From an uncultured Methylococcales bacterium (GTDB lineage Bacteria; Pseudomonadota; Gammaproteobacteria; Methylococcales; Methylomonadaceae): a stretch of 62,229 nt of DNA. Location of the stretch: assembly GCA_903902705.1 (NCBI GenBank), contig CAIUVX010000171.1:1-62229 (forward strand). The letters are read 5' to 3'. The position numbers and the translations under genes are program-made. Shown one piece after another: positions 1-62,229 of the stretch. Position 1 is the first letter of the stretch; every line of letters begins with the position of its first letter. The notes under the pieces are model-generated. The model was not told the DNA's origin and made no database searches. It worked only from the letters and a program-made list of their open reading frames with translations.

Positions 1-1
1 A

Positions 2-196
2 AGAGAAATATCAGCATTGAATTGTCCACAAGGTGAATATTGGCTTTATGAAGAAGCGAAACGACTAAATGAAAAAAGTAAATTTTCTAAAAAGTCAGTA
101 GAATATTTAGGCGCAAGGGTTATTGCCAATAGATTAGCAGAGATAAATCTGTCACAACACAAGGTCAAATTAAAAGAATTATTGAGGTATTTATAA
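2..196 (+). CDS. C-terminal fragment of an unknown protein
   Basis: An open frame enters from the left edge and runs about 64 codons to TAA at 194-196. The following gene starts at base 197, directly after this stop, so the two look like one operon. The visible part is charged and Lys/Leu-rich with no motif I recognise. No function can be given; the N-terminus lies outside the window. Confidence 0.6.
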   Translation, partial: REISALNCPQGEYWLYEEAKRLNEKSKFSKKSVEYLGARVIANRLAEINLSQHKVKLKELLRYL

Positions 197-1366
197 ATGT
201 CAGATTTAATGATGTCAGATAGCGTATTAAGAAAACTTTCGGGAATAGATGAAAAACTGGCTGAACTTTATCAGTTAATAGTTGATATTACACAATTAAA
301 GTCTGGAATAAATAATATTTTTAATGAGTCTGAAAATAAAAATATAAATTTACTGAGTAAATATGAAAGTAATTTCTTTAATGCAAATTCGGAGTTTGGT
401 AAATTAAATACTGATTTTTCTAAAAATCTAAAAGACTTAGAAAATAATAAAGACTTGTTCTCTTCCTTAATTCATCAATTAGAACAGCGTAAAGATGCGT
501 TAAATAAAGAAATCAATTTAATTTTAAATAATTACCAAAACCAGCAAGAAAAAATAGATGCCGCATTAGTTTTATTAAATTCGGAAAAAACGAAAAACGA
601 ATTATTAAAACAGCAACTTACACAGGCATTTGATGGACTGGATAGTGATATTAATCATAAACTGGAAGAGTTTAAAATACTTTTGCAGACTGAAATAAGT
701 GAGTTTCAACCAAAAACTGAACAAAAAATAAATTTAGTCTTAGATAAATTCATCTCTGACTCTGATAATCTCATTAATTCCTTTGAATATGAAAAGAAAA
801 CGGCTTTAAATTTATTTACCAGTGATGCTCAAAAAAGTCTTACTGATTTTAATTTAGAAAAAAACGAATTATTCTCTGATATTTCCCTGTTTAAAGATAA
901 AACAAAATCAGAAATTGGTGATTTTAAAAATAAGATAGAACAAGATTTATCTCATTTTGAAAAAACAAAAAGTGATGAAATATACAATAAAAGAGAAGAG
1001 GCAAAAAAGCATTTGTCTCAAAAAATAGATTCTCGTTTGGATAAGATAACCGAAGAGCAATCCACTTTTCTTGACCGCCAAAATAGATTGATACAGCAAC
1101 AAAAAACTCTGATTGATAATTTATCTTCGCAAGTAGATAGCTTACAAAGAATATATGAACGAGATAAAAAAGAAAAAACGGACGCTATAAATAAATTAAG
1201 TAATGATATTCAAGAAAAAACTAAAAATATGGAACTTAAAATAGAAGAATTTAACAAAGGACTATATAAAGATGTAAAAGAGTATGTTACTGAAAACATT
1301 AAAACTCTGACGCAAGATACAGAAAAGTATGTTACGGAAAAAATTAAAAAAGGAAAGTGGTTTTGA
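197..1366 (+). CDS. Coiled-coil protein of unknown function (389 aa)
   Basis: The protein is almost wholly predicted alpha-helical and low in Gly, Pro and aromatic residues. It is rich in Lys, Glu, Asn and Leu, with heptad-like spacing from about residue 60 to 385, as in long coiled coils. No signal peptide, membrane segment or catalytic motif is visible. It directly follows the partial gene at the left edge, so the pair may form a two-gene accessory unit. The codons are strongly A/T-ended, more so than in the housekeeping genes nearby, which hints at acquired DNA. Similar proteins are often mislabelled chromosome partition proteins; I see no SMC head motifs. Confidence 0.75.
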   Translation: MSDLMMSDSVLRKLSGIDEKLAELYQLIVDITQLKSGINNIFNESENKNINLLSKYESNFFNANSEFGKLNTDFSKNLKDLENNKDLFSSLIHQLEQRKDALNKEINLILNNYQNQQEKIDAALVLLNSEKTKNELLKQQLTQAFDGLDSDINHKLEEFKILLQTEISEFQPKTEQKINLVLDKFISDSDNLINSFEYEKKTALNLFTSDAQKSLTDFNLEKNELFSDISLFKDKTKSEIGDFKNKIEQDLSHFEKTKSDEIYNKREEAKKHLSQKIDSRLDKITEEQSTFLDRQNRLIQQQKTLIDNLSSQVDSLQRIYERDKKEKTDAINKLSNDIQEKTKNMELKIEEFNKGLYKDVKEYVTENIKTLTQDTEKYVTEKIKKGKWF

Positions 1367-1390
1367 AATAATTTGCGTCTACTTAATTCT

Positions 1391-1557
1391 CTCGTTCCCA
1401 CGCGCCGCGTGGGAATGCAGTAACGGCGTGCCACGCCGTACATTATTCCATAAAATAACTTTCACTATGTCCTACAGAATTTATACTGTCCGTGCCGCGC
1501 TCTGCTACTCAACGCGGCGCGTTGAAACTGCATTCCCACGCAGCGCGTGGGAACGAG
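1391..1557. repeat. Palindromic repeat family A, copy 1 (long form)
   Basis: Two outer palindromes with arms TTCCCACGCG/CGCGTGGGAA lie at 1395-1415 and 1533-1553. Inside are a CAACGCGGCGCGTTG palindrome (1510-1524) and a related GC-rich palindrome (1423-1439). About 70 bp of AT-rich DNA separates the halves. Related copies are at 18731-18829, 19877-19904 and 47257-47358. It fills most of the gap between the convergent coiled-coil gene and hslR and could act as a bidirectional transcript end. Confidence 0.85.
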
Positions 1558-1632
1558 TCGATACTGAATAACCCTGATATTTAAACAATTTGGCTTTGAA
1601 TTACAGGAATACAAACCAAGGTTTGGACTCCA

Positions 1633-2031
1633 TTAGCCTTGCTTAAAACTGTGGATCAATCGCCGATCTTTTTTATTCGGCTTGTGTTCGGGAGGGGTAA
1701 AACCCGACAATGCTCGTTGTTCGCGCAATACCAAAATTTGTTGCTCACGTTTCGCCAAGCTTTCAGCATTTTCCTGATACATTAACACCGCGTCTTTAGC
1801 TGCGCGGCGTTGTGCGCTCAGCGCGGTGATGGTCACTTGCCAGCGTAAACCCTCTTTACTAATATCCAGCACCGCGCCGATTTTTACTTCTTTGCTGGGT
1901 TTGACGCGCTGTTCATTGACATGGACTTTGCCGCCGCCTATCGCATCGGAAGCCAGCGAGCGGGTTTTAAAAAACCGCGCTGCCCACAACCATTTATCTA
2001 AGCGGATAGATTCAAGTTCAGAGTGCGCCAT
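1633..2031 (-). CDS. hslR: Heat shock protein 15, S4-domain RNA-binding protein
   Basis: Hsp15 binds stalled 50S subunits carrying peptidyl-tRNA and helps recycle them. The S4 RNA-binding domain fills residues ~6-65, with the typical [18 protein letters not shown] start and a GGKVHVN turn. A basic tail follows, rich in Lys and Arg. The length of 132 residues matches the family. The 5' end overlaps the 3' end of ispH by 14 bases, so the two are probably cotranscribed from upstream of ispH. Confidence 0.9.
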
Positions 2032-2980
2032 GTAGCTCTGCGTTTTTCTTCAAGCCTCTAGGTAGGGAAAAAACTACTTTTTCTTCGATACCTTGAATTT
2101 CAACAGTGCTTGTACCGCCCCACAATTTTAACTGTTCAATCACTTCCTGCACTAATACTTCTGGAGCGGATGCACCTGCGGTTACACCAACGACAGTCAC
2201 GCCCTCAAACCAAGCCAACTGCATATCTTTTGCGGTATCAATAAGATACGCAGTTCTACCCAGTTGTTCTGCAATTTCGCGCAAGCGATTAGAGTTTGAA
2301 CTATTGGGTGAGCCGACTACCAGTATCGTGTCTGCTGATTTAGCCAATTCATAAACAGCATCCTGACGATTTTGGGTGGCATAACAAATATCGTCTTTTT
2401 TCTGCTCTTGAATTGAGGTAAATCTGGCTCTTAAGGCATCGACCATAATTTTTGTATCAGTCATCGATAAGGTAGTTTGGGTCACATACGCCAGATTATC
2501 AGGATTATGCACCACCAATTTTTCTACATCGGCAGGCGTTTCGACTAAATAAATGCCGCCATTTTCTGTGCATTTTTCGTACTGTCCCATTGTGCCTTCG
2601 ACTTCAGGATGACCTGCATGACCGATTAAAATAACTTCACGGTCTGACTTAGCGTGTTTCGCTACCTGAATATGCACTTTAGTCACTAACGGGCAAGTGG
2701 CATCAAACACCGTCAACTTACGTTCTTTAGCTTCTTGCTGTACTTGTTTAGACACGCCATGCGCACTAAAAATAAGATAAGAACCGACAGGTACATCAGT
2801 TAAATCTTCAATAAAAATCGCGCCTTTTTCTTTCAGCCCGTCGACTACCGTGCGGTTATGTACCACTTCATGACGCACATAAATAGGCGCACCAAAGGCT
2901 TCAATAGCTTGATCGACTATTTCGATAGCACGATCAACACCAGCACAAAATCCACGAGGGTTAGCGAGTAAAATTTTCAT
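2018..2980 (-). CDS. ispH: 4-hydroxy-3-methylbut-2-enyl diphosphate reductase
   Basis: This enzyme is the last step of the MEP isoprenoid pathway, reducing HMBPP to IPP and DMAPP with a [4Fe-4S] cluster. The three cluster cysteines are visible at C12 ([11 protein letters not shown]), C96 ([10 protein letters not shown]) and C199 (CYATQNRQ). The substrate-binding H41, H74, H124 and the catalytic E126 are in place. At 320 residues it is full length. It starts with ATG at 2980 and overlaps hslR downstream. It indicates use of the MEP pathway, as usual in gammaproteobacteria. Confidence 0.97.
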
Positions 2981-3063
2981 ATCTTGAGTTTATAGGTTGG
3001 TTATTTCACAATGGCGTTATTTTAACTCAACAAGGCAAACACGGCTATTAAGTTAAGCAGTTG

Positions 3064-3087
3064 TGGGTGCGAATTAATTCGTGCCTA
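3064..3087. repeat. Short near-palindrome around GAATTAATTC
   Basis: The core reads GTGCGAATTAATTCGTGC, almost self-complementary, and lies between the PLD gene and ispH, upstream of ispH. Only one copy is seen in this window. It resembles the short dispersed palindromes found elsewhere here; a regulatory role is not shown. Confidence 0.4.
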
Positions 3088-3107
3088 CTTTGCTTGGATG
3101 TTGAATT

Positions 3108-4709
3108 TTAATAAATTCTGAATACTTGCTGTATGCGCTCAAATTCATAGAGATAAGGTTTTGCAACTTCGCGGTTTGCGGCAATAACGATTAAATCATG
3201 AGAGAAAACCGAGGTGTTATACCAATTAAAACTACCATCGATAACAATATAATCATCAATAATGCAGTATTTAGAATGAATAGGCGAATACGGCACTGAA
3301 TGATCATCTTGTCCATACACGAGTCCCACTTTTACGCCTGATGACTTTAATCGCTCAATAACAGGTAAAAGGGGGCGGTTTAATTCTTCTTCCATCGTGC
3401 GTTCAATGCCAATTCTTCCTTGTCGTGCTAAATGTCCATTAAATAAAATATGCACATAGACACCTCTATTTTTAGCATTAATTAAAGCACAAATCACACT
3501 TTCATTATATTTACCTAATAAATCGCCAATCAAAAATAAACTAACTTTAATTGAATGTTTAGCGCGGTTAATTTCAGCCAGAATAGCATGATGAGGAAGA
3601 TAACTTTCACCATTGCTCATGACGTGTCTGCCAAAGGTATACAGTAAATTAAATTGACTAAAAGGATCTATGCCATACTTTTGAATAACTCCCCCGCGTT
3701 GACTTTGAAAAATATTATTGAGTAATCGAGCGACACCTTTGGAATGAAAGGTCATGCCTGATTCCCAATTTGATCCCCAGCGATCAAAAGTAATATTAAA
3801 TGAGCCTAGAATACAGTCCTCATCATTAAATATAATGAACTTAGTGTGCATATCTGGATCGACTTCAATCAAATGATGAACTGGCGTACAAACAACACCA
3901 AGTAATTCAACTCCTGCACGTTTTAAGCGAGCATAATTGTCGCTATTGGTGAGGGTCATTTTTCGCCAATCAACAATACATTGTACCCATACCCCTTGTT
4001 TACTTGCATGAATCAAATGGCTGGTAAAATCCGCATCATCAATACAATCTACACTGACTTTAATCGTGCATAATCTATCAGGATGCTCTCGTTTACAGTG
4101 CATCACCTTATCTATCATTTCATGAATATAACTTTTAGGATGATAAGGATGATGCGGTTGCCCTTTGGTGAATTTAGGAAACAACTGTAATGAATCAAAA
4201 TGATGGTTAATCCAATCAACATCACTTTGCAATTCATGAGCGTTTAGCTCATAGGTTCGATAATGGTTAGGAGTTGAATGCTGGCTGTTTATTTCTCGGT
4301 ATTGATGTAAGTCTGAATCGCTATGTAATTGCCCCCAATCCATAAAGATATATTCTTTTTGTGAGGGAATTGAGTGATCATCTTTATGGATAATAAAGGA
4401 AAACTTTACACAGGTTATTTGACCAAAAGAATTAGAAACAGGGTGTATATAAAAATCTCTAGTCTTGCGTTTATGGTGATTCCATTTAACATCATACGCA
4501 TCGGTGTCAATAACATAGGTTTCACAAATATTATGGTTACGATAAACTTTTAAAATAACTTTTAGATTAATCTGATTACCATGAAACACTTCAAAGTCTA
4601 TTTTTCCCCAGCGCAGAAAAAAATTATGATTAAAGTCATTCGTTCTTGCAAATGAACGTCCTAATTCGCCATGTACTGGTTTAGCATAATGTTCAGCTAT
4701 TTGTTCCAT
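3108..4709 (-). CDS. Phospholipase D-like protein with two HKD motifs (533 aa)
   Basis: The PLD superfamily cleaves phosphodiester bonds in lipids or nucleic acids with two HxK(x)4D(x)nG(S/T) motifs. The second motif is intact (H478, K480, D485, then GS at 492-493). The first has H288 and K290, but Asn replaces the expected Asp at 295, with Asp at 296. Residues ~30-125 form a separate beta-rich N-terminal region of unknown fold. No signal peptide is visible, so it is probably cytoplasmic. It lies 30 bases downstream of the EEP gene on the same strand, suggesting an operon. Substrate unknown: nuclease, phosphatidyltransferase and lipase are all possible. Confidence 0.85.
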   Translation of the reverse strand: MEQIAEHYAKPVHGELGRSFARTNDFNHNFFLRWGKIDFEVFHGNQINLKVILKVYRNHNICETYVIDTDAYDVKWNHHKRKTRDFYIHPVSNSFGQITCVKFSFIIHKDDHSIPSQKEYIFMDWGQLHSDSDLHQYREINSQHSTPNHYRTYELNAHELQSDVDWINHHFDSLQLFPKFTKGQPHHPYHPKSYIHEMIDKVMHCKREHPDRLCTIKVSVDCIDDADFTSHLIHASKQGVWVQCIVDWRKMTLTNSDNYARLKRAGVELLGVVCTPVHHLIEVDPDMHTKFIIFNDEDCILGSFNITFDRWGSNWESGMTFHSKGVARLLNNIFQSQRGGVIQKYGIDPFSQFNLLYTFGRHVMSNGESYLPHHAILAEINRAKHSIKVSLFLIGDLLGKYNESVICALINAKNRGVYVHILFNGHLARQGRIGIERTMEEELNRPLLPVIERLKSSGVKVGLVYGQDDHSVPYSPIHSKYCIIDDYIVIDGSFNWYNTSVFSHDLIVIAANREVAKPYLYEFERIQQVFRIY

Positions 4710-4739
4710 ATCCCCACCTTTTATTCTTATTTTTCGAGC

Positions 4740-6248
4740 TCAAACAGATTCAAACGTCATTAAGTAACCAAAATGATCCGATACTCGCCCGTACTCTTGA
4801 TCGGTAAAAATAACTTTTGCGGAGACCGCCTTTAATTGACTATTTTTTTTCATGAAAATATAGTCAATTCGGTAATCATCTGCTAATAAGTCTTGCCAGT
4901 GTGCATCATTAACTCTGAAAATTTTATCAAATATGCCGTGTTCATTAATTGCTAAAAATTGATCTTCATATTCATTCGAATTAATTACAAATCCATAACC
5001 TTCTGTACCCGCTGTAATATTAAAATCGCCGCATAATAAGGTTGCTTTAATATCATCGCCATTATTGTGTTCAGCCCACGTTCGTAATCGTTGAAATTGC
5101 TCCTTAAAACCATCTTCTATCCAACTTAAATGCGCTGAAAATACATTAATAAAACCAACACACGGAACATCGATGCGGGCTTTTACCACTTTCCTAGAAT
5201 GAATATTATATTTATCATGACTATCTGATACATATTGCGCTTCCTGATGAGATAAAGGATAACGACTTAAAATAGCCACCCCTTCTCTATATTTAGCAAA
5301 GCCTAAATGTGACCAGTCATAATGAATATAAAATGGTTTTGTTAAACGGTCATTGATAATTTTTGCGGCATTAGACTCCCAATCGCCATCTCCATCACGC
5401 CAATATTCAGCGGCTTCCTGCAAACAAATAATATCAATCTCTAATTCATTAATAGTTTTAGCGATTTTAGTAAATTTTTCATCCTGATTTTCTTCTTGAT
5501 AACAATGCAAGTTTAATATTAAAACTTTTAGTTGCTGTTGTGGAAATGAATAATTATAACCTTTATTATTTTCCCATACTATTTTCTGCCGCTTATTTTC
5601 ACAACTGATAACATACTGTAATTTACCTAAATCACTGTCATTAATGCTTGCTGTCCAGAGTTGAGTACCGTATTGATTTGGATTTCTAGCATTACTTGAT
5701 AACGCAGTATCCCAATAATTCTTTTTAAAATTACAAGGTGTTTTTGTGATAGTTTTCCAATTATCTGTCGTCCAATGAATGATAACGCTGGTTGCGTTAA
5801 AAGATCGGTGTACAGCAGTAGATATAGAAATTGATTGCTGATTGTCATACAAACAACTAGGAAAACCAATATTTTGTATAGGCTGATTATTAGTTAATCT
5901 AATACCAGAATCTGCCGCGCTGAAATAATTACGCCTGTTATTATTATCAAAATATTCTTTGTCTGATACCAGATAACGTAAACTACACTTAATATTACCT
6001 GCAAGTAATTCTGTTTCCGTTAACGTGAAGGTAATGCTTGCAGACCAATATTCTTTATCATGCCCCAACATACTGTGATATTCAGCAGGTAGCACTTGCC
6101 AAATTCCCTCTTCACCCGCCCAGATAACATCAATTTGTTTAGCATAGTCAATATTTTCTACTTGCATAAAAAATGTTAATTTCTGTTGAACGGGTGTTGT
6201 TTTTCGAGTGATTACATTTTCTATATAGAGCAGTTTAATTTTATTCAT
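4740..6248 (-). CDS. Endonuclease/exonuclease/phosphatase-fold protein with two CBM21-like domains (502 aa)
   Basis: The C-terminal half (~240-500) is an EEP-superfamily hydrolase. Visible motifs are NLH (244-248), LQEA with E278, SAHL with H373, GDFN (407-410), RIDYIF with D462 and SDHFG (490-494), so the catalytic set is complete. The N-terminal half has two beta-rich domains, each ending in a motif like the CBM21 starch/glycogen-binding signature: YFDNNNRRNYF (99-109) and WENNKGYNY (225-233). This combination is unusual. It has no clear signal peptide and stands first in a two-gene unit with the PLD gene. It may act on nucleic acid, phosphoinositide-like or sugar-phosphate substrates held on a polysaccharide; this is inference. 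Confidence 0.8.
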   Translation of the reverse strand: MNKIKLLYIENVITRKTTPVQQKLTFFMQVENIDYAKQIDVIWAGEEGIWQVLPAEYHSMLGHDKEYWSASITFTLTETELLAGNIKCSLRYLVSDKEYFDNNNRRNYFSAADSGIRLTNNQPIQNIGFPSCLYDNQQSISISTAVHRSFNATSVIIHWTTDNWKTITKTPCNFKKNYWDTALSSNARNPNQYGTQLWTASINDSDLGKLQYVISCENKRQKIVWENNKGYNYSFPQQQLKVLILNLHCYQEENQDEKFTKIAKTINELEIDIICLQEAAEYWRDGDGDWESNAAKIINDRLTKPFYIHYDWSHLGFAKYREGVAILSRYPLSHQEAQYVSDSHDKYNIHSRKVVKARIDVPCVGFINVFSAHLSWIEDGFKEQFQRLRTWAEHNNGDDIKATLLCGDFNITAGTEGYGFVINSNEYEDQFLAINEHGIFDKIFRVNDAHWQDLLADDYRIDYIFMKKNSQLKAVSAKVIFTDQEYGRVSDHFGYLMTFESV

Positions 6249-6339
6249 GTTTGTATAAGCCCCTAAACAAAAGTTTTTATGTATCTTAACGCGTAAGGGG
6301 CATAAGTGATAGTGTCATGTAAGTTGTTAGCAAAAAGTC

Positions 6340-6411
6340 AGTGGGTACATAGATAATCCCTTCAAGGGATGTTATCTATGACGATTAATATAATCACAGA
6401 TTTGACCCACT
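6340..6411. repeat. Nested inverted repeat (large hairpin)
   Basis: An inner hairpin pairs CATAGATAATCCCTT (6348-6362) with AGGGATGTTATCTATG (6365-6380), with one bulge. An outer pair, AGTGGGT (6340-6346) and ACCCACT (6405-6411), flanks it. It lies in the 189-bp gap between slyX and the EEP gene, where no other gene is seen. There is no T-run, so it is not a typical intrinsic terminator. It could be a small palindromic mobile element or a structured RNA. Confidence 0.6.
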
Positions 6412-6437
6412 ACTCACAGTAGATTGAATGCTAGATG

Positions 6438-6647
6438 TTAATAATGTGGCGGCATCTCATCAACACTCGCACCATTGCCACCGCTTTCAGTTGATAGGCT
6501 ATTAATGCGTTCATTGAGCAATTGGCAGGTTTTTTCTAACCGTTGTATTTGTTGCTGTTGCTCACTGACTATTTTATTGAGTGTTTGTAGCAGGTCTTCT
6601 TGATAGGCGGCTTTTATTTCCAATTCGATAAGGCGGTCATCATTCAT
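6438..6647 (-). CDS. slyX: SlyX family protein
   Basis: The 69-residue protein has the SlyX pattern: an acidic/helical start (RLIELEIKAAYQEDLL), a coiled coil with a Gln-rich middle, and the conserved Pro-Pro-His-Tyr end. Its biochemical function is unknown. It starts four bases after the hemN stop on the same strand and ends the hemN transcript. Confidence 0.88.
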   Translation of the reverse strand: MNDDRLIELEIKAAYQEDLLQTLNKIVSEQQQQIQRLEKTCQLLNERINSLSTESGGNGASVDEMPPHY

Positions 6648-6651
6648 TTTC

Positions 6652-8031
6652 TTAAATTACTCTGGAAAATTGTTGCTGTTTTTGTGCCAGATAGCGGTCG
6701 AATACCATGCAGATATTGCGTATCAATAAACGCCCTGCGGGTAAGACTTGAATGCCGTCTGCGTTGACTGTAAGCAAGCCATCGGCTTGCATGGGTTTTA
6801 ATGCGTTGAGTTCATCGGCAAAGTAATCGCTAAAGTTAATCGCTAGGGCGTGTTCGATAGCGGCAAACTGACATTCAAAATGACAAATCAGCTGCATAAT
6901 TACTGCACGGCGTATTTTGTCATCTTCGTGTAAATCCACGCCTTTGAAGACGGGCAGTTTGCCTTGGCTAATGAGTTTATCGTAGCTCTCTAAATCTTTA
7001 ACATTTTGGCTATAGGCATCGCCTACCATACCAATAGAGGTAATGCCCAAACCAATCAAATCGCAATCAGAATGAGTGGAATAGCCTTGAAAATTGCGAT
7101 GCAATAAACCTTGCCGTTGGGCAATGGCGAGTTCATCATCGGGTTTGGCAAAGTGATCCATGCCGATATAAACATAACCTGCATCGGCTAATTTCTGTCC
7201 TACGCTTTGTAAAATAGCCAGTTTGACTTCTGGGCTGGGTAAATCGGCATCATTAATTTGGCGTTGAGTTTTAAAGCGGCTAGGAATATGGGCGTAGTTA
7301 AAAATCGAAAATCGGTCTGGGCTAACGTGCAGAATTTTATCCAGTGTTTCGTTAAACGAATCGACGGTTTGCAATGGTAAACCGTAGATTAAATCAATAT
7401 TGGTGGAGCGAAAGCCTTCTTTTCTTGCAGCGTCTAATACCGCAAAAGTTTGGGCTTCGCTTTGAATACGATTGACTGCTTTTTGTACATCTGGATCAAA
7501 ATCTTGTACACCTAAGCTGATACGATTAAAACCCAAGCTGCGCAGTTGTTGCACGGTATGTAGATTGGTTTCTCTGGGATCGACTTCGATGGAATATTCA
7601 CCGCTGTCATCGTCTTTCAAAGAAAAATGTTCACGGGTAGCAGTCATGACTTGCTGCATTTGTTCATAACTTAAAAAAGTCGGTGTACCGCCACCCCAAT
7701 GCAGTTGATTAACCACACGGTTTTTATCAAATAACGCGCCCTGCATGGCAATTTCTTTGCACAGATTATCGACATAAGGCTGTGCGTGTGAGCGATTTTT
7801 GGTGACAATTTTGTTGCACGCGCAATAAAAACACACGGTATCGCAAAATGGAATATGCACATACAGCGATAATGGACCACCTGCGGTATTGGATTTTTCA
7901 ATATGCTGACGGTAATCGGTATCGGTAAAACCATCGTGTAATTCCAACGCGGTGGGATACGAGGTATAGCGCGGCCCTGCTTTGTCGTAGCGATTAATCA
8001 GGGGTAAATCAAAGTGTAGGGTTTGATCCAT
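6652..8031 (-). CDS. hemN: Oxygen-independent coproporphyrinogen III oxidase
   Basis: This radical SAM enzyme converts coproporphyrinogen III to protoporphyrinogen IX without oxygen, in heme synthesis. The cluster motif is C63xxxC67xxC70 followed by C72, typical of genuine HemN rather than HemW. The GGGTP motif follows at about residue 113. At 459 residues it is full length. It sits directly after ccmI (one base between stop and start), linking heme supply with cytochrome c maturation. Confidence 0.96.
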   Translation of the reverse strand: MDQTLHFDLPLINRYDKAGPRYTSYPTALELHDGFTDTDYRQHIEKSNTAGGPLSLYVHIPFCDTVCFYCACNKIVTKNRSHAQPYVDNLCKEIAMQGALFDKNRVVNQLHWGGGTPTFLSYEQMQQVMTATREHFSLKDDDSGEYSIEVDPRETNLHTVQQLRSLGFNRISLGVQDFDPDVQKAVNRIQSEAQTFAVLDAARKEGFRSTNIDLIYGLPLQTVDSFNETLDKILHVSPDRFSIFNYAHIPSRFKTQRQINDADLPSPEVKLAILQSVGQKLADAGYVYIGMDHFAKPDDELAIAQRQGLLHRNFQGYSTHSDCDLIGLGITSIGMVGDAYSQNVKDLESYDKLISQGKLPVFKGVDLHEDDKIRRAVIMQLICHFECQFAAIEHALAINFSDYFADELNALKPMQADGLLTVNADGIQVLPAGRLLIRNICMVFDRYLAQKQQQFSRVI

Positions 8032-8032
8032 G

Positions 8033-9319
8033 CTATTTCACCACGCTATTGATGATGAGGGTGTGAGGTGTTTTATCCGCTAAAGTCACGTCGTCAATCA
8101 CGCCGATTAAATCGCCTGCTTGTTTCATTGCATTGCCCGATTTAGACACCCGTGCCAGTAATTTTACATTGGTAAAATTGGATAATTTCATTTCTGGAGT
8201 CATTGCCTGTGCGTCATTTAAACTGACGGCTAATGGTAAATCTTTGACTTGTTTACGGACGATAGCCAAGGGCATTTGTGGCCCTGAGGTAGCTTGCGCA
8301 TAGACAAATAGTGTGTCATCGGAGCTAGTTTGTTTTTGTAATTCAGGTGCGAGACTGACTTGGATATTGACAGAGGCTGTTGCAGTCGTGGGTGCTTGTG
8401 TCTCTTTAGGTGTGGTGTCTGGACTATTGGTAGTCTTACTAGCTGTCGGTTCGCTTACAACTTCACCATTGTTTTCTGCAATTTTAGTGTCTATTTTTGC
8501 CAATAAATCGCTGGTTTCTTGTTGTGCTTCAGAACCTTCAGGCAATGAATCTCTTAGCGTCGTCCATAATTTTTTGGCAGCCATAAATTCACCTGCCTGT
8601 GCTTTTGCCATACCCGATAACCACAAGGCATTCGGATTATTAGGTTCTAAGGCTAGGGCTTTAAAGGCTAATTCAGCCGCTTTACCCACGACTTGTTCGT
8701 CGTTAGCAAAGGATAAGGCATCGGCATACTGCAACATTACATCGGGTTTGTCGCCCAATAATTTATAGGCTTGTGCGTAGGCATCGACAGCTTTGGCGTA
8801 TTGTTGTAAGTGTTTATAAGATTTACCTAGCATTAACCAACCTTGGGCATTGTTGGGGTCGTTCTTCATTTTTTCGGCTAAGCCATTGACCATTTTGTTG
8901 ATGGCTTCTTGGTTGGGTATATTGGGTTCGTTTGTGCCTAGCATTTCAGGGGTTGGGCTAATCGCTTTATAATTGCCCAGCAGTGCATACAATGAACCGC
9001 CTAATACAGGAAGCATTGCCATTAATAAATATGCCAACCAGCGACCTTGTAAAGTAGAGGCTTCACCCTGTTTTTGTAGCTCAAGGTCATCACTTAAGGC
9101 TTGTTCCAGCTCGGCACGTTGTTCATCATATTGTGCTTGGCTTAAGGCATTCGACTGTAATTGCTCAGTCAATTCAGCTAAACGATGTTGAGCAATGGCG
9201 ATATTGCGTTCGTCAATCGCCGCTTTTGCTATGGGGCGTTGTCGCCATAGCGGGGGCAAAATAAATAATAATGCCAGTAATACTAAACAAGCAGCAATCA
9301 GCAAAAATAATGCGTCCAA
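8033..9319 (-). CDS. ccmI: Cytochrome c maturation protein CcmI (TPR chaperone)
   Basis: CcmI holds apocytochrome c for heme attachment. There is an N-terminal membrane helix (~3-26), a coiled loop and a second helix near residue 95. TPR repeats follow (~140-260), then a periplasmic C-terminal beta domain (~310-428) typical of the fused CcmI/CycH form. The start appears to be TTG at 9319, two bases after the ccmH stop. It is third in the ccmG-ccmH-ccmI order. Confidence 0.92.
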   Translation of the reverse strand: MDALFLLIAACLVLLALLFILPPLWRQRPIAKAAIDERNIAIAQHRLAELTEQLQSNALSQAQYDEQRAELEQALSDDLELQKQGEASTLQGRWLAYLLMAMLPVLGGSLYALLGNYKAISPTPEMLGTNEPNIPNQEAINKMVNGLAEKMKNDPNNAQGWLMLGKSYKHLQQYAKAVDAYAQAYKLLGDKPDVMLQYADALSFANDEQVVGKAAELAFKALALEPNNPNALWLSGMAKAQAGEFMAAKKLWTTLRDSLPEGSEAQQETSDLLAKIDTKIAENNGEVVSEPTASKTTNSPDTTPKETQAPTTATASVNIQVSLAPELQKQTSSDDTLFVYAQATSGPQMPLAIVRKQVKDLPLAVSLNDAQAMTPEMKLSNFTNVKLLARVSKSGNAMKQAGDLIGVIDDVTLADKTPHTLIINSVVK

Positions 9320-9321
9320 AA

Positions 9322-9786
9322 TTAATTCTCCGAATTTTTATCAGTCAATAGACGACGAACAGCCGCCAATTTTTCGACATCGCCTTCCGTGTTGACAGGC
9401 ACAATAGTTTTTTTACGGCGCACAAATAACAATACTGTCACTACACCGATAATTAAAAAAGTCACAGGTCCTAACCAGAGCAGACCTGTTTTTGCTTTAA
9501 AAGGGGGGTTATATAACACGAAATCACCGTAGCGTTCAGTCATGAACTGCAATATTTCATCCTTGCTTTTACCTTGTTGCAGCATTTCATGGACTTGGCG
9601 GCGCAAATCAGCAGCGAGCTCGGCATTGGAATCGCCGATAGTTTGGTTTTGACACACCAAGCAGCGTAGTTCTGAAACCAGCGTGTTATAAGTGGCTTCT
9701 TGTTCGGGATTGCTAAATTGGTAAGCATCTACCGCATTAGCCAAAGGTGATAACAGTAGTAAAAAAATAAGTATTAATGATTTCAC
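9322..9786 (-). CDS. ccmH: Cytochrome c maturation protein CcmH (apocytochrome thioredox protein)
   Basis: CcmH reduces the heme-binding cysteines of apocytochrome c. I choose a GTG start at 9786 that overlaps the ccmG stop (GTGA). This gives a 154-residue protein beginning with a clean signal peptide ending at Ala18. A longer frame would put ~17 polar residues before the signal. The active-site motif LRCLVCQNQ has C42 and C45. One membrane helix follows near residues 105-125, then a short cytoplasmic tail. Confidence 0.93.
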   Translation of the reverse strand: MKSLILIFLLLLSPLANAVDAYQFSNPEQEATYNTLVSELRCLVCQNQTIGDSNAELAADLRRQVHEMLQQGKSKDEILQFMTERYGDFVLYNPPFKAKTGLLWLGPVTFLIIGVVTVLLFVRRKKTIVPVNTEGDVEKLAAVRRLLTDKNSEN

Positions 9787-10316
9787 GCGCTTTCTGCCTG
9801 TAATTTTGTGATGAGCGGCAGTATGGTTTGCTGCCATAATTCAATGGTGACAGGCCCTGTGTACTTGTCACGAATCACGCCTTTTTTATCGATAACAAAG
9901 GTTTCTGGAACGCCATAAACGCCAAAATTGATACCAATACGTCCATCTTGATCCATAATGCTAACATTGTAGGGATTACCTAAGGTATCCAGCCATTTTT
10001 TTGCGTCCGCTGGTTCATCTTTATAATTTAAACCGACAATCACAACCGCTTTTTGTTTAGCGAGTTGATTCAGTATGGGATGTTCTTCACGACACGATAC
10101 ACACCACGATGCCCAGACATTAAACAACCACACTTGTCCTTTTAAATCCTGAGTGGACAGTTTTTCTGTAGGCGTGTTTAGTTTAGGTGCAGAAAATGAG
10201 GGCGCAGGTTTATTAATAAACGGCGAAGGTATATCACGCGGATTAAGCTTTAAGCCCATTGCAAGAAACACCGCTAGGACGATAAATAAAATTAGGGGTA
10301 TGATAAATTTAAGCAT
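9783..10316 (-). CDS. ccmG: Thiol:disulfide interchange protein CcmG/DsbE
   Basis: A membrane-anchored periplasmic thioredoxin that feeds reductant to the cytochrome c maturation system. The anchor is residues ~3-21. The thioredoxin active site WASWCVSCREEHP has C72 and C75. I choose ATG at 10316 over an upstream TTG at 10370, because it puts the hydrophobic anchor at the very N-terminus. It is 177 residues and first of ccmGHI; the other ccm genes (ABCDEF) are not in this window. Confidence 0.94.
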   Translation of the reverse strand: MLKFIIPLILFIVLAVFLAMGLKLNPRDIPSPFINKPAPSFSAPKLNTPTEKLSTQDLKGQVWLFNVWASWCVSCREEHPILNQLAKQKAVVIVGLNYKDEPADAKKWLDTLGNPYNVSIMDQDGRIGINFGVYGVPETFVIDKKGVIRDKYTGPVTIELWQQTILPLITKLQAESA

Positions 10317-10398
10317 AGTTAACAGGAAAAAGTGAAGTTTATGGCGTTTTGTAGCTGAATAAATCAACAAAACGTCAAACGATGGTTAAAAAACCACC

Positions 10399-10596
10399 TT
10401 ATTGAAAAAAGACATTATCGTCATTGTCGTCTTCTGATAACAGCGACTCGCCCGCAATACGCTTTTCTTCCATTACCCACTCGCCTAAATCAATCAAGCG
10501 ACAACGTTCACTACAAAAAGGTTTAAACTGCTGTTCAGCCGTCCAAGACACAGCACGCTTACAACTTGGGCATTTTACTACCAGTGAAGATGACAT
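10399..10596 (-). CDS. yacG: DNA gyrase inhibitor YacG, zinc-binding
   Basis: A small protein of 65 residues with one zinc site formed by C9, C12, C28 and C32 and an acidic C-terminal tail. In E. coli YacG binds GyrB and inhibits gyrase. The ATG overlaps the zapD stop (ATGA), consistent with translational coupling in the pilBCD-coaE-zapD-yacG operon. Confidence 0.93.
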
Positions 10597-11366
10597 CAGA
10601 ATAAACAGCAGGTTAAAGTGAAAGGAATATTGTTGGCTGTTTGAGTAGGACGAATATTATCGACAGACGGATTCATAAATCTAACCGAGCAACGGTGTTT
10701 ACCGCCACTGATTTCGGCAAAACAAAGGATAGATTTATCTACACTCACTTTGAGCATTTGATAAGACATATCTTTATCCAAGGAAATTTGAAAAAAACCA
10801 GCGGGGGCGACCTCTCGACTAGGTGATCCACTGTTACGAATAAAATTAAGGATTAGACTAATAGCTATACGAATATCATCAAATGGCTGACTCCATTGCT
10901 GAAGATTTTTTAAGCGTATGTGTTCATCCTGTTCAAGCCAATAATGATATTCGGGTAAGTCAAAAGAACATGAGCCACCAGGAATAGTGCTACGTTGGGC
11001 AATGCTCTGAAATAACTCGCTTTGCATGACATTAATGCCAATTTTACCTTTGACCGCATGAAGTTTTTTGCTCATAAGGGAAATTTCAAGCAAAACACTC
11101 GCATTAGCTTCTTGTTGCTCTGCTATGTTGCGTAAGGTTTTTGCATCACGCTCCAGTTCTTTTAGCACTTCTGATTTCAAATCATTACGTTGAAAAATCA
11201 TGATAATATCCAACAAGGCACTCAGCGCGGCACGTTTATCAGACGCGGTAGCACCCGCAGAAAAATGTAAAAATTGCTGAAATAACTGTTCTAGTCTTAT
11301 GAAAACACGAATTCGTTCATTGAGTGGAAATTCATAAGTAATGGTGGTATTCACAGACGAGTTCAT
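10596..11366 (-). CDS. zapD: Cell division protein ZapD
   Basis: ZapD crosslinks FtsZ filaments at the division ring. The 256-residue sequence has the family's opening ([19 protein letters not shown]), a helical N-terminal domain, and the [16 protein letters not shown] segment leading to a beta-rich C-terminal domain. It lies between coaE (one-base gap) and yacG (overlap), the usual gammaproteobacterial order. Confidence 0.95.
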
Positions 11367-11367
11367 C

Positions 11368-11964
11368 CTAGTAAGTGCTTAATGAAAGGTATAAGTTGTG
11401 CAGTTTTTCAATCTGCATCGCAAGTTCAGTATCGGTTTTAGTGTTATCAATAATATCATCTGCCTGCGCTGTTCTAACAGCACGAGATACTTGACTATCT
11501 ATAATAGAGTGTACGCGCTCAACAGTGAGATGATCTCGTTCAACGACTCGTTTGATTTGGATGTCCACAGGACAATCAATTACCAGTACTCTATCGACAA
11601 AATCAGTCTGGTGGGTTTCGAATAATAACGGAATACTGATGAGGCAATAAGGCGCGTTAAGTAATGCCACTTGTTCCCTTATCATTTGATATACCAAGGG
11701 ATGAATAATAGCTTCAAGTTTTTGCTTTTGTGACGGATCACTGAAAACCAACTCACGAAGTGACTCTCTATTTAGCGAACCGTCGGCACACAGACTGGTC
11801 GCGCCAAATTGTTGTTCAATTAACTTAAGTGCTGGCTGTCCAATTGCAACCACCTGATGCGCTAGTTCGTCCGCATCGATGACAGGCACATTGAGTTGTG
11901 TGAAAAACCGCGCCACTGTACTTTTGCCACAACCAATGCCACCTGTAAGTCCTATTTTTAACAT
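11368..11964 (-). CDS. coaE: Dephospho-CoA kinase
   Basis: The last enzyme of coenzyme A synthesis, phosphorylating dephospho-CoA at the 3'-OH of the ribose. The Walker A loop GLTGGIGCGKST is at residues 6-17, followed by the DADELAH motif. At 198 residues it is full length. It starts one base after the pilD stop and belongs to the pilus/zapD operon. Confidence 0.96.
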   Translation of the reverse strand: MLKIGLTGGIGCGKSTVARFFTQLNVPVIDADELAHQVVAIGQPALKLIEQQFGATSLCADGSLNRESLRELVFSDPSQKQKLEAIIHPLVYQMIREQVALLNAPYCLISIPLLFETHQTDFVDRVLVIDCPVDIQIKRVVERDHLTVERVHSIIDSQVSRAVRTAQADDIIDNTKTDTELAMQIEKLHNLYLSLSTY

Positions 11965-11965
11965 C

Positions 11966-12829
11966 CTATAAACCTGCTGATGTTAAATACAGGCGATTAA
12001 TATCATTACCCCACAATAAAGCTAACCAACCTGCCGCCGCTAAATAAGGCCCAAAGGGAATAGGAATGTTATGGTCACGTTTAGCAAAAATTATCATGGT
12101 AATGCCAATCACTGCACCGACTAATGACGATAATAAAATAATCAGCGGCAAGGTTTGCCAGCCTAGCCATGCACCGAATAATGCCAGCAATTTAAAATCA
12201 CCATAGCCCATGCCTTCTTTGCCAGTGACTAATTTGAAACCTTGATAAATTGTCCAAAGCACCATGTAACCTGCAATGGCACCGATAATACTGGCTTGCG
12301 TATCAGTGTAAACATCAAATAAACTCAATGCGAGTCCTATCCAAAGCACGGGCAGGGTAATGGAGTCGGGCAACAATTGGTGGTCTATATCAATAAAACT
12401 CAGCGCAATTAACACCCAAGTCAGCACCAAAGCAAACGCAGCTTGTGGTGTATAACCAAAATGCCACGCGACTATTGTTGAGGTAATTGCTGTAAAAGCT
12501 TCTATCAATGGATAGCGCAGGCTAATCGGATTTTTACAGTTTGCACATTGCCCTTTTAAAAAAATATAACTAATCACGGGTATATTTTGATAAGCCTTAA
12601 TCGGTGACTGGCAACGTGGGCAACGGGACAAGGGTAAAGACAAATTAAAAGGCTCACCCTCTTCCTCTGCTTCCATCTGCAAATACTCTATACAGTCTTT
12701 ACGCCATTCGCGTTGCATTATAATCGGCAAGCGATAAATGACCACATTAAGAAAACTACCAACTAATAAGCCAATAATTCCCGCTAAACCAGCAAATAAG
12801 TACGGTGAAGCTAACAATAATGCTGTCAT
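11966..12829 (-). CDS. pilD: Type IV prepilin peptidase/N-methyltransferase
   Basis: An inner-membrane aspartic protease that removes prepilin leaders and methylates the new N-terminal Phe. The cytoplasmic zinc-binding cysteines are C70, C73, C95 and C98. Catalytic aspartates sit in SFIDIDHQLLPD (D147/D149) and GMGYGDFK (D211). About seven membrane helices are visible. At 287 residues it is full length. It follows pilC directly. Confidence 0.96.
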   Translation of the reverse strand: MTALLLASPYLFAGLAGIIGLLVGSFLNVVIYRLPIIMQREWRKDCIEYLQMEAEEEGEPFNLSLPLSRCPRCQSPIKAYQNIPVISYIFLKGQCANCKNPISLRYPLIEAFTAITSTIVAWHFGYTPQAAFALVLTWVLIALSFIDIDHQLLPDSITLPVLWIGLALSLFDVYTDTQASIIGAIAGYMVLWTIYQGFKLVTGKEGMGYGDFKLLALFGAWLGWQTLPLIILLSSLVGAVIGITMIIFAKRDHNIPIPFGPYLAAAGWLALLWGNDINRLYLTSAGL

Positions 12830-14056
12830 TTAGCCAACTGCCGCGCCCAATTTGAAGATAGGCAAATACATAGCGACAATCAAACCACCCACTAATATAC
12901 CTAATATGACCATGATGATAGGCTCCATTAAACTACTGAGGTTATCGACCAGATTGTCTACTTCTTCCTCATAAAAATCAGCCACTTTACTTAACATGGC
13001 ATCCATAGAACCAGCCTCTTCACCGATGGCAACCATTTGTTGTACCATGAATGGAAAAATATCAGTCATTGCCATTGCTGCCTGTAATCGATTACCCATA
13101 GACACTTCTTCACGAATTTTCATCACCGCGTCGTAATAAACAATATTACCACAAGCCCCTGCTACCGATTCTAAAGCTTCGACTAATGGTACACCCGCAG
13201 CCGACATGGTTGATAAGGTTCTAGCAAAACGCGCAATCGCTGATTTATTTAAAATTAAACCAACGATAGGCAATTTGAGCATCAATCTATCCAAAAAATG
13301 GTTAAATTTGAGCGATCGTTTTTTGAAATAGCCAAAAGTATATTTAATGCTGAGAATTATACCTAGAACAATCCACCAATTTTTTTGCATCCACTCCGAC
13401 ATACTGACGACCATTTTTGTGAAAGCGGGTAGGTCTGCACCAAAACTTTCAAACAATGCGGCAAAAACAGGAACAACAAAAACCAGCAAAATAGTGGTAA
13501 CAATAAAAGCGACAACCAACACCGCAACAGGGTAAGTAAGAGCCTTTTTGATTTTTTTCTTCATTGACTCGGTTTTTTCTTTATAAGTGGCTATCTTTTC
13601 GAGTAACCCCTCCAATATCCCCGCTTTTTCACCCGCTTCAACCAAATTACAAAATAACTCATCAAAATAGATGGGGCGTTTTCTCAGCGATTCAGCCAAG
13701 GTATCTCCACCCTCAATATCAATTTTTATACCTAGTATTAAATCACGCATACTCAAGTTGTCGTGACCTCTACCGACAATATCAAATGATTGTACCAACG
13801 CTACCCCTGCCTGCAACATAGTTGCTAGCTGTCTGGCAAAAATAGCAATGTCACTTGGCAGGATTGCTTGTGATCTAGGTCCGAATAACTGTATTTGCTT
13901 GGGTTTTTTCTTGATTTTAGTAACCCGATAGCCCATTTTTCGCAATTCACTTTTTGCCGCCATATCATTTTTTGCGGCGATTTCTCCCTTGATAGGTTTC
14001 TTGTTTTTATCAAGACCTTGCCAGAGAAAATCTGTTTGTTCAAGTTGTTCTGCCAT
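12830..14056 (-). CDS. pilC: Type IV pilus inner-membrane platform protein PilC
   Basis: The integral membrane platform that couples the assembly ATPase to pilin extraction. Two repeated GspF domains are visible (~70-195 and ~275-395), each with a conserved FARTLSTM/FARQLATML-type motif. Three to four membrane helices are visible. The 408-residue length is standard. It sits between pilB (two-base gap) and pilD. Confidence 0.96.
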   Translation of the reverse strand: MAEQLEQTDFLWQGLDKNKKPIKGEIAAKNDMAAKSELRKMGYRVTKIKKKPKQIQLFGPRSQAILPSDIAIFARQLATMLQAGVALVQSFDIVGRGHDNLSMRDLILGIKIDIEGGDTLAESLRKRPIYFDELFCNLVEAGEKAGILEGLLEKIATYKEKTESMKKKIKKALTYPVAVLVVAFIVTTILLVFVVPVFAALFESFGADLPAFTKMVVSMSEWMQKNWWIVLGIILSIKYTFGYFKKRSLKFNHFLDRLMLKLPIVGLILNKSAIARFARTLSTMSAAGVPLVEALESVAGACGNIVYYDAVMKIREEVSMGNRLQAAMAMTDIFPFMVQQMVAIGEEAGSMDAMLSKVADFYEEEVDNLVDNLSSLMEPIIMVILGILVGGLIVAMYLPIFKLGAAVG

Positions 14057-14058
14057 TG

Positions 14059-15804
14059 TTACTCCTTCGTTATACGGTCAATTTCTTCTAAGCTGGTCAT
14101 ACCCATGCGTACTTTGTTGAGACCAGACCTTCGTAAATCATTAAAACCTTCGGCTAAAGAGCAATCGGCTATTTCCATTGCATTCGCGCCATTTAAGATG
14201 AGTTCACGCAATTTTTCTGTCATTTTCATTACCTGATAAATACCGACTCGACCTTTATAGCCATTGGTACACAGATCACAGCCGACAGGACTGAATATAT
14301 GTAATTCGCTTAGCTCTTCTTCTTTAAAGCCTGCTTCCATAAGCAGCTTAGGGGGAAAGTGAACCTCTTTTTTACAGTGGACACAGAGTCTTCGACCTAA
14401 GCGTTGCGCCATAATAAGATTGACCGAAGACACTACGTTAAAAGCTGGAATTCCCATTTGTAGCAGTCGGTTTAGGGTTTGCGGTGCGTCATTGGTATGT
14501 AATGTTGATAATACCATGTGTCCCGTTTGTGCGGCTTTAACGGCAATTTCAGCAGTTTCTAAATCTCGAATCTCACCCACCATGATAATATCAGGATCTT
14601 GTCGTAAAAAAGCACGCAAGGCAGTCGCGAAGGTTAACCCTGCCTTAGGATTCATGTTGACCTGATTAATGCCTTCTACGGTAATTTCGACGGGGTCTTC
14701 AGCAGTAGAAATATTAACATCAGTGGTATTAAGAATGTTTAGCCCTGTGTACAAGGTCACAGTTTTACCACTACCCGTAGGTCCTGTGACCAACACCAAA
14801 CCGTAAGGTCGATTAATTGCTTCAAGAAAAAGTTCTTGTTGAATAGGCTCAAAGCCCAGCTTTTCAACGCCCAATTGCGCATTAGTAGGATCCAAAATAC
14901 GCATAACGACTTTTTCACCAAATAACGTAGGACAAGTATTGACTCGAAAATCGATGGCGCGGTTTTTAGATAAAATCAGCTTGATACGTCCGTCCTGAGG
15001 AATGCGACGTTCAGCAATATCCATCTTCGACATAACCTTGATTCGAGAGACAATTCTATTGGCTATACCAGGAGGTGGGCTCACAATAGTATGTAGCATT
15101 CCATCTGTTCTAAAACGAATACGAAAGGTTTTTTCATAAGGCTCAAAATGTATATCTGATACGCCTTTTTTAATGGAATCCAATAATACTTTGTTGACGA
15201 AACGCACAATCGGGGCTTCGTCAATATCGGCATTAATATCGACTGTGGGTCCTTCTTCACTGGCGGTGACAATATTGTCAAAATCCTCATCGACCATATC
15301 GATAAGAGCATCACCTGTTTCTATAGCGAGTTCAATAGCTTTAGCCAGTTTGTTTTCTTCAACCAAAACTACTTTTGGATTCAACAAACTATGAAACTTA
15401 ATATCATCTATTGCCTGAGAATTGCTTGGATCAGATAGGGCAATAAACAAAGACTTGCCTCTGACAAGCAGAGGCAAGGTGTTATGTTGGCGAATGAGTT
15501 TTTCGCTGATGATGAGTTTTTCGCTGCCTTTAACAGCAGGAATGTCAGCACTTTTTATGGGGGGAGGTAGGCTACGGCAATCAATAGCATCCAAGTCAAA
15601 AAAAGGCAAGCCAAACTGAATAGCAATTTTTTCAGCAACCACTTTACTGTCAACCAGTTTATGGGCAACAAGATAACTCAGTGGCGAAACCTTATTTCTT
15701 TTCGCTTCTTGGTCATGAATCTTTGCATCACTTTCAGACAGCAAATCGCTCTGAACAAGGAAATTCACAATACCGCTAAGTTGAACATTTGGTGCAGTAG
15801 CCAT
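14059..15804 (-). CDS. pilB: Type IV pilus assembly ATPase PilB
   Basis: Cytoplasmic hexameric ATPase powering pilus extension. Domains in order are an N-terminal MshEN/GSPII_E N domain (to ~160), then a RecA-like domain with Walker A GPTGSGKT near residue 340 and Walker B in QDPDIIMVGEIRD. A tetracysteine zinc motif is formed by CVHC and CDLC in the C-terminal third. It is 581 residues long. First gene of pilBCD-coaE-zapD-yacG. The major pilin gene is not in this window. Confidence 0.97.
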   Translation of the reverse strand: MATAPNVQLSGIVNFLVQSDLLSESDAKIHDQEAKRNKVSPLSYLVAHKLVDSKVVAEKIAIQFGLPFFDLDAIDCRSLPPPIKSADIPAVKGSEKLIISEKLIRQHNTLPLLVRGKSLFIALSDPSNSQAIDDIKFHSLLNPKVVLVEENKLAKAIELAIETGDALIDMVDEDFDNIVTASEEGPTVDINADIDEAPIVRFVNKVLLDSIKKGVSDIHFEPYEKTFRIRFRTDGMLHTIVSPPPGIANRIVSRIKVMSKMDIAERRIPQDGRIKLILSKNRAIDFRVNTCPTLFGEKVVMRILDPTNAQLGVEKLGFEPIQQELFLEAINRPYGLVLVTGPTGSGKTVTLYTGLNILNTTDVNISTAEDPVEITVEGINQVNMNPKAGLTFATALRAFLRQDPDIIMVGEIRDLETAEIAVKAAQTGHMVLSTLHTNDAPQTLNRLLQMGIPAFNVVSSVNLIMAQRLGRRLCVHCKKEVHFPPKLLMEAGFKEEELSELHIFSPVGCDLCTNGYKGRVGIYQVMKMTEKLRELILNGANAMEIADCSLAEGFNDLRRSGLNKVRMGMTSLEEIDRITKE

Positions 15805-15841
15805 GTAATCTTATGTTGTCAGTGGTGAAGAATATGAGTAG

Positions 15842-15869
15842 GTAGGGTACGACGCATTGCGTACCCTAC
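15842..15869. repeat. Inverted repeat GTAGGGTACG/CGTACCCTAC
   Basis: A perfect 10-bp stem with an 8-base loop lies in the 73-bp gap between valS and pilB. It is AT-poor and has no T-run. It looks like one of the dispersed short palindromes of this genome; it could also weaken read-through from valS into pilB. Confidence 0.55.
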
Positions 15870-15877
15870 GCGCTAAC

Positions 15878-18688
15878 TTACAAAGACTGAATTTTACTTC
15901 TTTGTTGCTCAAGATTGCTAAGTATAGAATGTAAATCAGCCAATTTTGCTTTTTCTTTATCGATAACATCAGCTGGGGCTTTATCAATGAAGTTAGAACT
16001 ACTTAATTTACCTTCAATTCTGGGCAATTCCTTGCTGATTTTTTGAATTTCTTTGTCTAGTCTGATTAATTCAGCTTCTTTATCAATCAGTCCCGCCATC
16101 GGAATCAAAATTTTCAGGTCGCCAACTAAAGCCATTGCTGATTCTGGACTTACATCCTCAGGATTTAACCAAGTGATGGTCTCTAAGCGAGCCAGCCTTT
16201 CTAAATAGCTGCGATTGTTAGCTAAACACTGTTGGTCAATTGTTGATCCATTCTGCAATAATACAGGCAATGGCTTACTAGGGGCAATATTCATTTCCCC
16301 TCGAATACGGCGCACCCCTAGAATAAACTGCATTAACCATTGGGTTTCGGCAATCGCACCGACATCACAAGCAGCCTCATCATAGACAGGATAAGGCTGC
16401 AACATAATGGTATCGCCCACAATACCTGCTAATGGCGCGACTCGTTGCCAAATTTCTTCGGTAATAAAAGGCATAATCGGATGCGCTAAACGCAAGATAC
16501 TTTCCAGTACGTTTAACAGCGTTTTGCGTGTACCGCGTTGTAATGCCTCATCATCCGATTGCAACGAAACTTTTGCCAGTTCCAAATACCAATCACAGTA
16601 TTCATTCCACACAAATTCATAAATCGCTTGTGCAGCTAAATCAAAGCGATAATTGTCAATCGCGTGGCTGGTGACTTTCGTGACTTCATGTAAACGAGAC
16701 ACTATCCAACGATCCACTTGCGTATATGTACACTGTGCATCGGATAATCCACAATCCTGTTCTTCGGTATTCATCAACACATACCGCGCAGCGTTCCATA
16801 ATTTATTACAGAAGTTACGATAGCCTTCAGTACGCGCCAAATCAAAACGAATATCACGCCCTGTCGAGGCCAACGAGGCAAAAGTAAAACGTAGCGCGTC
16901 AGTGCCGTAAGATTGAATACCGTCTGGAAAATCTTTGCGTGTTGCTTGCTCGATTTTTTTCGCCAAATGCGGCTGCATCATGCCGCCTATGCGTTTAGTC
17001 ACTAAGGTTTCTAAATCAATGCCATCAATAATATCAATCGGATCAATAATATTACCTTTGGACTTGGACATTTTCTGCCCTTCGGCATCACGCACCAAGC
17101 CATGAATATAAACTTCTTTAAACGGCACTTGCCCTTGAAATTTCAAGCCCATCATAATCATCCGCGCCACCCAGAAGAAAATAATGTCAAAGCCTGTGAC
17201 TAACACGCTGGTTGGATAATGCTTGGCTAATTCTTCGGTATTTTCAGGCCAGCCCAAAGTTGAAAACGGCCATAACGCCGATGAAAACCAAGTATCCAGC
17301 ACATCTTCATCTTGTTTCAACGCATAATCAGCAGGTAGATTATGTTGCTCACGAATCGCCTCTTCAGTACGCCCCACATAAATATTGCCCATCTCGTCAT
17401 ACCACGCAGGGATACGATGTCCCCACCAAATTTGCCGTGAAATACACCAGTCTTGGATATTACGCATCCAATCAAAATAAGTATTTTTCCAGTTATCGGG
17501 AACAAACTTAATATCACCGTTTTCAACAGCGGCAATTGCAGGTTCAGCTAACGGTGCAACTTTTACATACCATTGGTCAGTTAATAATGGCTCAATCACC
17601 GCGCCTGTTCTGTCCCCGCGTGGAGTCATCAATTTATGGTCGGCAATTTTTTCTAACAAACCGAGTGCGTCTAAATCAGCCACCATTTGTTTACGCGCTA
17701 CAAAACGGTCTAAGCCTTGATAAGCCGCAGGAATTAAATCACCCTCGTCTTCTTCATTGCTACGAATCGCCGCATCGACAGTGAATAAATTAATCAAACC
17801 ACCATGCGGCAAGGCTTGCATTGCCGAGGTATGACGATGGCGTGTCCACACCCCATAATCATTAAAATCATGCGCAGGGGTGATTTTCACGCAACCCGTA
17901 CCAAACTCAGGATCAACATAGTCATCGGCAATAATCGGAATCCGTCTACCCGTCAAAGGCAACTCAACAAACTCACCCAGCAGATGCTTATAACGCTCAT
18001 CATTCGGATGAATCGCCACCGCCGCATCACCTAACATCGTTTCAGGGCGCGTGGTGGCTACGATTAAATGCCCTTGCCCATTCGATAATGGATAACGCAA
18101 ATGCCACATAAAACCATTTTCTTCTTCCGACAACACTTCCAAATCAGACACGGCGGTATGCAGCACAGGATCCCAATTCACCAGTCGTTTGCCGCGATAA
18201 ATCAGCCCTTCTTCATACAAGCGTATAAACACTTCCTGCACGGCATCGGACATTCCCTCATCCATCGTAAAGCGTTCGCGTGACCAATCCAGCGATGAAC
18301 CCATACGGCGTAATTGACGGGTAATCGTACCGCCTGATTCTTCTTTCCATTGCCAGACTTTTTTAACAAACTCCTCGCGTCCGTAATCATGGCGCGTTTT
18401 GCCTTCCGCATTACACAAGCGTTCAACCACCATTTGCGTGGCAATCCCCGCGTGGTCAGTCCCCGCTTGCCACAATGTGCTATAGCCTTTCATCCGATGA
18501 TAACGGGTAAGCGCGTCCATAATCGTATCTTGAAACGCATGACCCATGTGTAGACTACCTGTGACATTAGGCGGCGGAATCATAATGCAATAAGACTCAT
18601 CGGCAGGTTTAGCAGAGAAATAATCGTTCGCTTCCCAAGTGTCGTACCAGCGTTGTTCAATCGCGTGTGGTGAATATGTTTTTTCCAT
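15878..18688 (-). CDS. valS: Valine-tRNA ligase
   Basis: Class I aminoacyl-tRNA synthetase charging tRNA-Val. The HIGH-type motif is HMGH at residues 47-50 after PPPNVTGSL, and the KMSKSKGN loop is in the central part. An editing domain lies between them and a coiled-coil arm closes the C-terminus (~870-936). It is 936 residues long, starting at ATG 18688. Upstream lies repeat A copy 2 and then the hicBA pair on the same strand. Confidence 0.97.
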
Positions 18689-18730
18689 GTGTGACTCGTG
18701 TGTTTGTGTTGTGAATTTGTTTTATATTCT

Positions 18731-18829
18731 AGTTCCCACGCGCTGCGTGGGAATTCATACTGACCGCGCTGCGGTCTGTTCAACGCGGCGCGTTGAGACT
18801 GCATTCCCACGCGGCGCGTGGGAACGAGA
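18731..18829. repeat. Palindromic repeat family A, copy 2 (complete ~100-bp form)
   Basis: Four palindromes in a row: TTCCCACGCG-arm palindrome (18733-18753), GACCGCGCTGCGGTC (18762-18776), CAACGCGGCGCGTTG (18781-18795) and a second TTCCCACGCG-arm palindrome (18804-18824). It lies between valS and hicA. This copy is the same length class as the copy at 47257-47358, in opposite orientation. Confidence 0.9.
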
Positions 18830-18833
18830 AAAA

Positions 18834-19016
18834 TTAATCACTTAAACCCAATTGTTTTTTAATATGCTTTACCAGCATATCGTCAATCTCACTATGACGA
18901 GGAATCGGTTGTTTTTTGCTATTATGCGGATTGATATAAATATCGTGTCTGCCGCCATTTCGATGTAATACACAATCGTGCTGTTGCAACCATCGAATAA
19001 ACTCGTTACGCTTCAC
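18834..19016 (-). CDS. hicA: HicA-type toxin (mRNA interferase)
   Basis: A 60-residue protein with the double-stranded RNA-binding-like HicA fold pattern. It has the key His in NGGRHDIY (H24), where many family members have GSH, and a C-terminal helix. HicA cleaves mRNA independently of translation. It overlaps the upstream hicB by 11 bases, and its stop lies five bases from repeat A copy 2. The order hicB then hicA is the less common one. Confidence 0.85.
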   Translation of the reverse strand: MKRNEFIRWLQQHDCVLHRNGGRHDIYINPHNSKKQPIPRHSEIDDMLVKHIKKQLGLSD

Positions 19017-19203
19017 AAACGATTTCCTTTATTTGATATTGTGGCGGTAAATCGTCAAATACCATCATTTGATAAGCATCAATAATATTTGCTTCCAGCT
19101 CTTCTAGGCTTTCACCTTGCGTCATGATTTCAGGGTATTCCATTATTTTCCCCAGCCAAAATTTGTCTGATTTCCAGTAAATCAAATGAAATTTATTAGA
19201 CAT
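19006..19203 (-). CDS. hicB: HicB-type antitoxin
   Basis: A 65-residue partial RNase H-like fold, with the family pattern of an aromatic start, WLGKIMEYPEIMTQGESLEELEANI and a C-terminal helix. There is no DNA-binding C-terminal extension, so this is the short HicB form. It overlaps hicA by 11 bases and presumably neutralises it. Confidence 0.82.
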   Translation of the reverse strand: MSNKFHLIYWKSDKFWLGKIMEYPEIMTQGESLEELEANIIDAYQMMVFDDLPPQYQIKEIVCEA

Positions 19204-19258
19204 ATTCGTTACCTTATTTAGTTTTTGAAAATGGATAATTCAATAATCCTGTAAAAGA

Positions 19259-19489
19259 TTATGCCGCATGACGCAATCGTTCCTCTATTTCATTATGTAA
19301 AGCAATATAATGGCGATAATCATTACTCCATTCTATATAAATAATATCATCCGCTAACAAACCTTTACTGTATTGTTCAAAAAAGTATTCCGAACTCATA
19401 TTATGGTTGGTTTCATAAACTTGTAGCCGCTTTGCTAAATCACACAAGGCATCTAGCGGTGAAGTATATTCAATTGTTTGTTTACGCAT
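19259..19489 (-). CDS. Small antitoxin-like protein of unknown family (76 aa)
   Basis: I do not recognise a named family with certainty. The protein is acidic, with a motif MSSEYFFEQYSKG and EWSNDYRHY. From memory this resembles small proteins that accompany toxin genes in cyanobacteria and gammaproteobacteria. No partner toxin is visible: the next gene downstream is hicB and the next upstream is another orphan antitoxin-like gene. The ATG at 19489 is preceded by a weak GAGGAAT-type ribosome site. Confidence 0.6.
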   Translation of the reverse strand: MRKQTIEYTSPLDALCDLAKRLQVYETNHNMSSEYFFEQYSKGLLADDIIYIEWSNDYRHYIALHNEIEERLRHAA

Positions 19490-19532
19490 TATTTATTCCT
19501 CATTATTGCGTTATAGAATATCTTAGTAAGTT

Positions 19533-19566
19533 ACCCTAGATTCCGCTACGCTCGATCTAGGCTACT
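19533..19566. repeat. Palindromic repeat family C, copy 1
   Basis: Arms CCTAGAT (19535-19541) and ATCTAGG (19555-19561) enclose TCCGCTACGCTCG. A second copy with a degenerate right arm is at 19912-19945. The stop codon of the gene at 19562-19801 lies inside this element. Confidence 0.75.
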
Positions 19567-19801
19567 TGCTTTGCCATGCCGATATTCTTAATTGTTTACC
19601 ATATTCAGTAGCGTTTTCAATATCAGTAAATGCCGTGCCATCACTAACTTCATTGTCTGGGTAATGAATAGGACGCGAACACGCTAAAAGGTCAGGTTTA
19701 TTTTTTTTGATGTGGTAGTGTTGCAATAAACGAAAAACTAACTCTAAATAACTGTCGTCTAATTGCTCAATTTCTTGTTTTAAATCTGCTTTCGTTATCA
19801 T
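19562..19801 (-). CDS. Orphan antitoxin-like protein (79 aa)
   Basis: The layout is that of antitoxins paired with VapC-type toxins: a helical N-terminal part (QLDDSYLELVFRLLQHY) and a C-terminal tail like those ending in FxDIENATEYGKQLR. No toxin follows. Instead the gene ends inside repeat C copy 1, which supplies its stop codon and probably the last residues. It may be a remnant of a pair that lost its toxin. Confidence 0.55.
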   Translation of the reverse strand: MITKADLKQEIEQLDDSYLELVFRLLQHYHIKKNKPDLLACSRPIHYPDNEVSDGTAFTDIENATEYGKQLRISAWQSK

Positions 19802-19832
19802 GATATTTTCTCATGGATTTAAACATTATCTG

Positions 19833-19869
19833 TCGCGATTGATGGGCTTCGTACCTCAGCCCATCCTAT
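19833..19869. repeat. Palindromic repeat family B, copy 1
   Basis: The core has arms GATGGGCT (19841-19848) and AGCCCATC (19858-19865) around TCGTACCTC. The shared unit extends to TCGCGA on the left and CTAT on the right. The second copy, in reverse orientation, is at 21384-21420 and matches over 37 positions with one difference. Confidence 0.8.
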
Positions 19870-19876
19870 CGTGCTG

Positions 19877-19904
19877 CATTCCCACGCGGCGCGTGGGAAC
19901 GAGA
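19877..19904. repeat. Palindromic repeat family A, copy 3 (single half unit)
   Basis: Only one TTCCCACGCG-arm palindrome is present (19879-19899), with the usual GCA before and GAGAA after. It is packed between family B copy 1 and family C copy 2, making a composite of three repeat types in ~110 bp. Confidence 0.85.
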
Positions 19905-19911
19905 AAAACTG

Positions 19912-19945
19912 CCCTAGATTCCGCTACGCTTCATCTCGGCTACTT
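19912..19945. repeat. Palindromic repeat family C, copy 2
   Basis: It matches copy 1 over CCTAGATTCCGCTACGCT and then diverges (TCATCTCGG instead of CGATCTAGG). The stop codon of the gene 19924-20874 is at 19924-19926, inside the element, just as the upstream neighbour ends in copy 1. Confidence 0.7.
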
Positions 19946-20874
19946 TCTGATGTTTTAAAATGGTCTGCAAACCTTTTATCTTCCCATTCATTAACCATAG
20001 AACTTGTTATGCTTTGAAATAGGCTTTCAATTATTTCATTAAAACTGTCTCTGTCATCAAGTAAATCAAAATCTTCATCAGGCTCAGTATCTTCGACAAA
20101 ATCTTTATGTGAAGTTCCATATTCACACCATAATGCCAAGCGTTCCGAGCGGCTTAATTGTTTTATCGATTGACTAATTACTATTTTTAATTGTTCTATG
20201 CCTACATCTAAAAGTTCATTTGAATTATTGAAAAGCATCGCGCCTAATTCATCCCATTCGGTATTACATTTTTCACTTTCTAAATTGAAATCTGGATTGG
20301 ATTTGTATTGTGCGCCGACAATGGATTCTACTTTTTTGTGTATTTCAAATGCTGATTCTTTTGCTAAGGTCTTTGCTAATACTGAGTAAAAATCTATTTC
20401 AGAGTTTTTCTTTTCGAGTGTTTGCTCGTATTCTTCAAGTCTTTCAACAAAAGAGTCCGTTTGTTCGATACCTGCTCTTTCAATAAAGGCTAATGTATGC
20501 GAAGTAAATATATCAAGTTCACACGCTACGCTGTAATAATCAAGTATTTTTATTAAAGCACAAGCCGCCTTTTTAAGGCTCTTAATATCATCAAATTCTA
20601 GTTGATTAATTTCCTTAATAAGCAATGATGTTGATTGGTTATTGTTAATATATCTATCAATTGATATATTTCTTCTAGGCTCAGCAATTTCTTCTATGGT
20701 AACTTGATACCCATGCTTATATTCAATAGATATTGAAATAAGAGTTTCACGCAATAAGTTACCATAGCGCATACGCAAAATAGGTAAAAGTTCTAGGCAA
20801 TGCTGATATTTGGAATATTCCTGTTTATCAAGAAAGTCGAGCCAAATATTTTGAATCCAATTATGTTTATTCAT
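19924..20874 (-). CDS. Hypothetical protein (316 aa)
   Basis: A soluble, acidic, mostly helical protein with no signal peptide or membrane segment. I recognise no catalytic motif. An Asp/Glu-rich stretch (DTEPDEDFDLLDDRDSF) lies near residues 260-277. Its last residues (SSRDEA) are encoded by repeat C copy 2, so the native C-terminus may have been altered. It sits among toxin-antitoxin genes and repeats, so it is likely accessory. Confidence 0.65.
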   Translation of the reverse strand: MNKHNWIQNIWLDFLDKQEYSKYQHCLELLPILRMRYGNLLRETLISISIEYKHGYQVTIEEIAEPRRNISIDRYINNNQSTSLLIKEINQLEFDDIKSLKKAACALIKILDYYSVACELDIFTSHTLAFIERAGIEQTDSFVERLEEYEQTLEKKNSEIDFYSVLAKTLAKESAFEIHKKVESIVGAQYKSNPDFNLESEKCNTEWDELGAMLFNNSNELLDVGIEQLKIVISQSIKQLSRSERLALWCEYGTSHKDFVEDTEPDEDFDLLDDRDSFNEIIESLFQSITSSMVNEWEDKRFADHFKTSESSRDEA

Positions 20875-20933
20875 TTTTGTATGCGATGGTTAGCAATATA
20901 GATAATCTGTAGCACAGCTTATCGTGTGACTTG

Positions 20934-21338
20934 TTACAGTTCTGATAGTGCCTTTTCTGGTTGTAGTTTATTTCCTAGTGCATCACGAAGCTCATAAGTA
21001 TTTCTACAGGGATTACAGCGATAACCCCATGTATCGTATTCCCAGAGATCATAAGCAACTGGTTTTTCGCATACAGGACAATAAGGGTTTTTATTTTTGT
21101 CCCAATAAATACCATATTTGAGTGTGAGTTTCTTTGAATTTTCAGATTTTACTTTTAACAAATAAACAATAGAAATAAAAAAACCTACTGATAATATTCC
21201 AACTAAAGCTGTTAGCCACTGATCTGGTAACGCTTTTAACCATTCATTAATACCAAATGACCATTTTATAAATGGTAACGTCACAATGGTTGCACCTATG
21301 AGTCGCCACCATTCCAATATGGATTTTAAAATTTTCAT
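20934..21338 (-). CDS. Membrane protein with C-terminal zinc ribbon (134 aa)
   Basis: One strong membrane segment lies at ~40-60, with a possible second at ~12-28. The soluble C-terminal part contains two CxxC knuckles (CPVCEKP and CNPCRNT, about residues 86-114), typical of a zinc ribbon. No enzyme domain is visible and I cannot name a family. It is followed by the 316-residue unknown protein, 59 bases further on the same strand. Confidence 0.6.
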   Translation of the reverse strand: MKILKSILEWWRLIGATIVTLPFIKWSFGINEWLKALPDQWLTALVGILSVGFFISIVYLLKVKSENSKKLTLKYGIYWDKNKNPYCPVCEKPVAYDLWEYDTWGYRCNPCRNTYELRDALGNKLQPEKALSEL

Positions 21339-21383
21339 TGTTTTATATTCTCAATAATTCCAATCATAGCGATTGATAGTGCA

Positions 21384-21420
21384 ATAGGATGGGCTGAGGT
21401 ACGAAGCCCATCATTCGCGA
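21384..21420. repeat. Palindromic repeat family B, copy 2
   Basis: Reverse-oriented copy of the element at 19833-19869. The core with arms GATGGGCT/AGCCCATC is at 21388-21412. It abuts the 3' end of the broken antitoxin gene at 21411-21650. Confidence 0.8.
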
Positions 21421-21650
21421 TTAATCGATTTCTTTTCCGCGAGAAAATCATCATCAAAAACGCTTTTATAAACGAAAAGTTCATCCCATCACATAACTCT
21501 AATAGGCGTGCTGGCTTGTTTGACATCTTGATAATTTTCTAGGTGTTCATGGAGCATTTTTTTTAGTAATTGGGTATGGCTCAGATGCTCTAATTCTACT
21601 AGCTCAGTCAGCAGTGTTGCGGTTTCATCATCTAATTCTAAAGTCATCAT
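21411..21650 (-). pseudogene. Broken antitoxin gene (in-frame stop, end replaced by repeat B)
   Basis: From ATG at 21650 the frame gives 53 residues beginning MMTLELDDETATLLTEL, like a ribbon-helix-helix antitoxin, then TGA at 21489-21491. The same frame continues for 25 codons, including a segment DDDFLAEKK typical of the C-terminal toxin-binding tail of such antitoxins. It then meets TGA at 21411-21413, inside repeat B copy 2. No toxin gene follows. The simplest reading is a nonsense mutation plus loss of the 3' end by repeat insertion. A short 53-residue product could still be made. Confidence 0.6.
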
Positions 21651-21730
21651 GAGATATTCTCACAGGTTATGAATGTTTAGTTGCGGCGTACAAATCTAGT
21701 TCGTAGGTTGGGGTGAGATAACAACATTTA

Positions 21731-21766
21731 CTGTTTAGACTTTTCGGGTTTTGAAAACCCGAAAGG
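21731..21766. repeat. Hairpin repeat family H, copy 1 (after the Uma2 gene)
   Basis: The sequence CTGTTTAGAC is followed by a hairpin with arms CGGGTTTT/AAAACCCG. It is a direct copy of the element at 22267-22301, with small differences. It lies directly behind the Uma2 stop codon and may act as its terminator. Confidence 0.75.
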
Positions 21767-21770
21767 TTTA

Positions 21771-22247
21771 TCATACATCCACTTTTTCAGGAAATTTAGA
21801 CACTAACAGCGAGTGCGTCAATTCCTGCTCGGCATTAAAAAACCGCATGACTCCGTTTTCATCACATAACCAAACTTCTTTTGCCCCTGCTTCAAAATAC
21901 AACTGTCTTTTTTCTGTCATTTCTTTTTTGCTATTGCTCGCAGAAATAACTTCAACGCAGATTTCTGGAGCGATTGAAGCATCAGCTTCCATTTTTATTT
22001 TTGCCCATGTTACAGAGGAAACCCACGCTACATCGGCGACTTTTGTACCCTTAGTAGTTTTAATTGCACATTCGGGTAGCGTTTTGCCTTTTTTCAATAA
22101 AGAGCGCAATAAAAATTCTATTTCTCCTTGTAAGGCAGAATGATACAACTTCACAGGACTCATAATAATTCTACCCAATTCATCTAATTCAATTTTAAAT
22201 GGTAAATCTTTTAAACTGGGATGCTCACAAACTTCTTGCCAATTCAT
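21771..22247 (-). CDS. Uma2 family (DUF820) PD-(D/E)XK nuclease-fold protein
   Basis: A 158-residue protein of the Uma2 family, common in cyanobacteria and giant sulfur or methane bacteria and often present in many copies. Nuclease-fold residues are visible in KVADVAWVS and PEICVEVISASNSKKE. I choose the ATG at 22247, because a perfect AGGAG lies seven bases upstream; that AGGAG is part of codons after a second ATG at 22262. The gene is bracketed by two copies of repeat H, suggesting arrival as a cassette between holC and its terminator. Confidence 0.85.
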   Translation of the reverse strand: MNWQEVCEHPSLKDLPFKIELDELGRIIMSPVKLYHSALQGEIEFLLRSLLKKGKTLPECAIKTTKGTKVADVAWVSSVTWAKIKMEADASIAPEICVEVISASNSKKEMTEKRQLYFEAGAKEVWLCDENGVMRFFNAEQELTHSLLVSKFPEKVDV

Positions 22248-22266
22248 GGTAATACTCCTCATTTTT

Positions 22267-22301
22267 CTGTTTAGACCTTTCGGTTTTTTAAAACCCGAAA
22301 G
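22267..22301. repeat. Hairpin repeat family H, copy 2 (after holC)
   Basis: Same CTGTTTAGAC start and AAAACCCGAAAG end as copy 1 at 21731-21766. It lies one base from the holC stop codon, so it probably terminates the pepA-holC transcript. Confidence 0.75.
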
Positions 22302-22302
22302 A

Positions 22303-22716
22303 TTACATTTTATGCGTAGTCAGATTATGCCCTGCTTCTTTATAGTGCCGATAGCGTTCTCTGCCCACGGCTTTAGTCGCTTCGCTGTTGTCCAATATTT
22401 CCAGCACCCGTTCAGCGTTGGCACACTGTGAGGATAAGTTAATCACGGTTTTTTGCCATTGTGCGGGTGCTGAGAGTGAGCCGATTAATACTTGTTCAGT
22501 CGCGGGAATGTCGCCTGTATAAAGTTGGTGCGGTATAAAACTGCCTGCTCTGAATGTCCAGAGCAGGTTGTCTATCTGTTGACTCTGTCCCGCTGTATCG
22601 GTCAGTACATAACAAAAGCAGCCGCTACGATAGGCTTTTTCTATCAGTTTACAGGCGAATAACAGACGCTCGTGTTGTGACTGGGTCGGCAGAATGTAAA
22701 AACTAATTTCAGCCAT
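22303..22716 (-). CDS. holC: DNA polymerase III chi subunit
   Basis: Chi links the clamp loader to SSB. The 137-residue sequence has the family pattern ISFYILPTQSQHERLLFACKLIEKAY and DNLLWTFRAGSFIPH. It overlaps the pepA 3' end by eight bases, the standard pepA-holC pairing, and precedes valS-linked genes in many gammaproteobacteria; here 3.4 kb of accessory DNA separates it from valS. Confidence 0.92.
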   Translation of the reverse strand: MAEISFYILPTQSQHERLLFACKLIEKAYRSGCFCYVLTDTAGQSQQIDNLLWTFRAGSFIPHQLYTGDIPATEQVLIGSLSAPAQWQKTVINLSSQCANAERVLEILDNSEATKAVGRERYRHYKEAGHNLTTHKM

Positions 22717-24196
22717 TTGCCCGATTAATGAGGTATTGGCTTAATAACGGTACAGGGCGACCTGTCGCGCCTTTGGCTTGTCCTGTACGCCATGCTGTAC
22801 CTGCGATGTCTAAATGCGCCCAGCGGAAGTTTTCGGCAAATTGCGACAGGAAACACGCGGCGGTAATTGTGCCTGCATCTTTGCCACCGACATTGGCTAA
22901 ATCGGCAAAATTGGATTTGAGTTGTTCTTGATATTCTTCCCATAGCGGTAAACGCCACACGCTGTCATTGGCTGTTTCGCTGGCGGCTAATAAGTCATTG
23001 CACAAGATGTCATCGTTGCCCAATAAACCGCTAGGTACACGTCCTAAGGCGACTAAACACGCGCCTGTTAGTGTGGCTAAATCAATCACTACATCGGGGT
23101 TAAAGCGTTCTGCATAAGTGAGCGTATCGCATAAAATCAAGCGACCTTCGGCATCAGTGTTGAGAATTTCCACGGTTTTGCCTGACATACTGGTCAGAAC
23201 ATCACCCGGTTTATTGGCATCACCGTCAGGCATATTTTCAGAAGCGGGGATTAAGCCGATGATATTAAGCGGTAAATCCATTTCTGCGGCGGCTGATAAT
23301 GTACCCAGCACTGCCGCGCCACCGCACATATCGTATTTCATTTCGTCCATGCCAGCGGCGGTTTTTAATGAAATACCACCTGCGTCAAAGGTTAAGCCTT
23401 TGCCGATTAATACGATGGGTTTGGCGTTTTTTTCGCCGCCTTGATAATTTAGCGTAATGAGTTTTGCAGGTTGACGACTGCCGCGTGATACCGCCATAAA
23501 ACAGCCCATACCCAAGGCTTGCAGTTCGGATTCTTCTAAAACCGTCACTTCAAGTTTGCCGTGTTTATGTCCCAGTTCAATTGCTTGTTCAGCAAGATAG
23601 GTCGGTGTGCAGATGTTGGCAGGTAAATCAGCCAGTAGCTTAGTAAACGCAACGCCTTCAGCAATAGCGCGACCTTGTGCTAAACCTGCTTGTGCGAGAT
23701 GTAGCTCAACATCAGGTGCGATAATACTGAGTTTTTCAAGCTTGCACTCGGCTTCTTTATTGGATTTTGTTTCTATGTATTGATATAAAGCATCATTAAA
23801 TACTTCGATACAGGCTCGTGTTTTCCATTGCCAATCATAACTTTCTACTTCGCACTCTGCTAACGTACACACCACTGATTTTATCGGTGTTTTCTTTAAC
23901 GCATTAACAGCGGCAAGCAGGGCTTTACGATAGTTTTTACTGGTCAATTTTGCTTTTTCGCCTAGCCCAACTAGCAAAATACGTTGTACGCCAGTATCAG
24001 GTAGCACATGACACACAACGGTTTCACCATTTTTTCCTCTGAGGTCACCACGGCTAAGAATATTGCTAATAAGCCCTTGATTACTGTCATTGAGATCGCT
24101 TGCAGATGAATAAAATGGCGCGTCTTGGTAAACACCAACAATAATACAATCACATTGCAGTTCTTTTAATGGCGCGGTTTCTATAGAATAGTCCAT
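22709..24196 (-). CDS. pepA: Leucyl aminopeptidase (cytosol aminopeptidase, M17)
   Basis: A two-metal aminopeptidase, also known in E. coli as a DNA-binding cofactor of Xer recombination. The catalytic C-terminal domain contains GKGLTFDAGG and NTDAEGRL metal and active-site motifs. I choose ATG at 24196, giving 495 residues, because the upstream extension has no homology-like content and lies in the divergent promoter region shared with lptF. Confidence 0.95.
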   Translation of the reverse strand: MDYSIETAPLKELQCDCIIVGVYQDAPFYSSASDLNDSNQGLISNILSRGDLRGKNGETVVCHVLPDTGVQRILLVGLGEKAKLTSKNYRKALLAAVNALKKTPIKSVVCTLAECEVESYDWQWKTRACIEVFNDALYQYIETKSNKEAECKLEKLSIIAPDVELHLAQAGLAQGRAIAEGVAFTKLLADLPANICTPTYLAEQAIELGHKHGKLEVTVLEESELQALGMGCFMAVSRGSRQPAKLITLNYQGGEKNAKPIVLIGKGLTFDAGGISLKTAAGMDEMKYDMCGGAAVLGTLSAAAEMDLPLNIIGLIPASENMPDGDANKPGDVLTSMSGKTVEILNTDAEGRLILCDTLTYAERFNPDVVIDLATLTGACLVALGRVPSGLLGNDDILCNDLLAASETANDSVWRLPLWEEYQEQLKSNFADLANVGGKDAGTITAACFLSQFAENFRWAHLDIAGTAWRTGQAKGATGRPVPLLSQYLINRANG

Positions 24197-24328
24197 AAGT
24201 ATTGGCTTTGAGGTTAATAAGTTAAAAGGTTTTGGATGCTCTGTGTAGGGTCTAAAGGCTCGAATCTTATACCCTATTGTGCCGCAATTATACAACACAA
24301 CTATCATTTTGATTGAGGAGATACGCGC

Positions 24329-25471
24329 TTGGGTACAGTAGATTGGAAAAAAGGCTATAACACCGAACGAAGGGTGTGGGTCAGCATCCTAGACAAAATG
24401 GTAGCGCAGGATTTACTAAAAACCTTGTTGGCAGTTTGGTCAGTGATTGTGGTGATTATTGTTAGCCGAAAATTTATTAGTGTACTGAATCAAGCCATTG
24501 ATGGACAGATTTCCAACGAAACCTTACTCAATATCATGGGTTTAAAAACCATTATTGCCAGTGCTTCTTTTTTACCAGCGGCATTATTTATGGCAACCTT
24601 AATGGTACTGGGCAGAATGTACCGCGATCAAGAAATGTCAGCTATTTTTTCCGCAGGTGCAGGGGCAGGGACACTTTACCGTGCGGTTTTTCTGTTTGTT
24701 TTCCCCTTGGCAATACTCACCGTAGGTATCTCGCTTTATGTATCACCTTGGGCAGCGGCTAGAATAGAAACCCTCATCAGTCATGATGAAAAAACCGCTG
24801 ATATTCGTGGTATTGCCGCAGGAAAATTTAGCGAATACAGCCAAGGCGATTTGGTTTTTTATGTAGAAAGTATTGATGCTGATGGCAAAATGGAAAAAGT
24901 ATTTGTCCAAAATCGCCAACATGGAAAACTGGGTATCATTAATTCTAAAAAAGCGCGTATGCAGGATTTTCCCGATGGTCGTTTTATTGTTTTTGAACAA
25001 GGCGAACATATTCAAGGTAGACCAGGTGAATTAAATTATGTGATTGAACAATTTGCCGAATATGCGGTGCGTATTGAGGAAAAAGGCTCACCCCTTAAAA
25101 AAGATCTACATGAGTCCATTCCCACCGCCGAACTATGGAATTCAACACTAAGTAAAGATATAGCCGAATTACAACGCCGAATCGCGATTCCCATCGGGGT
25201 TATTCTACTCAGTTTTATTGCTGTTCCTTTGGCACAGCTATCACCACGCGGCGGCGTTTATGGCAATATGATCGTTGGCTTTTTAATTTATTTTAGTTAT
25301 GGAAACCTTGCTCATGTTAGTCAAGTGTGGGTTATTAAACAAACCATTCCAAGCTGGTTAGGCGGCATTGGCATTCATGTATTTTTATTAGTGATGGGGA
25401 CGATTTTATTAGCACGATTATACGGTTGGCAATGGTTGATAATAAATATTAAAGCAAAGGTATTCAAGTGA
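24329..25471 (+). CDS. lptF: LPS export ABC transporter permease LptF
   Basis: An inner-membrane permease that extracts lipopolysaccharide for the Lpt bridge. Membrane helices lie at both ends (~30-120 and ~290-375), with a periplasmic beta-jellyroll between. At 380 residues it is full length. The start looks like TTG at 24329, nine bases after a strong GAGGAG. It is divergent from pepA, the classical arrangement, and overlaps lptG by four bases. Confidence 0.95.
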   Translation: MGTVDWKKGYNTERRVWVSILDKMVAQDLLKTLLAVWSVIVVIIVSRKFISVLNQAIDGQISNETLLNIMGLKTIIASASFLPAALFMATLMVLGRMYRDQEMSAIFSAGAGAGTLYRAVFLFVFPLAILTVGISLYVSPWAAARIETLISHDEKTADIRGIAAGKFSEYSQGDLVFYVESIDADGKMEKVFVQNRQHGKLGIINSKKARMQDFPDGRFIVFEQGEHIQGRPGELNYVIEQFAEYAVRIEEKGSPLKKDLHESIPTAELWNSTLSKDIAELQRRIAIPIGVILLSFIAVPLAQLSPRGGVYGNMIVGFLIYFSYGNLAHVSQVWVIKQTIPSWLGGIGIHVFLLVMGTILLARLYGWQWLIINIKAKVFK

Positions 25472-26535
25472 ATGTATTAACGCGCTATATTGTCAGAGAA
25501 ATTTTAAAAGGCTCATTTATTTCGATGATATTATTATTAACACTATTTAATTTATTTACCTTTAGTGATGAATTAGGTGATATAGGTGAAGGAGGGTATG
25601 ACTTACCACAAGTTTTTTATTATCTAGCTCTCACTTCGCCTACTGTTTTTTATGAATTAATGCCTGCCTCTGCTCTGATTGGTAGCTTGTTTATTTTAGG
25701 TGCAATGGCAAATAATCATGAGCTGGTCGCCATGCGAGCTGCTGGATTATCGGTGTTTAATATTATTAGAACGGTATTACTGGCAGGAACAGTATTAGTG
25801 ATTATTTCTATACTGGTCGGTGAGTTAGTTGCACCCGATACAGCAAAAAAAGCTCAGATGCTAAAAGCAATGTTTGATGGTGAAAAAGTAATACTCAATA
25901 ATATGTATGGGCTGTGGTTACGAGAAGACAAACGCTTTATCAATGTGCGACAAATACAAGATAATGGTAATCTAATCGATATAAGTATCTATGATATAGA
26001 CGATCAACAACATCTTTATCAATCCACTCATGCGGAACGGGCTGTTTTTTTAGGCAATCAACAATGGCGATTAGAAGATATTAAACAATCGTTTATTTCC
26101 ACCGAACAAATGCGGGCAGTCAATCAAACGGAACAATACCTAAAATCAAGTATTGCCCCTGATTTATTAAAATTATCAGTAGTTAATCCCAATAATTTAT
26201 CGCTTATTGATCTATCAAAATATGTTGATTTTTTAAAAGACAATCATCAAAAATCCCAACAGTTTGAATTAGCTTTCTGGGGAAGAGTAGTAAATCCGTT
26301 GGTAACATTCATCATGCTATTAGTATCAGCACCTTTTGTTATTGGTATTAAGCGTGGTATTAGTGCAGGTGGTAGAATGCTAATAGGTGTGGTTATTGGC
26401 ATGGGTTTTAATGTTATTGATAATATTGTCGGACACCTAGGTTTAGTTTATGACCTTAATCCACCTTTAGTGGCATTTATGCCCAGCATAATCGTTTTAA
26501 CATTGGCTATTTATGCGATAAAACGTGTGCAATAG
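25468..26535 (+). CDS. lptG: LPS export ABC transporter permease LptG
   Basis: Partner permease of LptF in the LptB2FG complex. It has the same layout: helices at ~10-120, a periplasmic beta domain and helices at ~270-355. The ATG overlaps the lptF stop (GTGAATG region), so the two are translationally coupled. It is 355 residues long. Confidence 0.95.
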   Translation: MNVLTRYIVREILKGSFISMILLLTLFNLFTFSDELGDIGEGGYDLPQVFYYLALTSPTVFYELMPASALIGSLFILGAMANNHELVAMRAAGLSVFNIIRTVLLAGTVLVIISILVGELVAPDTAKKAQMLKAMFDGEKVILNNMYGLWLREDKRFINVRQIQDNGNLIDISIYDIDDQQHLYQSTHAERAVFLGNQQWRLEDIKQSFISTEQMRAVNQTEQYLKSSIAPDLLKLSVVNPNNLSLIDLSKYVDFLKDNHQKSQQFELAFWGRVVNPLVTFIMLLVSAPFVIGIKRGISAGGRMLIGVVIGMGFNVIDNIVGHLGLVYDLNPPLVAFMPSIIVLTLAIYAIKRVQ

Positions 26536-26606
26536 CGACTGAATATAAAATCTCTGTCAATCGTAAGAATGGGCAGATTAAATAGTTAATGTAGGAGTTT
26601 TTAGTT

Positions 26607-27224
26607 ATGTACACAGGTATCGTACAGCGCGTTACTGATATTGTCGCAGTGAATAAAAAAATAGGCTTAAATACCTTAGTGATTAATTTTGATCCGTCAC
26701 TATTGGCTAATTTAACTATTGGTGCAAGTGTAGCAGTGGACGGGGTTTGTTTAACCGTAACCACAGTAGAAAATAATAAGGTTTCTTTTGATGTTATGCA
26801 GGAAACTTTAAATAAAACCACTTTGGGTTTATTAAATACAGGTGATAAAGTTAATATTGAACGTTCAGCTAAACAAGGTGATGAAATTGGCGGACATATA
26901 TTATCAGGTCATGTAGAAGGCACTGCGACTATTTCTCAAATCAGAGAAAGCGAAAATAATCATATTATCGATTTTTCTTGCCCAGCCGAATGGATGAAAT
27001 ATATTTTACCCAAAGGTTTTATTGCCATTAATGGCGCAAGTTTAACCATTGTTGATACTCAGCCAACAGGGGGATTTAATGTGTATTTAATCCCTGAAAC
27101 TTTACGCGCAACTACCTTTAAACAAAAATGCTTAGGTGATAAGGTTAATATTGAAATAGAGTGTCAAACCAAAGTTATTGTTACTACCATTGAACGTTAT
27201 TTACAGGAACACCCTATCTCATGA
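26607..27224 (+). CDS. ribE: Riboflavin synthase alpha chain
   Basis: It dismutates two 6,7-dimethyl-8-ribityllumazines into riboflavin. Two tandem lumazine-binding barrels are visible, starting at MYTGIVQ and at about residue 98 (HILSGHVEGTATI). The 205-residue length is usual. The TAGGAG ribosome site precedes ATG 26607. There is no FMN riboswitch in the 71-bp leader. Its stop overlaps the ribH start (ATGA). Confidence 0.95.
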   Translation: MYTGIVQRVTDIVAVNKKIGLNTLVINFDPSLLANLTIGASVAVDGVCLTVTTVENNKVSFDVMQETLNKTTLGLLNTGDKVNIERSAKQGDEIGGHILSGHVEGTATISQIRESENNHIIDFSCPAEWMKYILPKGFIAINGASLTIVDTQPTGGFNVYLIPETLRATTFKQKCLGDKVNIEIECQTKVIVTTIERYLQEHPIS

Positions 27225-27700
27225 TAAAAGACCTTATTGTCGAAAAAATCGACTTTAAAAAACCAGCCAAGTTAAGAATTGCCATTGTGCAAAGTACTTA
27301 TCATGCTGAACTTAATGGCAATATGACAAATTACTGTCGCGAAGTATTTATCCAAAATGATATACCCGAAGACCGTATTGAAGTGTATTACGCGGCAGGT
27401 ACTTGGGAAGTCGCATTAATTACCGAAGCCCTTGCTAAAACAAAACGCTTTGATGCCATTGTTGCCTTTGGCATTATTATCAAAGGCGATACCTACCATT
27501 TTGATTTAATTGCCGATGAAACAGCGCGGGCTTTGATGAACACCATGATTAACTATCAAATCCCTGTCGCGTTTGAAATTTTAGCGGTTTATCACTACGA
27601 CCAAGCGGTAGCGCGTGCCTCTAATAACGAATATAACAAAGGGATAGAAGCGGGTAATGCAATTTTAAAAACACTGAAAACCTTACGCGAAATTGCATAA
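27221..27700 (+). CDS. ribH: 6,7-dimethyl-8-ribityllumazine synthase (divergent form)
   Basis: It condenses the ribityl-aminouracil with the four-carbon phosphate to give the riboflavin synthase substrate. The fold is recognisable: [13 protein letters not shown] at the start, the [14 protein letters not shown] helix, the GDTYHF segment with the catalytic His, and [11 protein letters not shown] at the end. Several usually conserved parts differ, for example [10 protein letters not shown] where most have AFGVLTTDT. The coupling to ribE supports the assignment. The length of 159 residues is normal. Confidence 0.88.
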
Positions 27701-27740
27701 TCGCGAATTTATCGCCCTCACATTACACACAAGAAATACT

Positions 27741-29057
27741 ATGTCAAAAATACCAACCGTCGGATTTATCAGTTTGGGCTGTCCTAAAGCCCTTGTTGAT
27801 AGTGAAAAAATATTGACTCAACTGCGTTTAGAAGGTTACGAGGTATCGCCTTCCTATAAAGAAGCCGATTTAGTGGTGGTCAATACTTGCGGCTTTATTG
27901 ATGCCGCCGTTGAAGAATCGCTAGACAGCATCGGTGAAGCTTTGGCTGAAAACGGCAAAGTCATCGTCACAGGTTGCTTAGGTGCGCGAGAAGATGAAAT
28001 TCGCGCTCGTCATCCGCAAGTGTTAAAAGTCACAGGTGCGCACGCTTTGAATGAGGTGATGACTTCAATACATGAGCATTTACCCGCACCGCACGCGCCA
28101 TTCCTTGATTTATTGCCACCTCAAGGTCTCAAACTTACGCCTAATCATTACGCCTATTTAAAAATTTCTGAAGGCTGTAATCATCGTTGTACTTTCTGCA
28201 TTATTCCGTCTATGCGTGGTGATTTAGTCAGTCGCCCGATTAGTGAAGTGATGCTGGAAGCGGAGCGATTGGCGAAAGCGGGGGTGAAAGAATTATTAGT
28301 GGTGGCGCAAGATACCAGTGCTTATGGCTTGGATTTAGGTTATCAAACTGATTTTTGGCACGGCGAGAGCATGAAAACCCGTTTTTATGAACTTGCCAAA
28401 GCCTTGGGCGAATTGGATATTTGGATAAGAATGCACTATGTCTATCCTTATCCTCATGTTGATAAGGTGATTCCTTTGATGGCAGAGGGAAAAATTCTGC
28501 CCTATTTGGATATTCCCTTTCAACACGCTAATAGTCGCATTTTGAAACTCATGAAACGTCCTGCGGCAACGGAGAATAATTTACAACGTATTAAAGCATG
28601 GCGTGAAATCTGCCCTGACATTACCTTGCGCAGTACCTTTATTGTTGGTTTTCCCGATGAAACTGAAACAGAATTTGAAGAGCTGCTGGATTTTCTCAGT
28701 GAAGCGCAATTAGATCGTGTGGGTGCTTTTGCTTATTCACCTGTGAAAGGTGCGGTGGCTAATGCGTTACCCAATCAGATTCCTGAGGAAGTGAAGCAAG
28801 AACGCTTAGCGCGGTTTATGGAGCATCAAGCTCATATCAGTGCTAATCGCTTGCAGCAGCGTGTTGGTCGTATTGAAACCGTGTTGATTGATGAGGTGGT
28901 CGAAGAAGGCGCGGTCGCTCGCAGTAAAGCCGATGCCCCAGAAATTGATGGTCAGGTGTTTATCGATGGTGCAACGCATTTAAAGGTTGGTGATTTTGTT
29001 CAAGTCGAACTTGAAGAAGCCGATGAGTATGATATGTGGGGGCATTTACTGGCTTAA
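27741..29057 (+). CDS. rimO: Ribosomal protein S12 methylthiotransferase RimO
   Basis: A radical SAM enzyme that adds a methylthio group to Asp89 of ribosomal protein S12. An N-terminal UPF0004 domain binds the second cluster ([24 protein letters not shown]). The radical SAM motif is [15 protein letters not shown]-terminal TRAM domain follows. I choose ATG at 27741 (438 residues), as a TTG further upstream overlaps ribH and adds residues with no family match. Confidence 0.96.
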
Positions 29058-29105
29058 GTTGCTGCCAATTTACTGGATTTATTAGTCCGTTCCAAGGTTA
29101 AAACC

Positions 29106-29122
29106 ACCGCCTTTTAGGCGGT
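29106..29122. terminator. Hairpin between convergent rimO and ypjD
   Basis: Stem ACCGCC/GGCGGT with loop TTTTA lies in the gap between the convergent rimO and ypjD genes, with A-rich DNA before it. The T-run is weak on both sides. A bidirectional terminator is likely. Confidence 0.55.
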
Positions 29123-29149
29123 TAGCTTTAGCTACGATATTTATCTCCT

Positions 29150-29941
29150 TTAGCGATGTAAAATTAATTCCAATACTAATTTACTGCCAAAATAAGCCAG
29201 TAATAACGAGACAAAGCCGATGAGCGTCCATTGTATGGCGATTTGTCCGCGCCAGCCGTAGCGGCTACGACCTAGTAATAAACTGGAAAAAATAATCCAC
29301 GCTAATATCGATAATACGGTTTTATGGACTAAATGTTGGGCAAATAAATTTTCGACAAACACAAAGCCACTGATTAACGAGATACTCAGAAAAAATACCC
29401 CCGCACCTAGCATTTGAAATAACAAGGATTCCATGGTTTGCAAAGAGGGCAAAGAGTGAATAAAGCGTTTAGGTGGGTGGCTTTTCAGTTGTTGATCTTG
29501 AATCGCCAGTAATATGGCTTGTAGGGCGGCTATATTTAACAGGCTGAAAGCAATAATCGAAGTCAAAATATGGGTACTCATTTCCCAGTTGTAAGTGTGT
29601 AGCAAATGCGGCTTATCATCAAAGTTCAATTCTAACGTGAGCATTAGCGCGGCAATCGGCAACACCGCTAGTCCCAGTTTTTCTACAGGCTTATTGAGTG
29701 CGGCGATCAGTAATAATAACGCGACAATCAGGGCAATTAGCGAGCCTGTACTAAAAAAACTAAAACTAAATCCGTTGTGTTGTTGGCAGACTAGCCCTGT
29801 ATAAATCAGATGGCTAATAACCGCAGTCCACGCCAAATAAATAGCAACACGCTTAATGTGTTGCTGAATATGCAGAATAATCAACAGTGTGCTGCCTAAG
29901 TAGGCACAAATTGAAATGATAGCAAGTACAGTGGCATTCAT
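29150..29941 (-). CDS. ypjD: CcsA/HemX-type inner-membrane protein YpjD
   Basis: Eight or so membrane helices in 263 residues, in the cytochrome c assembly protein (CcsA-like) family. It is the usual divergent neighbour of ffh in gammaproteobacteria. Its exact role is not established. The tryptophan-rich heme-handling motif of true CcsA is not visible. Confidence 0.88.
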   Translation of the reverse strand: MNATVLAIISICAYLGSTLLIILHIQQHIKRVAIYLAWTAVISHLIYTGLVCQQHNGFSFSFFSTGSLIALIVALLLLIAALNKPVEKLGLAVLPIAALMLTLELNFDDKPHLLHTYNWEMSTHILTSIIAFSLLNIAALQAILLAIQDQQLKSHPPKRFIHSLPSLQTMESLLFQMLGAGVFFLSISLISGFVFVENLFAQHLVHKTVLSILAWIIFSSLLLGRSRYGWRGQIAIQWTLIGFVSLLLAYFGSKLVLELILHR

Positions 29942-30084
29942 AAGTATATTTCTATGGGCTATGTTTCAGAGGCAGTGTGCATTAGTGCAAAGGTCTCAAT
30001 GGCTATGGTAATATACACGGCTAAATAGTCCTAGCGCATTTGTGTGAGCAGGTGTTTCTCAAGATCAACAATGAAGACGTAGAT

Positions 30085-31446
30085 ATGTTTGATAATTTAA
30101 CCGATAAATTAAGTAGCACGCTTAAAAAACTCAAAGGGCAAGGTCGCCTAACTGAAGATAATATCAAGGAAACCTTAGGCGAAGTGCGTATCGCTTTGCT
30201 GGAAGCCGATGTCTCTTTGCCCGTCGTGACGGATTTTATTGAACGTGTCAAAGAAGGCGCGTTAGGACAACAAGTTCAAAGCAGTCTCACACCTGGGCAA
30301 TCCATGATTAAACTGGTTCAAGCGGAACTGGTTAAAATGATGGGGGCGGCGAATGAAGACATTAATCTTCGCGCTGTACCACCTGCGGTTATTTTAATGG
30401 CTGGTTTGCAAGGTGCGGGTAAAACTACCACGGTTGCAAAACTGGGGTTATGGTTAAAAACCCATAAAAAGAAAAAAGTCGGTGTAGTGAGTGCGGACGT
30501 TTATCGCCCTGCGGCTATTAAACAATTGCAAGTATTAGCCAATGATCTTGATCTGGTTTTTTTCGATAGCGATTTAACTCAAAATCCTGTCGATATTGCC
30601 CTTAATGCCATTGATGCCGCGAAACGTAAATTTCTCGATGTGATTATTGTCGATACCGCAGGTCGATTGCATATTGATGACGAAATGATGGGTGAAATAA
30701 AAGCTCTTCATGCCGCGATTAATCCGATTGAAACCCTGTTCGTCGTCGATAGCATGACAGGACAAGATGCCGCGATTACCGCTAAAGCCTTTAATGATGC
30801 GCTGCCACTAACGGGCGTTATTTTAACCAAAGCCGATGGTGATGCACGCGGCGGGGCAGCGTTATCTATCCGTCATATCACAGGCAAACCGATTAAATTT
30901 ATCGGTATGGGCGAAAAACCAGATGCCTTAGAGCCATTCCATCCAGACCGTATTGCCTCGCGTATTTTGGGCATGGGCGATATGCTCAGCCTGATTGAAA
31001 CCATTGAGCAAAAAGTCGATAAAGAAAAAGCTGAAAAATTCGCCAAAAAAATTAAAAAAGGCGAATCGTTTGATATGAACGATTTTCGTGAACAATTGCA
31101 ACAAATGGAAAGCATGGGCGGTGTCAGTGCCATGCTAGACAAGCTCCCAGGTGTTGGCAATGTCTCACAAGAAATGCGTGAAAAAGTCAATGACAAAGCC
31201 TTATCGCGGCAAATTGCCATCATTAATTCCATGACCAAACAGGAAAGACGTTTCCCAGATTTGATTAAAGGCAATCGCAAAAAACGTATCGCGGATGGTT
31301 GTGGTCAAGAATTACACGATGTCAATCGTATGCTGAAGCAATTTTTGATGATGCAAAAAATGATGAAAAAAATGAAATCGGGCAATATGGCAAATATGAT
31401 GCGCGGTATTAAAAATAACGTGCGTGGCATGGGTATAAAACGATAA
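30085..31446 (+). CDS. ffh: Signal recognition particle protein Ffh
   Basis: The SRP54 GTPase that directs nascent membrane proteins to FtsY. The N domain (1-90), the G domain with GLQGAGKTT near residue 107 and DTAGR near 190, and a Met-rich M domain at the end (MMQKMMKKMKSGNMANMM) are all present. I choose ATG at 30085 (453 residues, MFDNLTDKL), the standard start; an upstream in-frame start would add 15 atypical residues. Confidence 0.97.
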   Translation: MFDNLTDKLSSTLKKLKGQGRLTEDNIKETLGEVRIALLEADVSLPVVTDFIERVKEGALGQQVQSSLTPGQSMIKLVQAELVKMMGAANEDINLRAVPPAVILMAGLQGAGKTTTVAKLGLWLKTHKKKKVGVVSADVYRPAAIKQLQVLANDLDLVFFDSDLTQNPVDIALNAIDAAKRKFLDVIIVDTAGRLHIDDEMMGEIKALHAAINPIETLFVVDSMTGQDAAITAKAFNDALPLTGVILTKADGDARGGAALSIRHITGKPIKFIGMGEKPDALEPFHPDRIASRILGMGDMLSLIETIEQKVDKEKAEKFAKKIKKGESFDMNDFREQLQQMESMGGVSAMLDKLPGVGNVSQEMREKVNDKALSRQIAIINSMTKQERRFPDLIKGNRKKRIADGCGQELHDVNRMLKQFLMMQKMMKKMKSGNMANMMRGIKNNVRGMGIKR

Positions 31447-31486
31447 CACCAAACATAAACTTTATGCGCTGTGCGCTTGAATCCAA

Positions 31487-31526
31487 GCAATAAAAAACCG
31501 CCTTTGGTTTTGACCAGAGGCGGTTT
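31487..31526. terminator. Terminator-like hairpin T1 (downstream of ffh)
   Basis: The stem AACCGCC/GGCGGTT with TTTGG/CCAGA extension forms a hairpin flanked by A and T runs on both sides. The first 28 bases (31487-31514) are repeated exactly at 32234-32261, behind vapC. It probably ends the ffh transcript. Confidence 0.8.
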
Positions 31527-31630
31527 TGTCTTAATGAACATCTTATCAAAAAATTGCTACAATATCCGAACATCTACTCACTTTGCTATACAAAGTAACA
31601 GAATTCAAACAAAGGTTATCGGAGTCCATC

Positions 31631-31846
31631 ATGGAAACGACCACAATACGCACCCAAGTTCTGCTAGATAAAGAAATACTGGAGCAGGCATTACAAATTA
31701 CCCATCTTAAAAGTAAACGTGAGTTGCTTGATTATGCGTTACGCGAATTAATCCGCCACGAAAAACAAAAAAAGTTATTGGACTTGAAAGGGACAATTTG
31801 TTGGGAAGGCGATTTGAATGCAATGCGTGAAAATAAAGCTTTATGA
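31631..31846 (+). CDS. vapB: VapB-type antitoxin
   Basis: A 71-residue ribbon-helix-helix antitoxin (TIRTQVLLDKEILEQAL) with a C-terminal toxin-wrapping tail (WEGDLNAMRENK). I choose ATG at 31631; a GGAG lies 8-10 bases upstream. The stop overlaps the vapC start by four bases. Such antitoxins bind their own promoter to autorepress the pair. Confidence 0.88.
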   Translation: METTTIRTQVLLDKEILEQALQITHLKSKRELLDYALRELIRHEKQKKLLDLKGTICWEGDLNAMRENKAL

Positions 31847-32232
31847 TTTTGGTTGATACCAGTGCGTGGATAGATTTTTTTAACGGAAAAGATTTGCCAC
31901 ACGTTGCCACGCTTGAGTTCTCAATTCAGCAAGAAGTAGATATTGCTATTTGTGGTGTGGTGCTAACAGAAGTATTACAAGGGATTTCTAACGATAAACA
32001 GCATCAGCTTACCCAAGATTATTTGCAGTCCTTATTGATGTTGGAAATAAAAGAGGGCGTGTGGTTACAAGCCGCCGATATTTATCGACAATTACGCAAA
32101 CGTGGACTGACAGTCCGCAAAACTAATGACTGTATTATTGCGGCAACTGCCTTGCATTATGGTTGTTTTCTACTCCATAACGATAAAGATTTTGCAACAA
32201 TTGAACTGCACTATCCATTGCAAACTTGTTAA
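31843..32232 (+). CDS. vapC: VapC-type PIN-domain toxin (RNase)
   Basis: A 129-residue PIN domain with D5 in ILVDTSAWIDFF, the Glu in VVLTEVLQG, the Asp in RKTNDCIIAA and the closing HNDKDF motif. It is thus a complete metal-dependent RNase set. VapC toxins usually cut tRNA or rRNA. Paired with vapB; the module is bracketed by hairpins T1 and T2. Confidence 0.92.
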   Translation: MILVDTSAWIDFFNGKDLPHVATLEFSIQQEVDIAICGVVLTEVLQGISNDKQHQLTQDYLQSLLMLEIKEGVWLQAADIYRQLRKRGLTVRKTNDCIIAATALHYGCFLLHNDKDFATIELHYPLQTC

Positions 32233-32233
32233 G

Positions 32234-32273
32234 GCAATAAAAAACCGCCTTTGGTTTTGACTGGAGGCGGTTC
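32234..32273. terminator. Terminator-like hairpin T2 (between vapC and the peptide operon)
   Basis: A second copy of the ffh-side hairpin: 28 identical bases (32234-32261), then the right arm GAGGCGGTT. On the minus strand it is followed by TTTTTTATT, so it can also end the radical SAM/peptide transcript arriving from the right. Confidence 0.8.
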
Positions 32274-32358
32274 TTTATTGGTGCTATGATGGAACTCGCT
32301 GTCGCTCTTTCCATCTTACGAGTTGCGCTTATTTCGTTTCACTCCATAAGCTCTATGG

Positions 32359-32529
32359 CTACTGCATTAGGCAGCCACAACATCCTTCATCGCTAATGCA
32401 GACACAGGAACACATTCCGTCATTGATTTCAGAGTTTTCTGAAAACTTCATGATAATCTCAGAAAGTATGCCTGTACATTCTTCTTTAATCAGCTCAAAG
32501 GTGCTAATTTCAAACGTTTCTGCTTGCAT
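32359..32529 (-). CDS. Cys-rich candidate RiPP precursor peptide (56 aa)
   Basis: A short gene with ATG at 32529 and a GGAG eight bases upstream; the ribosome site lies just behind the stop of the radical SAM gene, only 14 bases away. The N-terminal ~38 residues are acidic and helical, like a leader. The C-terminal core CSCVCISDEGCCGC holds six cysteines (40, 42, 44, 50, 51, 53), with one more at C18. A Cys-dense C-terminus next to a SPASM maturase is the pattern of thioether-forming RiPPs (sactipeptides, ranthipeptides and relatives). No transporter or protease gene is adjacent. Translation and modification are inferred, not shown. Confidence 0.72.
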   Translation of the reverse strand: MQAETFEISTFELIKEECTGILSEIIMKFSENSEINDGMCSCVCISDEGCCGCLMQ

Positions 32530-32543
32530 AATATAATCTCCAG

Positions 32544-33881
32544 TTATGGTCGAGTTAAATTAAATGTATCTTGTTTTGCTATGTCTCTATTTGACCCTGC
32601 TTCACCTCCTTTCGTTAACAACTCATTTAGCTGGTTAAACACGAGAAAACGATTAATGTCACATCTTGAATACCCTATTCTTCTAATATCTGGGCAATCG
32701 CCTGCACAATGCCATTTGGCAAAACAATGGTTACAATAATCTGGCATTTCAGTTTGAATTACATTTTCGTTTATTTTTTGTTCATCGACTGTTACGACTC
32801 CAGTATCAGTATCGACCATTCCATACACATAGTCTGTTCCATCTTGATCTCTATGGCACGCTGTTACCTTTCCATTTGTGCATACAGTAAAAGATGGCAT
32901 TGCCATTGCGCCACAATACCTTCCTACTAGCCTATCGACATTTGCTGCTGAGGTTATGACGCGCAATCCAAGCTCCTTCCCTCGATTTTTTGCTGCCAAA
33001 AAATTTATGGCGAATTCTTCGTTAGTGGGTGGCAATAATTCACCATACAAAGCCCGTCCTATTTCAATAAGTGGCTCAAATGCAATGGTATATCCAGTGC
33101 CAAACGTATTAAAATAATGCTCAACAATATCCACTAAATTTTTAACACTGTAGCTAGAAACTGTTCCCCTTAGACCAGCCTTTACTTTGTTACTATCAAT
33201 AAAAAACTTGCATGTTTCTGATACCAATGAGTAACTGCCTTTATATGCTCTTGTTGGACGATGTATGTTTTGTATTTCTTTGTATCCATCTATTGATAAT
33301 GTTAGAACGTCAAAATTATTTGCCACAAATTCACGTTTTGCATATCCATAATAACAATTGGTAGTCATAGATAAATATACCTTATTAACCCCGTCATGCT
33401 CTTTTTCTAGTTCTCGAATTCGATTTACCGTATAAGTGAATTCTTTCCAGTTCATTGTAGGTTCACCACCTACGGCAAAAGAAACACTCAATGTTTTCTT
33501 TGGTGTTTCCGCAGCTTTTTCAAAAGCATAATCAATTGATTTAGCAATCAAATCATGATTTATCGTTGTATCCCTATCCGCTTCTGCATGGCAATAGTCG
33601 CAAGCCAATGTACAATTGTTTGTTAACCCGATGGCGAGATAAAACGACTTAGGGCGTTCAATAATAGGGAAAATTGGATGTTCACTTTGTCTCTCCAGCC
33701 TTGCAAGTAGTTGATCTGGTAATACACTATTCAATAATATAGAGCTACCTAAATTGCCTGTTAGCTTCAAAGCTAGACGAAGTGTTGGCGCATAGAATAT
33801 ATATTCGGCAGATAATCCGTTGTTGAGCAAATACCAGTCATATCCCTTCCATATTCCGTATCTGTATTTTATATCAAGCAT
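32544..33881 (-). CDS. Radical SAM/SPASM peptide maturase
   Basis: A 445-residue radical SAM enzyme. The SAM-cluster motif is C90xxxC94xxC97 (NNCTLACDYCHAE), and VGGEP is at 137-141. A SPASM domain holds two more Fe-S clusters, with cysteines at 323, 334, 342, 383, 386, 392, 396 and 407. The ~80 residues before the radical SAM core could be a peptide-recognition region. The 56-residue Cys-rich gene follows 14 bases downstream, so the pair is most likely enzyme and substrate. It is divergent from a broken XRE regulator. Confidence 0.9.
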   Translation of the reverse strand: MLDIKYRYGIWKGYDWYLLNNGLSAEYIFYAPTLRLALKLTGNLGSSILLNSVLPDQLLARLERQSEHPIFPIIERPKSFYLAIGLTNNCTLACDYCHAEADRDTTINHDLIAKSIDYAFEKAAETPKKTLSVSFAVGGEPTMNWKEFTYTVNRIRELEKEHDGVNKVYLSMTTNCYYGYAKREFVANNFDVLTLSIDGYKEIQNIHRPTRAYKGSYSLVSETCKFFIDSNKVKAGLRGTVSSYSVKNLVDIVEHYFNTFGTGYTIAFEPLIEIGRALYGELLPPTNEEFAINFLAAKNRGKELGLRVITSAANVDRLVGRYCGAMAMPSFTVCTNGKVTACHRDQDGTDYVYGMVDTDTGVVTVDEQKINENVIQTEMPDYCNHCFAKWHCAGDCPDIRRIGYSRCDINRFLVFNQLNELLTKGGEAGSNRDIAKQDTFNLTRP

Positions 33882-34025
33882 TTTGACTCCTCTATCATCG
33901 TGATGACACTAACCCGACATTTAACTCTGAAATGTATGTTAAAAAAGCGTATACAAAATTTTAAACCCTTGCCAAACCTGCTACAATCAGGAAAATCAGG
34001 TATTTTCTGTGATAGAGAGGTATTT

Positions 34026-34442
34026 ATGTCGGTCAATGAAAAAATAAGGTCAATTCGTGAAGCGAAAGGTTTAACGCAAGAGCAAGTTGCTGAAAAATCA
34101 GGTATATCAGCGAGTGTTTACGGTGATATTGAACGTGGTGAAAATGACCCAAAACTGTCAAAATTGCAAAAAATAGCCTAAGCCTTTGAAATTCAACTGT
34201 CTGAATTAGTTGATTTAAGCGATAAAGGAAATCTAAATGTTAGCTTTGCTCATCAACGCAATACCAATACAACTCACCAAAATCATGTTTATGTTGGTTC
34301 GTGTGCTACTGAATTAAAAGAACAGAAACTGATTAATGAATTAAAAGACAAAGAACTTGCCATGAAAGACAGGGAAAATGACAACTTAAGAGAAATCATT
34401 GCCTTGTTGAAAAGAGAACTACCCCAGCCTAAGCCGATTTAA
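34026..34442 (+). pseudogene. XRE-family regulator broken by a nonsense codon
   Basis: ATG at 34026 follows GAGAGG. The helix-turn-helix domain runs through residues 1-51 (LTQEQVAEKSGISASVYGDIERG). A TAA at 34179-34181 then interrupts it, exactly where the family has a KIAxAFEI sequence, so a single change from CAA, GAA or AAA explains it. The frame continues for 87 more codons (a Leu/Lys/Glu-rich coiled-coil tail) to TAA at 34440. It lies divergent from the radical SAM/peptide operon and may once have controlled it. A 51-residue truncated product could still be made. Confidence 0.8.
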
Positions 34443-34632
34443 ACAGCACAAAAAAACACGCAAACACGACAAAACGAACGCAAAAGATAGACTGAAATGT
34501 ACAAAGCCTATCTTGCTAATCTTTTCCTACCTTCATAAACAATCCTTGATTTTTTAATTTGTTCTTCACTTATCAATAAAATCGCGTAGAATAGGCGGAT
34601 TAACAATGACCAAATATTTTTGAGGATATTAG

Positions 34633-34884
34633 ATGGTAACTATTCGTCTTTCAAGAGGTGGTGCTAAAAATCACCCCTTCTACCAAATTGTAGTAACTGA
34701 TAGTCGTAGCGGTCGTGATGGTCGTTATATTGAGCGCGTTGGTTTTTTTAACCCATTAGCTCGTGGCAATGAAGAAAAATTACGTTTAGACAGCGAACGC
34801 GTTGAATATTGGAAAACCAAAGGCGCACAAACGTCTGAGCGCGTTGCCCAATTGATTAAAGTCGCTAAAAAAGCTGCTGTGTAA
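34633..34884 (+). CDS. rpsP: 30S ribosomal protein S16
   Basis: An 83-residue protein with the S16 start [20 protein letters not shown] and [13 protein letters not shown]. It is first of the rpsP-rimM-trmD-rplS operon. GAGGATATT precedes the ATG. The 190-bp leader holds no other gene. Confidence 0.98.
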
Positions 34885-34889
34885 TTCGT

Positions 34890-35396
34890 TTGTCTGATAA
34901 AGGTCATATACACGTTGGAAAAATTTCTGGCGTTTTTGGTATCAAAGGTTGGGTCAAGGTATTTTCCTATACCGATTATAGAGAAAATATTCTCGACTAT
35001 TCGCCTTGGTTGCTAAAAAAAGCGGGTGAGACCAAAACGGTTAAAGTGATTACTGGAAATCTGCAAGGTAAAGCAGTCGTTGCTCAACTTGACGGTATTC
35101 AAGACCGAGACCAAGCGGCAAGTTTAATGGGTTGGGATATTTTTATCACACCAGAACAACTGCCAAAAGCGGCAAGTGATGAGTATTACTGGTCTGATTT
35201 AATCGGCTTAAAAGTTGAAAATACCGAAGGCGTTGATTTTGGTGTCATCAGTGGCTTACTGGAAACAGGCGCGAATGATGTTGTTATTGTTCAAGGTGAT
35301 AAAGAGCGGTGCATTCCGTTTTTACAAGGACAGACTATCACCCAGATTGATTTAAGCACGGGTAAGATGATAGTGGATTGGGACGCAGATTTTTAA
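34890..35396 (+). CDS. rimM: Ribosome maturation factor RimM
   Basis: It binds S19 and helps assemble the 30S head. RimM N domain ([18 protein letters not shown]) and the PRC-barrel C domain ([14 protein letters not shown]) are present in 168 residues. The start seems to be TTG at 34890, five bases after the rpsP stop, with no better ATG near. The stop overlaps trmD by one base. Confidence 0.96.
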
Positions 35397-36154
35397 TGCG
35401 TTTTGATGTCATCAGCTTATTTCCAGACATGGTGACAGCGGCTGCACAGATTGGTGTCACAGGAAAAGCAATCGAACGCGGCATTGTCAGTTTATCGGTA
35501 TGGAATCCACGCGATTATACTCACGACAAGCACAAAACTGTTGATGACCGTCCTTACGGCGGCGGGCCTGGCATGGTAATGAAATACCAGCCATTGCATG
35601 ATGCTGTTAATGCAGCAAAACAAGCAGGTTACGCAAACAGTAAAGTCGTTTATTTAAGCCCACAAGGCAAACCGATTACTCAAGCCTTATTATCAAGCGT
35701 TGCACAAAACTCGCAATTGATCTTAGTGGCAGGACGTTATGAAGGGGTTGATGAACGCTTTGTTGACTTGGATTGTGATGAAGAATGGTCGATAGGCGAT
35801 TATGTTATCAGCGGCGGTGAACTCGCGGCACTCATAGTCATTGATGCAGTGACGCGGTTATTGCCCGATGTACTTGGTGATGAACAATCAGCGGTACAAG
35901 ATTCACATACCGATGGATTGCTAGACTGCCCACATTTTACCAGACCAGAACAGTTAGCAGGACGCGCTGTACCAGACGTATTACTAAGCGGTAATCATGC
36001 AGATATAAGCCGTTGGCGCATGAAGCAAGCCTTAGGACGAACGTGGCAAAGACGACCTGATTTATTAGAAAAAAAACCGTTAAATGCAGAACAAAAACAA
36101 CTGCTAGAACAATTTAAAGTTGAAGTTAAAGGGTGTGGTAATGAACATTATTGA
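35396..36154 (+). CDS. trmD: tRNA (guanine37-N1)-methyltransferase
   Basis: A SPOUT-family knotted methyltransferase that makes m1G37 in tRNAs. The SAM-binding knot is seen in [13 protein letters not shown] and [14 protein letters not shown] use the ATG at 35396 ([12 protein letters not shown], 252 residues), which shares its A with the rimM stop. The 3' end overlaps rplS by 14 bases. Confidence 0.97.
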
Positions 36155-36482
36155 TGAATTAGAACAAGCGCAAATGAAACAAAATGTCCCTGCATTTAAT
36201 GCAGGCGACACGGTTGTTGTACAAGTTAAAGTAAAAGAAGGCGATAAAGAAAGAGTGCAGGCGTTTGAAGGCATTGTCATTGCAAAACGTAATCGCGGTT
36301 TAAATTCAGCTTTCACTGTTAGAAAAATTTCTCATGGCACAGGCGTTGAACGTGTTTTCCAAACACACAGTCCTATGATTAGCGAAATTACTGTTAAACG
36401 TCGTGGTGATGTTCGTCGTGCTAAATTGTACTACTTGCGTGATTTGACTGGTAAAGCAGCGCGTATTAAAGAAAAACTTTAA
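36141..36482 (+). CDS. rplS: 50S ribosomal protein L19
   Basis: A 113-residue protein with the L19 pattern ([26 protein letters not shown] and [10 protein letters not shown]). ATG at 36141 follows the usual MNIIDELEQ start, preferred over an upstream in-frame start. Last gene of the operon; an intrinsic terminator follows 22 bases later. Confidence 0.98.
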
Positions 36483-36504
36483 GCCTCTACTTTTATCAGA
36501 CAAT

Positions 36505-36532
36505 AAAAAAGGCAGCCTAGGCTGCCTTTTTT
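36505..36532 (+). terminator. Intrinsic terminator of the rpsP operon
   Basis: Perfect stem AAAAAAGGCAGCC/GGCTGCCTTTTTT with almost no loop, followed by GTGTC. The A-run and T-run make it work in both directions, also towards the T6SS island arriving on the minus strand. Confidence 0.93.
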
Positions 36533-36665
36533 GTGTCTATCGTTTTTTAGTTACAGCTTACGCTTTACTGCGTTGCTACTGTTATGTCTATTGGTTCAAT
36601 AATAGCCCAGATCACAAACTCTGGAAATTCCTGAGAGGCAGAGCGTTGTCTGATACGCATAGAGC

Positions 36666-37886
36666 CTAGTAAACAATAGGTTCAGGTTGATTGGCGGTAT
36701 TACCCGCCAACCGATTACGCGCAAGTTGATCCCAGCGTATTTGTAAATCTATTGAAGTCAATTTTTCTGGTGTTACCACACCATCTAACGGTAAGCCCCG
36801 ACTCCAGCGATTCGCCTGCTTTAACCTGTCACTATTTTGTGTCAAATACGCGGTCATTTTATTACTATCGCTAGTCCATATTAATGGCGCAAATTCGCGG
36901 TCAAAATCATCGGCGGTATTGCTGACGGGCATTTGAATACGTTCGCCACGCACATCATAAGCGGTAATACGGGTAAAGGCTTCACCTGCACAGGAGGCTA
37001 ATAACGTATCGCCACTTGATGCCCAATCACGCAAAAGTGGTAATAGCGCAGGATGACCGAAACGTACGAAGATGTTACATTGGCTTTGTGGACTGGCTAA
37101 TGACTTTAGTTTATCGACAATTAACGCACCGTCTTCCCCTGTGGTGACAATCGCTAACCATTGCAAAGCAGTCATATCACCTGCTGATGCCAATTGACGC
37201 AACACTGGTAAAATCCACGCTTGTTGAGTCCAGATAGCGGATTTAAGTACCACGTCACGGAGGTTAGTTTCTGGTCTTTGCAGTGCTTGTTGATAGGGGC
37301 GCGGCTGATATGCGGAAGACGGCAAACAATCCACTGTGATACTGGCATACCATGCAGTTGTGGCGATTAACACATCTTCATGCAGCAACAAAGCATTAAG
37401 TACGCTGTTATTGCGTTCAAGAACACGCAAATTTGCCAACGCTGTTGCGGTATAAGCGGCAATCAAGGGTTCACCTTCCTGCAAAATCCGTTTCAGTGCG
37501 GTGACAAACTGCCCAGCGGGAACAAAGCTAAACGCATCACGAAAACCAGCGGCTATGCCAGCATCAGCTTGCTCGAAGCACTTAATCACTTGTGCCGTCA
37601 ACTCAGGATTCGCCAACCGTAATAACGGACAGGCGGCAGCAAAAACACTGTCTCGACTTTCAGCAACGAGTATATGTGGCAGTAATAAATCGGGTAGCGC
37701 GGTGGGAATAGTCAACAAGCCTTGAATATGAGCTTCCACACGCTCATTGATGTGCAAAAAGTCACGCAAAAAATAACGTGGCGAATGCAAAGCAAGCCGC
37801 CGTTGCCCCCACAAAAATTCCAGTTCTTCCAAATGGACAGTCAACAAATCAGGAATATAACGCAATCTTGCCGTGTTCGCTTGCAT
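36666..37886 (-). CDS. TIGR02270-type T6SS-associated HEAT-repeat protein
   Basis: A 406-residue protein of a conserved family (TIGR02270) found next to vgrG and DUF2169 genes. Helical repeats (LLIATTAWYAS..., DMTALQWLAIV, HPALLPLLRDWASSG) suggest a HEAT-like scaffold. Biochemical role unknown. It is the last gene of the effector island. A 31-codon frame (36565-36660) overlaps its end; I do not call it. Confidence 0.82.
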   Translation of the reverse strand: MQANTARLRYIPDLLTVHLEELEFLWGQRRLALHSPRYFLRDFLHINERVEAHIQGLLTIPTALPDLLLPHILVAESRDSVFAAACPLLRLANPELTAQVIKCFEQADAGIAAGFRDAFSFVPAGQFVTALKRILQEGEPLIAAYTATALANLRVLERNNSVLNALLLHEDVLIATTAWYASITVDCLPSSAYQPRPYQQALQRPETNLRDVVLKSAIWTQQAWILPVLRQLASAGDMTALQWLAIVTTGEDGALIVDKLKSLASPQSQCNIFVRFGHPALLPLLRDWASSGDTLLASCAGEAFTRITAYDVRGERIQMPVSNTADDFDREFAPLIWTSDSNKMTAYLTQNSDRLKQANRWSRGLPLDGVVTPEKLTSIDLQIRWDQLARNRLAGNTANQPEPIVY

Positions 37887-37903
37887 CGCCGCCGCCTGTT
37901 TAA

Positions 37904-38353
37904 TTAATTAATAGCGACAGTCGCAGCGCGAATACGCTGAGTTCCTTTAGCGCGTAACAGCACATCTTCACCTTTCAACATGGTTCTGCCATCACTACGC
38001 AATTCAACCGAAGACTCGCCGCATTTGAGTGTCAATGAGGCACTGGCTTCAATAGTGATATGTTCCTGCTTTTTCGGTTGACAGTAGTTACCTATACGAC
38101 CTAGTACGATACCTAGCTCCTGTTCAGTAGCAGGAATACACAGTAAGCGGTCGCCTAGTTCAAGGCTAATATTGCCGTTGCTAGTGTTTTCCAGCCAGTC
38201 ACAGAGGAACTCGTGACCGTCAGCAGTGCGAACTAGCAGACTACCGTCTTCGCTGATTGCTAGTAATTCGGCGCGTTGGGGTGCTGGCGTTTGCACTACA
38301 GATTCAGCGGGTTGTAGATCAAAGATTTGGGCGGTGGTGGGTTTTGCGTTCAT
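37904..38353 (-). CDS. DUF6484-type T6SS-associated protein
   Basis: A 149-residue beta-rich protein. Its C-terminal segment (ITIEASASLTLKCGESSVELRSDGRTML, split here over residues ~105-135) resembles the end of VgrG/gp5-like beta-helix proteins. The pattern matches the DUF6484 family that accompanies T6SS vgrG loci. It precedes the TIGR02270-type gene by 17 bases. Confidence 0.75.
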   Translation of the reverse strand: MNAKPTTAQIFDLQPAESVVQTPAPQRAELLAISEDGSLLVRTADGHEFLCDWLENTSNGNISLELGDRLLCIPATEQELGIVLGRIGNYCQPKKQEHITIEASASLTLKCGESSVELRSDGRTMLKGEDVLLRAKGTQRIRAATVAIN

Positions 38354-38436
38354 TTTAATAAAATCTCTTTTGATCTAGTAAGTTTTTCGGCAAAATATGT
38401 AAAACAAATTCTGTGCTATTATTTATTGCTATTTGG

Positions 38437-39012
38437 TCATCCCATCCAGTCTTCAGGTAAGAAAAATCTTAACTGATCAAAACCGCGTGACTCAAGAAAC
38501 TCTTTCACTTTTTTATGTATAACTACAGCACTCGTATTCTCTACTAGCCGAAACATTAAAGCACCCTTGACCTTTTTATTGTCAATCGTAACAGAATCGA
38601 AATCGACATCCAAAAGACCGTCATGACTACCACTCACCACTGTAGACGCAGCAAGGTCTGCGGCTGAAATAATGCCAATCAAATTTCCTGCTATGTAATC
38701 AGTTGTCTCATAACCACTAACAGGGTGACGAATCAACGTGTCGTAAGCATCAATATTATCTACACCCACCTCCTTCAAAGCTTCAAAAAGGCTGCGCTTG
38801 ATTAACAACGCATCTGTATTGTAAAAATCTAGTAGTCGCTCGCAATGGGTTTCCAACATTGGAATAAGGATTGGCTGATTGGGAATTGTCTGAAAAGGTC
38901 TACCAAAACGCCACGAGCTTTCACCTTGAGGTGAAGGGACTCCACTCAGAACAGCACTGTCTTCCCAGTCGTCAGGCTCAAAGCATTCAATCATATAGTA
39001 TTGCCCCATCAT
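38437..39012 (-). CDS. Imm11-family (DUF1629-like) candidate immunity protein
   Basis: A 191-residue protein with features of the Imm11 family: the LFEALKEVGVDNIDAYDTLIRHP segment and the YIAGNLIGIISAADL segment. Such proteins neutralise toxins of polymorphic secretion systems. It lies directly downstream of the AHH nuclease gene, after 214 noncoding bases. AAAAGGAGAAAT precedes two adjacent ATG codons (39012 and 39009). That it protects against the neighbouring toxin is inference from position. Confidence 0.72.
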   Translation of the reverse strand: MMGQYYMIECFEPDDWEDSAVLSGVPSPQGESSWRFGRPFQTIPNQPILIPMLETHCERLLDFYNTDALLIKRSLFEALKEVGVDNIDAYDTLIRHPVSGYETTDYIAGNLIGIISAADLAASTVVSGSHDGLLDVDFDSVTIDNKKVKGALMFRLVENTSAVVIHKKVKEFLESRGFDQLRFFLPEDWMG

Positions 39013-39182
39013 ATTTCTCCTTTTGATATAAAAAAGTTGTGATCATTATTTTGGTCTTGAGATAAGGTAACCCCAAAAACACAATTTTAGATATTTTAGA
39101 ATACTGCTTGATAAATAAACTACCTGAGAAAATATTCCAAACTATATACTCTAGTTCGTCATAATTAAAATCAATAAGTTAG

Positions 39183-39200
39183 AAAAGTCGAACATCGCGT
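39183..39200. repeat. 18-bp repeat G, copy 1
   Basis: AAAAGTCGAACATCGCGT occurs here, in the toxin-immunity gap, and again exactly at 50552-50569 ahead of the unknown protein gene. Both copies are on the plus strand, in AT-rich noncoding DNA. Confidence 0.6.
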
Positions 39201-39226
39201 ATATTTCTAAAAGGATATTATGGAAG

Positions 39227-40015
39227 TTAACCCTTACGTTTCCAATACTGTTTTACTAATTTTGAAGTAATGAGAACTTCATTTGGTTTAGCGTCTTTTT
39301 TCAAATGCGGTTTGATTCTGGCAGACACACCATTTAGACGTGCGACTAACGCATAAGGTGGTTTAAATTTTTTATTTTCACCCTTCTCAGTTTTGAAAGG
39401 ACATCCACTGTTTGCATCTATACCGTTCATACGGTCGGCAATTTTATTGAGTATCTTAGTAACAAAATCGGAATAAGGATTGTTATGTCTGTCGTGGAAT
39501 TGACCTTGAGCAACATCCATGGCTTTCACAACATAATCAGTCTTCTTGATGATAGAAGTATCTCCTGTCCACCATGAAACACCTCGCATACCATTATTAC
39601 TAGGCAGCCAAACACCATTGTTTTTATTATTTACATCGTATCCAATATCGTTCTCTATCTTTCCGTGTTTAGCAAATATCCACTTGAGTAATTCAGTCGC
39701 CTTTTTGAGTGCTTCGTTTCCTGGGATTAGATGATGCGGATTGGGAATAACTTTGTGATCAGCTTCCATACCGAGATCTGTTATATCGATAATCCAATTC
39801 TGTGGACGTGGGTCATCCATATTCTTTTCAAGCTTACCAGCATCATTACCGATTAGCTCGGTGTCACTCGCTGGATCCTCCTCCCAATCAGCATCATCAA
39901 AGCTTTGAGGTACAGGGTTTGGCTTTTCGTTTAGGTTGCTCTTACAAAATGGACAATCATCTGCGTCGTGTTTAAGAATAATTCCAACACTGACTGGTTC
40001 GAAGAGTTCAGACAT
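39227..40015 (-). CDS. AHH/HNH-superfamily nuclease toxin, candidate T6SS effector
   Basis: A 262-residue protein with a CPFC knuckle at 21-24 and a nuclease domain from ~85. The catalytic-type motif is NPHHLIPGN (92-100), followed by IGYDVNNKNNGVWLP (124-138) and an HDRH-like FHDRH (173-177). This arrangement is typical of AHH nucleases of the HNH/Endo VII group in polymorphic toxins. It follows the PAAR-like gene and precedes the Imm11-like gene, as expected for a PAAR-delivered T6SS cargo effector. No signal peptide. DNase activity is inferred. Confidence 0.82.
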   Translation of the reverse strand: MSELFEPVSVGIILKHDADDCPFCKSNLNEKPNPVPQSFDDADWEEDPASDTELIGNDAGKLEKNMDDPRPQNWIIDITDLGMEADHKVIPNPHHLIPGNEALKKATELLKWIFAKHGKIENDIGYDVNNKNNGVWLPSNNGMRGVSWWTGDTSIIKKTDYVVKAMDVAQGQFHDRHNNPYSDFVTKILNKIADRMNGIDANSGCPFKTEKGENKKFKPPYALVARLNGVSARIKPHLKKDAKPNEVLITSKLVKQYWKRKG

Positions 40016-40049
40016 AAGTTGTGTCCTAATAAAAATTGAAAATTATCAA

Positions 40050-40427
40050 TCACCCACAAATATTTTTCTTGTTATGCCACAACATATCCCCCAACCGACA
40101 GACGTTTTTGCCTTCCAGCATCACATCAAAAGAATACAGTAAAAACTCGCATTCTTGCTTGAAGGTATTGCTGAGTACGCCGCCGACCGTGCCAGGTTCA
40201 TCGCCGCTGCTCATCATATATTTAGCACCTTTGTTCATAATCATATTGCCATCGGCTTCTATGGTGGTCGTGCCTTGGGAGGTGTCGGAGGATTTGCCGA
40301 TATTGGGATAGGGTATCGGGACGGGACCGCCTGGAGTTGGGGTTTTGCAGACATCGGGAAATACCATGCTCATGCCACCACTGCCTTTGTGGGCGAAGCC
40401 TCGGATATTATGGACTGTACAGGACAT
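40050..40427 (-). CDS. PAAR-like DUF4150 spike-tip protein
   Basis: A 125-residue protein of the DUF4150 (PAAR-like) family. The features are FPDVCKTPTPGGPVPIPYPN, then DTSQGTTTIEADGNMIM and SSGDEPGT, and the C-terminal VCRLGDMLWHN. It caps the VgrG needle and links cargo toxins. I choose ATG at 40427 (MSCTVHN), as AAGGAG lies eight bases before it. It lies 34 bases upstream of the toxin gene. Confidence 0.9.
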   Translation of the reverse strand: MSCTVHNIRGFAHKGSGGMSMVFPDVCKTPTPGGPVPIPYPNIGKSSDTSQGTTTIEADGNMIMNKGAKYMMSSGDEPGTVGGVLSNTFKQECEFLLYSFDVMLEGKNVCRLGDMLWHNKKNICG

Positions 40428-40450
40428 AGCTTGCTCCTTATTCAGAATGA

Positions 40451-41512
40451 TTAGGGTGTTGCCAACAAGGTCGCTGCGCGACCGCCGTAGTCGGATGAAG
40501 CATACACCAAACAAGGTGATTGGCGATAGTTTTTCATCACACCGTGTATCGCCAATGCCGCGAGCATAACCCCATGAGCCGCGCCCATATCACCAAAGCA
40601 TTCGGCGGGATGTTCCATTTGATGATCTGGGACAAAAGCCGCGCTATTGCGTAATCGTGCCACGCCAAATTCTTTGCCCCAATAGCGTTCACCGTTAAAA
40701 CTTGCATACACACAACCAATCGGTGATGGTGGCGGCGTTTGGCTCAGCAAGTTGGTGAAAGTTGCCGCTAAACCTTCACCAAGATAAGGTTCTTGTGCAT
40801 AAAGATGACCTGATTCATGTCCAATAGCACTGCCAAGAATGTGGACTAGCGGACGCAATCCCTGTTTAGCGGCAGTGCTTGCCAACGTTAACAACACAAA
40901 AGCCGCGCCTTCACTTGGACTAAATCCATCACTATTGACTTCGTTGCGTATGCGTTCTTGCATATCTAACGTACCTAAGACATAAAGGTCTATTAGGCTG
41001 TCCACGCCGCCGACTAACACGAATTCGGCTTTATTGCTTTCCAGCATTTCAGCGGCGCGTTGAAATGCCATCAAACCCGCAGCGCGTCCATTCGGTACGG
41101 CAACACTATGAGCTAAATCCAGCGGTGCTTTTGTTTGCTGAACAAGTCGTGTCAAAAAAGCTTTGCAGTCTATGGGTTTGGTGGTGTGGTGTTCGGGTAA
41201 TGCCAGCAATAGAGGAATGGGCGTTTCATAGCCTGTCATGGGTTTAAACACTTCGTCCAGCGCGACATGAGCAAGCCGCAATAGTCGTGCTTCTCGGTAT
41301 TGCAGGTATAGTGTAGACAACGCCGAATCTAATTCTGGAAGTCCATCCTCTGGCACTGCACCAACAATGAACGGTTGAAAACGACGATCGCGCCATTCTA
41401 TTTCACGCAGTCTAGCAACCTTAGCACGAGCAGACGCAGCGGTTTCTGCCAAACTGAGACCTATCGGCGATACCGCACCTACGCTCACTACGACAACGGC
41501 TGGTTTTGTCAT
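40451..41512 (-). CDS. Ketosynthase-like (thiolase-fold) T6SS accessory protein
   Basis: A 353-residue protein resembling beta-ketoacyl synthases, of the kind that recurs in DUF2169/DUF4150 T6SS effector loci. The fold elements are AVSPIGLSLAETAA, AEFVLVGGVDSLIDLYVL and SDGFSPSEGAAFVLL. In place of the active-site Cys segment it reads VAVPNGRAAGLMAF, with no Cys, so it is unlikely to be a working condensing enzyme. A scaffold or loading role is possible. It lies between DUF2169 and the PAAR-like gene. Confidence 0.82.
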   Translation of the reverse strand: MTKPAVVVVSVGAVSPIGLSLAETAASARAKVARLREIEWRDRRFQPFIVGAVPEDGLPELDSALSTLYLQYREARLLRLAHVALDEVFKPMTGYETPIPLLLALPEHHTTKPIDCKAFLTRLVQQTKAPLDLAHSVAVPNGRAAGLMAFQRAAEMLESNKAEFVLVGGVDSLIDLYVLGTLDMQERIRNEVNSDGFSPSEGAAFVLLTLASTAAKQGLRPLVHILGSAIGHESGHLYAQEPYLGEGLAATFTNLLSQTPPPSPIGCVYASFNGERYWGKEFGVARLRNSAAFVPDHQMEHPAECFGDMGAAHGVMLAALAIHGVMKNYRQSPCLVYASSDYGGRAATLLATP

Positions 41513-41515
41513 TTT

Positions 41516-42544
41516 TTATGCCTCCTTGGCTTTGATGCTATATTCGCGGCAATATACCGCGACTTCACGCAACTTTAATAGATGCTTATCGACTTTAATG
41601 CCCGCCCGCCATAATAATTGCACACGCCCAACATCGGGTTCTATTAACACGGTTTCCAGTTTGGGCGTTTCGTTGATTGTTCGCCCGTCAAAATCAAACA
41701 ATACCGCAAGTGTGCAAGCGGGCAATTGAAAGCGTATCGGCTCATCGTGACTACAACCCGATACTTCGACAGCTTCACCACCATGCAAATAATCATTGGC
41801 AACTAAACCTGAGGGAGCAGTCAGAAAAAATCGAGAATCAAAGTCATGCGGCAAATAAGGTGAGCGATTTTTTTGCCACGCTGCATCATAAGTCCCAGCA
41901 AAGGTACGGCGCGGCAACCACGCAGGTGCGATTGGTGCAAAACAGGCGGGGATGGTGCGGTCTGTGGGATGACGAATAAGTTGGCTAGGGTCTTCAATAT
42001 TGGGTAGTAAGCGACCTTCCCATTCACCTTCTTTACTGCCGATAAAGCCGCGTCCAACGGGGTTTCGTGGTTCATATTCGGGAGGATTATCATCTTTAGC
42101 GGGTGTGAAACCACCAAAAGCCAGTTCCCAACGTAAGGGCATTCGTTCCCAGATTTCGGGTTGACTCATTTGCCAGCCCATATCAGTGTGTTGCCAACGC
42201 CGATTGCCAAACACACGAACTGTTTTTGATAACGAACCCAGTTTAAGACTGACTTCGGCTATACGCGTATTAGTTCTTGGAGCAATTGCGTTTCCCATCA
42301 ACAAAACATCAGTTGCTGGTTTGGGGAGTGAAAATTCACCTGCGGCGCGTAGACTGGTTTTATCAGGATCACCCCAATAAATATCAGTGGCGATAAGGGG
42401 TACTTGCCGTTCTGCGAGGACAGCGCGTCCTGATTTCAATTCAAAACTTGCTTTGACGATAGCGAATGCGCATTCCACACCGTCCGTGTCTGAAAACACA
42501 GATAACGAGGTGGCAAAGGGGGTGTGATTGATGAGTTGTAACAT
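41516..42544 (-). CDS. DUF2169 domain protein, T6SS effector adaptor-type
   Basis: A 342-residue protein of the DUF2169 family (NHTPFATSLSVFSDTDGVECAFAIVKASF..., PLRWELAFGG, NPVGRGF). Members act as chaperones/adaptors for loading PAAR-linked effectors on VgrG. It starts two bases after the vgrG stop and is followed at once by the ketosynthase-like gene, so the island is one transcription unit. Confidence 0.9.
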   Translation of the reverse strand: MLQLINHTPFATSLSVFSDTDGVECAFAIVKASFELKSGRAVLAERQVPLIATDIYWGDPDKTSLRAAGEFSLPKPATDVLLMGNAIAPRTNTRIAEVSLKLGSLSKTVRVFGNRRWQHTDMGWQMSQPEIWERMPLRWELAFGGFTPAKDDNPPEYEPRNPVGRGFIGSKEGEWEGRLLPNIEDPSQLIRHPTDRTIPACFAPIAPAWLPRRTFAGTYDAAWQKNRSPYLPHDFDSRFFLTAPSGLVANDYLHGGEAVEVSGCSHDEPIRFQLPACTLAVLFDFDGRTINETPKLETVLIEPDVGRVQLLWRAGIKVDKHLLKLREVAVYCREYSIKAKEA

Positions 42545-42546
42545 GA

Positions 42547-44625
42547 TTAGTTCTCGGCGATCTTCGATCCTTTTAGCACTAAATCGGCACTTGCCTTAAC
42601 GCCAATTTTGCCGCTGCCAATCACGGTAATATCCTTTCCTTTGATTTGAATAGTGCCGTCTTTTTTCATAGTAATGCTGGAATCGCCTGTTTTCAAGATG
42701 ATTTCATCACCTGCTTCTAGGTAAAACTTTTTACTGACTTGGCTCATATCGTCTTTGCCGATGGTTGTCTGACGAGTATCGCCAACCTCAATAGTATGTT
42801 TTTTACCGATGTTGATGGTTTCGTTTTCTCCAACGGTGCGTTCTCTATTTTTACCAACATCGAGGCTTTCATTTTCGCCAACAGATTCTTGACGATTTTT
42901 GCCAATACTAATGGTTTCATTCACGCCGACATCTTCAGAGCGATTCTTGACGATGCTGATAGTTTCATTTTCGCCGACCGTTTCAGAGCGATTTTTGCCT
43001 ATATTTACCGTTTCATTGTTATCAACTGTTTTGCTCCGATCATGACCTACCCAATGGGTTTCATCATGTTCAACCTCAATATCCTGATTTTTTTCGGCAT
43101 GAAGATAAACCTGCTCTGAACCTTTTTTGTCTTCAAAGCGGAATTCATTAAAATTATCCGCATTGCCTTCTTTAGAACTACGGCTTTTCAATCCACTTTG
43201 GGTTTGATTTGCAGGCAAGGCATACGGTGGCATTTGTAGAGCATTATAAACACTGCCTGTTATTAATGGTCTATCGGGATTACCTTCTAAAAAACTAACA
43301 ACCACTTCTTGACCCATACGCGGCAAAGACACCCAGCCCCACTGTTTACCTGCAATAGGGGTAGCTACGCGTATCCAACAAGAGCTGGTTTCATTCTGTT
43401 TGCCATTTCTTTCCCAATGAAACTGCACTTTAATGCGTCCGTATTTATCCGTCCAGATTTCTTCACCGCTTTTGCCAACTACGGTGGCAGTTTGTGGCCC
43501 TTGAACAAAAGGAACGGGGGTTAGACGTTGTGGACGAAACTGTTGAGTTGAGCAAATTGCCTTAAAACTGCATTCATAATGGGTTTCTTCGGCTGACGTT
43601 GAGCGATATTGATTGGATACAATGAGAAAATTGGCAGAAATAACAACGTGTTTGGCATTTTCTGGAGCAAGGTAATGCTCTTTTAGGGTGAATAACATTC
43701 CTGTCGTTAAGCCTATCGCATTACCTCTACCTTGAATAACTTCATGGTCGGTTTGTAATTCATTTAGTCGAATATTGGCATAACTCTCGCCAATCGGGTG
43801 TTCAAAGTAATTACCAGGGTAATCATATTGTTCACCTTCGGCGTGGCTGTGTAGTTTTTTCTCGGTAAATTTAGCAACAAGACCACTTTTAGGTTTTTCA
43901 AAATCGTAATCGTTTAGCACATAAGTCCCTGATTCAACTTCATGGGCAGTATGCCACTCATAAATATGATCTTGTTTTCGCTGCCCTACATTTTCAGGAG
44001 GAAAATAAGGGATAGTTGCATATCCCGCAATGGTTTGATGTGCGTTGGCAGAATCAGCGATAACTAGCGTATGTTTATCCTGTTTATGTTCAAAGAAGTA
44101 AAAAATACCTTCATATTCCATTAAACGACTGACAAAATTAAAATCTGTTTCACGGTATTGAACACAATAATTTCGAGGTTTGTAGGTATTAGATAATTCC
44201 AGTTTAAAATCACTAAATTTATTATCTTCAAACACTTTTTTGATAATGTCAGGAACGGATAATTCTTGAAAAATTCGGCAATTACTGGTGCGGGTCAAAA
44301 ACCATAGCCAAGGACGCAATACCGCACGGTATAAAAAACAATCCTCCGCCGCGCCCTGATGTCTAAACTGGGTGACTAAGCCGTGAAAATAGCGCGTACC
44401 ACCAGAAGGCAAAGGCAAAGCAACTGTCATCGCCTGCCCAAGCACTTTATTAACGGGAAAACCAGCGGTTATGATTGATCCCAGACTTTTATTTTCAACC
44501 AGTAAGTCCACTTCATATTCAAAAAGTCGGCTCATTTCTTCATAGCCACTCATGCGGCTAAATAGCAAGATGTCTGAGCCTAAAGGGGTTGTCACTGAAG
44601 CAAAGTGATTATCTTGTATAGACAT
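42547..44625 (-). CDS. vgrG: Type VI secretion spike protein VgrG
   Basis: A 692-residue gp27/gp5-like trimeric spike. The N-terminal gp27-like domains (~10-370) and the OB-fold region with SGEEIWTDKYGRIKVQFHW and SCWIRVATPIAG (to ~460) are clear. A beta-helix needle follows with six 16-residue repeats (529-624), then a closing segment. There is no extra C-terminal enzyme domain, so cargo must ride on the tip or adaptor. First gene of the island. None of the T6SS core genes (tssA-M) is in the window. Confidence 0.96.
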   Translation of the reverse strand: MSIQDNHFASVTTPLGSDILLFSRMSGYEEMSRLFEYEVDLLVENKSLGSIITAGFPVNKVLGQAMTVALPLPSGGTRYFHGLVTQFRHQGAAEDCFLYRAVLRPWLWFLTRTSNCRIFQELSVPDIIKKVFEDNKFSDFKLELSNTYKPRNYCVQYRETDFNFVSRLMEYEGIFYFFEHKQDKHTLVIADSANAHQTIAGYATIPYFPPENVGQRKQDHIYEWHTAHEVESGTYVLNDYDFEKPKSGLVAKFTEKKLHSHAEGEQYDYPGNYFEHPIGESYANIRLNELQTDHEVIQGRGNAIGLTTGMLFTLKEHYLAPENAKHVVISANFLIVSNQYRSTSAEETHYECSFKAICSTQQFRPQRLTPVPFVQGPQTATVVGKSGEEIWTDKYGRIKVQFHWERNGKQNETSSCWIRVATPIAGKQWGWVSLPRMGQEVVVSFLEGNPDRPLITGSVYNALQMPPYALPANQTQSGLKSRSSKEGNADNFNEFRFEDKKGSEQVYLHAEKNQDIEVEHDETHWVGHDRSKTVDNNETVNIGKNRSETVGENETISIVKNRSEDVGVNETISIGKNRQESVGENESLDVGKNRERTVGENETINIGKKHTIEVGDTRQTTIGKDDMSQVSKKFYLEAGDEIILKTGDSSITMKKDGTIQIKGKDITVIGSGKIGVKASADLVLKGSKIAEN
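42754..43041 (-). repeat. Six tandem 48-bp repeats in vgrG (16-aa units)
   Basis: Residues 529-624 of VgrG consist of six units of 16 residues with consensus NRSETVGENETISIGK. The regular spacing suits a beta-helix needle. The DNA copies are similar enough to allow length change by slippage. Confidence 0.85.
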
Positions 44626-44748
44626 AACTAAGGACTCCTGATAAAAAAATGAGTAGACTGAACCTAATAAATTAAGCGGTAAAGCTAAAAATCACTATTT
44701 ATGATACTCCTAATTTACCAGCGTAAAAACATTCTTGAATTCGTGTCA

Positions 44749-45558
44749 TCAGTCGCCACCGCCACCTTTTTTTATCATCATTCCTTTTGACGGATTATAA
44801 CCAATGATGGCGGCTATCATAAACACTACAAAAGCAAGCAGGGTATAAATGAAGGCTTGTTGATTAAATTGACCGTACAAAGCAAACCGTGTTAATTCGA
44901 CCGCTTGTGAAAATGGATTGTATTTCGCCAGATTGTAAAGCAACGCACTGGATTCTTTAATTTTCCACAACGGGTAAAGTGCAGTTGACATAAAAAACAT
45001 CGGGAAAATGACAAAATTCATTACTCCTGCAAAGTTTTCTAGTTGTTTGATGAACGATGATAATAGCAGTCCTAATGCCCCCAACATCAAACCAGATAAC
45101 AATAAAGGGGGTAAAACAGTTAGATAGCCCATCAGAGGTATATTGATGTCGTAGGCTTTGGCAATTGCTAAAAATACATAGACTTGCAACACGGACACCG
45201 CCGTTCCTGCCAGTAATTTACTGAGTAATAAAAACCAACGTGGTAACGGACACACTAACAAAGTACGCATACTGCCCATTTCACGGTCATAAGCCATTGA
45301 TAACGAGCTTTGCATTCCATTAAATAGCTGAATCATGCCGCATAAACCAGGGGTGATATACACTTCATACAAAATATAAGTTTCGTAGGGTGGGCTAATA
45401 GCTAAGCCTAAGGATGCTCTAAATCCCGCCGCAAACACAAATAACCAGATTAACGGTCTGACTAAGGCAGAAATAAATCGTTCACGTTGGGTAACAAAAC
45501 GCCATAACTCACGTCCGACAATTCCCGACATCGCTCGCCAATAATGCACAATATTCAT
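44749..45558 (-). CDS. ABC-2 type permease of the PQQ-linked ABC transporter
   Basis: A 269-residue permease with six membrane segments of the ABC-2 type, with the motif SMAYDREMGSMRTLLVCPLPRWFLL. The ATG overlaps the stop of the ATPase gene. The gene set here (permease, ATPase, beta-propeller, binding protein) matches the conserved system associated with PQQ-dependent alcohol dehydrogenases in methylotrophs. Its transported substrate is unknown. Confidence 0.9.
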   Translation of the reverse strand: MNIVHYWRAMSGIVGRELWRFVTQRERFISALVRPLIWLFVFAAGFRASLGLAISPPYETYILYEVYITPGLCGMIQLFNGMQSSLSMAYDREMGSMRTLLVCPLPRWFLLLSKLLAGTAVSVLQVYVFLAIAKAYDINIPLMGYLTVLPPLLLSGLMLGALGLLLSSFIKQLENFAGVMNFVIFPMFFMSTALYPLWKIKESSALLYNLAKYNPFSQAVELTRFALYGQFNQQAFIYTLLAFVVFMIAAIIGYNPSKGMMIKKGGGGD

Positions 45559-46295
45559 GCAGTCTGTCCTCGCGTTAAACAGTGAAACGCATCGTTAATG
45601 CTAACGGTATCGGTCTGTTCCAATACCTCATTCACCGTACCATTCGCTTTAATCTGCCCTTTATGTAGCACAATGACGCGATCGTTTGCATAAATTTCAT
45701 CCATTAGATGACTCGCCCATAGCACCGCTATATTTTCCTCTGCGGCTAAGCGATGCACATAGTCAACAATATTTTTTCGACTGGCGACATCTAAACCAAC
45801 AGTAGGTTCATCTAACAGCAATAAGGACGGTTTATGCAATAAGGCTCTGGCAATTTCTACGCGGCGTTTATGACCACCGTTAAGTTGACGGACTTTTTCA
45901 AAACGGCGTTCATACATATTTAAACGCTCCAATTCTTGCTGAATGCGTTGAGTAGCCAGTTTACGACTCATACCATGCAGAGCGGTGTGATAACGTAAAT
46001 TTTGATCGACCGTTAAATCCATATCCAGAGTGGTTTGTTGAAAAACCACCCCAAGTTTGGCTAAGGCCAAGCAACTTTGTTTTTTAATATCAAAACCACA
46101 CAGTTGAATGTGTCCTTGCCGTGCATCATATAAATGGGTAATCAACGAAAATAGGGTACTTTTACCCGCGCCATTCGGACCTAATAAAATCGTGCATTCA
46201 CCTAGCTGAATTTTAAAATTAATATCATCCAATGCTTTTTGATTGCCGTAAGAAAAACTCAAGCCTTCGATGGCTAACGCGATAGACTTACTCAT
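45555..46295 (-). CDS. ABC transporter ATP-binding protein (PQQ-ADH-associated type)
   Basis: ATPase subunit with Walker A LLGPNGAGKST, Walker B LLLLDEPTVGLD and the H-loop. The ABC signature region reads VRQLNGGHKRRVEIARALL, with LNGGH instead of LSGGQ, as in this subfamily. I choose ATG at 46295 (MSKSIALAIEG, 246 residues), which overlaps the stop of the beta-propeller gene; the longer frame begins inside that gene. Confidence 0.9.
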   Translation of the reverse strand: MSKSIALAIEGLSFSYGNQKALDDINFKIQLGECTILLGPNGAGKSTLFSLITHLYDARQGHIQLCGFDIKKQSCLALAKLGVVFQQTTLDMDLTVDQNLRYHTALHGMSRKLATQRIQQELERLNMYERRFEKVRQLNGGHKRRVEIARALLHKPSLLLLDEPTVGLDVASRKNIVDYVHRLAAEENIAVLWASHLMDEIYANDRVIVLHKGQIKANGTVNEVLEQTDTVSINDAFHCLTRGQTA

Positions 46296-47383
46296 GGTTT
46301 TACTGCAACGCCCCACGGATAAGTGCCGACACCAACAGATTTAGTCACTGTTTGGGTGTCTAAATCGATAATTGATATGTCATTACTTGTGCCATTAGTG
46401 GTGTACAGGCGTTTTTGATCGGGTGAAAATGCCAGATTCCACACCCTCTGCCCGACTAATAATACTTTTTCAATTTCATAACTTTGCGCGTTAATCACGG
46501 CAACCCGATTAGCGGGCCCTAAAGCGATGTATGCACGCTTTCTTTCTTTGTCTATTACCACGCCAACAGGTTGAATTTTATCAAAAGTCACCCCTTCAAC
46601 CGCTAATTTGATAGTTTTAATAGGCTGTTTGGTTTTGACATCCAACACCATGACTGTTCCTGCCATTTCAGAAGTCACCCATAATTGTTGACTGTCAGCG
46701 GTAAAATTAACGGCACGCGGACGCGGATCAACAAGAGTATTTTCAACAATAGCATTAGTTTTAGTGTCTATCCAATGCACCATATTAGTGGTTTCAGAGG
46801 CACTGATGAGCCACTGATTATCAGGGCTGACGGTAATGCCTTCGGGTTCAACGCCAACTTTAATTTCATGTATTGCTTTTTTACTGGCAATATCAATCAC
46901 CGTGACCAGACTGTCATCTTCATTCGACACATACAGCTTATCGCCATTAGGACTGAGAGCGAAAGTTTCGGGGTCTTTACCTGAGGGTAATTTCGCCAGT
47001 TCTTTGAGTGTTTCAGCATCGAGCATTCTAATAGTATTGTCATCACTGGTGGCAACAAACAAAAATTTATTGTCGCTACTGAGTGCAAGTCCGCGTGGAC
47101 GCTGTCCTATCGGTACAGTTTTGATTAACTTACCTTCGATAGGATCAACAATCGCTAAGGCGTTATCTTTCTCCAAACTCACAAAAACGGTTTCTGCCTG
47201 CACAGTTGTTGTCAGTGCCGTCAATAAAGTCAAGCCTAATAGCAGGGATATTTTTTCTCGTTCCCACGCGCCGCGTGGGAATGCAGCTTCAACGCGCCGC
47301 GTTGTGAAGTACACCGCAGCGCGGTCAGCATGAGTTCCCACGCAGCGCGTGGGAACTAGATAACCTAATAGTTTATTTTTCAT
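46292..47383 (-). CDS. YVTN beta-propeller protein, PQQ-ABC-associated, with repeat A inserted in its signal peptide
   Basis: A secreted seven-bladed beta-propeller with YVTN-type repeats (LAIVDPIEGKLIKTVPIGQRPRGLALS and similar, about every 42 residues), of the kind that accompanies PQQ-dependent catabolism ABC systems. From ATG 47383 the protein begins MKNKLLGYL, then 34 residues (10-43) encoded by repeat A, then KISLLLGLTLLTALTTTVQA and the mature start ETVFV. Removing the 34 residues restores an ordinary signal peptide. The insertion keeps the frame. Whether export still works is unknown. Confidence 0.85.
   Translation of the reverse strand: MKNKLLGYLVPTRCVGTHADRAAVYFTTRRVEAAFPRGAWEREKISLLLGLTLLTALTTTVQAETVFVSLEKDNALAIVDPIEGKLIKTVPIGQRPRGLALSSDNKFLFVATSDDNTIRMLDAETLKELAKLPSGKDPETFALSPNGDKLYVSNEDDSLVTVIDIASKKAIHEIKVGVEPEGITVSPDNQWLISASETTNMVHWIDTKTNAIVENTLVDPRPRAVNFTADSQQLWVTSEMAGTVMVLDVKTKQPIKTIKLAVEGVTFDKIQPVGVVIDKERKRAYIALGPANRVAVINAQSYEIEKVLLVGQRVWNLAFSPDQKRLYTTNGTSNDISIIDLDTQTVTKSVGVGTYPWGVAVKP
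47257..47358. repeat. Palindromic repeat family A, copy 4, inside a coding region
   Basis: Same four palindromes as copy 2, in reverse order: TTCCCACGCG-arm palindromes at 47261-47281 and 47335-47355, CAACGCGCCGCGTTG at 47290-47304 and ACCGCAGCGCGGT at 47313-47325. The element spans 102 bases, i.e. 34 codons, and is read through in frame by the beta-propeller gene. Confidence 0.92.
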
Positions 47384-48629
47384 TGTTTTTCCCATAATGG
47401 CACTTTGATTCTGGTTGATCGACACCTAAGGTATCTAATTCCGTTTTGGGATGCAAAAAACCTTCAATTGGCGCGACTGCGACCAATGAACGCGGCGCGG
47501 CTAACAATATAGGTTGCCGCAACTGCCCATCCCACGGTCTAAACGACAACGGATTACCTTTATAACCTTGCAAGGCAAACTCAGGGCTAAGTATATAATC
47601 CTTAATGGCTTTTAACTCATTGGATTTGGTGCGGGTTGCCGCTTCGCCTATCGCTCTAATGGCTAAATAAGCTGCATAATCTTGTTCTTCCATCCATCGA
47701 TGGGCTTGTTCTTGAAAACGGTTTTGAATTTGTATCGCGCCCCATTGTTCGTGGGTTTTATGCCACGCGGTCGCAATCAAGCCCTGTGTGCCAATCACAG
47801 GTCTAGGTAGCCAAGTACGATAATCCAAATACTCACCAAACTGACCTTGTTCATCGGCAACCACTAGCACATCATAGTCATCGGCATCTTGGCTAAATAC
47901 CGCCACATCGGACTGTACAGTACGCCGTGCATCGGCTGTATGTTCCCAGACTTTTTCAGCAACGATTTTGCTACCAAACCGTTTCGCCGCCCTTTTAATC
48001 GCATCGGCAAATAATCTGTCCTCAGGATTTGCCCCCACCACTAAAAACCATTTCGTCCAGCGTTTTTTCATCATGTATTGTGCTAAGGCATCGGCACGCA
48101 TGGCACGACTAGGCAGTAGGTGTAAAACCTCAGGGCGACATTGTTCAGCGCGTAAACTATCGTCACTGGTTGCAGCATCAAACAATAGAATCGATTTACC
48201 CACCGCACTGTCTGCTAGCTTAGTTAGCGATTCGGCAGGTAATAAGCTCACTACCAATTGATATTTATCGACAATTTCTTTATTAAACACCTCAACAACA
48301 TTGCCATCGATAGGCACAATAAACTTGTTTAGCACAAAAGACTGCCCTGTAAACTGTCCTGTTGTGTTGTTGTCATTAATCGCTAGCACTGAACCTAACA
48401 GCCCCTTGTCTGCAATAAACGGGTCTAGGTTGGACAACGAGGGTGGCACTGGTTGTTCTTGGCTCAAATAGGCAATGTTAATAAGCTGTTTTACTGGCGT
48501 TTCGGCTTTAGGCTCTGCTTGCTTTACCTGCGTAACGGCGGTTTTAGGTTTGGTTTTAGCTTCGACGACACTTGCGCTAAACAAGAGTAGCGTCACTAAA
48601 GCAATAATGAATAGATTAATTGAGCGCAT
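47373..48629 (-). CDS. ABC transporter substrate-binding protein, PQQ-dependent alcohol dehydrogenase system type
   Basis: A 418-residue periplasmic branched-chain-type (type 1) binding protein. The signal peptide covers residues 1-24 (ends VEAKT). The domain pattern (LNKFIVPIDGNVV, RTVQSDVAVFSQDADDYDVLVVADE, TAWHKTHEQWG, IRAIGEA) matches the TIGR03863-type protein linked to PQQ alcohol dehydrogenases. It overlaps the beta-propeller start by 11 bases and follows the carbamoyltransferase by 6 bases. Confidence 0.88.
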   Translation of the reverse strand: MRSINLFIIALVTLLLFSASVVEAKTKPKTAVTQVKQAEPKAETPVKQLINIAYLSQEQPVPPSLSNLDPFIADKGLLGSVLAINDNNTTGQFTGQSFVLNKFIVPIDGNVVEVFNKEIVDKYQLVVSLLPAESLTKLADSAVGKSILLFDAATSDDSLRAEQCRPEVLHLLPSRAMRADALAQYMMKKRWTKWFLVVGANPEDRLFADAIKRAAKRFGSKIVAEKVWEHTADARRTVQSDVAVFSQDADDYDVLVVADEQGQFGEYLDYRTWLPRPVIGTQGLIATAWHKTHEQWGAIQIQNRFQEQAHRWMEEQDYAAYLAIRAIGEAATRTKSNELKAIKDYILSPEFALQGYKGNPLSFRPWDGQLRQPILLAAPRSLVAVAPIEGFLHPKTELDTLGVDQPESKCHYGKNNEK

Positions 48630-48635
48630 TTTGTC

Positions 48636-50336
48636 CTAACACAAAAAGTTTTTTTCGATTAAAAAACCATCTAATATCAGCGCGTCTAATTGTGCTGCCT
48701 GAAATGCCAAAATCGCTTCTTCGGCAGTGCGTACTATTGGTTCTTCGTGCATATTAAAGCTGGTATTAATCACACTGGCTACGCCTGTTAATTGATAATA
48801 ATCGTTGATGATGTCGTAATAAGCAGGATTATCGACACGGCGGATCACTTGCGGTCTAGCGGTATTATCGACATGAATTGCGGCGGGTATATTTTTTTGC
48901 GCAATAGCTGACGCATCGTAAGTCAGCGTCATAAAACGAGCGGTAACATGGTCTTCCCGCCAATCAGGAAAATAAGCCTGCGCTTGTTCTTCGATAATCA
49001 CAGGTGCAAAAGGCATAAATTCAGTGCGGGCGAATTTTTCATTCAACCATAGATTAATTGCTTTATCCTGACAAGAAGCCATCACGGTGCGATTGCCCAA
49101 CGCACGAGGACCATATTCCATTTTGCCAGCAGCACGGGCAACTACTTTACCAGCGGCTAATAACTTAGCTACCGTATAAGACAGATTTTCTGGTTCGCTG
49201 TAAGTCAGTCCTGATTTTTCCAACGCGGCTAACGCATTTTCACGATTAATTTCTGTGCCTAAATAAACGTGCGGCTGTAGTTTTGGTATTAAACCGTTCT
49301 GTAAACGGGCATAGACTTCGTAAGCCGCGCCAGTGGCAAGACCGCCATCACCCATATTAGGATGCACATAAATATTGTCTATTTCAGGCAAGGCTAACAA
49401 GCGTTGATTTAATTTAACATTGGCAAACACACCACCTGCTAAGGCTAATTGTCGCACACCTAACGTTTGTACTTGTGCTTGTATCCAGTCGCAAATCAGC
49501 TGTTCAGTGTAGACTTGAATGCCAGCGGCAACATCTTCTTTGCTTAAATCATCGCATAATTCCCTGAGAGCTGATTGTCCAACTTCACTGGCAAACTTTA
49601 GTGCGATTCGCGCTAAACGCGGGTCAAATAATTCATGCCAATCATGCTGGTTAGTATGAGCAAGTAACCGTGATAATAGCGGCTCTGGATTACCAAACGC
49701 TGCCAAGCCCAATACCTTACCTTCATGGCGTGTCGCTTTAAAACCTAGATAAATTGTAATGGCGGAATACAATAAACCGATACTGTTGAGGTATGGTAAA
49801 TAATCGACTTGTTGTAACTGACCATGTTCACCCAGCCATACCGAACCCCAAGAAAAATCGCCAACGCCATCCAAGGTAATTACGCCAACTTTTTCATTAG
49901 CAAAAGGTGACGCGTAATAAGCAGAGGCGGCATGAGCTAAATGATGCTCAACGGTTTGAGTGGGTTTCTCAGCCAATACCCCAGCGGGTTTTTTACGTTG
50001 CTTAAACAAACGGGTAATGCGTGCAGGCTGTTGTTGCCAATAAAATTTTTTAATATCAGGCTCTTGTTTAGCCACTTTAGCAATGTAATGAAATAGCGTA
50101 TCGACATAAGGCTTTTGATCCCAGCGTGACAACCCTGCCAATGCAACCACGTCAACTTGTTCAGCGGTTATGCCTGCAATGGCTAACACTTCGGCAATTG
50201 ATTGATGGGGATAAGCGTTATCCATTTTAATACGAGAAAGCCGCTCTTCTTCAATAGACGCGACTAATTGACCGTCAATAACCACTGACGCGGCGGAATT
50301 ATGATGCCCCACATCATTAATACCGAGAATTATCAT
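48636..50336 (-). CDS. Carbamoyltransferase (NodU/CmcH family)
   Basis: A 566-residue enzyme of the NodU/CmcH/TobZ family, which transfers carbamoyl groups from carbamoyl phosphate to hydroxyls through a carbamoyladenylate. The N-terminal Kae1-like domain has GINDVGHHNSAASVV and the metal-binding HHLAHAASAYYASPF. The C-terminal YrdC-like region has GKMEYGPRALGNRTVMA and INTSFNMHEEPIV. It leads the five-gene run with the PQQ-linked ABC system. The acceptor (sugar, lipid or antibiotic) is unknown. Confidence 0.9.
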   Translation of the reverse strand: MIILGINDVGHHNSAASVVIDGQLVASIEEERLSRIKMDNAYPHQSIAEVLAIAGITAEQVDVVALAGLSRWDQKPYVDTLFHYIAKVAKQEPDIKKFYWQQQPARITRLFKQRKKPAGVLAEKPTQTVEHHLAHAASAYYASPFANEKVGVITLDGVGDFSWGSVWLGEHGQLQQVDYLPYLNSIGLLYSAITIYLGFKATRHEGKVLGLAAFGNPEPLLSRLLAHTNQHDWHELFDPRLARIALKFASEVGQSALRELCDDLSKEDVAAGIQVYTEQLICDWIQAQVQTLGVRQLALAGGVFANVKLNQRLLALPEIDNIYVHPNMGDGGLATGAAYEVYARLQNGLIPKLQPHVYLGTEINRENALAALEKSGLTYSEPENLSYTVAKLLAAGKVVARAAGKMEYGPRALGNRTVMASCQDKAINLWLNEKFARTEFMPFAPVIIEEQAQAYFPDWREDHVTARFMTLTYDASAIAQKNIPAAIHVDNTARPQVIRRVDNPAYYDIINDYYQLTGVASVINTSFNMHEEPIVRTAEEAILAFQAAQLDALILDGFLIEKNFLC

Positions 50337-50551
50337 AAATAAATATCCTAATTGTAACTAAATTATCAGAACATTATACATGGACAAAGTGATAGAGCTT
50401 AATCATGTAGTCCGACTTACCGTGTTTGGTTTTGCATAAAACTCATAAATGAATTGCTTTTCAGAGATTGGGAATCAAACATATTTTTTGCCCCCGACAG
50501 CACACACAATTCACTATCATGTCATTGTCAATTTTGACACTACCCAAATTT

Positions 50552-50569
50552 AAAAGTCGAACATCGCGT
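50552..50569. repeat. 18-bp repeat G, copy 2
   Basis: Exact match of AAAAGTCGAACATCGCGT at 39183-39200, again in AT-rich noncoding DNA. Confidence 0.6.
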
Positions 50570-50614
50570 TTATTGTTAGATAATGCTAATATTGTTGCAA
50601 AATTTAACAAAAAT

Positions 50615-50654
50615 AAAGCCCAAAAGACCATTAGTTAAAGATACTGGGCTTTTT
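50615..50654 (+). terminator. Terminator-like hairpin upstream of the 546-aa gene
   Basis: An 8-bp stem AAAGCCCA/TGGGCTTT with a 22-base loop ends in TTTTTACTT. It would stop plus-strand transcription 38 bases before the next start codon. It could be an attenuator or the end of a small RNA. Confidence 0.5.
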
Positions 50655-50691
50655 ACTTAACTTAAAGAATCAAAATAAATTCGGTGCTGAT

Positions 50692-52332
50692 TTGAAGAAC
50701 TCTTATTTTCTAGTTATTCCAAAGCAACAAAAAAATCCTTCTCGATTAAGAGAATTTGAGGACGCTGCGTTGACAAGCTGGATTGCCGAGCTACCTGCCG
50801 CTAATATGGGATTAGCGACGCGTTTAATGCACGATTTTATTATTGACTTTAATGCCATTGAAATGCCTAGCCCATTGCGATTGAATGCGTTAGAGCTTTT
50901 GCGTCCCAGCATTCTTATGATCGAAGATTACCTCCGTTCGAGGCTTATGAGAGCAGGCTATCCAAAAGAGGAAAACGATCAGAAAATTCTAAGCGTATTG
51001 GTGGCTATCGAAAGGGAATTTGCGATAGGGTATTGGATAGTAGCGAAAGATTTAACTCGAAGAGCTGTGGGGTGGTTTCAGGGAAAAAGCACTGCATTGG
51101 CACTTCAGCGTTGCATTAAAGGACTAAGTGGCATTGTTATTAGTCATTTTATTATGGGGATGCCGATACCTGACTGGGTCTGGATGGATTTACACTCGCT
51201 TTATAAGTTGAGTGTCAAAATAGATAAAAATGCCATAAAAATCGCCAGCGATACTAATCAAATAACTAAATCAAATAGCCCCGAAGACTGTTATCTACAA
51301 ATTTTGTTGCTTAGTCTTGTTGATCCAACAGGTTTGATGCAAAAAGAAATTTTGTTGGTGGATAGATTTATAGAAACTATTATTTCTTTAGTAAGTTTAA
51401 AATCTACGCCCATGTGTGGTTATTCAATGCAATGCGTAGTTTTTACCGATGAGGATAAGCCGCCTTTCTACCAAGAAAATGTAACCTCAAAAAAAGATTC
51501 TTCTGTACTATACATCGACTTTAGTAGGTTACAAAAAGTCCTTGAACATAAAGAAAAGCTAATTGATATTACTGATGCAAGATTCAGTTCTGTGCAAATG
51601 CAGAAAAATACCGATGGTAAACTGACAGGGGAATTACTTGATTATCTTGAGCAACGATGGGCGGGCATTAGTCTTCAAGGTGAACCGCTGTTTAGTGATC
51701 GATTAAACAGATATATTGCGATAGGATTGGCATCGACCTTGGATTTACAAGATGTTACCGATGTACGCGACAAAAAAGCACTGGAATTTTTGGCACAATC
51801 GGAATCAGATAAACTGTTATCTTGCGTATTTATTCAAACAGGTGTTTTATCTGTTGGTACGTTAGTGAGCTTTAGAAAAACCGATATGCTTGAGCATAAC
51901 CGTTTATTAGGTGTCGTTGATAAAATAGTAGTTACAAAACAAAGCGGAAAAATAATTTTTGGTATGAAGTTAATCGCACCGCAATTTATTTCTGTCGAGT
52001 ATAACCAGTTTTTTGAACCTCCTGTAAGTAATGGCAGTGGTACAGCAAGTAATAGCACCACTAGTAATAATAGTGCTACACAAGCGACTATCGATCTAAA
52101 AAAAGGACTGTTCTACGCTACCAACGAGCAAGAATACATTATTACCGATACCTTCATGCTAAAAGATGACGATACTCTACGAATACATCCAGCGAACAAT
52201 GAAAGTTTCTCGGCCACCTTGAAGAACAGGAAAAATGTTGGTTTAGGTTACTGGCAATTTGAGTGTATCAGAATAAGAGAAAAGAAAAAGCATATACCAA
52301 CAGCGTATAAAAAAGGTTACGATTTTATCTAA
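50692..52332 (+). CDS. Unknown protein (546 aa) with a possible atypical PilZ-like part
   Basis: I do not recognise it firmly. The N-terminal ~180 residues are helical, with SWIAELPAANMGLATRLMHDF and ALELLRPSILMIEDYLRSRL. This layout recalls proteins with atypical PilZ-type c-di-GMP receptor segments, but I cannot see the RxxxR and (D/N)xSxxG pair. A Ser/Asn/Thr-rich linker lies at about 445-462. There is no signal peptide or membrane segment. The start is TTG at 50692; no ATG fits before residue 40. The gene stands alone. Confidence 0.7.
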   Translation: MKNSYFLVIPKQQKNPSRLREFEDAALTSWIAELPAANMGLATRLMHDFIIDFNAIEMPSPLRLNALELLRPSILMIEDYLRSRLMRAGYPKEENDQKILSVLVAIEREFAIGYWIVAKDLTRRAVGWFQGKSTALALQRCIKGLSGIVISHFIMGMPIPDWVWMDLHSLYKLSVKIDKNAIKIASDTNQITKSNSPEDCYLQILLLSLVDPTGLMQKEILLVDRFIETIISLVSLKSTPMCGYSMQCVVFTDEDKPPFYQENVTSKKDSSVLYIDFSRLQKVLEHKEKLIDITDARFSSVQMQKNTDGKLTGELLDYLEQRWAGISLQGEPLFSDRLNRYIAIGLASTLDLQDVTDVRDKKALEFLAQSESDKLLSCVFIQTGVLSVGTLVSFRKTDMLEHNRLLGVVDKIVVTKQSGKIIFGMKLIAPQFISVEYNQFFEPPVSNGSGTASNSTTSNNSATQATIDLKKGLFYATNEQEYIITDTFMLKDDDTLRIHPANNESFSATLKNRKNVGLGYWQFECIRIREKKKHIPTAYKKGYDFI

Positions 52333-52511
52333 ACTCATCATGGTTTGGAAGTAAATATCTGTTGATAGATTGGGTCTTTTGGTTGAATGTTAAGCAGTGA
52401 AAAAGTAAAAAAAGATGACAGATTTAATTTTTTCAGGTTAACTTAGCAAGCTTTTTGGTGTCAGAAAAGTTAATGACTATAATAAAAAAATAACAAGGGT
52501 GAGGAAGAGCA

Positions 52512-53039
52512 ATGAGTAATGAAGAAAATACTGAACAAACTGTCGATTCGGTAGAGACAGAAGAAAGCGTGAAAGTAGAATCAGTGAAGATGGAAAATGA
52601 AGCAGTAAATGAAGCGGGCAACATCATTTCCAAGATACTGAGTCTAAAGGAAAAAAATCCAAAAGTATTTTTTGGTGCTATCGGTGCAATCGCTGTACTG
52701 TTGATTCTGTTGGTGAGCGGTGGCGAGTCCAAACAACTTTCAGGTCCTAAGATTCAAAGCTTAGTCGTTGGTCAAAAGTATGTGTTAAAAAGTGCCAATA
52801 GTTATGATCCAGCTGCCACTGTTCGATTAGTCGGCGTACCAGGAGCTATCGCGGCATACGATGATACCGAAGAAGCCGATAGAACTGCATCGTGCCAGCA
52901 TATTCCTCAAGGAACACATGTATCGGTGATAGAGCTTCAAGATGCCTATGGTACTAAAAATGCGTTTGTTAAAGTGCTAATGGAAGAAGGTGAGTGTAAA
53001 GGTAAGGATGGCTGGGCTTTAGCAATTGATGTACAGTGA
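52512..53039 (+). CDS. Single-pass membrane protein of unknown function (175 aa)
   Basis: An acidic cytoplasmic N-terminus (Glu/Val-rich, residues 1-35) is followed by one membrane helix (~51-69) and a C-terminal domain of ~105 residues likely outside the cytoplasm. That domain has two cysteines (in TASCQHIP and EGECKGKDGW) and an SH3-like feel (HVSVIELQDAYGTKNAFVKVLMEEGECKGKDGWAL). SH3-like is an inference from pattern. GAGGAAGAGC precedes the ATG. Confidence 0.75.
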   Translation: MSNEENTEQTVDSVETEESVKVESVKMENEAVNEAGNIISKILSLKEKNPKVFFGAIGAIAVLLILLVSGGESKQLSGPKIQSLVVGQKYVLKSANSYDPAATVRLVGVPGAIAAYDDTEEADRTASCQHIPQGTHVSVIELQDAYGTKNAFVKVLMEEGECKGKDGWALAIDVQ

Positions 53040-53049
53040 GAAATAATAC

Positions 53050-53077
53050 TTGACTCTATGGAAAATTCGGGTATAAT
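53050..53077 (+). promoter_or_regulatory. Sigma-70 promoter of tRNA-Gly
   Basis: TTGACT (53050-53055), a 16-base spacer and TATAAT (53072-53077) lie 18 bases before the tRNA-Gly 5' end. Confidence 0.8.
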
Positions 53078-53095
53078 AATCGAATAAATTGAATT

Positions 53096-53170
53096 GCGGG
53101 AATAGCTCAGTGGTAGAGCACAACCTTGCCAAGGTTGGGGTCGCGAGTTCGAATCTCGTTTCCCGCTCCA
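53096..53170 (+). tRNA. tRNA-Gly (anticodon GCC)
   Basis: Complete cloverleaf of 75 bases with encoded CCA: acceptor GCGGGAA/TTCCCGC, D arm GCTC/GAGC, anticodon loop TTGCCAA, and T loop TTCGAAT. It follows a good promoter and ends shortly before an intrinsic terminator. Confidence 0.97.
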
Positions 53171-53178
53171 AAGAATTC

Positions 53179-53207
53179 AAAAAGCCGCGATAATTCGCGG
53201 CTTTTTT
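53179..53207 (+). terminator. Intrinsic terminator between the two tRNA genes
   Basis: Stem AAAAAGCCGCG/CGCGGCTTTTTT with loop ATAATT, T-run on the plus strand. It separates tRNA-Gly from tRNA-Cys, which starts 18 bases later. Confidence 0.9.
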
Positions 53208-53224
53208 ATTTAACTTCCTTTTAA

Positions 53225-53298
53225 GGCTGCGTAGCAAATCGGTTATGCAGTGGCCTGCAAAGCCATCTAGGCCGGTTCGACTCCGGCCGCAGCCTCCA
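53225..53298 (+). tRNA. tRNA-Cys (anticodon GCA)
   Basis: 74 bases with encoded CCA. Acceptor GGCTGCG/CGCAGCC, anticodon loop CTGCAAA with GCA, T loop TTCGACT, closely matching the layout of E. coli tRNA-Cys. It stands behind a terminator with no visible promoter of its own. Confidence 0.96.
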
Positions 53299-53540
53299 TG
53301 TTTTCATTCTCCTCCCAAGGTAAGATTTATAACTCGCAAGATAGTAGTTAACCTAAGGAAGAACTTTTAAAGTTTATTATGGTGATGGGCTATTGAGAAT
53401 ACTTTCATAGACGCTGAACTCCACACGGACTATGATTCAAATGTAGAACAGGCTTGACAAAGAGAGTAATACATTGTCAAACTTAGCCTTCTATGTTTGA
53501 ATTTTCAATCATTTATTCTTAAATCTAACAGGAGATAACC

Positions 53541-53810
53541 ATGAATAAAATAGTTCTTGCCATCGCCCTCGTCTTATTGTCATCCGTCGCGTTGGCTAAG
53601 TCACCAAAAACCCCCACTCCACCGCCCGCGCAGAATCACAGTTGTATGCTGAAGGATGCTGTTGTCGAGAAAACGAAAAAAGAGTGTCTCAAAGCGGGTG
53701 GCAAGTGGGAAAAGAATGCCCCTGCTGCTACTGCGCCTGTCGTCGCTCCTGCTGCGCCTGTCGTCGCTCCTGCTGTTGAGCCTAAGCCTATCGAAACGCC
53801 CACGAAATAA
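53541..53810 (+). CDS. Small secreted Ala/Pro-rich protein (89 aa)
   Basis: A signal peptide (MNKIVLAIALVLLSSVALA) is followed by a short Cys-containing segment (HSCMLKDAVVEKTKKECLKAGGKWEK) and an Ala/Pro/Val-rich tail with the repeat PVVAPA. The two-Cys plus GGxW pattern is common in small periplasmic proteins of unknown role. AGGAGATAACC precedes the ATG and a perfect terminator follows the stop. Confidence 0.8.
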   Translation: MNKIVLAIALVLLSSVALAKSPKTPTPPPAQNHSCMLKDAVVEKTKKECLKAGGKWEKNAPAATAPVVAPAAPVVAPAVEPKPIETPTK

Positions 53811-53831
53811 CCAGCACTTCGGATTTGAATA

Positions 53832-53858
53832 GAAAAAGCGGTCGTTGACCGCTTTTTC
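53832..53858 (+). terminator. Intrinsic terminator
   Basis: A perfect 12-bp stem GAAAAAGCGGTC/GACCGCTTTTTC with loop GTT, 22 bases after the stop of the small secreted protein. Confidence 0.93.
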
Positions 53859-54187
53859 GTTATTGGCGATTGCTAATTTGTATATCTTGGTGACACCACG
53901 ATTTTCCCTTGAAGCCCTTGTGTTTTCATTTCTTCCCCGCGCCCCCTTGTTCATTCAGCCTCTTTCCCACAGGAGGGACACCATTCAGTTTTAAGTTGCA
54001 TCTTAAGTGGAGCGACAAAATCTGATCATGCACTCTGATATACTACTAGCTCGCTATAGACCCGCTTCCTCCTTTGGTTTGGAGAGATACAAGGTTGGAT
54101 AAATAGCTTTATCTTACAGGTAAAAATGGCAAGAATAGCTTGTCCACTCTACATTTATGCCCCCCCATCATTATAAAAAGGAAAGTC
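53859..54187. other. 329-bp region without a gene
   Basis: I see no coding frame with a ribosome site, no RNA gene and no clear repeat here. It ends with AAAAAGGAAAG, the ribosome site of the TSUP gene. Confidence 0.5.
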
Positions 54188-54910
54188 ATGCCAATTGATA
54201 TTTTACTTACCATCATCGTGGTATCAGTCATTCAATCCATTTTTGGAGTCGGGGTTTTATTATTCGGCACACCGATATTATTGTTATTGGGTTACGGTTT
54301 CGTCGATGCGCTGGGCGTGTTGCTGCCTGTGTCCATTGCGGTTAATGCTTTACAGTTTGTCAGACACTACGAAGACCTCGATACTAAATTTTATAAAAAT
54401 ATTCTGCTTTACACCGCGCCTGTCGTGGTGGTGTTTTTATGGTTAGTCACAACCGTCAAAGTCAATGTTGGTTTATTCATTGGTGCTGTGCTGATTTTTG
54501 TCGCCTTAAAAAGTTTTTTACCGATTATCGAGCGATTGTTAAAGTCGATAGTAGTTTATGAACGGCTGTATTTGATGATTATGGGGGCGGTTCATGGCAT
54601 GAGTAATTTGGGCGGTTCAATGCTGACCATCATTATTTACGCCAAAAATTATACAAAAGATAAAACCCGCGTCACGGCGGCGGCGAGTTATGCCACGGTG
54701 GCTACCTGTCAATTAATCACCTTGTTATTACTCGGCACTAAATTCACTATCAGCTATGCGGACAAAATCACCTTTATCCAAATTGGCATACTCATGTTTT
54801 TGTTCACTGAGGAATTGCTGTACAAAAACATTGATAATGAAAAATACAGCAAGCTATTTGCTGTATTTCTGTTTATATCAGGTATTTTGCTGATTTTGAA
54901 ATCGTTATAA
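54188..54910 (+). CDS. TSUP/TauE-SafE family membrane transporter
   Basis: A 240-residue protein with about seven or eight membrane helices and the family's Gly-rich first repeat ([19 protein letters not shown]). Such proteins export sulfite, sulfonates or other anions. I choose ATG at 54188, with AAGGAA seven bases before it. It ends one base before the ruvC start, so ruvC may be read with it. Confidence 0.85.
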
Positions 54911-54911
54911 C

Positions 54912-55409
54912 ATGAGGATTCTAGGTATAGATCCTGGTTCACGACTGACAGGTTACGGAATTATCGAAGAATCAGGGCGGAGTTTTAAGTATATCGCCAG
55001 CGGCAGTATTCGCATTGAAGCCGATTATTTCCCTGATAGGTTAAAACAAATTTTTGATGGCATTGTGCAGATTGTTGAAATGTACCATCCAGAACAAATG
55101 GCAATCGAACAAGTATTCATGCACAAAAACGCTGATTCAGCCCTTAAATTAGGGCAAGCTCGCGGCGCGGCAATTTGCGCCGTACAAACCAAAGGCTTGC
55201 CCGTGTTTGAATACGCGGCGCGACAAGTTAAACAAGCGGTGGTAGGGAAGGGCAGTGCCGATAAACTTCAAGTCCAACACATGGTGAAAATATTGTTATC
55301 GATACAAGGCAATCTACAAATTGATGCCAGTGACGCGCTGGGCATTGCAATCTGTCACACCCATTATCAAAAAACGGCACTGCGCTTGCAGACTGGATTA
55401 TTAACATGA
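54912..55409 (+). CDS. ruvC: Holliday junction resolvase RuvC
   Basis: It cuts Holliday junctions with RuvAB. Catalytic residues are D7 in RILGIDPGS, the Glu in MAIEQVF, and Asp in [11 protein letters not shown]. The length of 165 residues is normal. The last 52 bases of the gene and the first bases after it form a duplicated unit found again in front of ruvA. Confidence 0.96.
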
Positions 55410-55411
55410 TT
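55358..55411. repeat. 54-bp direct repeat, copy 1 (end of ruvC)
   Basis: It covers the ruvC 3' end and ATGATT, the start of a vestigial ruvA (ATG ATT AGG TTG TGA). Copy 2 at 58081-58134 differs at one base. The two copies enclose ~2.7 kb with the EAL and hemerythrin genes. Confidence 0.93.
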
Positions 55412-55562
55412 AGGTTGTGACATACGGTGACGATTGCACAATTATCCGCGCCATGCTTATGCAATAAGGCATTCCGACAAAATTCCATACTTAAAATAGG
55501 ATAGCTATATTATATAGCGTATATAATCCCGTCAATCACCATAAAAAATCAGCCATCACACT

Positions 55563-57287
55563 ATGACAATCATCAATAAACAGGGGGAAAATGCTTCGTT
55601 ACATTTAGCGGCGATTTTTGCTACCGCTATTGACGCGATGGTTGTGACTAATGCACAGGGCGTTATTGAAATATTTAACGCTGCTGCCGAGCAAATGTTT
55701 GGCTATCGTAGTAATGAAGTCATAGGGCTAAGTGTTAGTATATTGATGCCGATACCTGATAGTTTGCATCATCATCTGTACATGGAACGTTATGTTGAAA
55801 CACGCCAATCACGAATTCCCAGACAAGGACGTGAAGTTATTGCCAAGCGTAGAAATGGAGAAACCTTTTATGCAGATATTGCTATCAGCGATGTAATGCT
55901 AGATGGTGAAATGATTTTTACTGCTGTGATTCGTGACATTACAGCGCGAAAAAATAGAGATCAAAAAATTATTCGCTTGGCTTTTTTTGATCAAGAGACG
56001 GGACTGCCTAACGCCTATTATTTAAGTGAAAAATTAGAGGATTTACTTAAAGACCCGCACACAGAAAGTTACTTAATTTCTCTCTATATAGGTAATTTAA
56101 CGGACTATATTAATATTTTTGGCATACACGGGGTCAAAGATATTATCCTTGCCTTAACCAATCTACTCAAAAGTGAATTACCGCCCCAAAGTTTGATTGT
56201 ACGCTGCGGATTACGCCATTTAAAAATTATTTATGCAGCAACTAACGAGCCTTTACCAGCCAATCAAGTTGCCGAACACATTCAAACTTGTCTGTGTCAG
56301 CCACTACAGATAGAAAATCATCGTATTTTCTTAAATGCAAAGTTTGGTTTGGCAAAAATTATCCCACAAAAACAAACGGTTATAATGCTACTTGACCATA
56401 CTGATATTGCCCTGCATCTTGCCAAATATCGCTTTGGAAAAAACTACGAGATTTTTGAGGAAGACTTTGAAAAAACCATGCACAGGCGAGCATTAATTGT
56501 GCAAAAACTGCATAATGCAATGAATGAATTACCGTTTGAATTGTATTTACAGCCGCAAATCAGTTTGGCAGAACAACAAATTATCGGCGTAGAAGCACTG
56601 ATTCGTTGGCAAGATAAAGACGGTCAATGGCTATCGCCTGCTGAATTTATTCCTATTGCTGAAACCATAGGCTTAATCAAGGATATTACGTTATGGACGT
56701 TAAAAAAAGCCTGTGCCATCGTCAAAGATTGGAAAACAACAGGTAATCAACGTTATCGTTGTGCCATCAATATTTCAGCGCACGCCCTTTGTACACCTAC
56801 TTTTGTGCAAGAATTAGTGGCGATTATTGAAGAAACGGGAATTGCGCCACAAGACTTAGAGGTGGAAATTACAGAAACAGCGTTAATGTCCAGTTTTGAT
56901 ATAGCTGTTAAAACAGTGGCGGAATTATCCGCATTAGGAATTTCAATTTCTATCGATGATTTTGGCACTGGATTATCATCACTGGCGTATTTAAAATTAT
57001 TTAATATTGATAAATTAAAAATTGATCAATCATTTATCCGCAATATTCTGACTGATGCGCGTGATCACCTGATGGTAGAGGCTATTATTAAACTCGGTCA
57101 TGAACTTGGCTACCAAATAGTGTGTGAAGGTGTCGAAAATAAAGCGCAACTGACTTTATTGGAACAGCTCGGTTGTGATGAAGTTCAAGGTTATTATTTT
57201 GCTAAACCTATGCCAGTGACTGAATTTTTAGAGTTCGCACGGAATTTTAAAATACTTTTTGACCACAAAGGAAAAATAAATGTTTGA
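55563..57287 (+). CDS. PAS-degenerate GGDEF-EAL c-di-GMP phosphodiesterase
   Basis: 574 residues. A PAS domain (~12-128) is followed by a degenerate GGDEF domain (~135-300, CGLRHL in place of GGDEF at ~215-220) and an EAL domain (~310-560). EAL motifs are complete: EALIRW (344-349), EITETALM, SIDDFGTGLSSLAYLK and CEGVENKAQ. So it should hydrolyse c-di-GMP, with the PAS as sensor. Cytoplasmic. It overlaps the hemerythrin gene by eight bases. The pair sits inside the ruvC-ruvA junction. A TATAAT (55522-55527) upstream may be its promoter. Confidence 0.92.
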   Translation: MTIINKQGENASLHLAAIFATAIDAMVVTNAQGVIEIFNAAAEQMFGYRSNEVIGLSVSILMPIPDSLHHHLYMERYVETRQSRIPRQGREVIAKRRNGETFYADIAISDVMLDGEMIFTAVIRDITARKNRDQKIIRLAFFDQETGLPNAYYLSEKLEDLLKDPHTESYLISLYIGNLTDYINIFGIHGVKDIILALTNLLKSELPPQSLIVRCGLRHLKIIYAATNEPLPANQVAEHIQTCLCQPLQIENHRIFLNAKFGLAKIIPQKQTVIMLLDHTDIALHLAKYRFGKNYEIFEEDFEKTMHRRALIVQKLHNAMNELPFELYLQPQISLAEQQIIGVEALIRWQDKDGQWLSPAEFIPIAETIGLIKDITLWTLKKACAIVKDWKTTGNQRYRCAINISAHALCTPTFVQELVAIIEETGIAPQDLEVEITETALMSSFDIAVKTVAELSALGISISIDDFGTGLSSLAYLKLFNIDKLKIDQSFIRNILTDARDHLMVEAIIKLGHELGYQIVCEGVENKAQLTLLEQLGCDEVQGYYFAKPMPVTEFLEFARNFKILFDHKGKINV

Positions 57288-57948
57288 ATATGAAGGGCTT
57301 GAAAATGAATGGTTTGAAAAATATAAAATTAACGTACCTTTAATTGATTCTGATCATTTAAACTTATTTATGGAAATCGGTCGCTTCAACGAACACCTGC
57401 AAAGTGGCATGAGTTCAGAAGAGTTAGAAAAATCCCTGAGCTTCCTCGACAAATATGTCAGCGCACATTTTGCGCGAGAAGAAATGTTAATGCGTGAAAA
57501 AGGTTATCCCCTTTATATTGAACATAAGACATTACATCTACAGTTTAAAAAAGTAGTGTTCGCAGTGCGTCGGGTTTTTCAAACGGATATTGATAAAGTA
57601 GATAAAGTGAAATTAAATGACTTTCTATACAACTGGCTAGTCGAACACATTCAAAAAGTCGATATTAAATTAGCTCCTTATGTGAATGGCCCTTATATTG
57701 GTACAGGGTTATATTCCACTGAACGGTTACAATCTATTACACTGATAGAGCAAGCACCTTTAGATGAGGAGCTGGTAGAAGTCACCGTTAAAGTCCCCAT
57801 GAGTAAACAAAAAGTGATCGAGCGGTGTGCTTACGCATTTATGCACAATACGCCTGAAGCCCAAGACTTAGAAGAAATCGCTCTTGCCGCTACGGGCATG
57901 ACTATCGAAGAAGCAATGGAACTTGCCGAAGCTGTATTAATCAACTAA
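57280..57948 (+). CDS. Bacteriohemerythrin with C-terminal extension (222 aa)
   Basis: A hemerythrin domain (~8-135) with the di-iron ligands H26, H63, E67, H82, H86, H123 and D128 in place. It binds O2. Residues ~150-222 are an extra helical region of unknown role (EAQDLEEIALAATGMTIEEAMELAEA). It overlaps the EAL gene, so it could deliver O2 or report its level to c-di-GMP signalling. In methanotrophs bacteriohemerythrins are also thought to supply O2 to methane monooxygenase; which applies here is not decided by the sequence. Confidence 0.9.
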   Translation: MFEYEGLENEWFEKYKINVPLIDSDHLNLFMEIGRFNEHLQSGMSSEELEKSLSFLDKYVSAHFAREEMLMREKGYPLYIEHKTLHLQFKKVVFAVRRVFQTDIDKVDKVKLNDFLYNWLVEHIQKVDIKLAPYVNGPYIGTGLYSTERLQSITLIEQAPLDEELVEVTVKVPMSKQKVIERCAYAFMHNTPEAQDLEEIALAATGMTIEEAMELAEAVLIN

Positions 57949-58018
57949 TGTGAATTACGTCTTCTGGTTAGTCGGTGTATGCGATTAACTATATAGCTAA
58001 CGCACAATAAAATGATAC

Positions 58019-58060
58019 CGTTCGTGGTGAGCTGTGAGCTTGTCGAACAGTCGAACCACA
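58019..58060. repeat. Degenerate dispersed repeat (GTTCGTGGTGAGCT/GTCGAACCAC type)
   Basis: The sequence starts CGTTCGTGGTGAGCT and ends GTCGAACCACA, with GTGAGCTTGTCGAACA between. It resembles a short palindromic repeat common in many proteobacterial genomes, here with an internal duplication of GTGAGCT. It lies 21 bases before direct repeat copy 2. Confidence 0.55.
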
Positions 58061-58080
58061 TTTACATTTCAGCTATATCC

Positions 58081-58134
58081 CACCCATTATCAAAAAACGG
58101 CACTGCGTTTGCAGACTGGATTATTAACATGATT
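58081..58134. repeat. 54-bp direct repeat, copy 2 (in front of ruvA)
   Basis: It holds a silent copy of the last 16 codons of ruvC and the real ruvA start codon (ATG 58129). One mismatch to copy 1 at 55358-55411. Confidence 0.93.
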
Positions 58135-58722
58135 GGATTTTTACGCGGTAAATTAGTACTTAAAGCCCCTCCGTTATTGGTGCTGGATGTACACGGTGTC
58201 GGTTATGAAATCGAAGCACCGATGACCACTTTTTATGAGCTACCCGCGCTAGGTGTAGAAATAACTCTACATACCCATTTAGTGATCCGCGAAGATGCCC
58301 ATAGTTTATTTGGCTTTGCGACCGAAGCTGACCGCGCTATGTTCAGAACCTTGATTAAAGTCAACGGCGTAGGCCCTAAACTGGCGTTGACTATTTTATC
58401 AGGGCAAAGCGCGGAGCAACTGCACCGCTGTATTCATGATAATGATACGGTTGCCTTAATGCGCTTACCAGGTGTGGGTAAAAAAACTGCTGAGCGGTTG
58501 ATTATTGAACTGCGCGATAGATTGCCCCAATTAGAAGACAGCATCACCACCACCGCTACTATCACGCCGAGTGTCGGCAATGCCAAACAAGAGGCGGTTA
58601 GTGCCTTATGTTCTTTGGGTTATAAACCACTGGATGCCAATAAAATGGTGCAAGGCATTCATAGCGAAGGCAAAAGTTGTGAAGATATTATTCGCATGGC
58701 ATTACAAGGCGCGATTCGATGA
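58129..58722 (+). CDS. ruvA: Holliday junction branch migration protein RuvA
   Basis: Tetrameric junction-binding protein, partner of RuvB. The OB domain begins [10 protein letters not shown]; the helix-hairpin-helix motifs are [10 protein letters not shown] and [12 protein letters not shown]; domain III closes the protein. I choose ATG at 58129 (197 residues): a longer in-frame start would read through the duplicated ruvC end. It overlaps ruvB by four bases. Confidence 0.96.
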
Positions 58723-59753
58723 TTGAAACCGATAGATTAATAACGGCGCGTAATCATACCGATGACGAACGCCATGACCGCGCTATACGTCCGAAACGGT
58801 TAGCCGATTATGTCGGACAAGTTGAATTACGCGCCCAAATGGAAATTTTTATTCAAGCGGCAGTGGCGAGGCAAGAGGCGTTAGATCACGTCCTGATTTT
58901 TGGCCCACCTGGTTTAGGTAAAACCACACTCGCCAATATTATCGCTGCCGAAATGGGCGTGGCGATTCGGCAAACCTCAGGCCCCGTATTAGAAAAAGCG
59001 GGCGATTTAGCCGCTTTGCTCACTAATCTTGAAGCCCACGATGTATTATTTATCGACGAAATTCATCGCCTAAGCCCAGCGGTAGAAGAAATTTTATACC
59101 CAGCAATGGAAGACTATCAGCTCGATTTAATGATAGGTGAAGGGCCAGCGGCACGGTCTATCAAACTGGATTTACCGCCGTTTACCCTAGTTGGTGCAAC
59201 CACCCGCGCAGGATTATTGACTTCGCCATTACGCGACCGTTTCGGTATCGTCCAACGCTTAGAATTTTACACCGTGGCAGAACTTGCCAGCATTGTCACC
59301 CGTTCAGCAGGAGTATTAGGCATTGCAATGGCAGAAAATGGCGCGTTTGAAATCGCCCGACGCTCACGCGGTACGCCACGCATAGCCAACCGTTTACTCC
59401 GCCGTGTGCGTGATTTTGCCCAAGTTAAAGGCGACGGCACAGTAACAGAAGATTGCGCTATCGCCGCACTCAATATGCTCAAAGTCGATAGCAACGGTTT
59501 CGATGCCTTAGACCGCAAATTATTAATGACCATGATAGAAAATTTTGCGGGTGGACCAGTTGGGTTAGATACCTTAGCCGCAGCAATCAGTGAAGAACGC
59601 GGTACAATCGAAGATGTATTAGAGCCGTATTTATTGCAACAAGGTTTTATTATGCGTACCCCGCGTGGGCGAGTAGTGACACAAAATGCCTATACCCATT
59701 TTGGTTTACCAGTACCTAAACACACAGGCGTATCAGTGGATTTGTTTGAATAG
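58719..59753 (+). CDS. ruvB: Holliday junction helicase RuvB
   Basis: AAA+ motor for branch migration. Walker [11 protein letters not shown], Walker [12 protein letters not shown], sensor GATTRAG and Arg-finger region LRDRFG are all visible. The C-terminal winged helix contains [13 protein letters not shown]. 344 residues. Confidence 0.97.
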
Positions 59754-59870
59754 ATAGTACTGTTTTTATATCAGTAAATGTATTAGCATTGTGGCAGTTG
59801 AACTCTCGTACCCTTGCATAACGCCGCTGTTATGCGCTGTCCATTGGTGTCTATCTTCACAGGAACAAAA

Positions 59871-61286
59871 ATGAAATTTTTTTTGATAATTACTGTATTG
59901 CTCTTTCCTAACTTAGTTTTTGCATCAGAAGCTGCTACTTCACTAGATTTAACTCATCATATTATCGGTTATCTTGCCGTTCTGATTACAGTGGCATCTT
60001 ACATAGCAGCAATGTCTGAGGACGTGATTGAATTGCGAAAATCCAAGCCGATGGTATTAGGGGCGGCAGCGGCTTGGTTTGCAATTTGTATTTATTACGC
60101 TATCGATGGACAAGCAAAAGTTGCATCGCTGGCATTTGAAAGTAATTTGTTGGCATATATTGAGTTACTGTTATTCATTTTGGTGTCCATGACTTATCTC
60201 AATACCATGGAAGAGCGCGGCATTTTTGATGCGTTGCGCATATATTTATTAAATAAACGTTATAGTTATCGGCAATTGTTCTGGATTACGGGGGCATTAG
60301 CGTTTGTGCTTTCTACCATTATCAACGGTTTAGCGATTGGTTTATTAATGGGTGCAGTTGCCTCAGCAGTGGGGAAAAAGCAACCAAAATTTGTCGCTTT
60401 TGCCTGTGTTAATGTGGTGGTTGCTGCCAATGCGGGCGGGACTTTCAGTCCTTTAGGCGGTATTTCTACGCTGTTTGTTTGGCAACATGGTATTTTACAT
60501 TTTTTCGATTTTTTCCATTTAGCAATTCCCTGTTTAGTCAATTTTTTAGTACCCGCAAGTATCATGCACTTTTTTATTCCTAAAGAAACACCTGATGTCT
60601 CGCCACAAGCCATTAACCTACGTCGAGGTGCTAAATGGGTGATTGCTCTGTTTGCACTGACCCTAATGATTACCGTTTGTTCTAATGTATTTTTACTATT
60701 ACCGCCCGCAGCAGGGATGATGGCTGGATTAGGGATATTGCAATTTTTTAATTTTTATCTGAACAAAACCGCTCATGAAGAACAAAGCGATTTTGCCCAC
60801 GTTTATCAGCTTTTTCAGGTCGAGGTGCCTAAAAAGAATAGCAAACAAACCTTTGATGTCTTTGAAAATGTCGGTCATATTGACTGGGATACCCTGCTGT
60901 TTTTTTATGGCGCGATGATGCTGATTGGTGCTATCGGTTTTGTCGGTTATTTGGATGCTATTGCGCACTTTCTATTTGGTCAAATGAATCCCTCTGTCGC
61001 CAATATTTTGATTGGTCTATCATCGGCTTTTGTTGATAACGGTACGTTGATGTTTGCGGTATTAAGTATGCACCCACCTATTCATACGGGTCAGTGGCTA
61101 TTATTAACGTTAACACTGGGCGTAGGTGGAAGCTTGTTAGCTATTGGTTCAGCACCTGGCGTGGGTATGTTGGGACAAATCAAGCAATATACGTTTGGTT
61201 TTCATCTGCGTTGGATGCCTGCTGTTTTACTGGGCTATTTTGCTAGTATCGCTGTACACTTTTGGATTAATGCAGCGTATTTTTAA
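59871..61286 (+). CDS. nhaD: NhaD-type Na+/H+ antiporter
   Basis: A 471-residue membrane protein of the NhaD/ArsB-like ion transporter superfamily, with about 12 helices. A cleavable-looking signal (ends VFASEA) precedes the first helix. Conserved parts are FALSTIINGLAIGLLMGA-like, NAGGTFSPLGG and SSAFVDNGTLMFAV. I choose ATG at 59871 with AGGAAC nine bases before it; the longer frame adds 19 residues before the signal. Confidence 0.88.
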   Translation: MKFFLIITVLLFPNLVFASEAATSLDLTHHIIGYLAVLITVASYIAAMSEDVIELRKSKPMVLGAAAAWFAICIYYAIDGQAKVASLAFESNLLAYIELLLFILVSMTYLNTMEERGIFDALRIYLLNKRYSYRQLFWITGALAFVLSTIINGLAIGLLMGAVASAVGKKQPKFVAFACVNVVVAANAGGTFSPLGGISTLFVWQHGILHFFDFFHLAIPCLVNFLVPASIMHFFIPKETPDVSPQAINLRRGAKWVIALFALTLMITVCSNVFLLLPPAAGMMAGLGILQFFNFYLNKTAHEEQSDFAHVYQLFQVEVPKKNSKQTFDVFENVGHIDWDTLLFFYGAMMLIGAIGFVGYLDAIAHFLFGQMNPSVANILIGLSSAFVDNGTLMFAVLSMHPPIHTGQWLLLTLTLGVGGSLLAIGSAPGVGMLGQIKQYTFGFHLRWMPAVLLGYFASIAVHFWINAAYF

Positions 61287-61354
61287 TTATGGTCGCTGTT
61301 GCTCTCCCGCGCCGTAGCTTACTAAAAATACATCATTACATTTCTCTGCATATA

Positions 61355-61762
61355 ATGACCACAGTGAAAAAATTTACCTACCCGATTCGGGTATATTACG
61401 AAGACACCGACGCAGGCGGCGTGGTGTATCATGCTAATTACCTGAAATTTTTTGAACGTGTGAGAACGGAAATGCTCCGTGCCTTGGGCTATGAACAAGA
61501 TTGGTTGAGAGCGAATGCGGGCATTATTTTTGTGGTGCGTTCGCTACAGATTGATTATTTGCGTCCTGCATTGTTTGATGAGCTTTTGCAGGTCAGCGCG
61601 AAAGTGATTGACTCTAAAAAAGCCAGCTTTACCTTTAGCCAACATATTAACCGTGGTGATGAGCTGTTGTGTACTGGCATCGTTCGTATCGCCTGTTTAG
61701 ATGCACATACTCTGCGCCCTAAAGCCATTCCTGATTATTTACTTGAGTTGTTAACCGCATGA
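61355..61762 (+). CDS. ybgC: Tol-Pal system-associated acyl-CoA thioesterase YbgC
   Basis: A 135-residue hotdog-fold thioesterase with the signature YYEDTDAGGVVYHANYLKFFERVRTE. I choose ATG at 61355 (MTTVKKFTYP). It overlaps tolQ by four bases, the standard start of the tol-pal operon. Confidence 0.93.
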   Translation: MTTVKKFTYPIRVYYEDTDAGGVVYHANYLKFFERVRTEMLRALGYEQDWLRANAGIIFVVRSLQIDYLRPALFDELLQVSAKVIDSKKASFTFSQHINRGDELLCTGIVRIACLDAHTLRPKAIPDYLLELLTA

Positions 61763-62110
61763 ATACTGATTTATCCTTACTCCATTTGATTCAAGAAGCT
61801 AGTTTTGTCGTCCAGTTTGTGATGGTGTTATTGTTGATCGCCTCGCTCGCCTCGTGGACATTTATTTTTTCTAAACGCAAAGAATTGAACCGCGCCATTG
61901 AAATCACCGATGAATTTGAAGAGCAATTTTGGTCTGGCATGGCGTTGACTGAGTTGTATCGAAAATTAGCCGCTAAAGATTTTAAGCCCGAAGGTATCGA
62001 AAAATATTTTTGGCGGGTTATAAAGAATTTTCCAGAATGCGTCAAAGCGGTACGATTGAGCCTGCGGTGCAAGTTGAAAGTGCGCAACGAGCCATGCGCA
62101 TTGAATTATA
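61759..62110 (+). CDS. tolQ: TolQ, N-terminal part with a frameshift at the contig end
   Basis: Inner-membrane proton channel of Tol-Pal. The first ~80 codons (membrane helix at ~17-38) match TolQ. At the A-run 62000-62004 the frame is lost: one more A would give EKIFLAGYKEFSRMRQSG, the expected sequence, and further on EPAVQVESAQRAMRIEL. After ~62110 the TolQ match ends. One missing A so near the end suggests a sequencing error rather than a true mutation. Confidence 0.85.
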
Positions 62111-62229
62111 ACGCACGGCGCCTGGCAAAGCGGCACAGTCTGCAGGGTCGGCACCAGGCTCTGGCTATAGCGGCCGCGCCCCGAATACGTCACCTGCGGG
62201 TACTGCTGGCGGCCCACAATCCGGTCGAC
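62111..62229. other. GC-rich tail not matching tolQ, probable contig-end artefact
   Basis: The last ~119 bases are much richer in G and C than anything before and break the tolQ gene mid-way. They encode Ala/Gly/Pro/Ser-rich residues in the tolQ-continuing frame. A NotI-type site (62170-62177) lies inside and GTCGAC is at the very end. This could be chimeric, linker or low-quality sequence. Confidence 0.6.

Follow-up and report, generated by a model that had tools for sequence, protein, structure and literature searches.

SCIFF systems, with their CteB/ScfB-type maturases, have the same two-gene setting as the pair of genes described here, and it has been proposed for them that the product stays intracellular or is trimmed by general proteases. 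In the freyrasin system (PapA/PapB), a ranthipeptide, the maturase PapB acts on Cys-x3-Asp/Glu, where it joins the Cys thiol to the β carbon (Asp) or the γ carbon (Glu), and it also accepts other spacings (PMC9413430). CteB links Cys to Thr (in the passage concerned of PMC8326336), and QhpD, the quinohemoprotein amine dehydrogenase maturase, makes S-C(β) or S-C(γ) links to Asp/Glu (passages of PMC8326336 and PMC10352776). The number of SPASM cysteines given for QhpD, CteB and Tte1186 in the corresponding passage of PMC10352776 is seven.

The window, by which we mean the whole stretch of 62,229 nucleotides analysed from an uncultured Methylococcales bacterium, carries a radical SAM/SPASM enzyme gene and, directly behind it, a gene for the 56-residue peptide MQAETFEISTFELIKEECTGILSEIIMKFSENSEINDGMCSCVCISDEGCCGCLMQ (Table 1). 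The two products are very probably a maturase and its precursor, and we regard as probable the fuller reading of a stand-alone two-gene RiPP cassette in which a Cys44-Glu48 bond is the likeliest thioether. The original prediction, made from the letters of the DNA, had announced a hidden Cys-rich frame with a ribosome site just after the maturase stop and an acidic leader-like half. All of this is borne out: the frame is real and intact, the 14 nt between the TAA of the enzyme gene and the ATG of the peptide gene contain the GGAG, and residues 1-38 hold 9 Asp/Glu and 2 Lys/Arg. The cysteines occupy positions 18, 40, 42, 44, 50, 51 and 53. Richness in cysteine is unremarkable by itself, at least six cysteines in the last 20 residues being found in 3 of the 424 window ORFs of 30-120 residues; the peptide stands above chance because its ribosome site lies directly behind the enzyme and because the pair is conserved elsewhere. 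Neither NCBIfam nor Pfam has a model that the peptide matches (none of NCBIfam at E ≤10, nor the SCIFF-precursor model at E ≤1), the peptides of its three planctomycete counterparts have no NCBIfam match at E ≤1, and a second copy was not found in the window's genome.

Table 1. Features of the locus, in window coordinates, and related precursors at other loci, in the coordinates of those loci.
Feature	Position	Strand	Basis or remark
Accessory insertion between ffh and rpsP: vapBC, RiPP pair, broken XRE-type regulator frame	31447..34632	(.)	3186 bp vs 99-128 bp in 5/7 congeneric genomes
Hairpin where the peptide gene and vapC converge	32243..32272	(.)	Terminator scan (listed as +) and sequence
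Precursor peptide, 56 aa; leader ~1-38, core ~39-56 (C40 C42 C44 E48 C50 C51 C53)	32359..32529	(-)	ORF, ribosome site, homologues beside homologous enzymes, profile and shuffle tests
GGAG (Shine-Dalgarno) 8 nt before the peptide ATG	32538..32541	(-)	Read from sequence
Radical SAM/SPASM peptide maturase, intact, 445 aa	32544..33881	(-)	ORF and Cys positions
Maturase domains: RRE-like N-terminal ~1-70; radical SAM barrel C90/C94/C97; SPASM C323, C342, C383, C386, C392, C396, C407			
CSCNCN-type precursors	L137:4516-4707, L139:6049-6276, L140:3967-4158, L147:6295-6516, L284:2537-2725		Core C-x-R-I-S/N-x-C-x-C-x-C-N

GTDB species genomes were searched with a five-row enzyme alignment and the best 80 of at least 589 stretches were kept; as this number is a lower bound, more family members may exist. 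The top relative among the matches listed belongs to a Ca. Brocadiaceae metagenome-assembled genome of the Planctomycetota (locus L136, genome G597), with an enzyme 42% identical by tblastn. In the order of this planctomycete, the window enzyme has matches at E ≤1e-12 in 7 of 62 genomes, and the strong ones are three: G597, G629 (8.4e-80; locus L218) and G625 (1.9e-59; locus L219). The enzymes of G597 and G629 are 40-43% identical to that of the window over the aligned part. A peptide ending GCTCIAYEKCCGCFIQ lies behind the enzyme in G597, where a second copy, with a stop inside the core region, precedes it; in G629 the peptide is upstream of the enzyme and ends GCTCIAYEKCCGCLIQ. The shared core pattern is C-x-C-I-x-x-E-x-C-C-G-C-x-x-Q, a patch of the leader, F-x-E-N-x3-N-D, is conserved as well, and C42, C44, I45, E48 and C50 are invariant in the four-row peptide alignment. 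The G625 enzyme is intact and 31% identical; directly behind it comes a 56-residue Cys-rich peptide, with AAGGAGG before its start and a different core devoid of Cys-x3-Glu. A model of the four-row peptide alignment retrieves peptides from 2 of the 62 genomes of the order, G597 and G629, and not from G625.

The relation between the peptides was also measured without the window's contribution. A profile of the three planctomycete peptides, the window being excluded, gives the window peptide the top rank among 483 window ORFs with an E of 1.1e-4, the next standing at 1.2. Its score is reached by none of 3000 shuffles of the whole peptide and none of 3000 shuffles of both halves. When the leader is kept and the core alone is shuffled, it is reached by 2 of 3000 (24 with composition correction), and when the core is kept and the leader shuffled, by 12 of 3000 (56 with correction), so that leader and core both carry signal, which is partly one of composition; the correction takes away 11 of its 28 bits. 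Among the 240 ORFs of at least 50 residues around the four loci, blastp connects the window peptide to those of G629 (E 4.7e-6) and G597 (E 2.3e-5), and the enzyme and the peptide are the only ones of 82 window ORFs (22500-43900) to match the three other loci at E 1e-3. Between the peptide genes of G597 and G629, codon positions 1, 2 and 3 show 12, 7 and 29 differences (dN 0.18, dS saturated), a pattern which indicates that they are kept as protein.

The original prediction had staked itself on the conservation of the peptide beside homologues of the enzyme. This conservation is found at the two closest homologues, L136 and L218, where nothing else is common with the window; at the third, L219, a Cys-rich peptide is similarly placed, but the peptide-family model recognises no similarity in its sequence. 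The mark of a RiPP pair, a precursor conserved beside its maturase, is present in two further genomes with a recognisable peptide. At the level of sequence, it is established that the product of the small gene is conserved with an intact radical SAM/SPASM enzyme across phyla, and these peptides probably represent a new family of enzymatically cross-linked peptides.

A tree of 83 enzymes (82 different), for which 80 loci were picked by similarity to the window, unites the window, L136 and L218 in one clade (support 100/98), which is joined by the long-branched L219 and by the CSCNCN group formed by L137, L139, L140 and L147 (support 100/99). Since the loci were chosen by likeness to the window and PapB and CteB are absent, the tree is silent on these two enzymes. 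G179, a candidate for a close relative in the window's own order, was rejected: it falls in another clade and lies beside a WD40-like repeat protein, without a Cys-rich peptide. The CSCNCN loci, to which the viral L284 is to be added, resemble the window by their sister enzyme clade (for the four loci of the tree) and by a peptide gene that adjoins the enzyme, whereas their core lacks Cys-x3-Glu. They come from Verrucomicrobia, Bacteroidales, an uncultured bacterium and a viral contig, and a smaller radical SAM-like gene is located upstream in L137 and L140.

The mechanism we propose begins with the binding of the acidic leader (about residues 1-38) by the RRE-like N-terminal domain. The radical SAM cluster would generate the 5'-deoxyadenosyl radical, which would abstract a side-chain hydrogen from the acceptor residue of the core, and a Cys thiolate would add to the acceptor carbon with the help of the auxiliary SPASM clusters. 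The likeliest link would run from the sulfur of Cys44 to the γ-carbon of Glu48, with a loss of 2 Da, while Cys40, 42, 50, 51 and 53 would be free, paired in disulfides, bound to metal or engaged in further links. The product may stay intracellular or be trimmed by general proteases. Cys44-Glu48 is predicted because both residues are invariant in the four-row alignment and because PapB uses Cys-x3-Asp/Glu; each of the three related peptides that are intact, wholly or in part, contains Cys-x3-Glu. That the thioether is formed on a non-α carbon seems to us rather likely, the specific bond between Cys44 and Glu48 is put forward tentatively, and a link from C44 to Asp47, a position held by Tyr in the other peptides, is possible in the window peptide. 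The statement of the original prediction that the core spacing fits no class nameable with certainty has to be relaxed: the core has one Cys-x3-Glu, which is the PapB spacing, and this allows a more specific name for the likely chemistry.

Could the same pair make thioethers on α-carbons, as in sactipeptides, or join Cys to side chains other than carboxylates? CteB, the nearest solved relative, joins Cys to Thr (same passage of PMC8326336), and the cores of the CSCNCN precursors of L137, L139, L140 and L147 have Arg, Ile, Ser and Asn without any Asp/Glu, so that the enzymes of this wider group do not require a carboxylate as acceptor. The window core, however, has no Thr, and E48 is its sole invariant non-Cys polar residue in the four-row alignment; we consider such products unlikely for the window peptide and retain Cys44-Glu48 as the preferred link.

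The enzyme exceeds the Pfam cut-off for Radical_SAM (41.6 against 29.5 bits) and has the expected CxxxCxxC motif (C90-x3-C94-x2-C97, read from the ORF). Eight further SPASM cysteines had been announced and eight are indeed counted (323, 334, 342, 383, 386, 392, 396 and 407), but only seven of them, all except residue 334, are invariant or reach 90% conservation in the alignment of 52 relatives; seven is the number found in QhpD, CteB and Tte1186. Among the NCBIfam models, that of PapB (NF047865) gives the top score, 120.7 bits over residues 82-400 for a cut-off of 340; the SCIFF maturase (TIGR03974), QhpD (TIGR03906) and the anaerobic sulfatase maturase (TIGR03942) models give 89.2, 68.8 and 53.8 bits for cut-offs of 425, 453 and 349, and no cut-off is reached among the best 25 of the 55 families with E ≤10. 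The relatives L218, L219, L137, L139, L140 and L147 score 87.9-130.1 bits with the PapB model. The solved sequence nearest to the enzyme is that of CteB (5wgg, E 1.3e-14). In the AlphaFold2 model computed from the 52-row alignment (pLDDT 88.4, pTM 0.89), residues 5-65, before the barrel, form strands and helices, and the top Foldseek match is CteB (5why, E 3.0e-18). VIA-align superimposes 373 residues of CteB 5why on model residues 13-423 (Z 30.9) and, at the same level, 343 residues of anSME 4k36 on residues 78-445 (Z 31.1); within its best ten rows, the N-terminal part is covered only by CteB and, lower, by TigE 8vpo (Z 24.6, model 9-426). The predicted fold of the maturase matches that of CteB, the putative leader-binding domain included, and the association of radical SAM, SPASM and a CteB-like N-terminal domain with a predicted leader-binding function is the architecture of the ranthipeptide class.

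The original prediction would also have suffered from an enzyme belonging to a family with a known non-peptide substrate. The best NCBIfam scores, all below the cut-offs, are those of the peptide maturases PapB and SCIFF, and CteB is spanned together with its leader-binding domain; the assignment as a peptide maturase is nevertheless not proof, because anSME fits the catalytic part about equally well. The tie between anSME and CteB and the sub-cut-off score of the sulfatase maturase model would suit another radical chemistry on the peptide, such as the Cys oxidation of sulfatase maturases, epimerisation or C-C links, which we judge improbable, as anSME leaves the N-terminal domain uncovered and scores 67 bits under PapB.

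The thioether-forming maturase that we favour can be set beside the described systems as follows. Like PapA/PapB, the window peptide has a Cys-x3-Glu compatible with the Cys-x3-Asp/Glu described for PapB in PMC9413430, but a single one (C44-E48) in place of six Cys-x3-Asp, and the top score of its enzyme remains far from the curated PapB cut-off. With the SCIFF systems the pair shares the succession of RRE, radical SAM and SPASM domains, the nearest solved structure and seven cysteines in the peptide, from which it departs by the sub-cut-off score, by the crowding of six cysteines into the last 14 residues and by a host outside the Clostridia. The seven SPASM cysteines are common to QhpD and the window enzyme (PMC10352776, in the passage on these residues), but the QhpD cut-off is distant and no genes of such a dehydrogenase were seen beside the pair when the ORFs were read by eye. 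These comparisons support the view that the pair is most like the ranthipeptide systems in architecture and is, by the curated cut-offs, a member of neither PapB nor SCIFF.

As foreseen, no transporter, protease or second enzyme adjoins the pair. Between ffh and the pair lie genes resembling VapB/VapC (Pfam), and between the pair and rpsP a regulator-like frame interrupted by an in-frame stop; ffh, this frame and rpsP were read from the ORFs. When 10 proteins encoded near the pair at the three planctomycete loci were scanned with Pfam, none matched a transporter or peptidase model at E 1e-3. The only C39 peptidase domain of the window's genome belongs to a stand-alone protein of 263 residues, which was rejected as a bacteriocin exporter on that ground. 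The surroundings of rpsP differ in the two remaining congeners: adjoining it, G006 has a regulator 57% identical to the frame of the window and a toxin-antitoxin-like pair, and G007 has signalling-type genes (functions read from the sequence), ffh not being seen in the stretches read of these two genomes. The site is therefore variable, and the RiPP pair is an accessory insertion with vapBC. The XRE-type frame (34026-34440), at the same site as its G006 counterpart, is divergent from the enzyme gene and is interrupted by a TAA. The pair has a GC content of 0.34-0.41, slightly below that of the flanking core genes, and Rfam has no match within 31400-34700. Six T follow the reverse complement of the hairpin between the peptide gene and vapC on the (-) strand, and this hairpin may terminate both convergent transcripts. 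A terminator-like palindrome situated after ffh (31487-31532) recurs, 89% identical, after vapC (32234-32279), and the two copies flank the toxin-antitoxin pair.

The known members are three or four. Enzymes of the window clade or of its neighbour G625 are present in 3 of the 62 genomes of the planctomycete order, and such a locus in 1 of 311 genomes of the window's order; phylum-wide, over 398 genomes, the window's own genome alone matched the enzyme at E ≤1e-15. The enzyme alignment finds 7 of 392 planctomycete genomes at E ≤1e-40, including G597, G629 and G625. The L136 enzyme is interrupted in the assembly, being split over two frames, and that of L218 stops after query position 348, before the last SPASM cysteines, its remainder not being found. 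As both sister enzymes and one G597 peptide copy are interrupted, the cause may be either decay of the cassette or faults in the assemblies. A rival reading takes the small ORF for a frame that is decayed or due to chance, with some other protein as the substrate of the enzyme, or the whole island for a relic; it would agree with the broken enzymes of the two closest relatives, the stop in the adjoining regulator frame and the absence of the insertion from 5 of 7 congeners, but is very improbable in view of the intact window enzyme and peptide with their good ribosome site, the leader and core conserved across phyla, and the selection pattern by codon position between the G597 and G629 peptides.

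The precursor-maturase pair that we prefer is a new variant within the ranthipeptide-like kind already known. Its precursor family has no name in the protein-family libraries scanned, and its maturase clade lies outside the PapB and SCIFF families as curated. Among the open-access papers listed by our searches, none describes this enzyme-peptide pair, to judge by titles and the openings of abstracts, and the words 'ranthipeptide' and 'radical SAM' are absent from the main text of a survey of methanotroph metabolites (PMC11964084). Our proposal offers a concrete prediction, the 2-Da loss at Cys44-Glu48, and if the chemistry were confirmed, thioether stapling could gain a new enzyme-substrate pair, the 56-residue substrate being small enough for this use. 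As the loci have no exporter or protease in common, the pair is a good case for asking what minimal SCIFF-like cassettes do. Could its product be a small intracellular redox or metal cofactor, common to a gammaproteobacterium of a methanotroph family and to Brocadiales planctomycetes? In this scenario, which we regard as a long shot, the Cys44-Glu48 thioether would staple the C-x-C...C-C-G-C head, whose five free thiolates would bind a metal ion or cluster, and the horizontally moved genes would provide assembly by one enzyme without export.

Beyond the window clade, a Cys-rich neighbour (same strand, at most 200 residues, at least six Cys, C-x-C, within 500 bp) accompanies the enzyme at 43 of 79 loci, among the best 80 of at least 589 stretches, against 26 of 335 control ORFs from the same loci; such a neighbour is thus common in the enzyme group and not universal. 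At 26 of the 79 loci (L138, L141-L146, L153, L155-L157, L160, L162, L173, L174, L176, L178-L180, L186, L189, L194, L197, L202, L211 and L215; hosts in Coriobacteria, Clostridiales, Tannerellaceae, Desulfobacterales and others), the leader of the precursors has a motif resembling KPGMKTYF or RPGLETFF, the core consists of C-x-C repeats and the end resembles CACVPVH or CRCAPVH; for the precursors of L143 and L153, neither NCBIfam nor Pfam gave a matching family at E 1. In G629, a Cas6-family endoribonuclease gene (L286:1871-2857; Pfam 67.2 bits) is located about 0.6 kb upstream of the peptide gene.

Plasmid and phage records contain no match to the G629 peptide at E 1. The enzyme relatives found on plasmids (Salmonella India, Edwardsiella, Caballeronia) were set aside as different systems, their peptides being unrelated. 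In L052 and L053 (plasmids of Salmonella India and Edwardsiella tarda), a maturase, a small peptide with FISTDEDEQEGNFEFLCCRGG, an ABC transporter and an S8 peptidase stand in a row, and the Erwinia enzyme L172 groups with these enzymes in the tree; in L051 (Caballeronia plasmid), a related enzyme is followed by a precursor with CSCNKESGCACVGHERCVC and, as read by eye, a Tat-like signal. In IMG/VR, a search with the single enzyme sequence gave 5 pattern stretches and no relative, the core used as a DNA pattern gave 30 stretches, none with an enzyme relative by tblastn, and a search with the A4 enzyme alignment yielded a single relative, the CSCNCN-type L284. Four IMG/VR contigs classed as viral (L056, L057, L062 and L065) carry SPASM radical SAM enzymes adjoining ORFs of CxxC/CxC repeats with up to 82 Cys, possibly in tail-gene surroundings.
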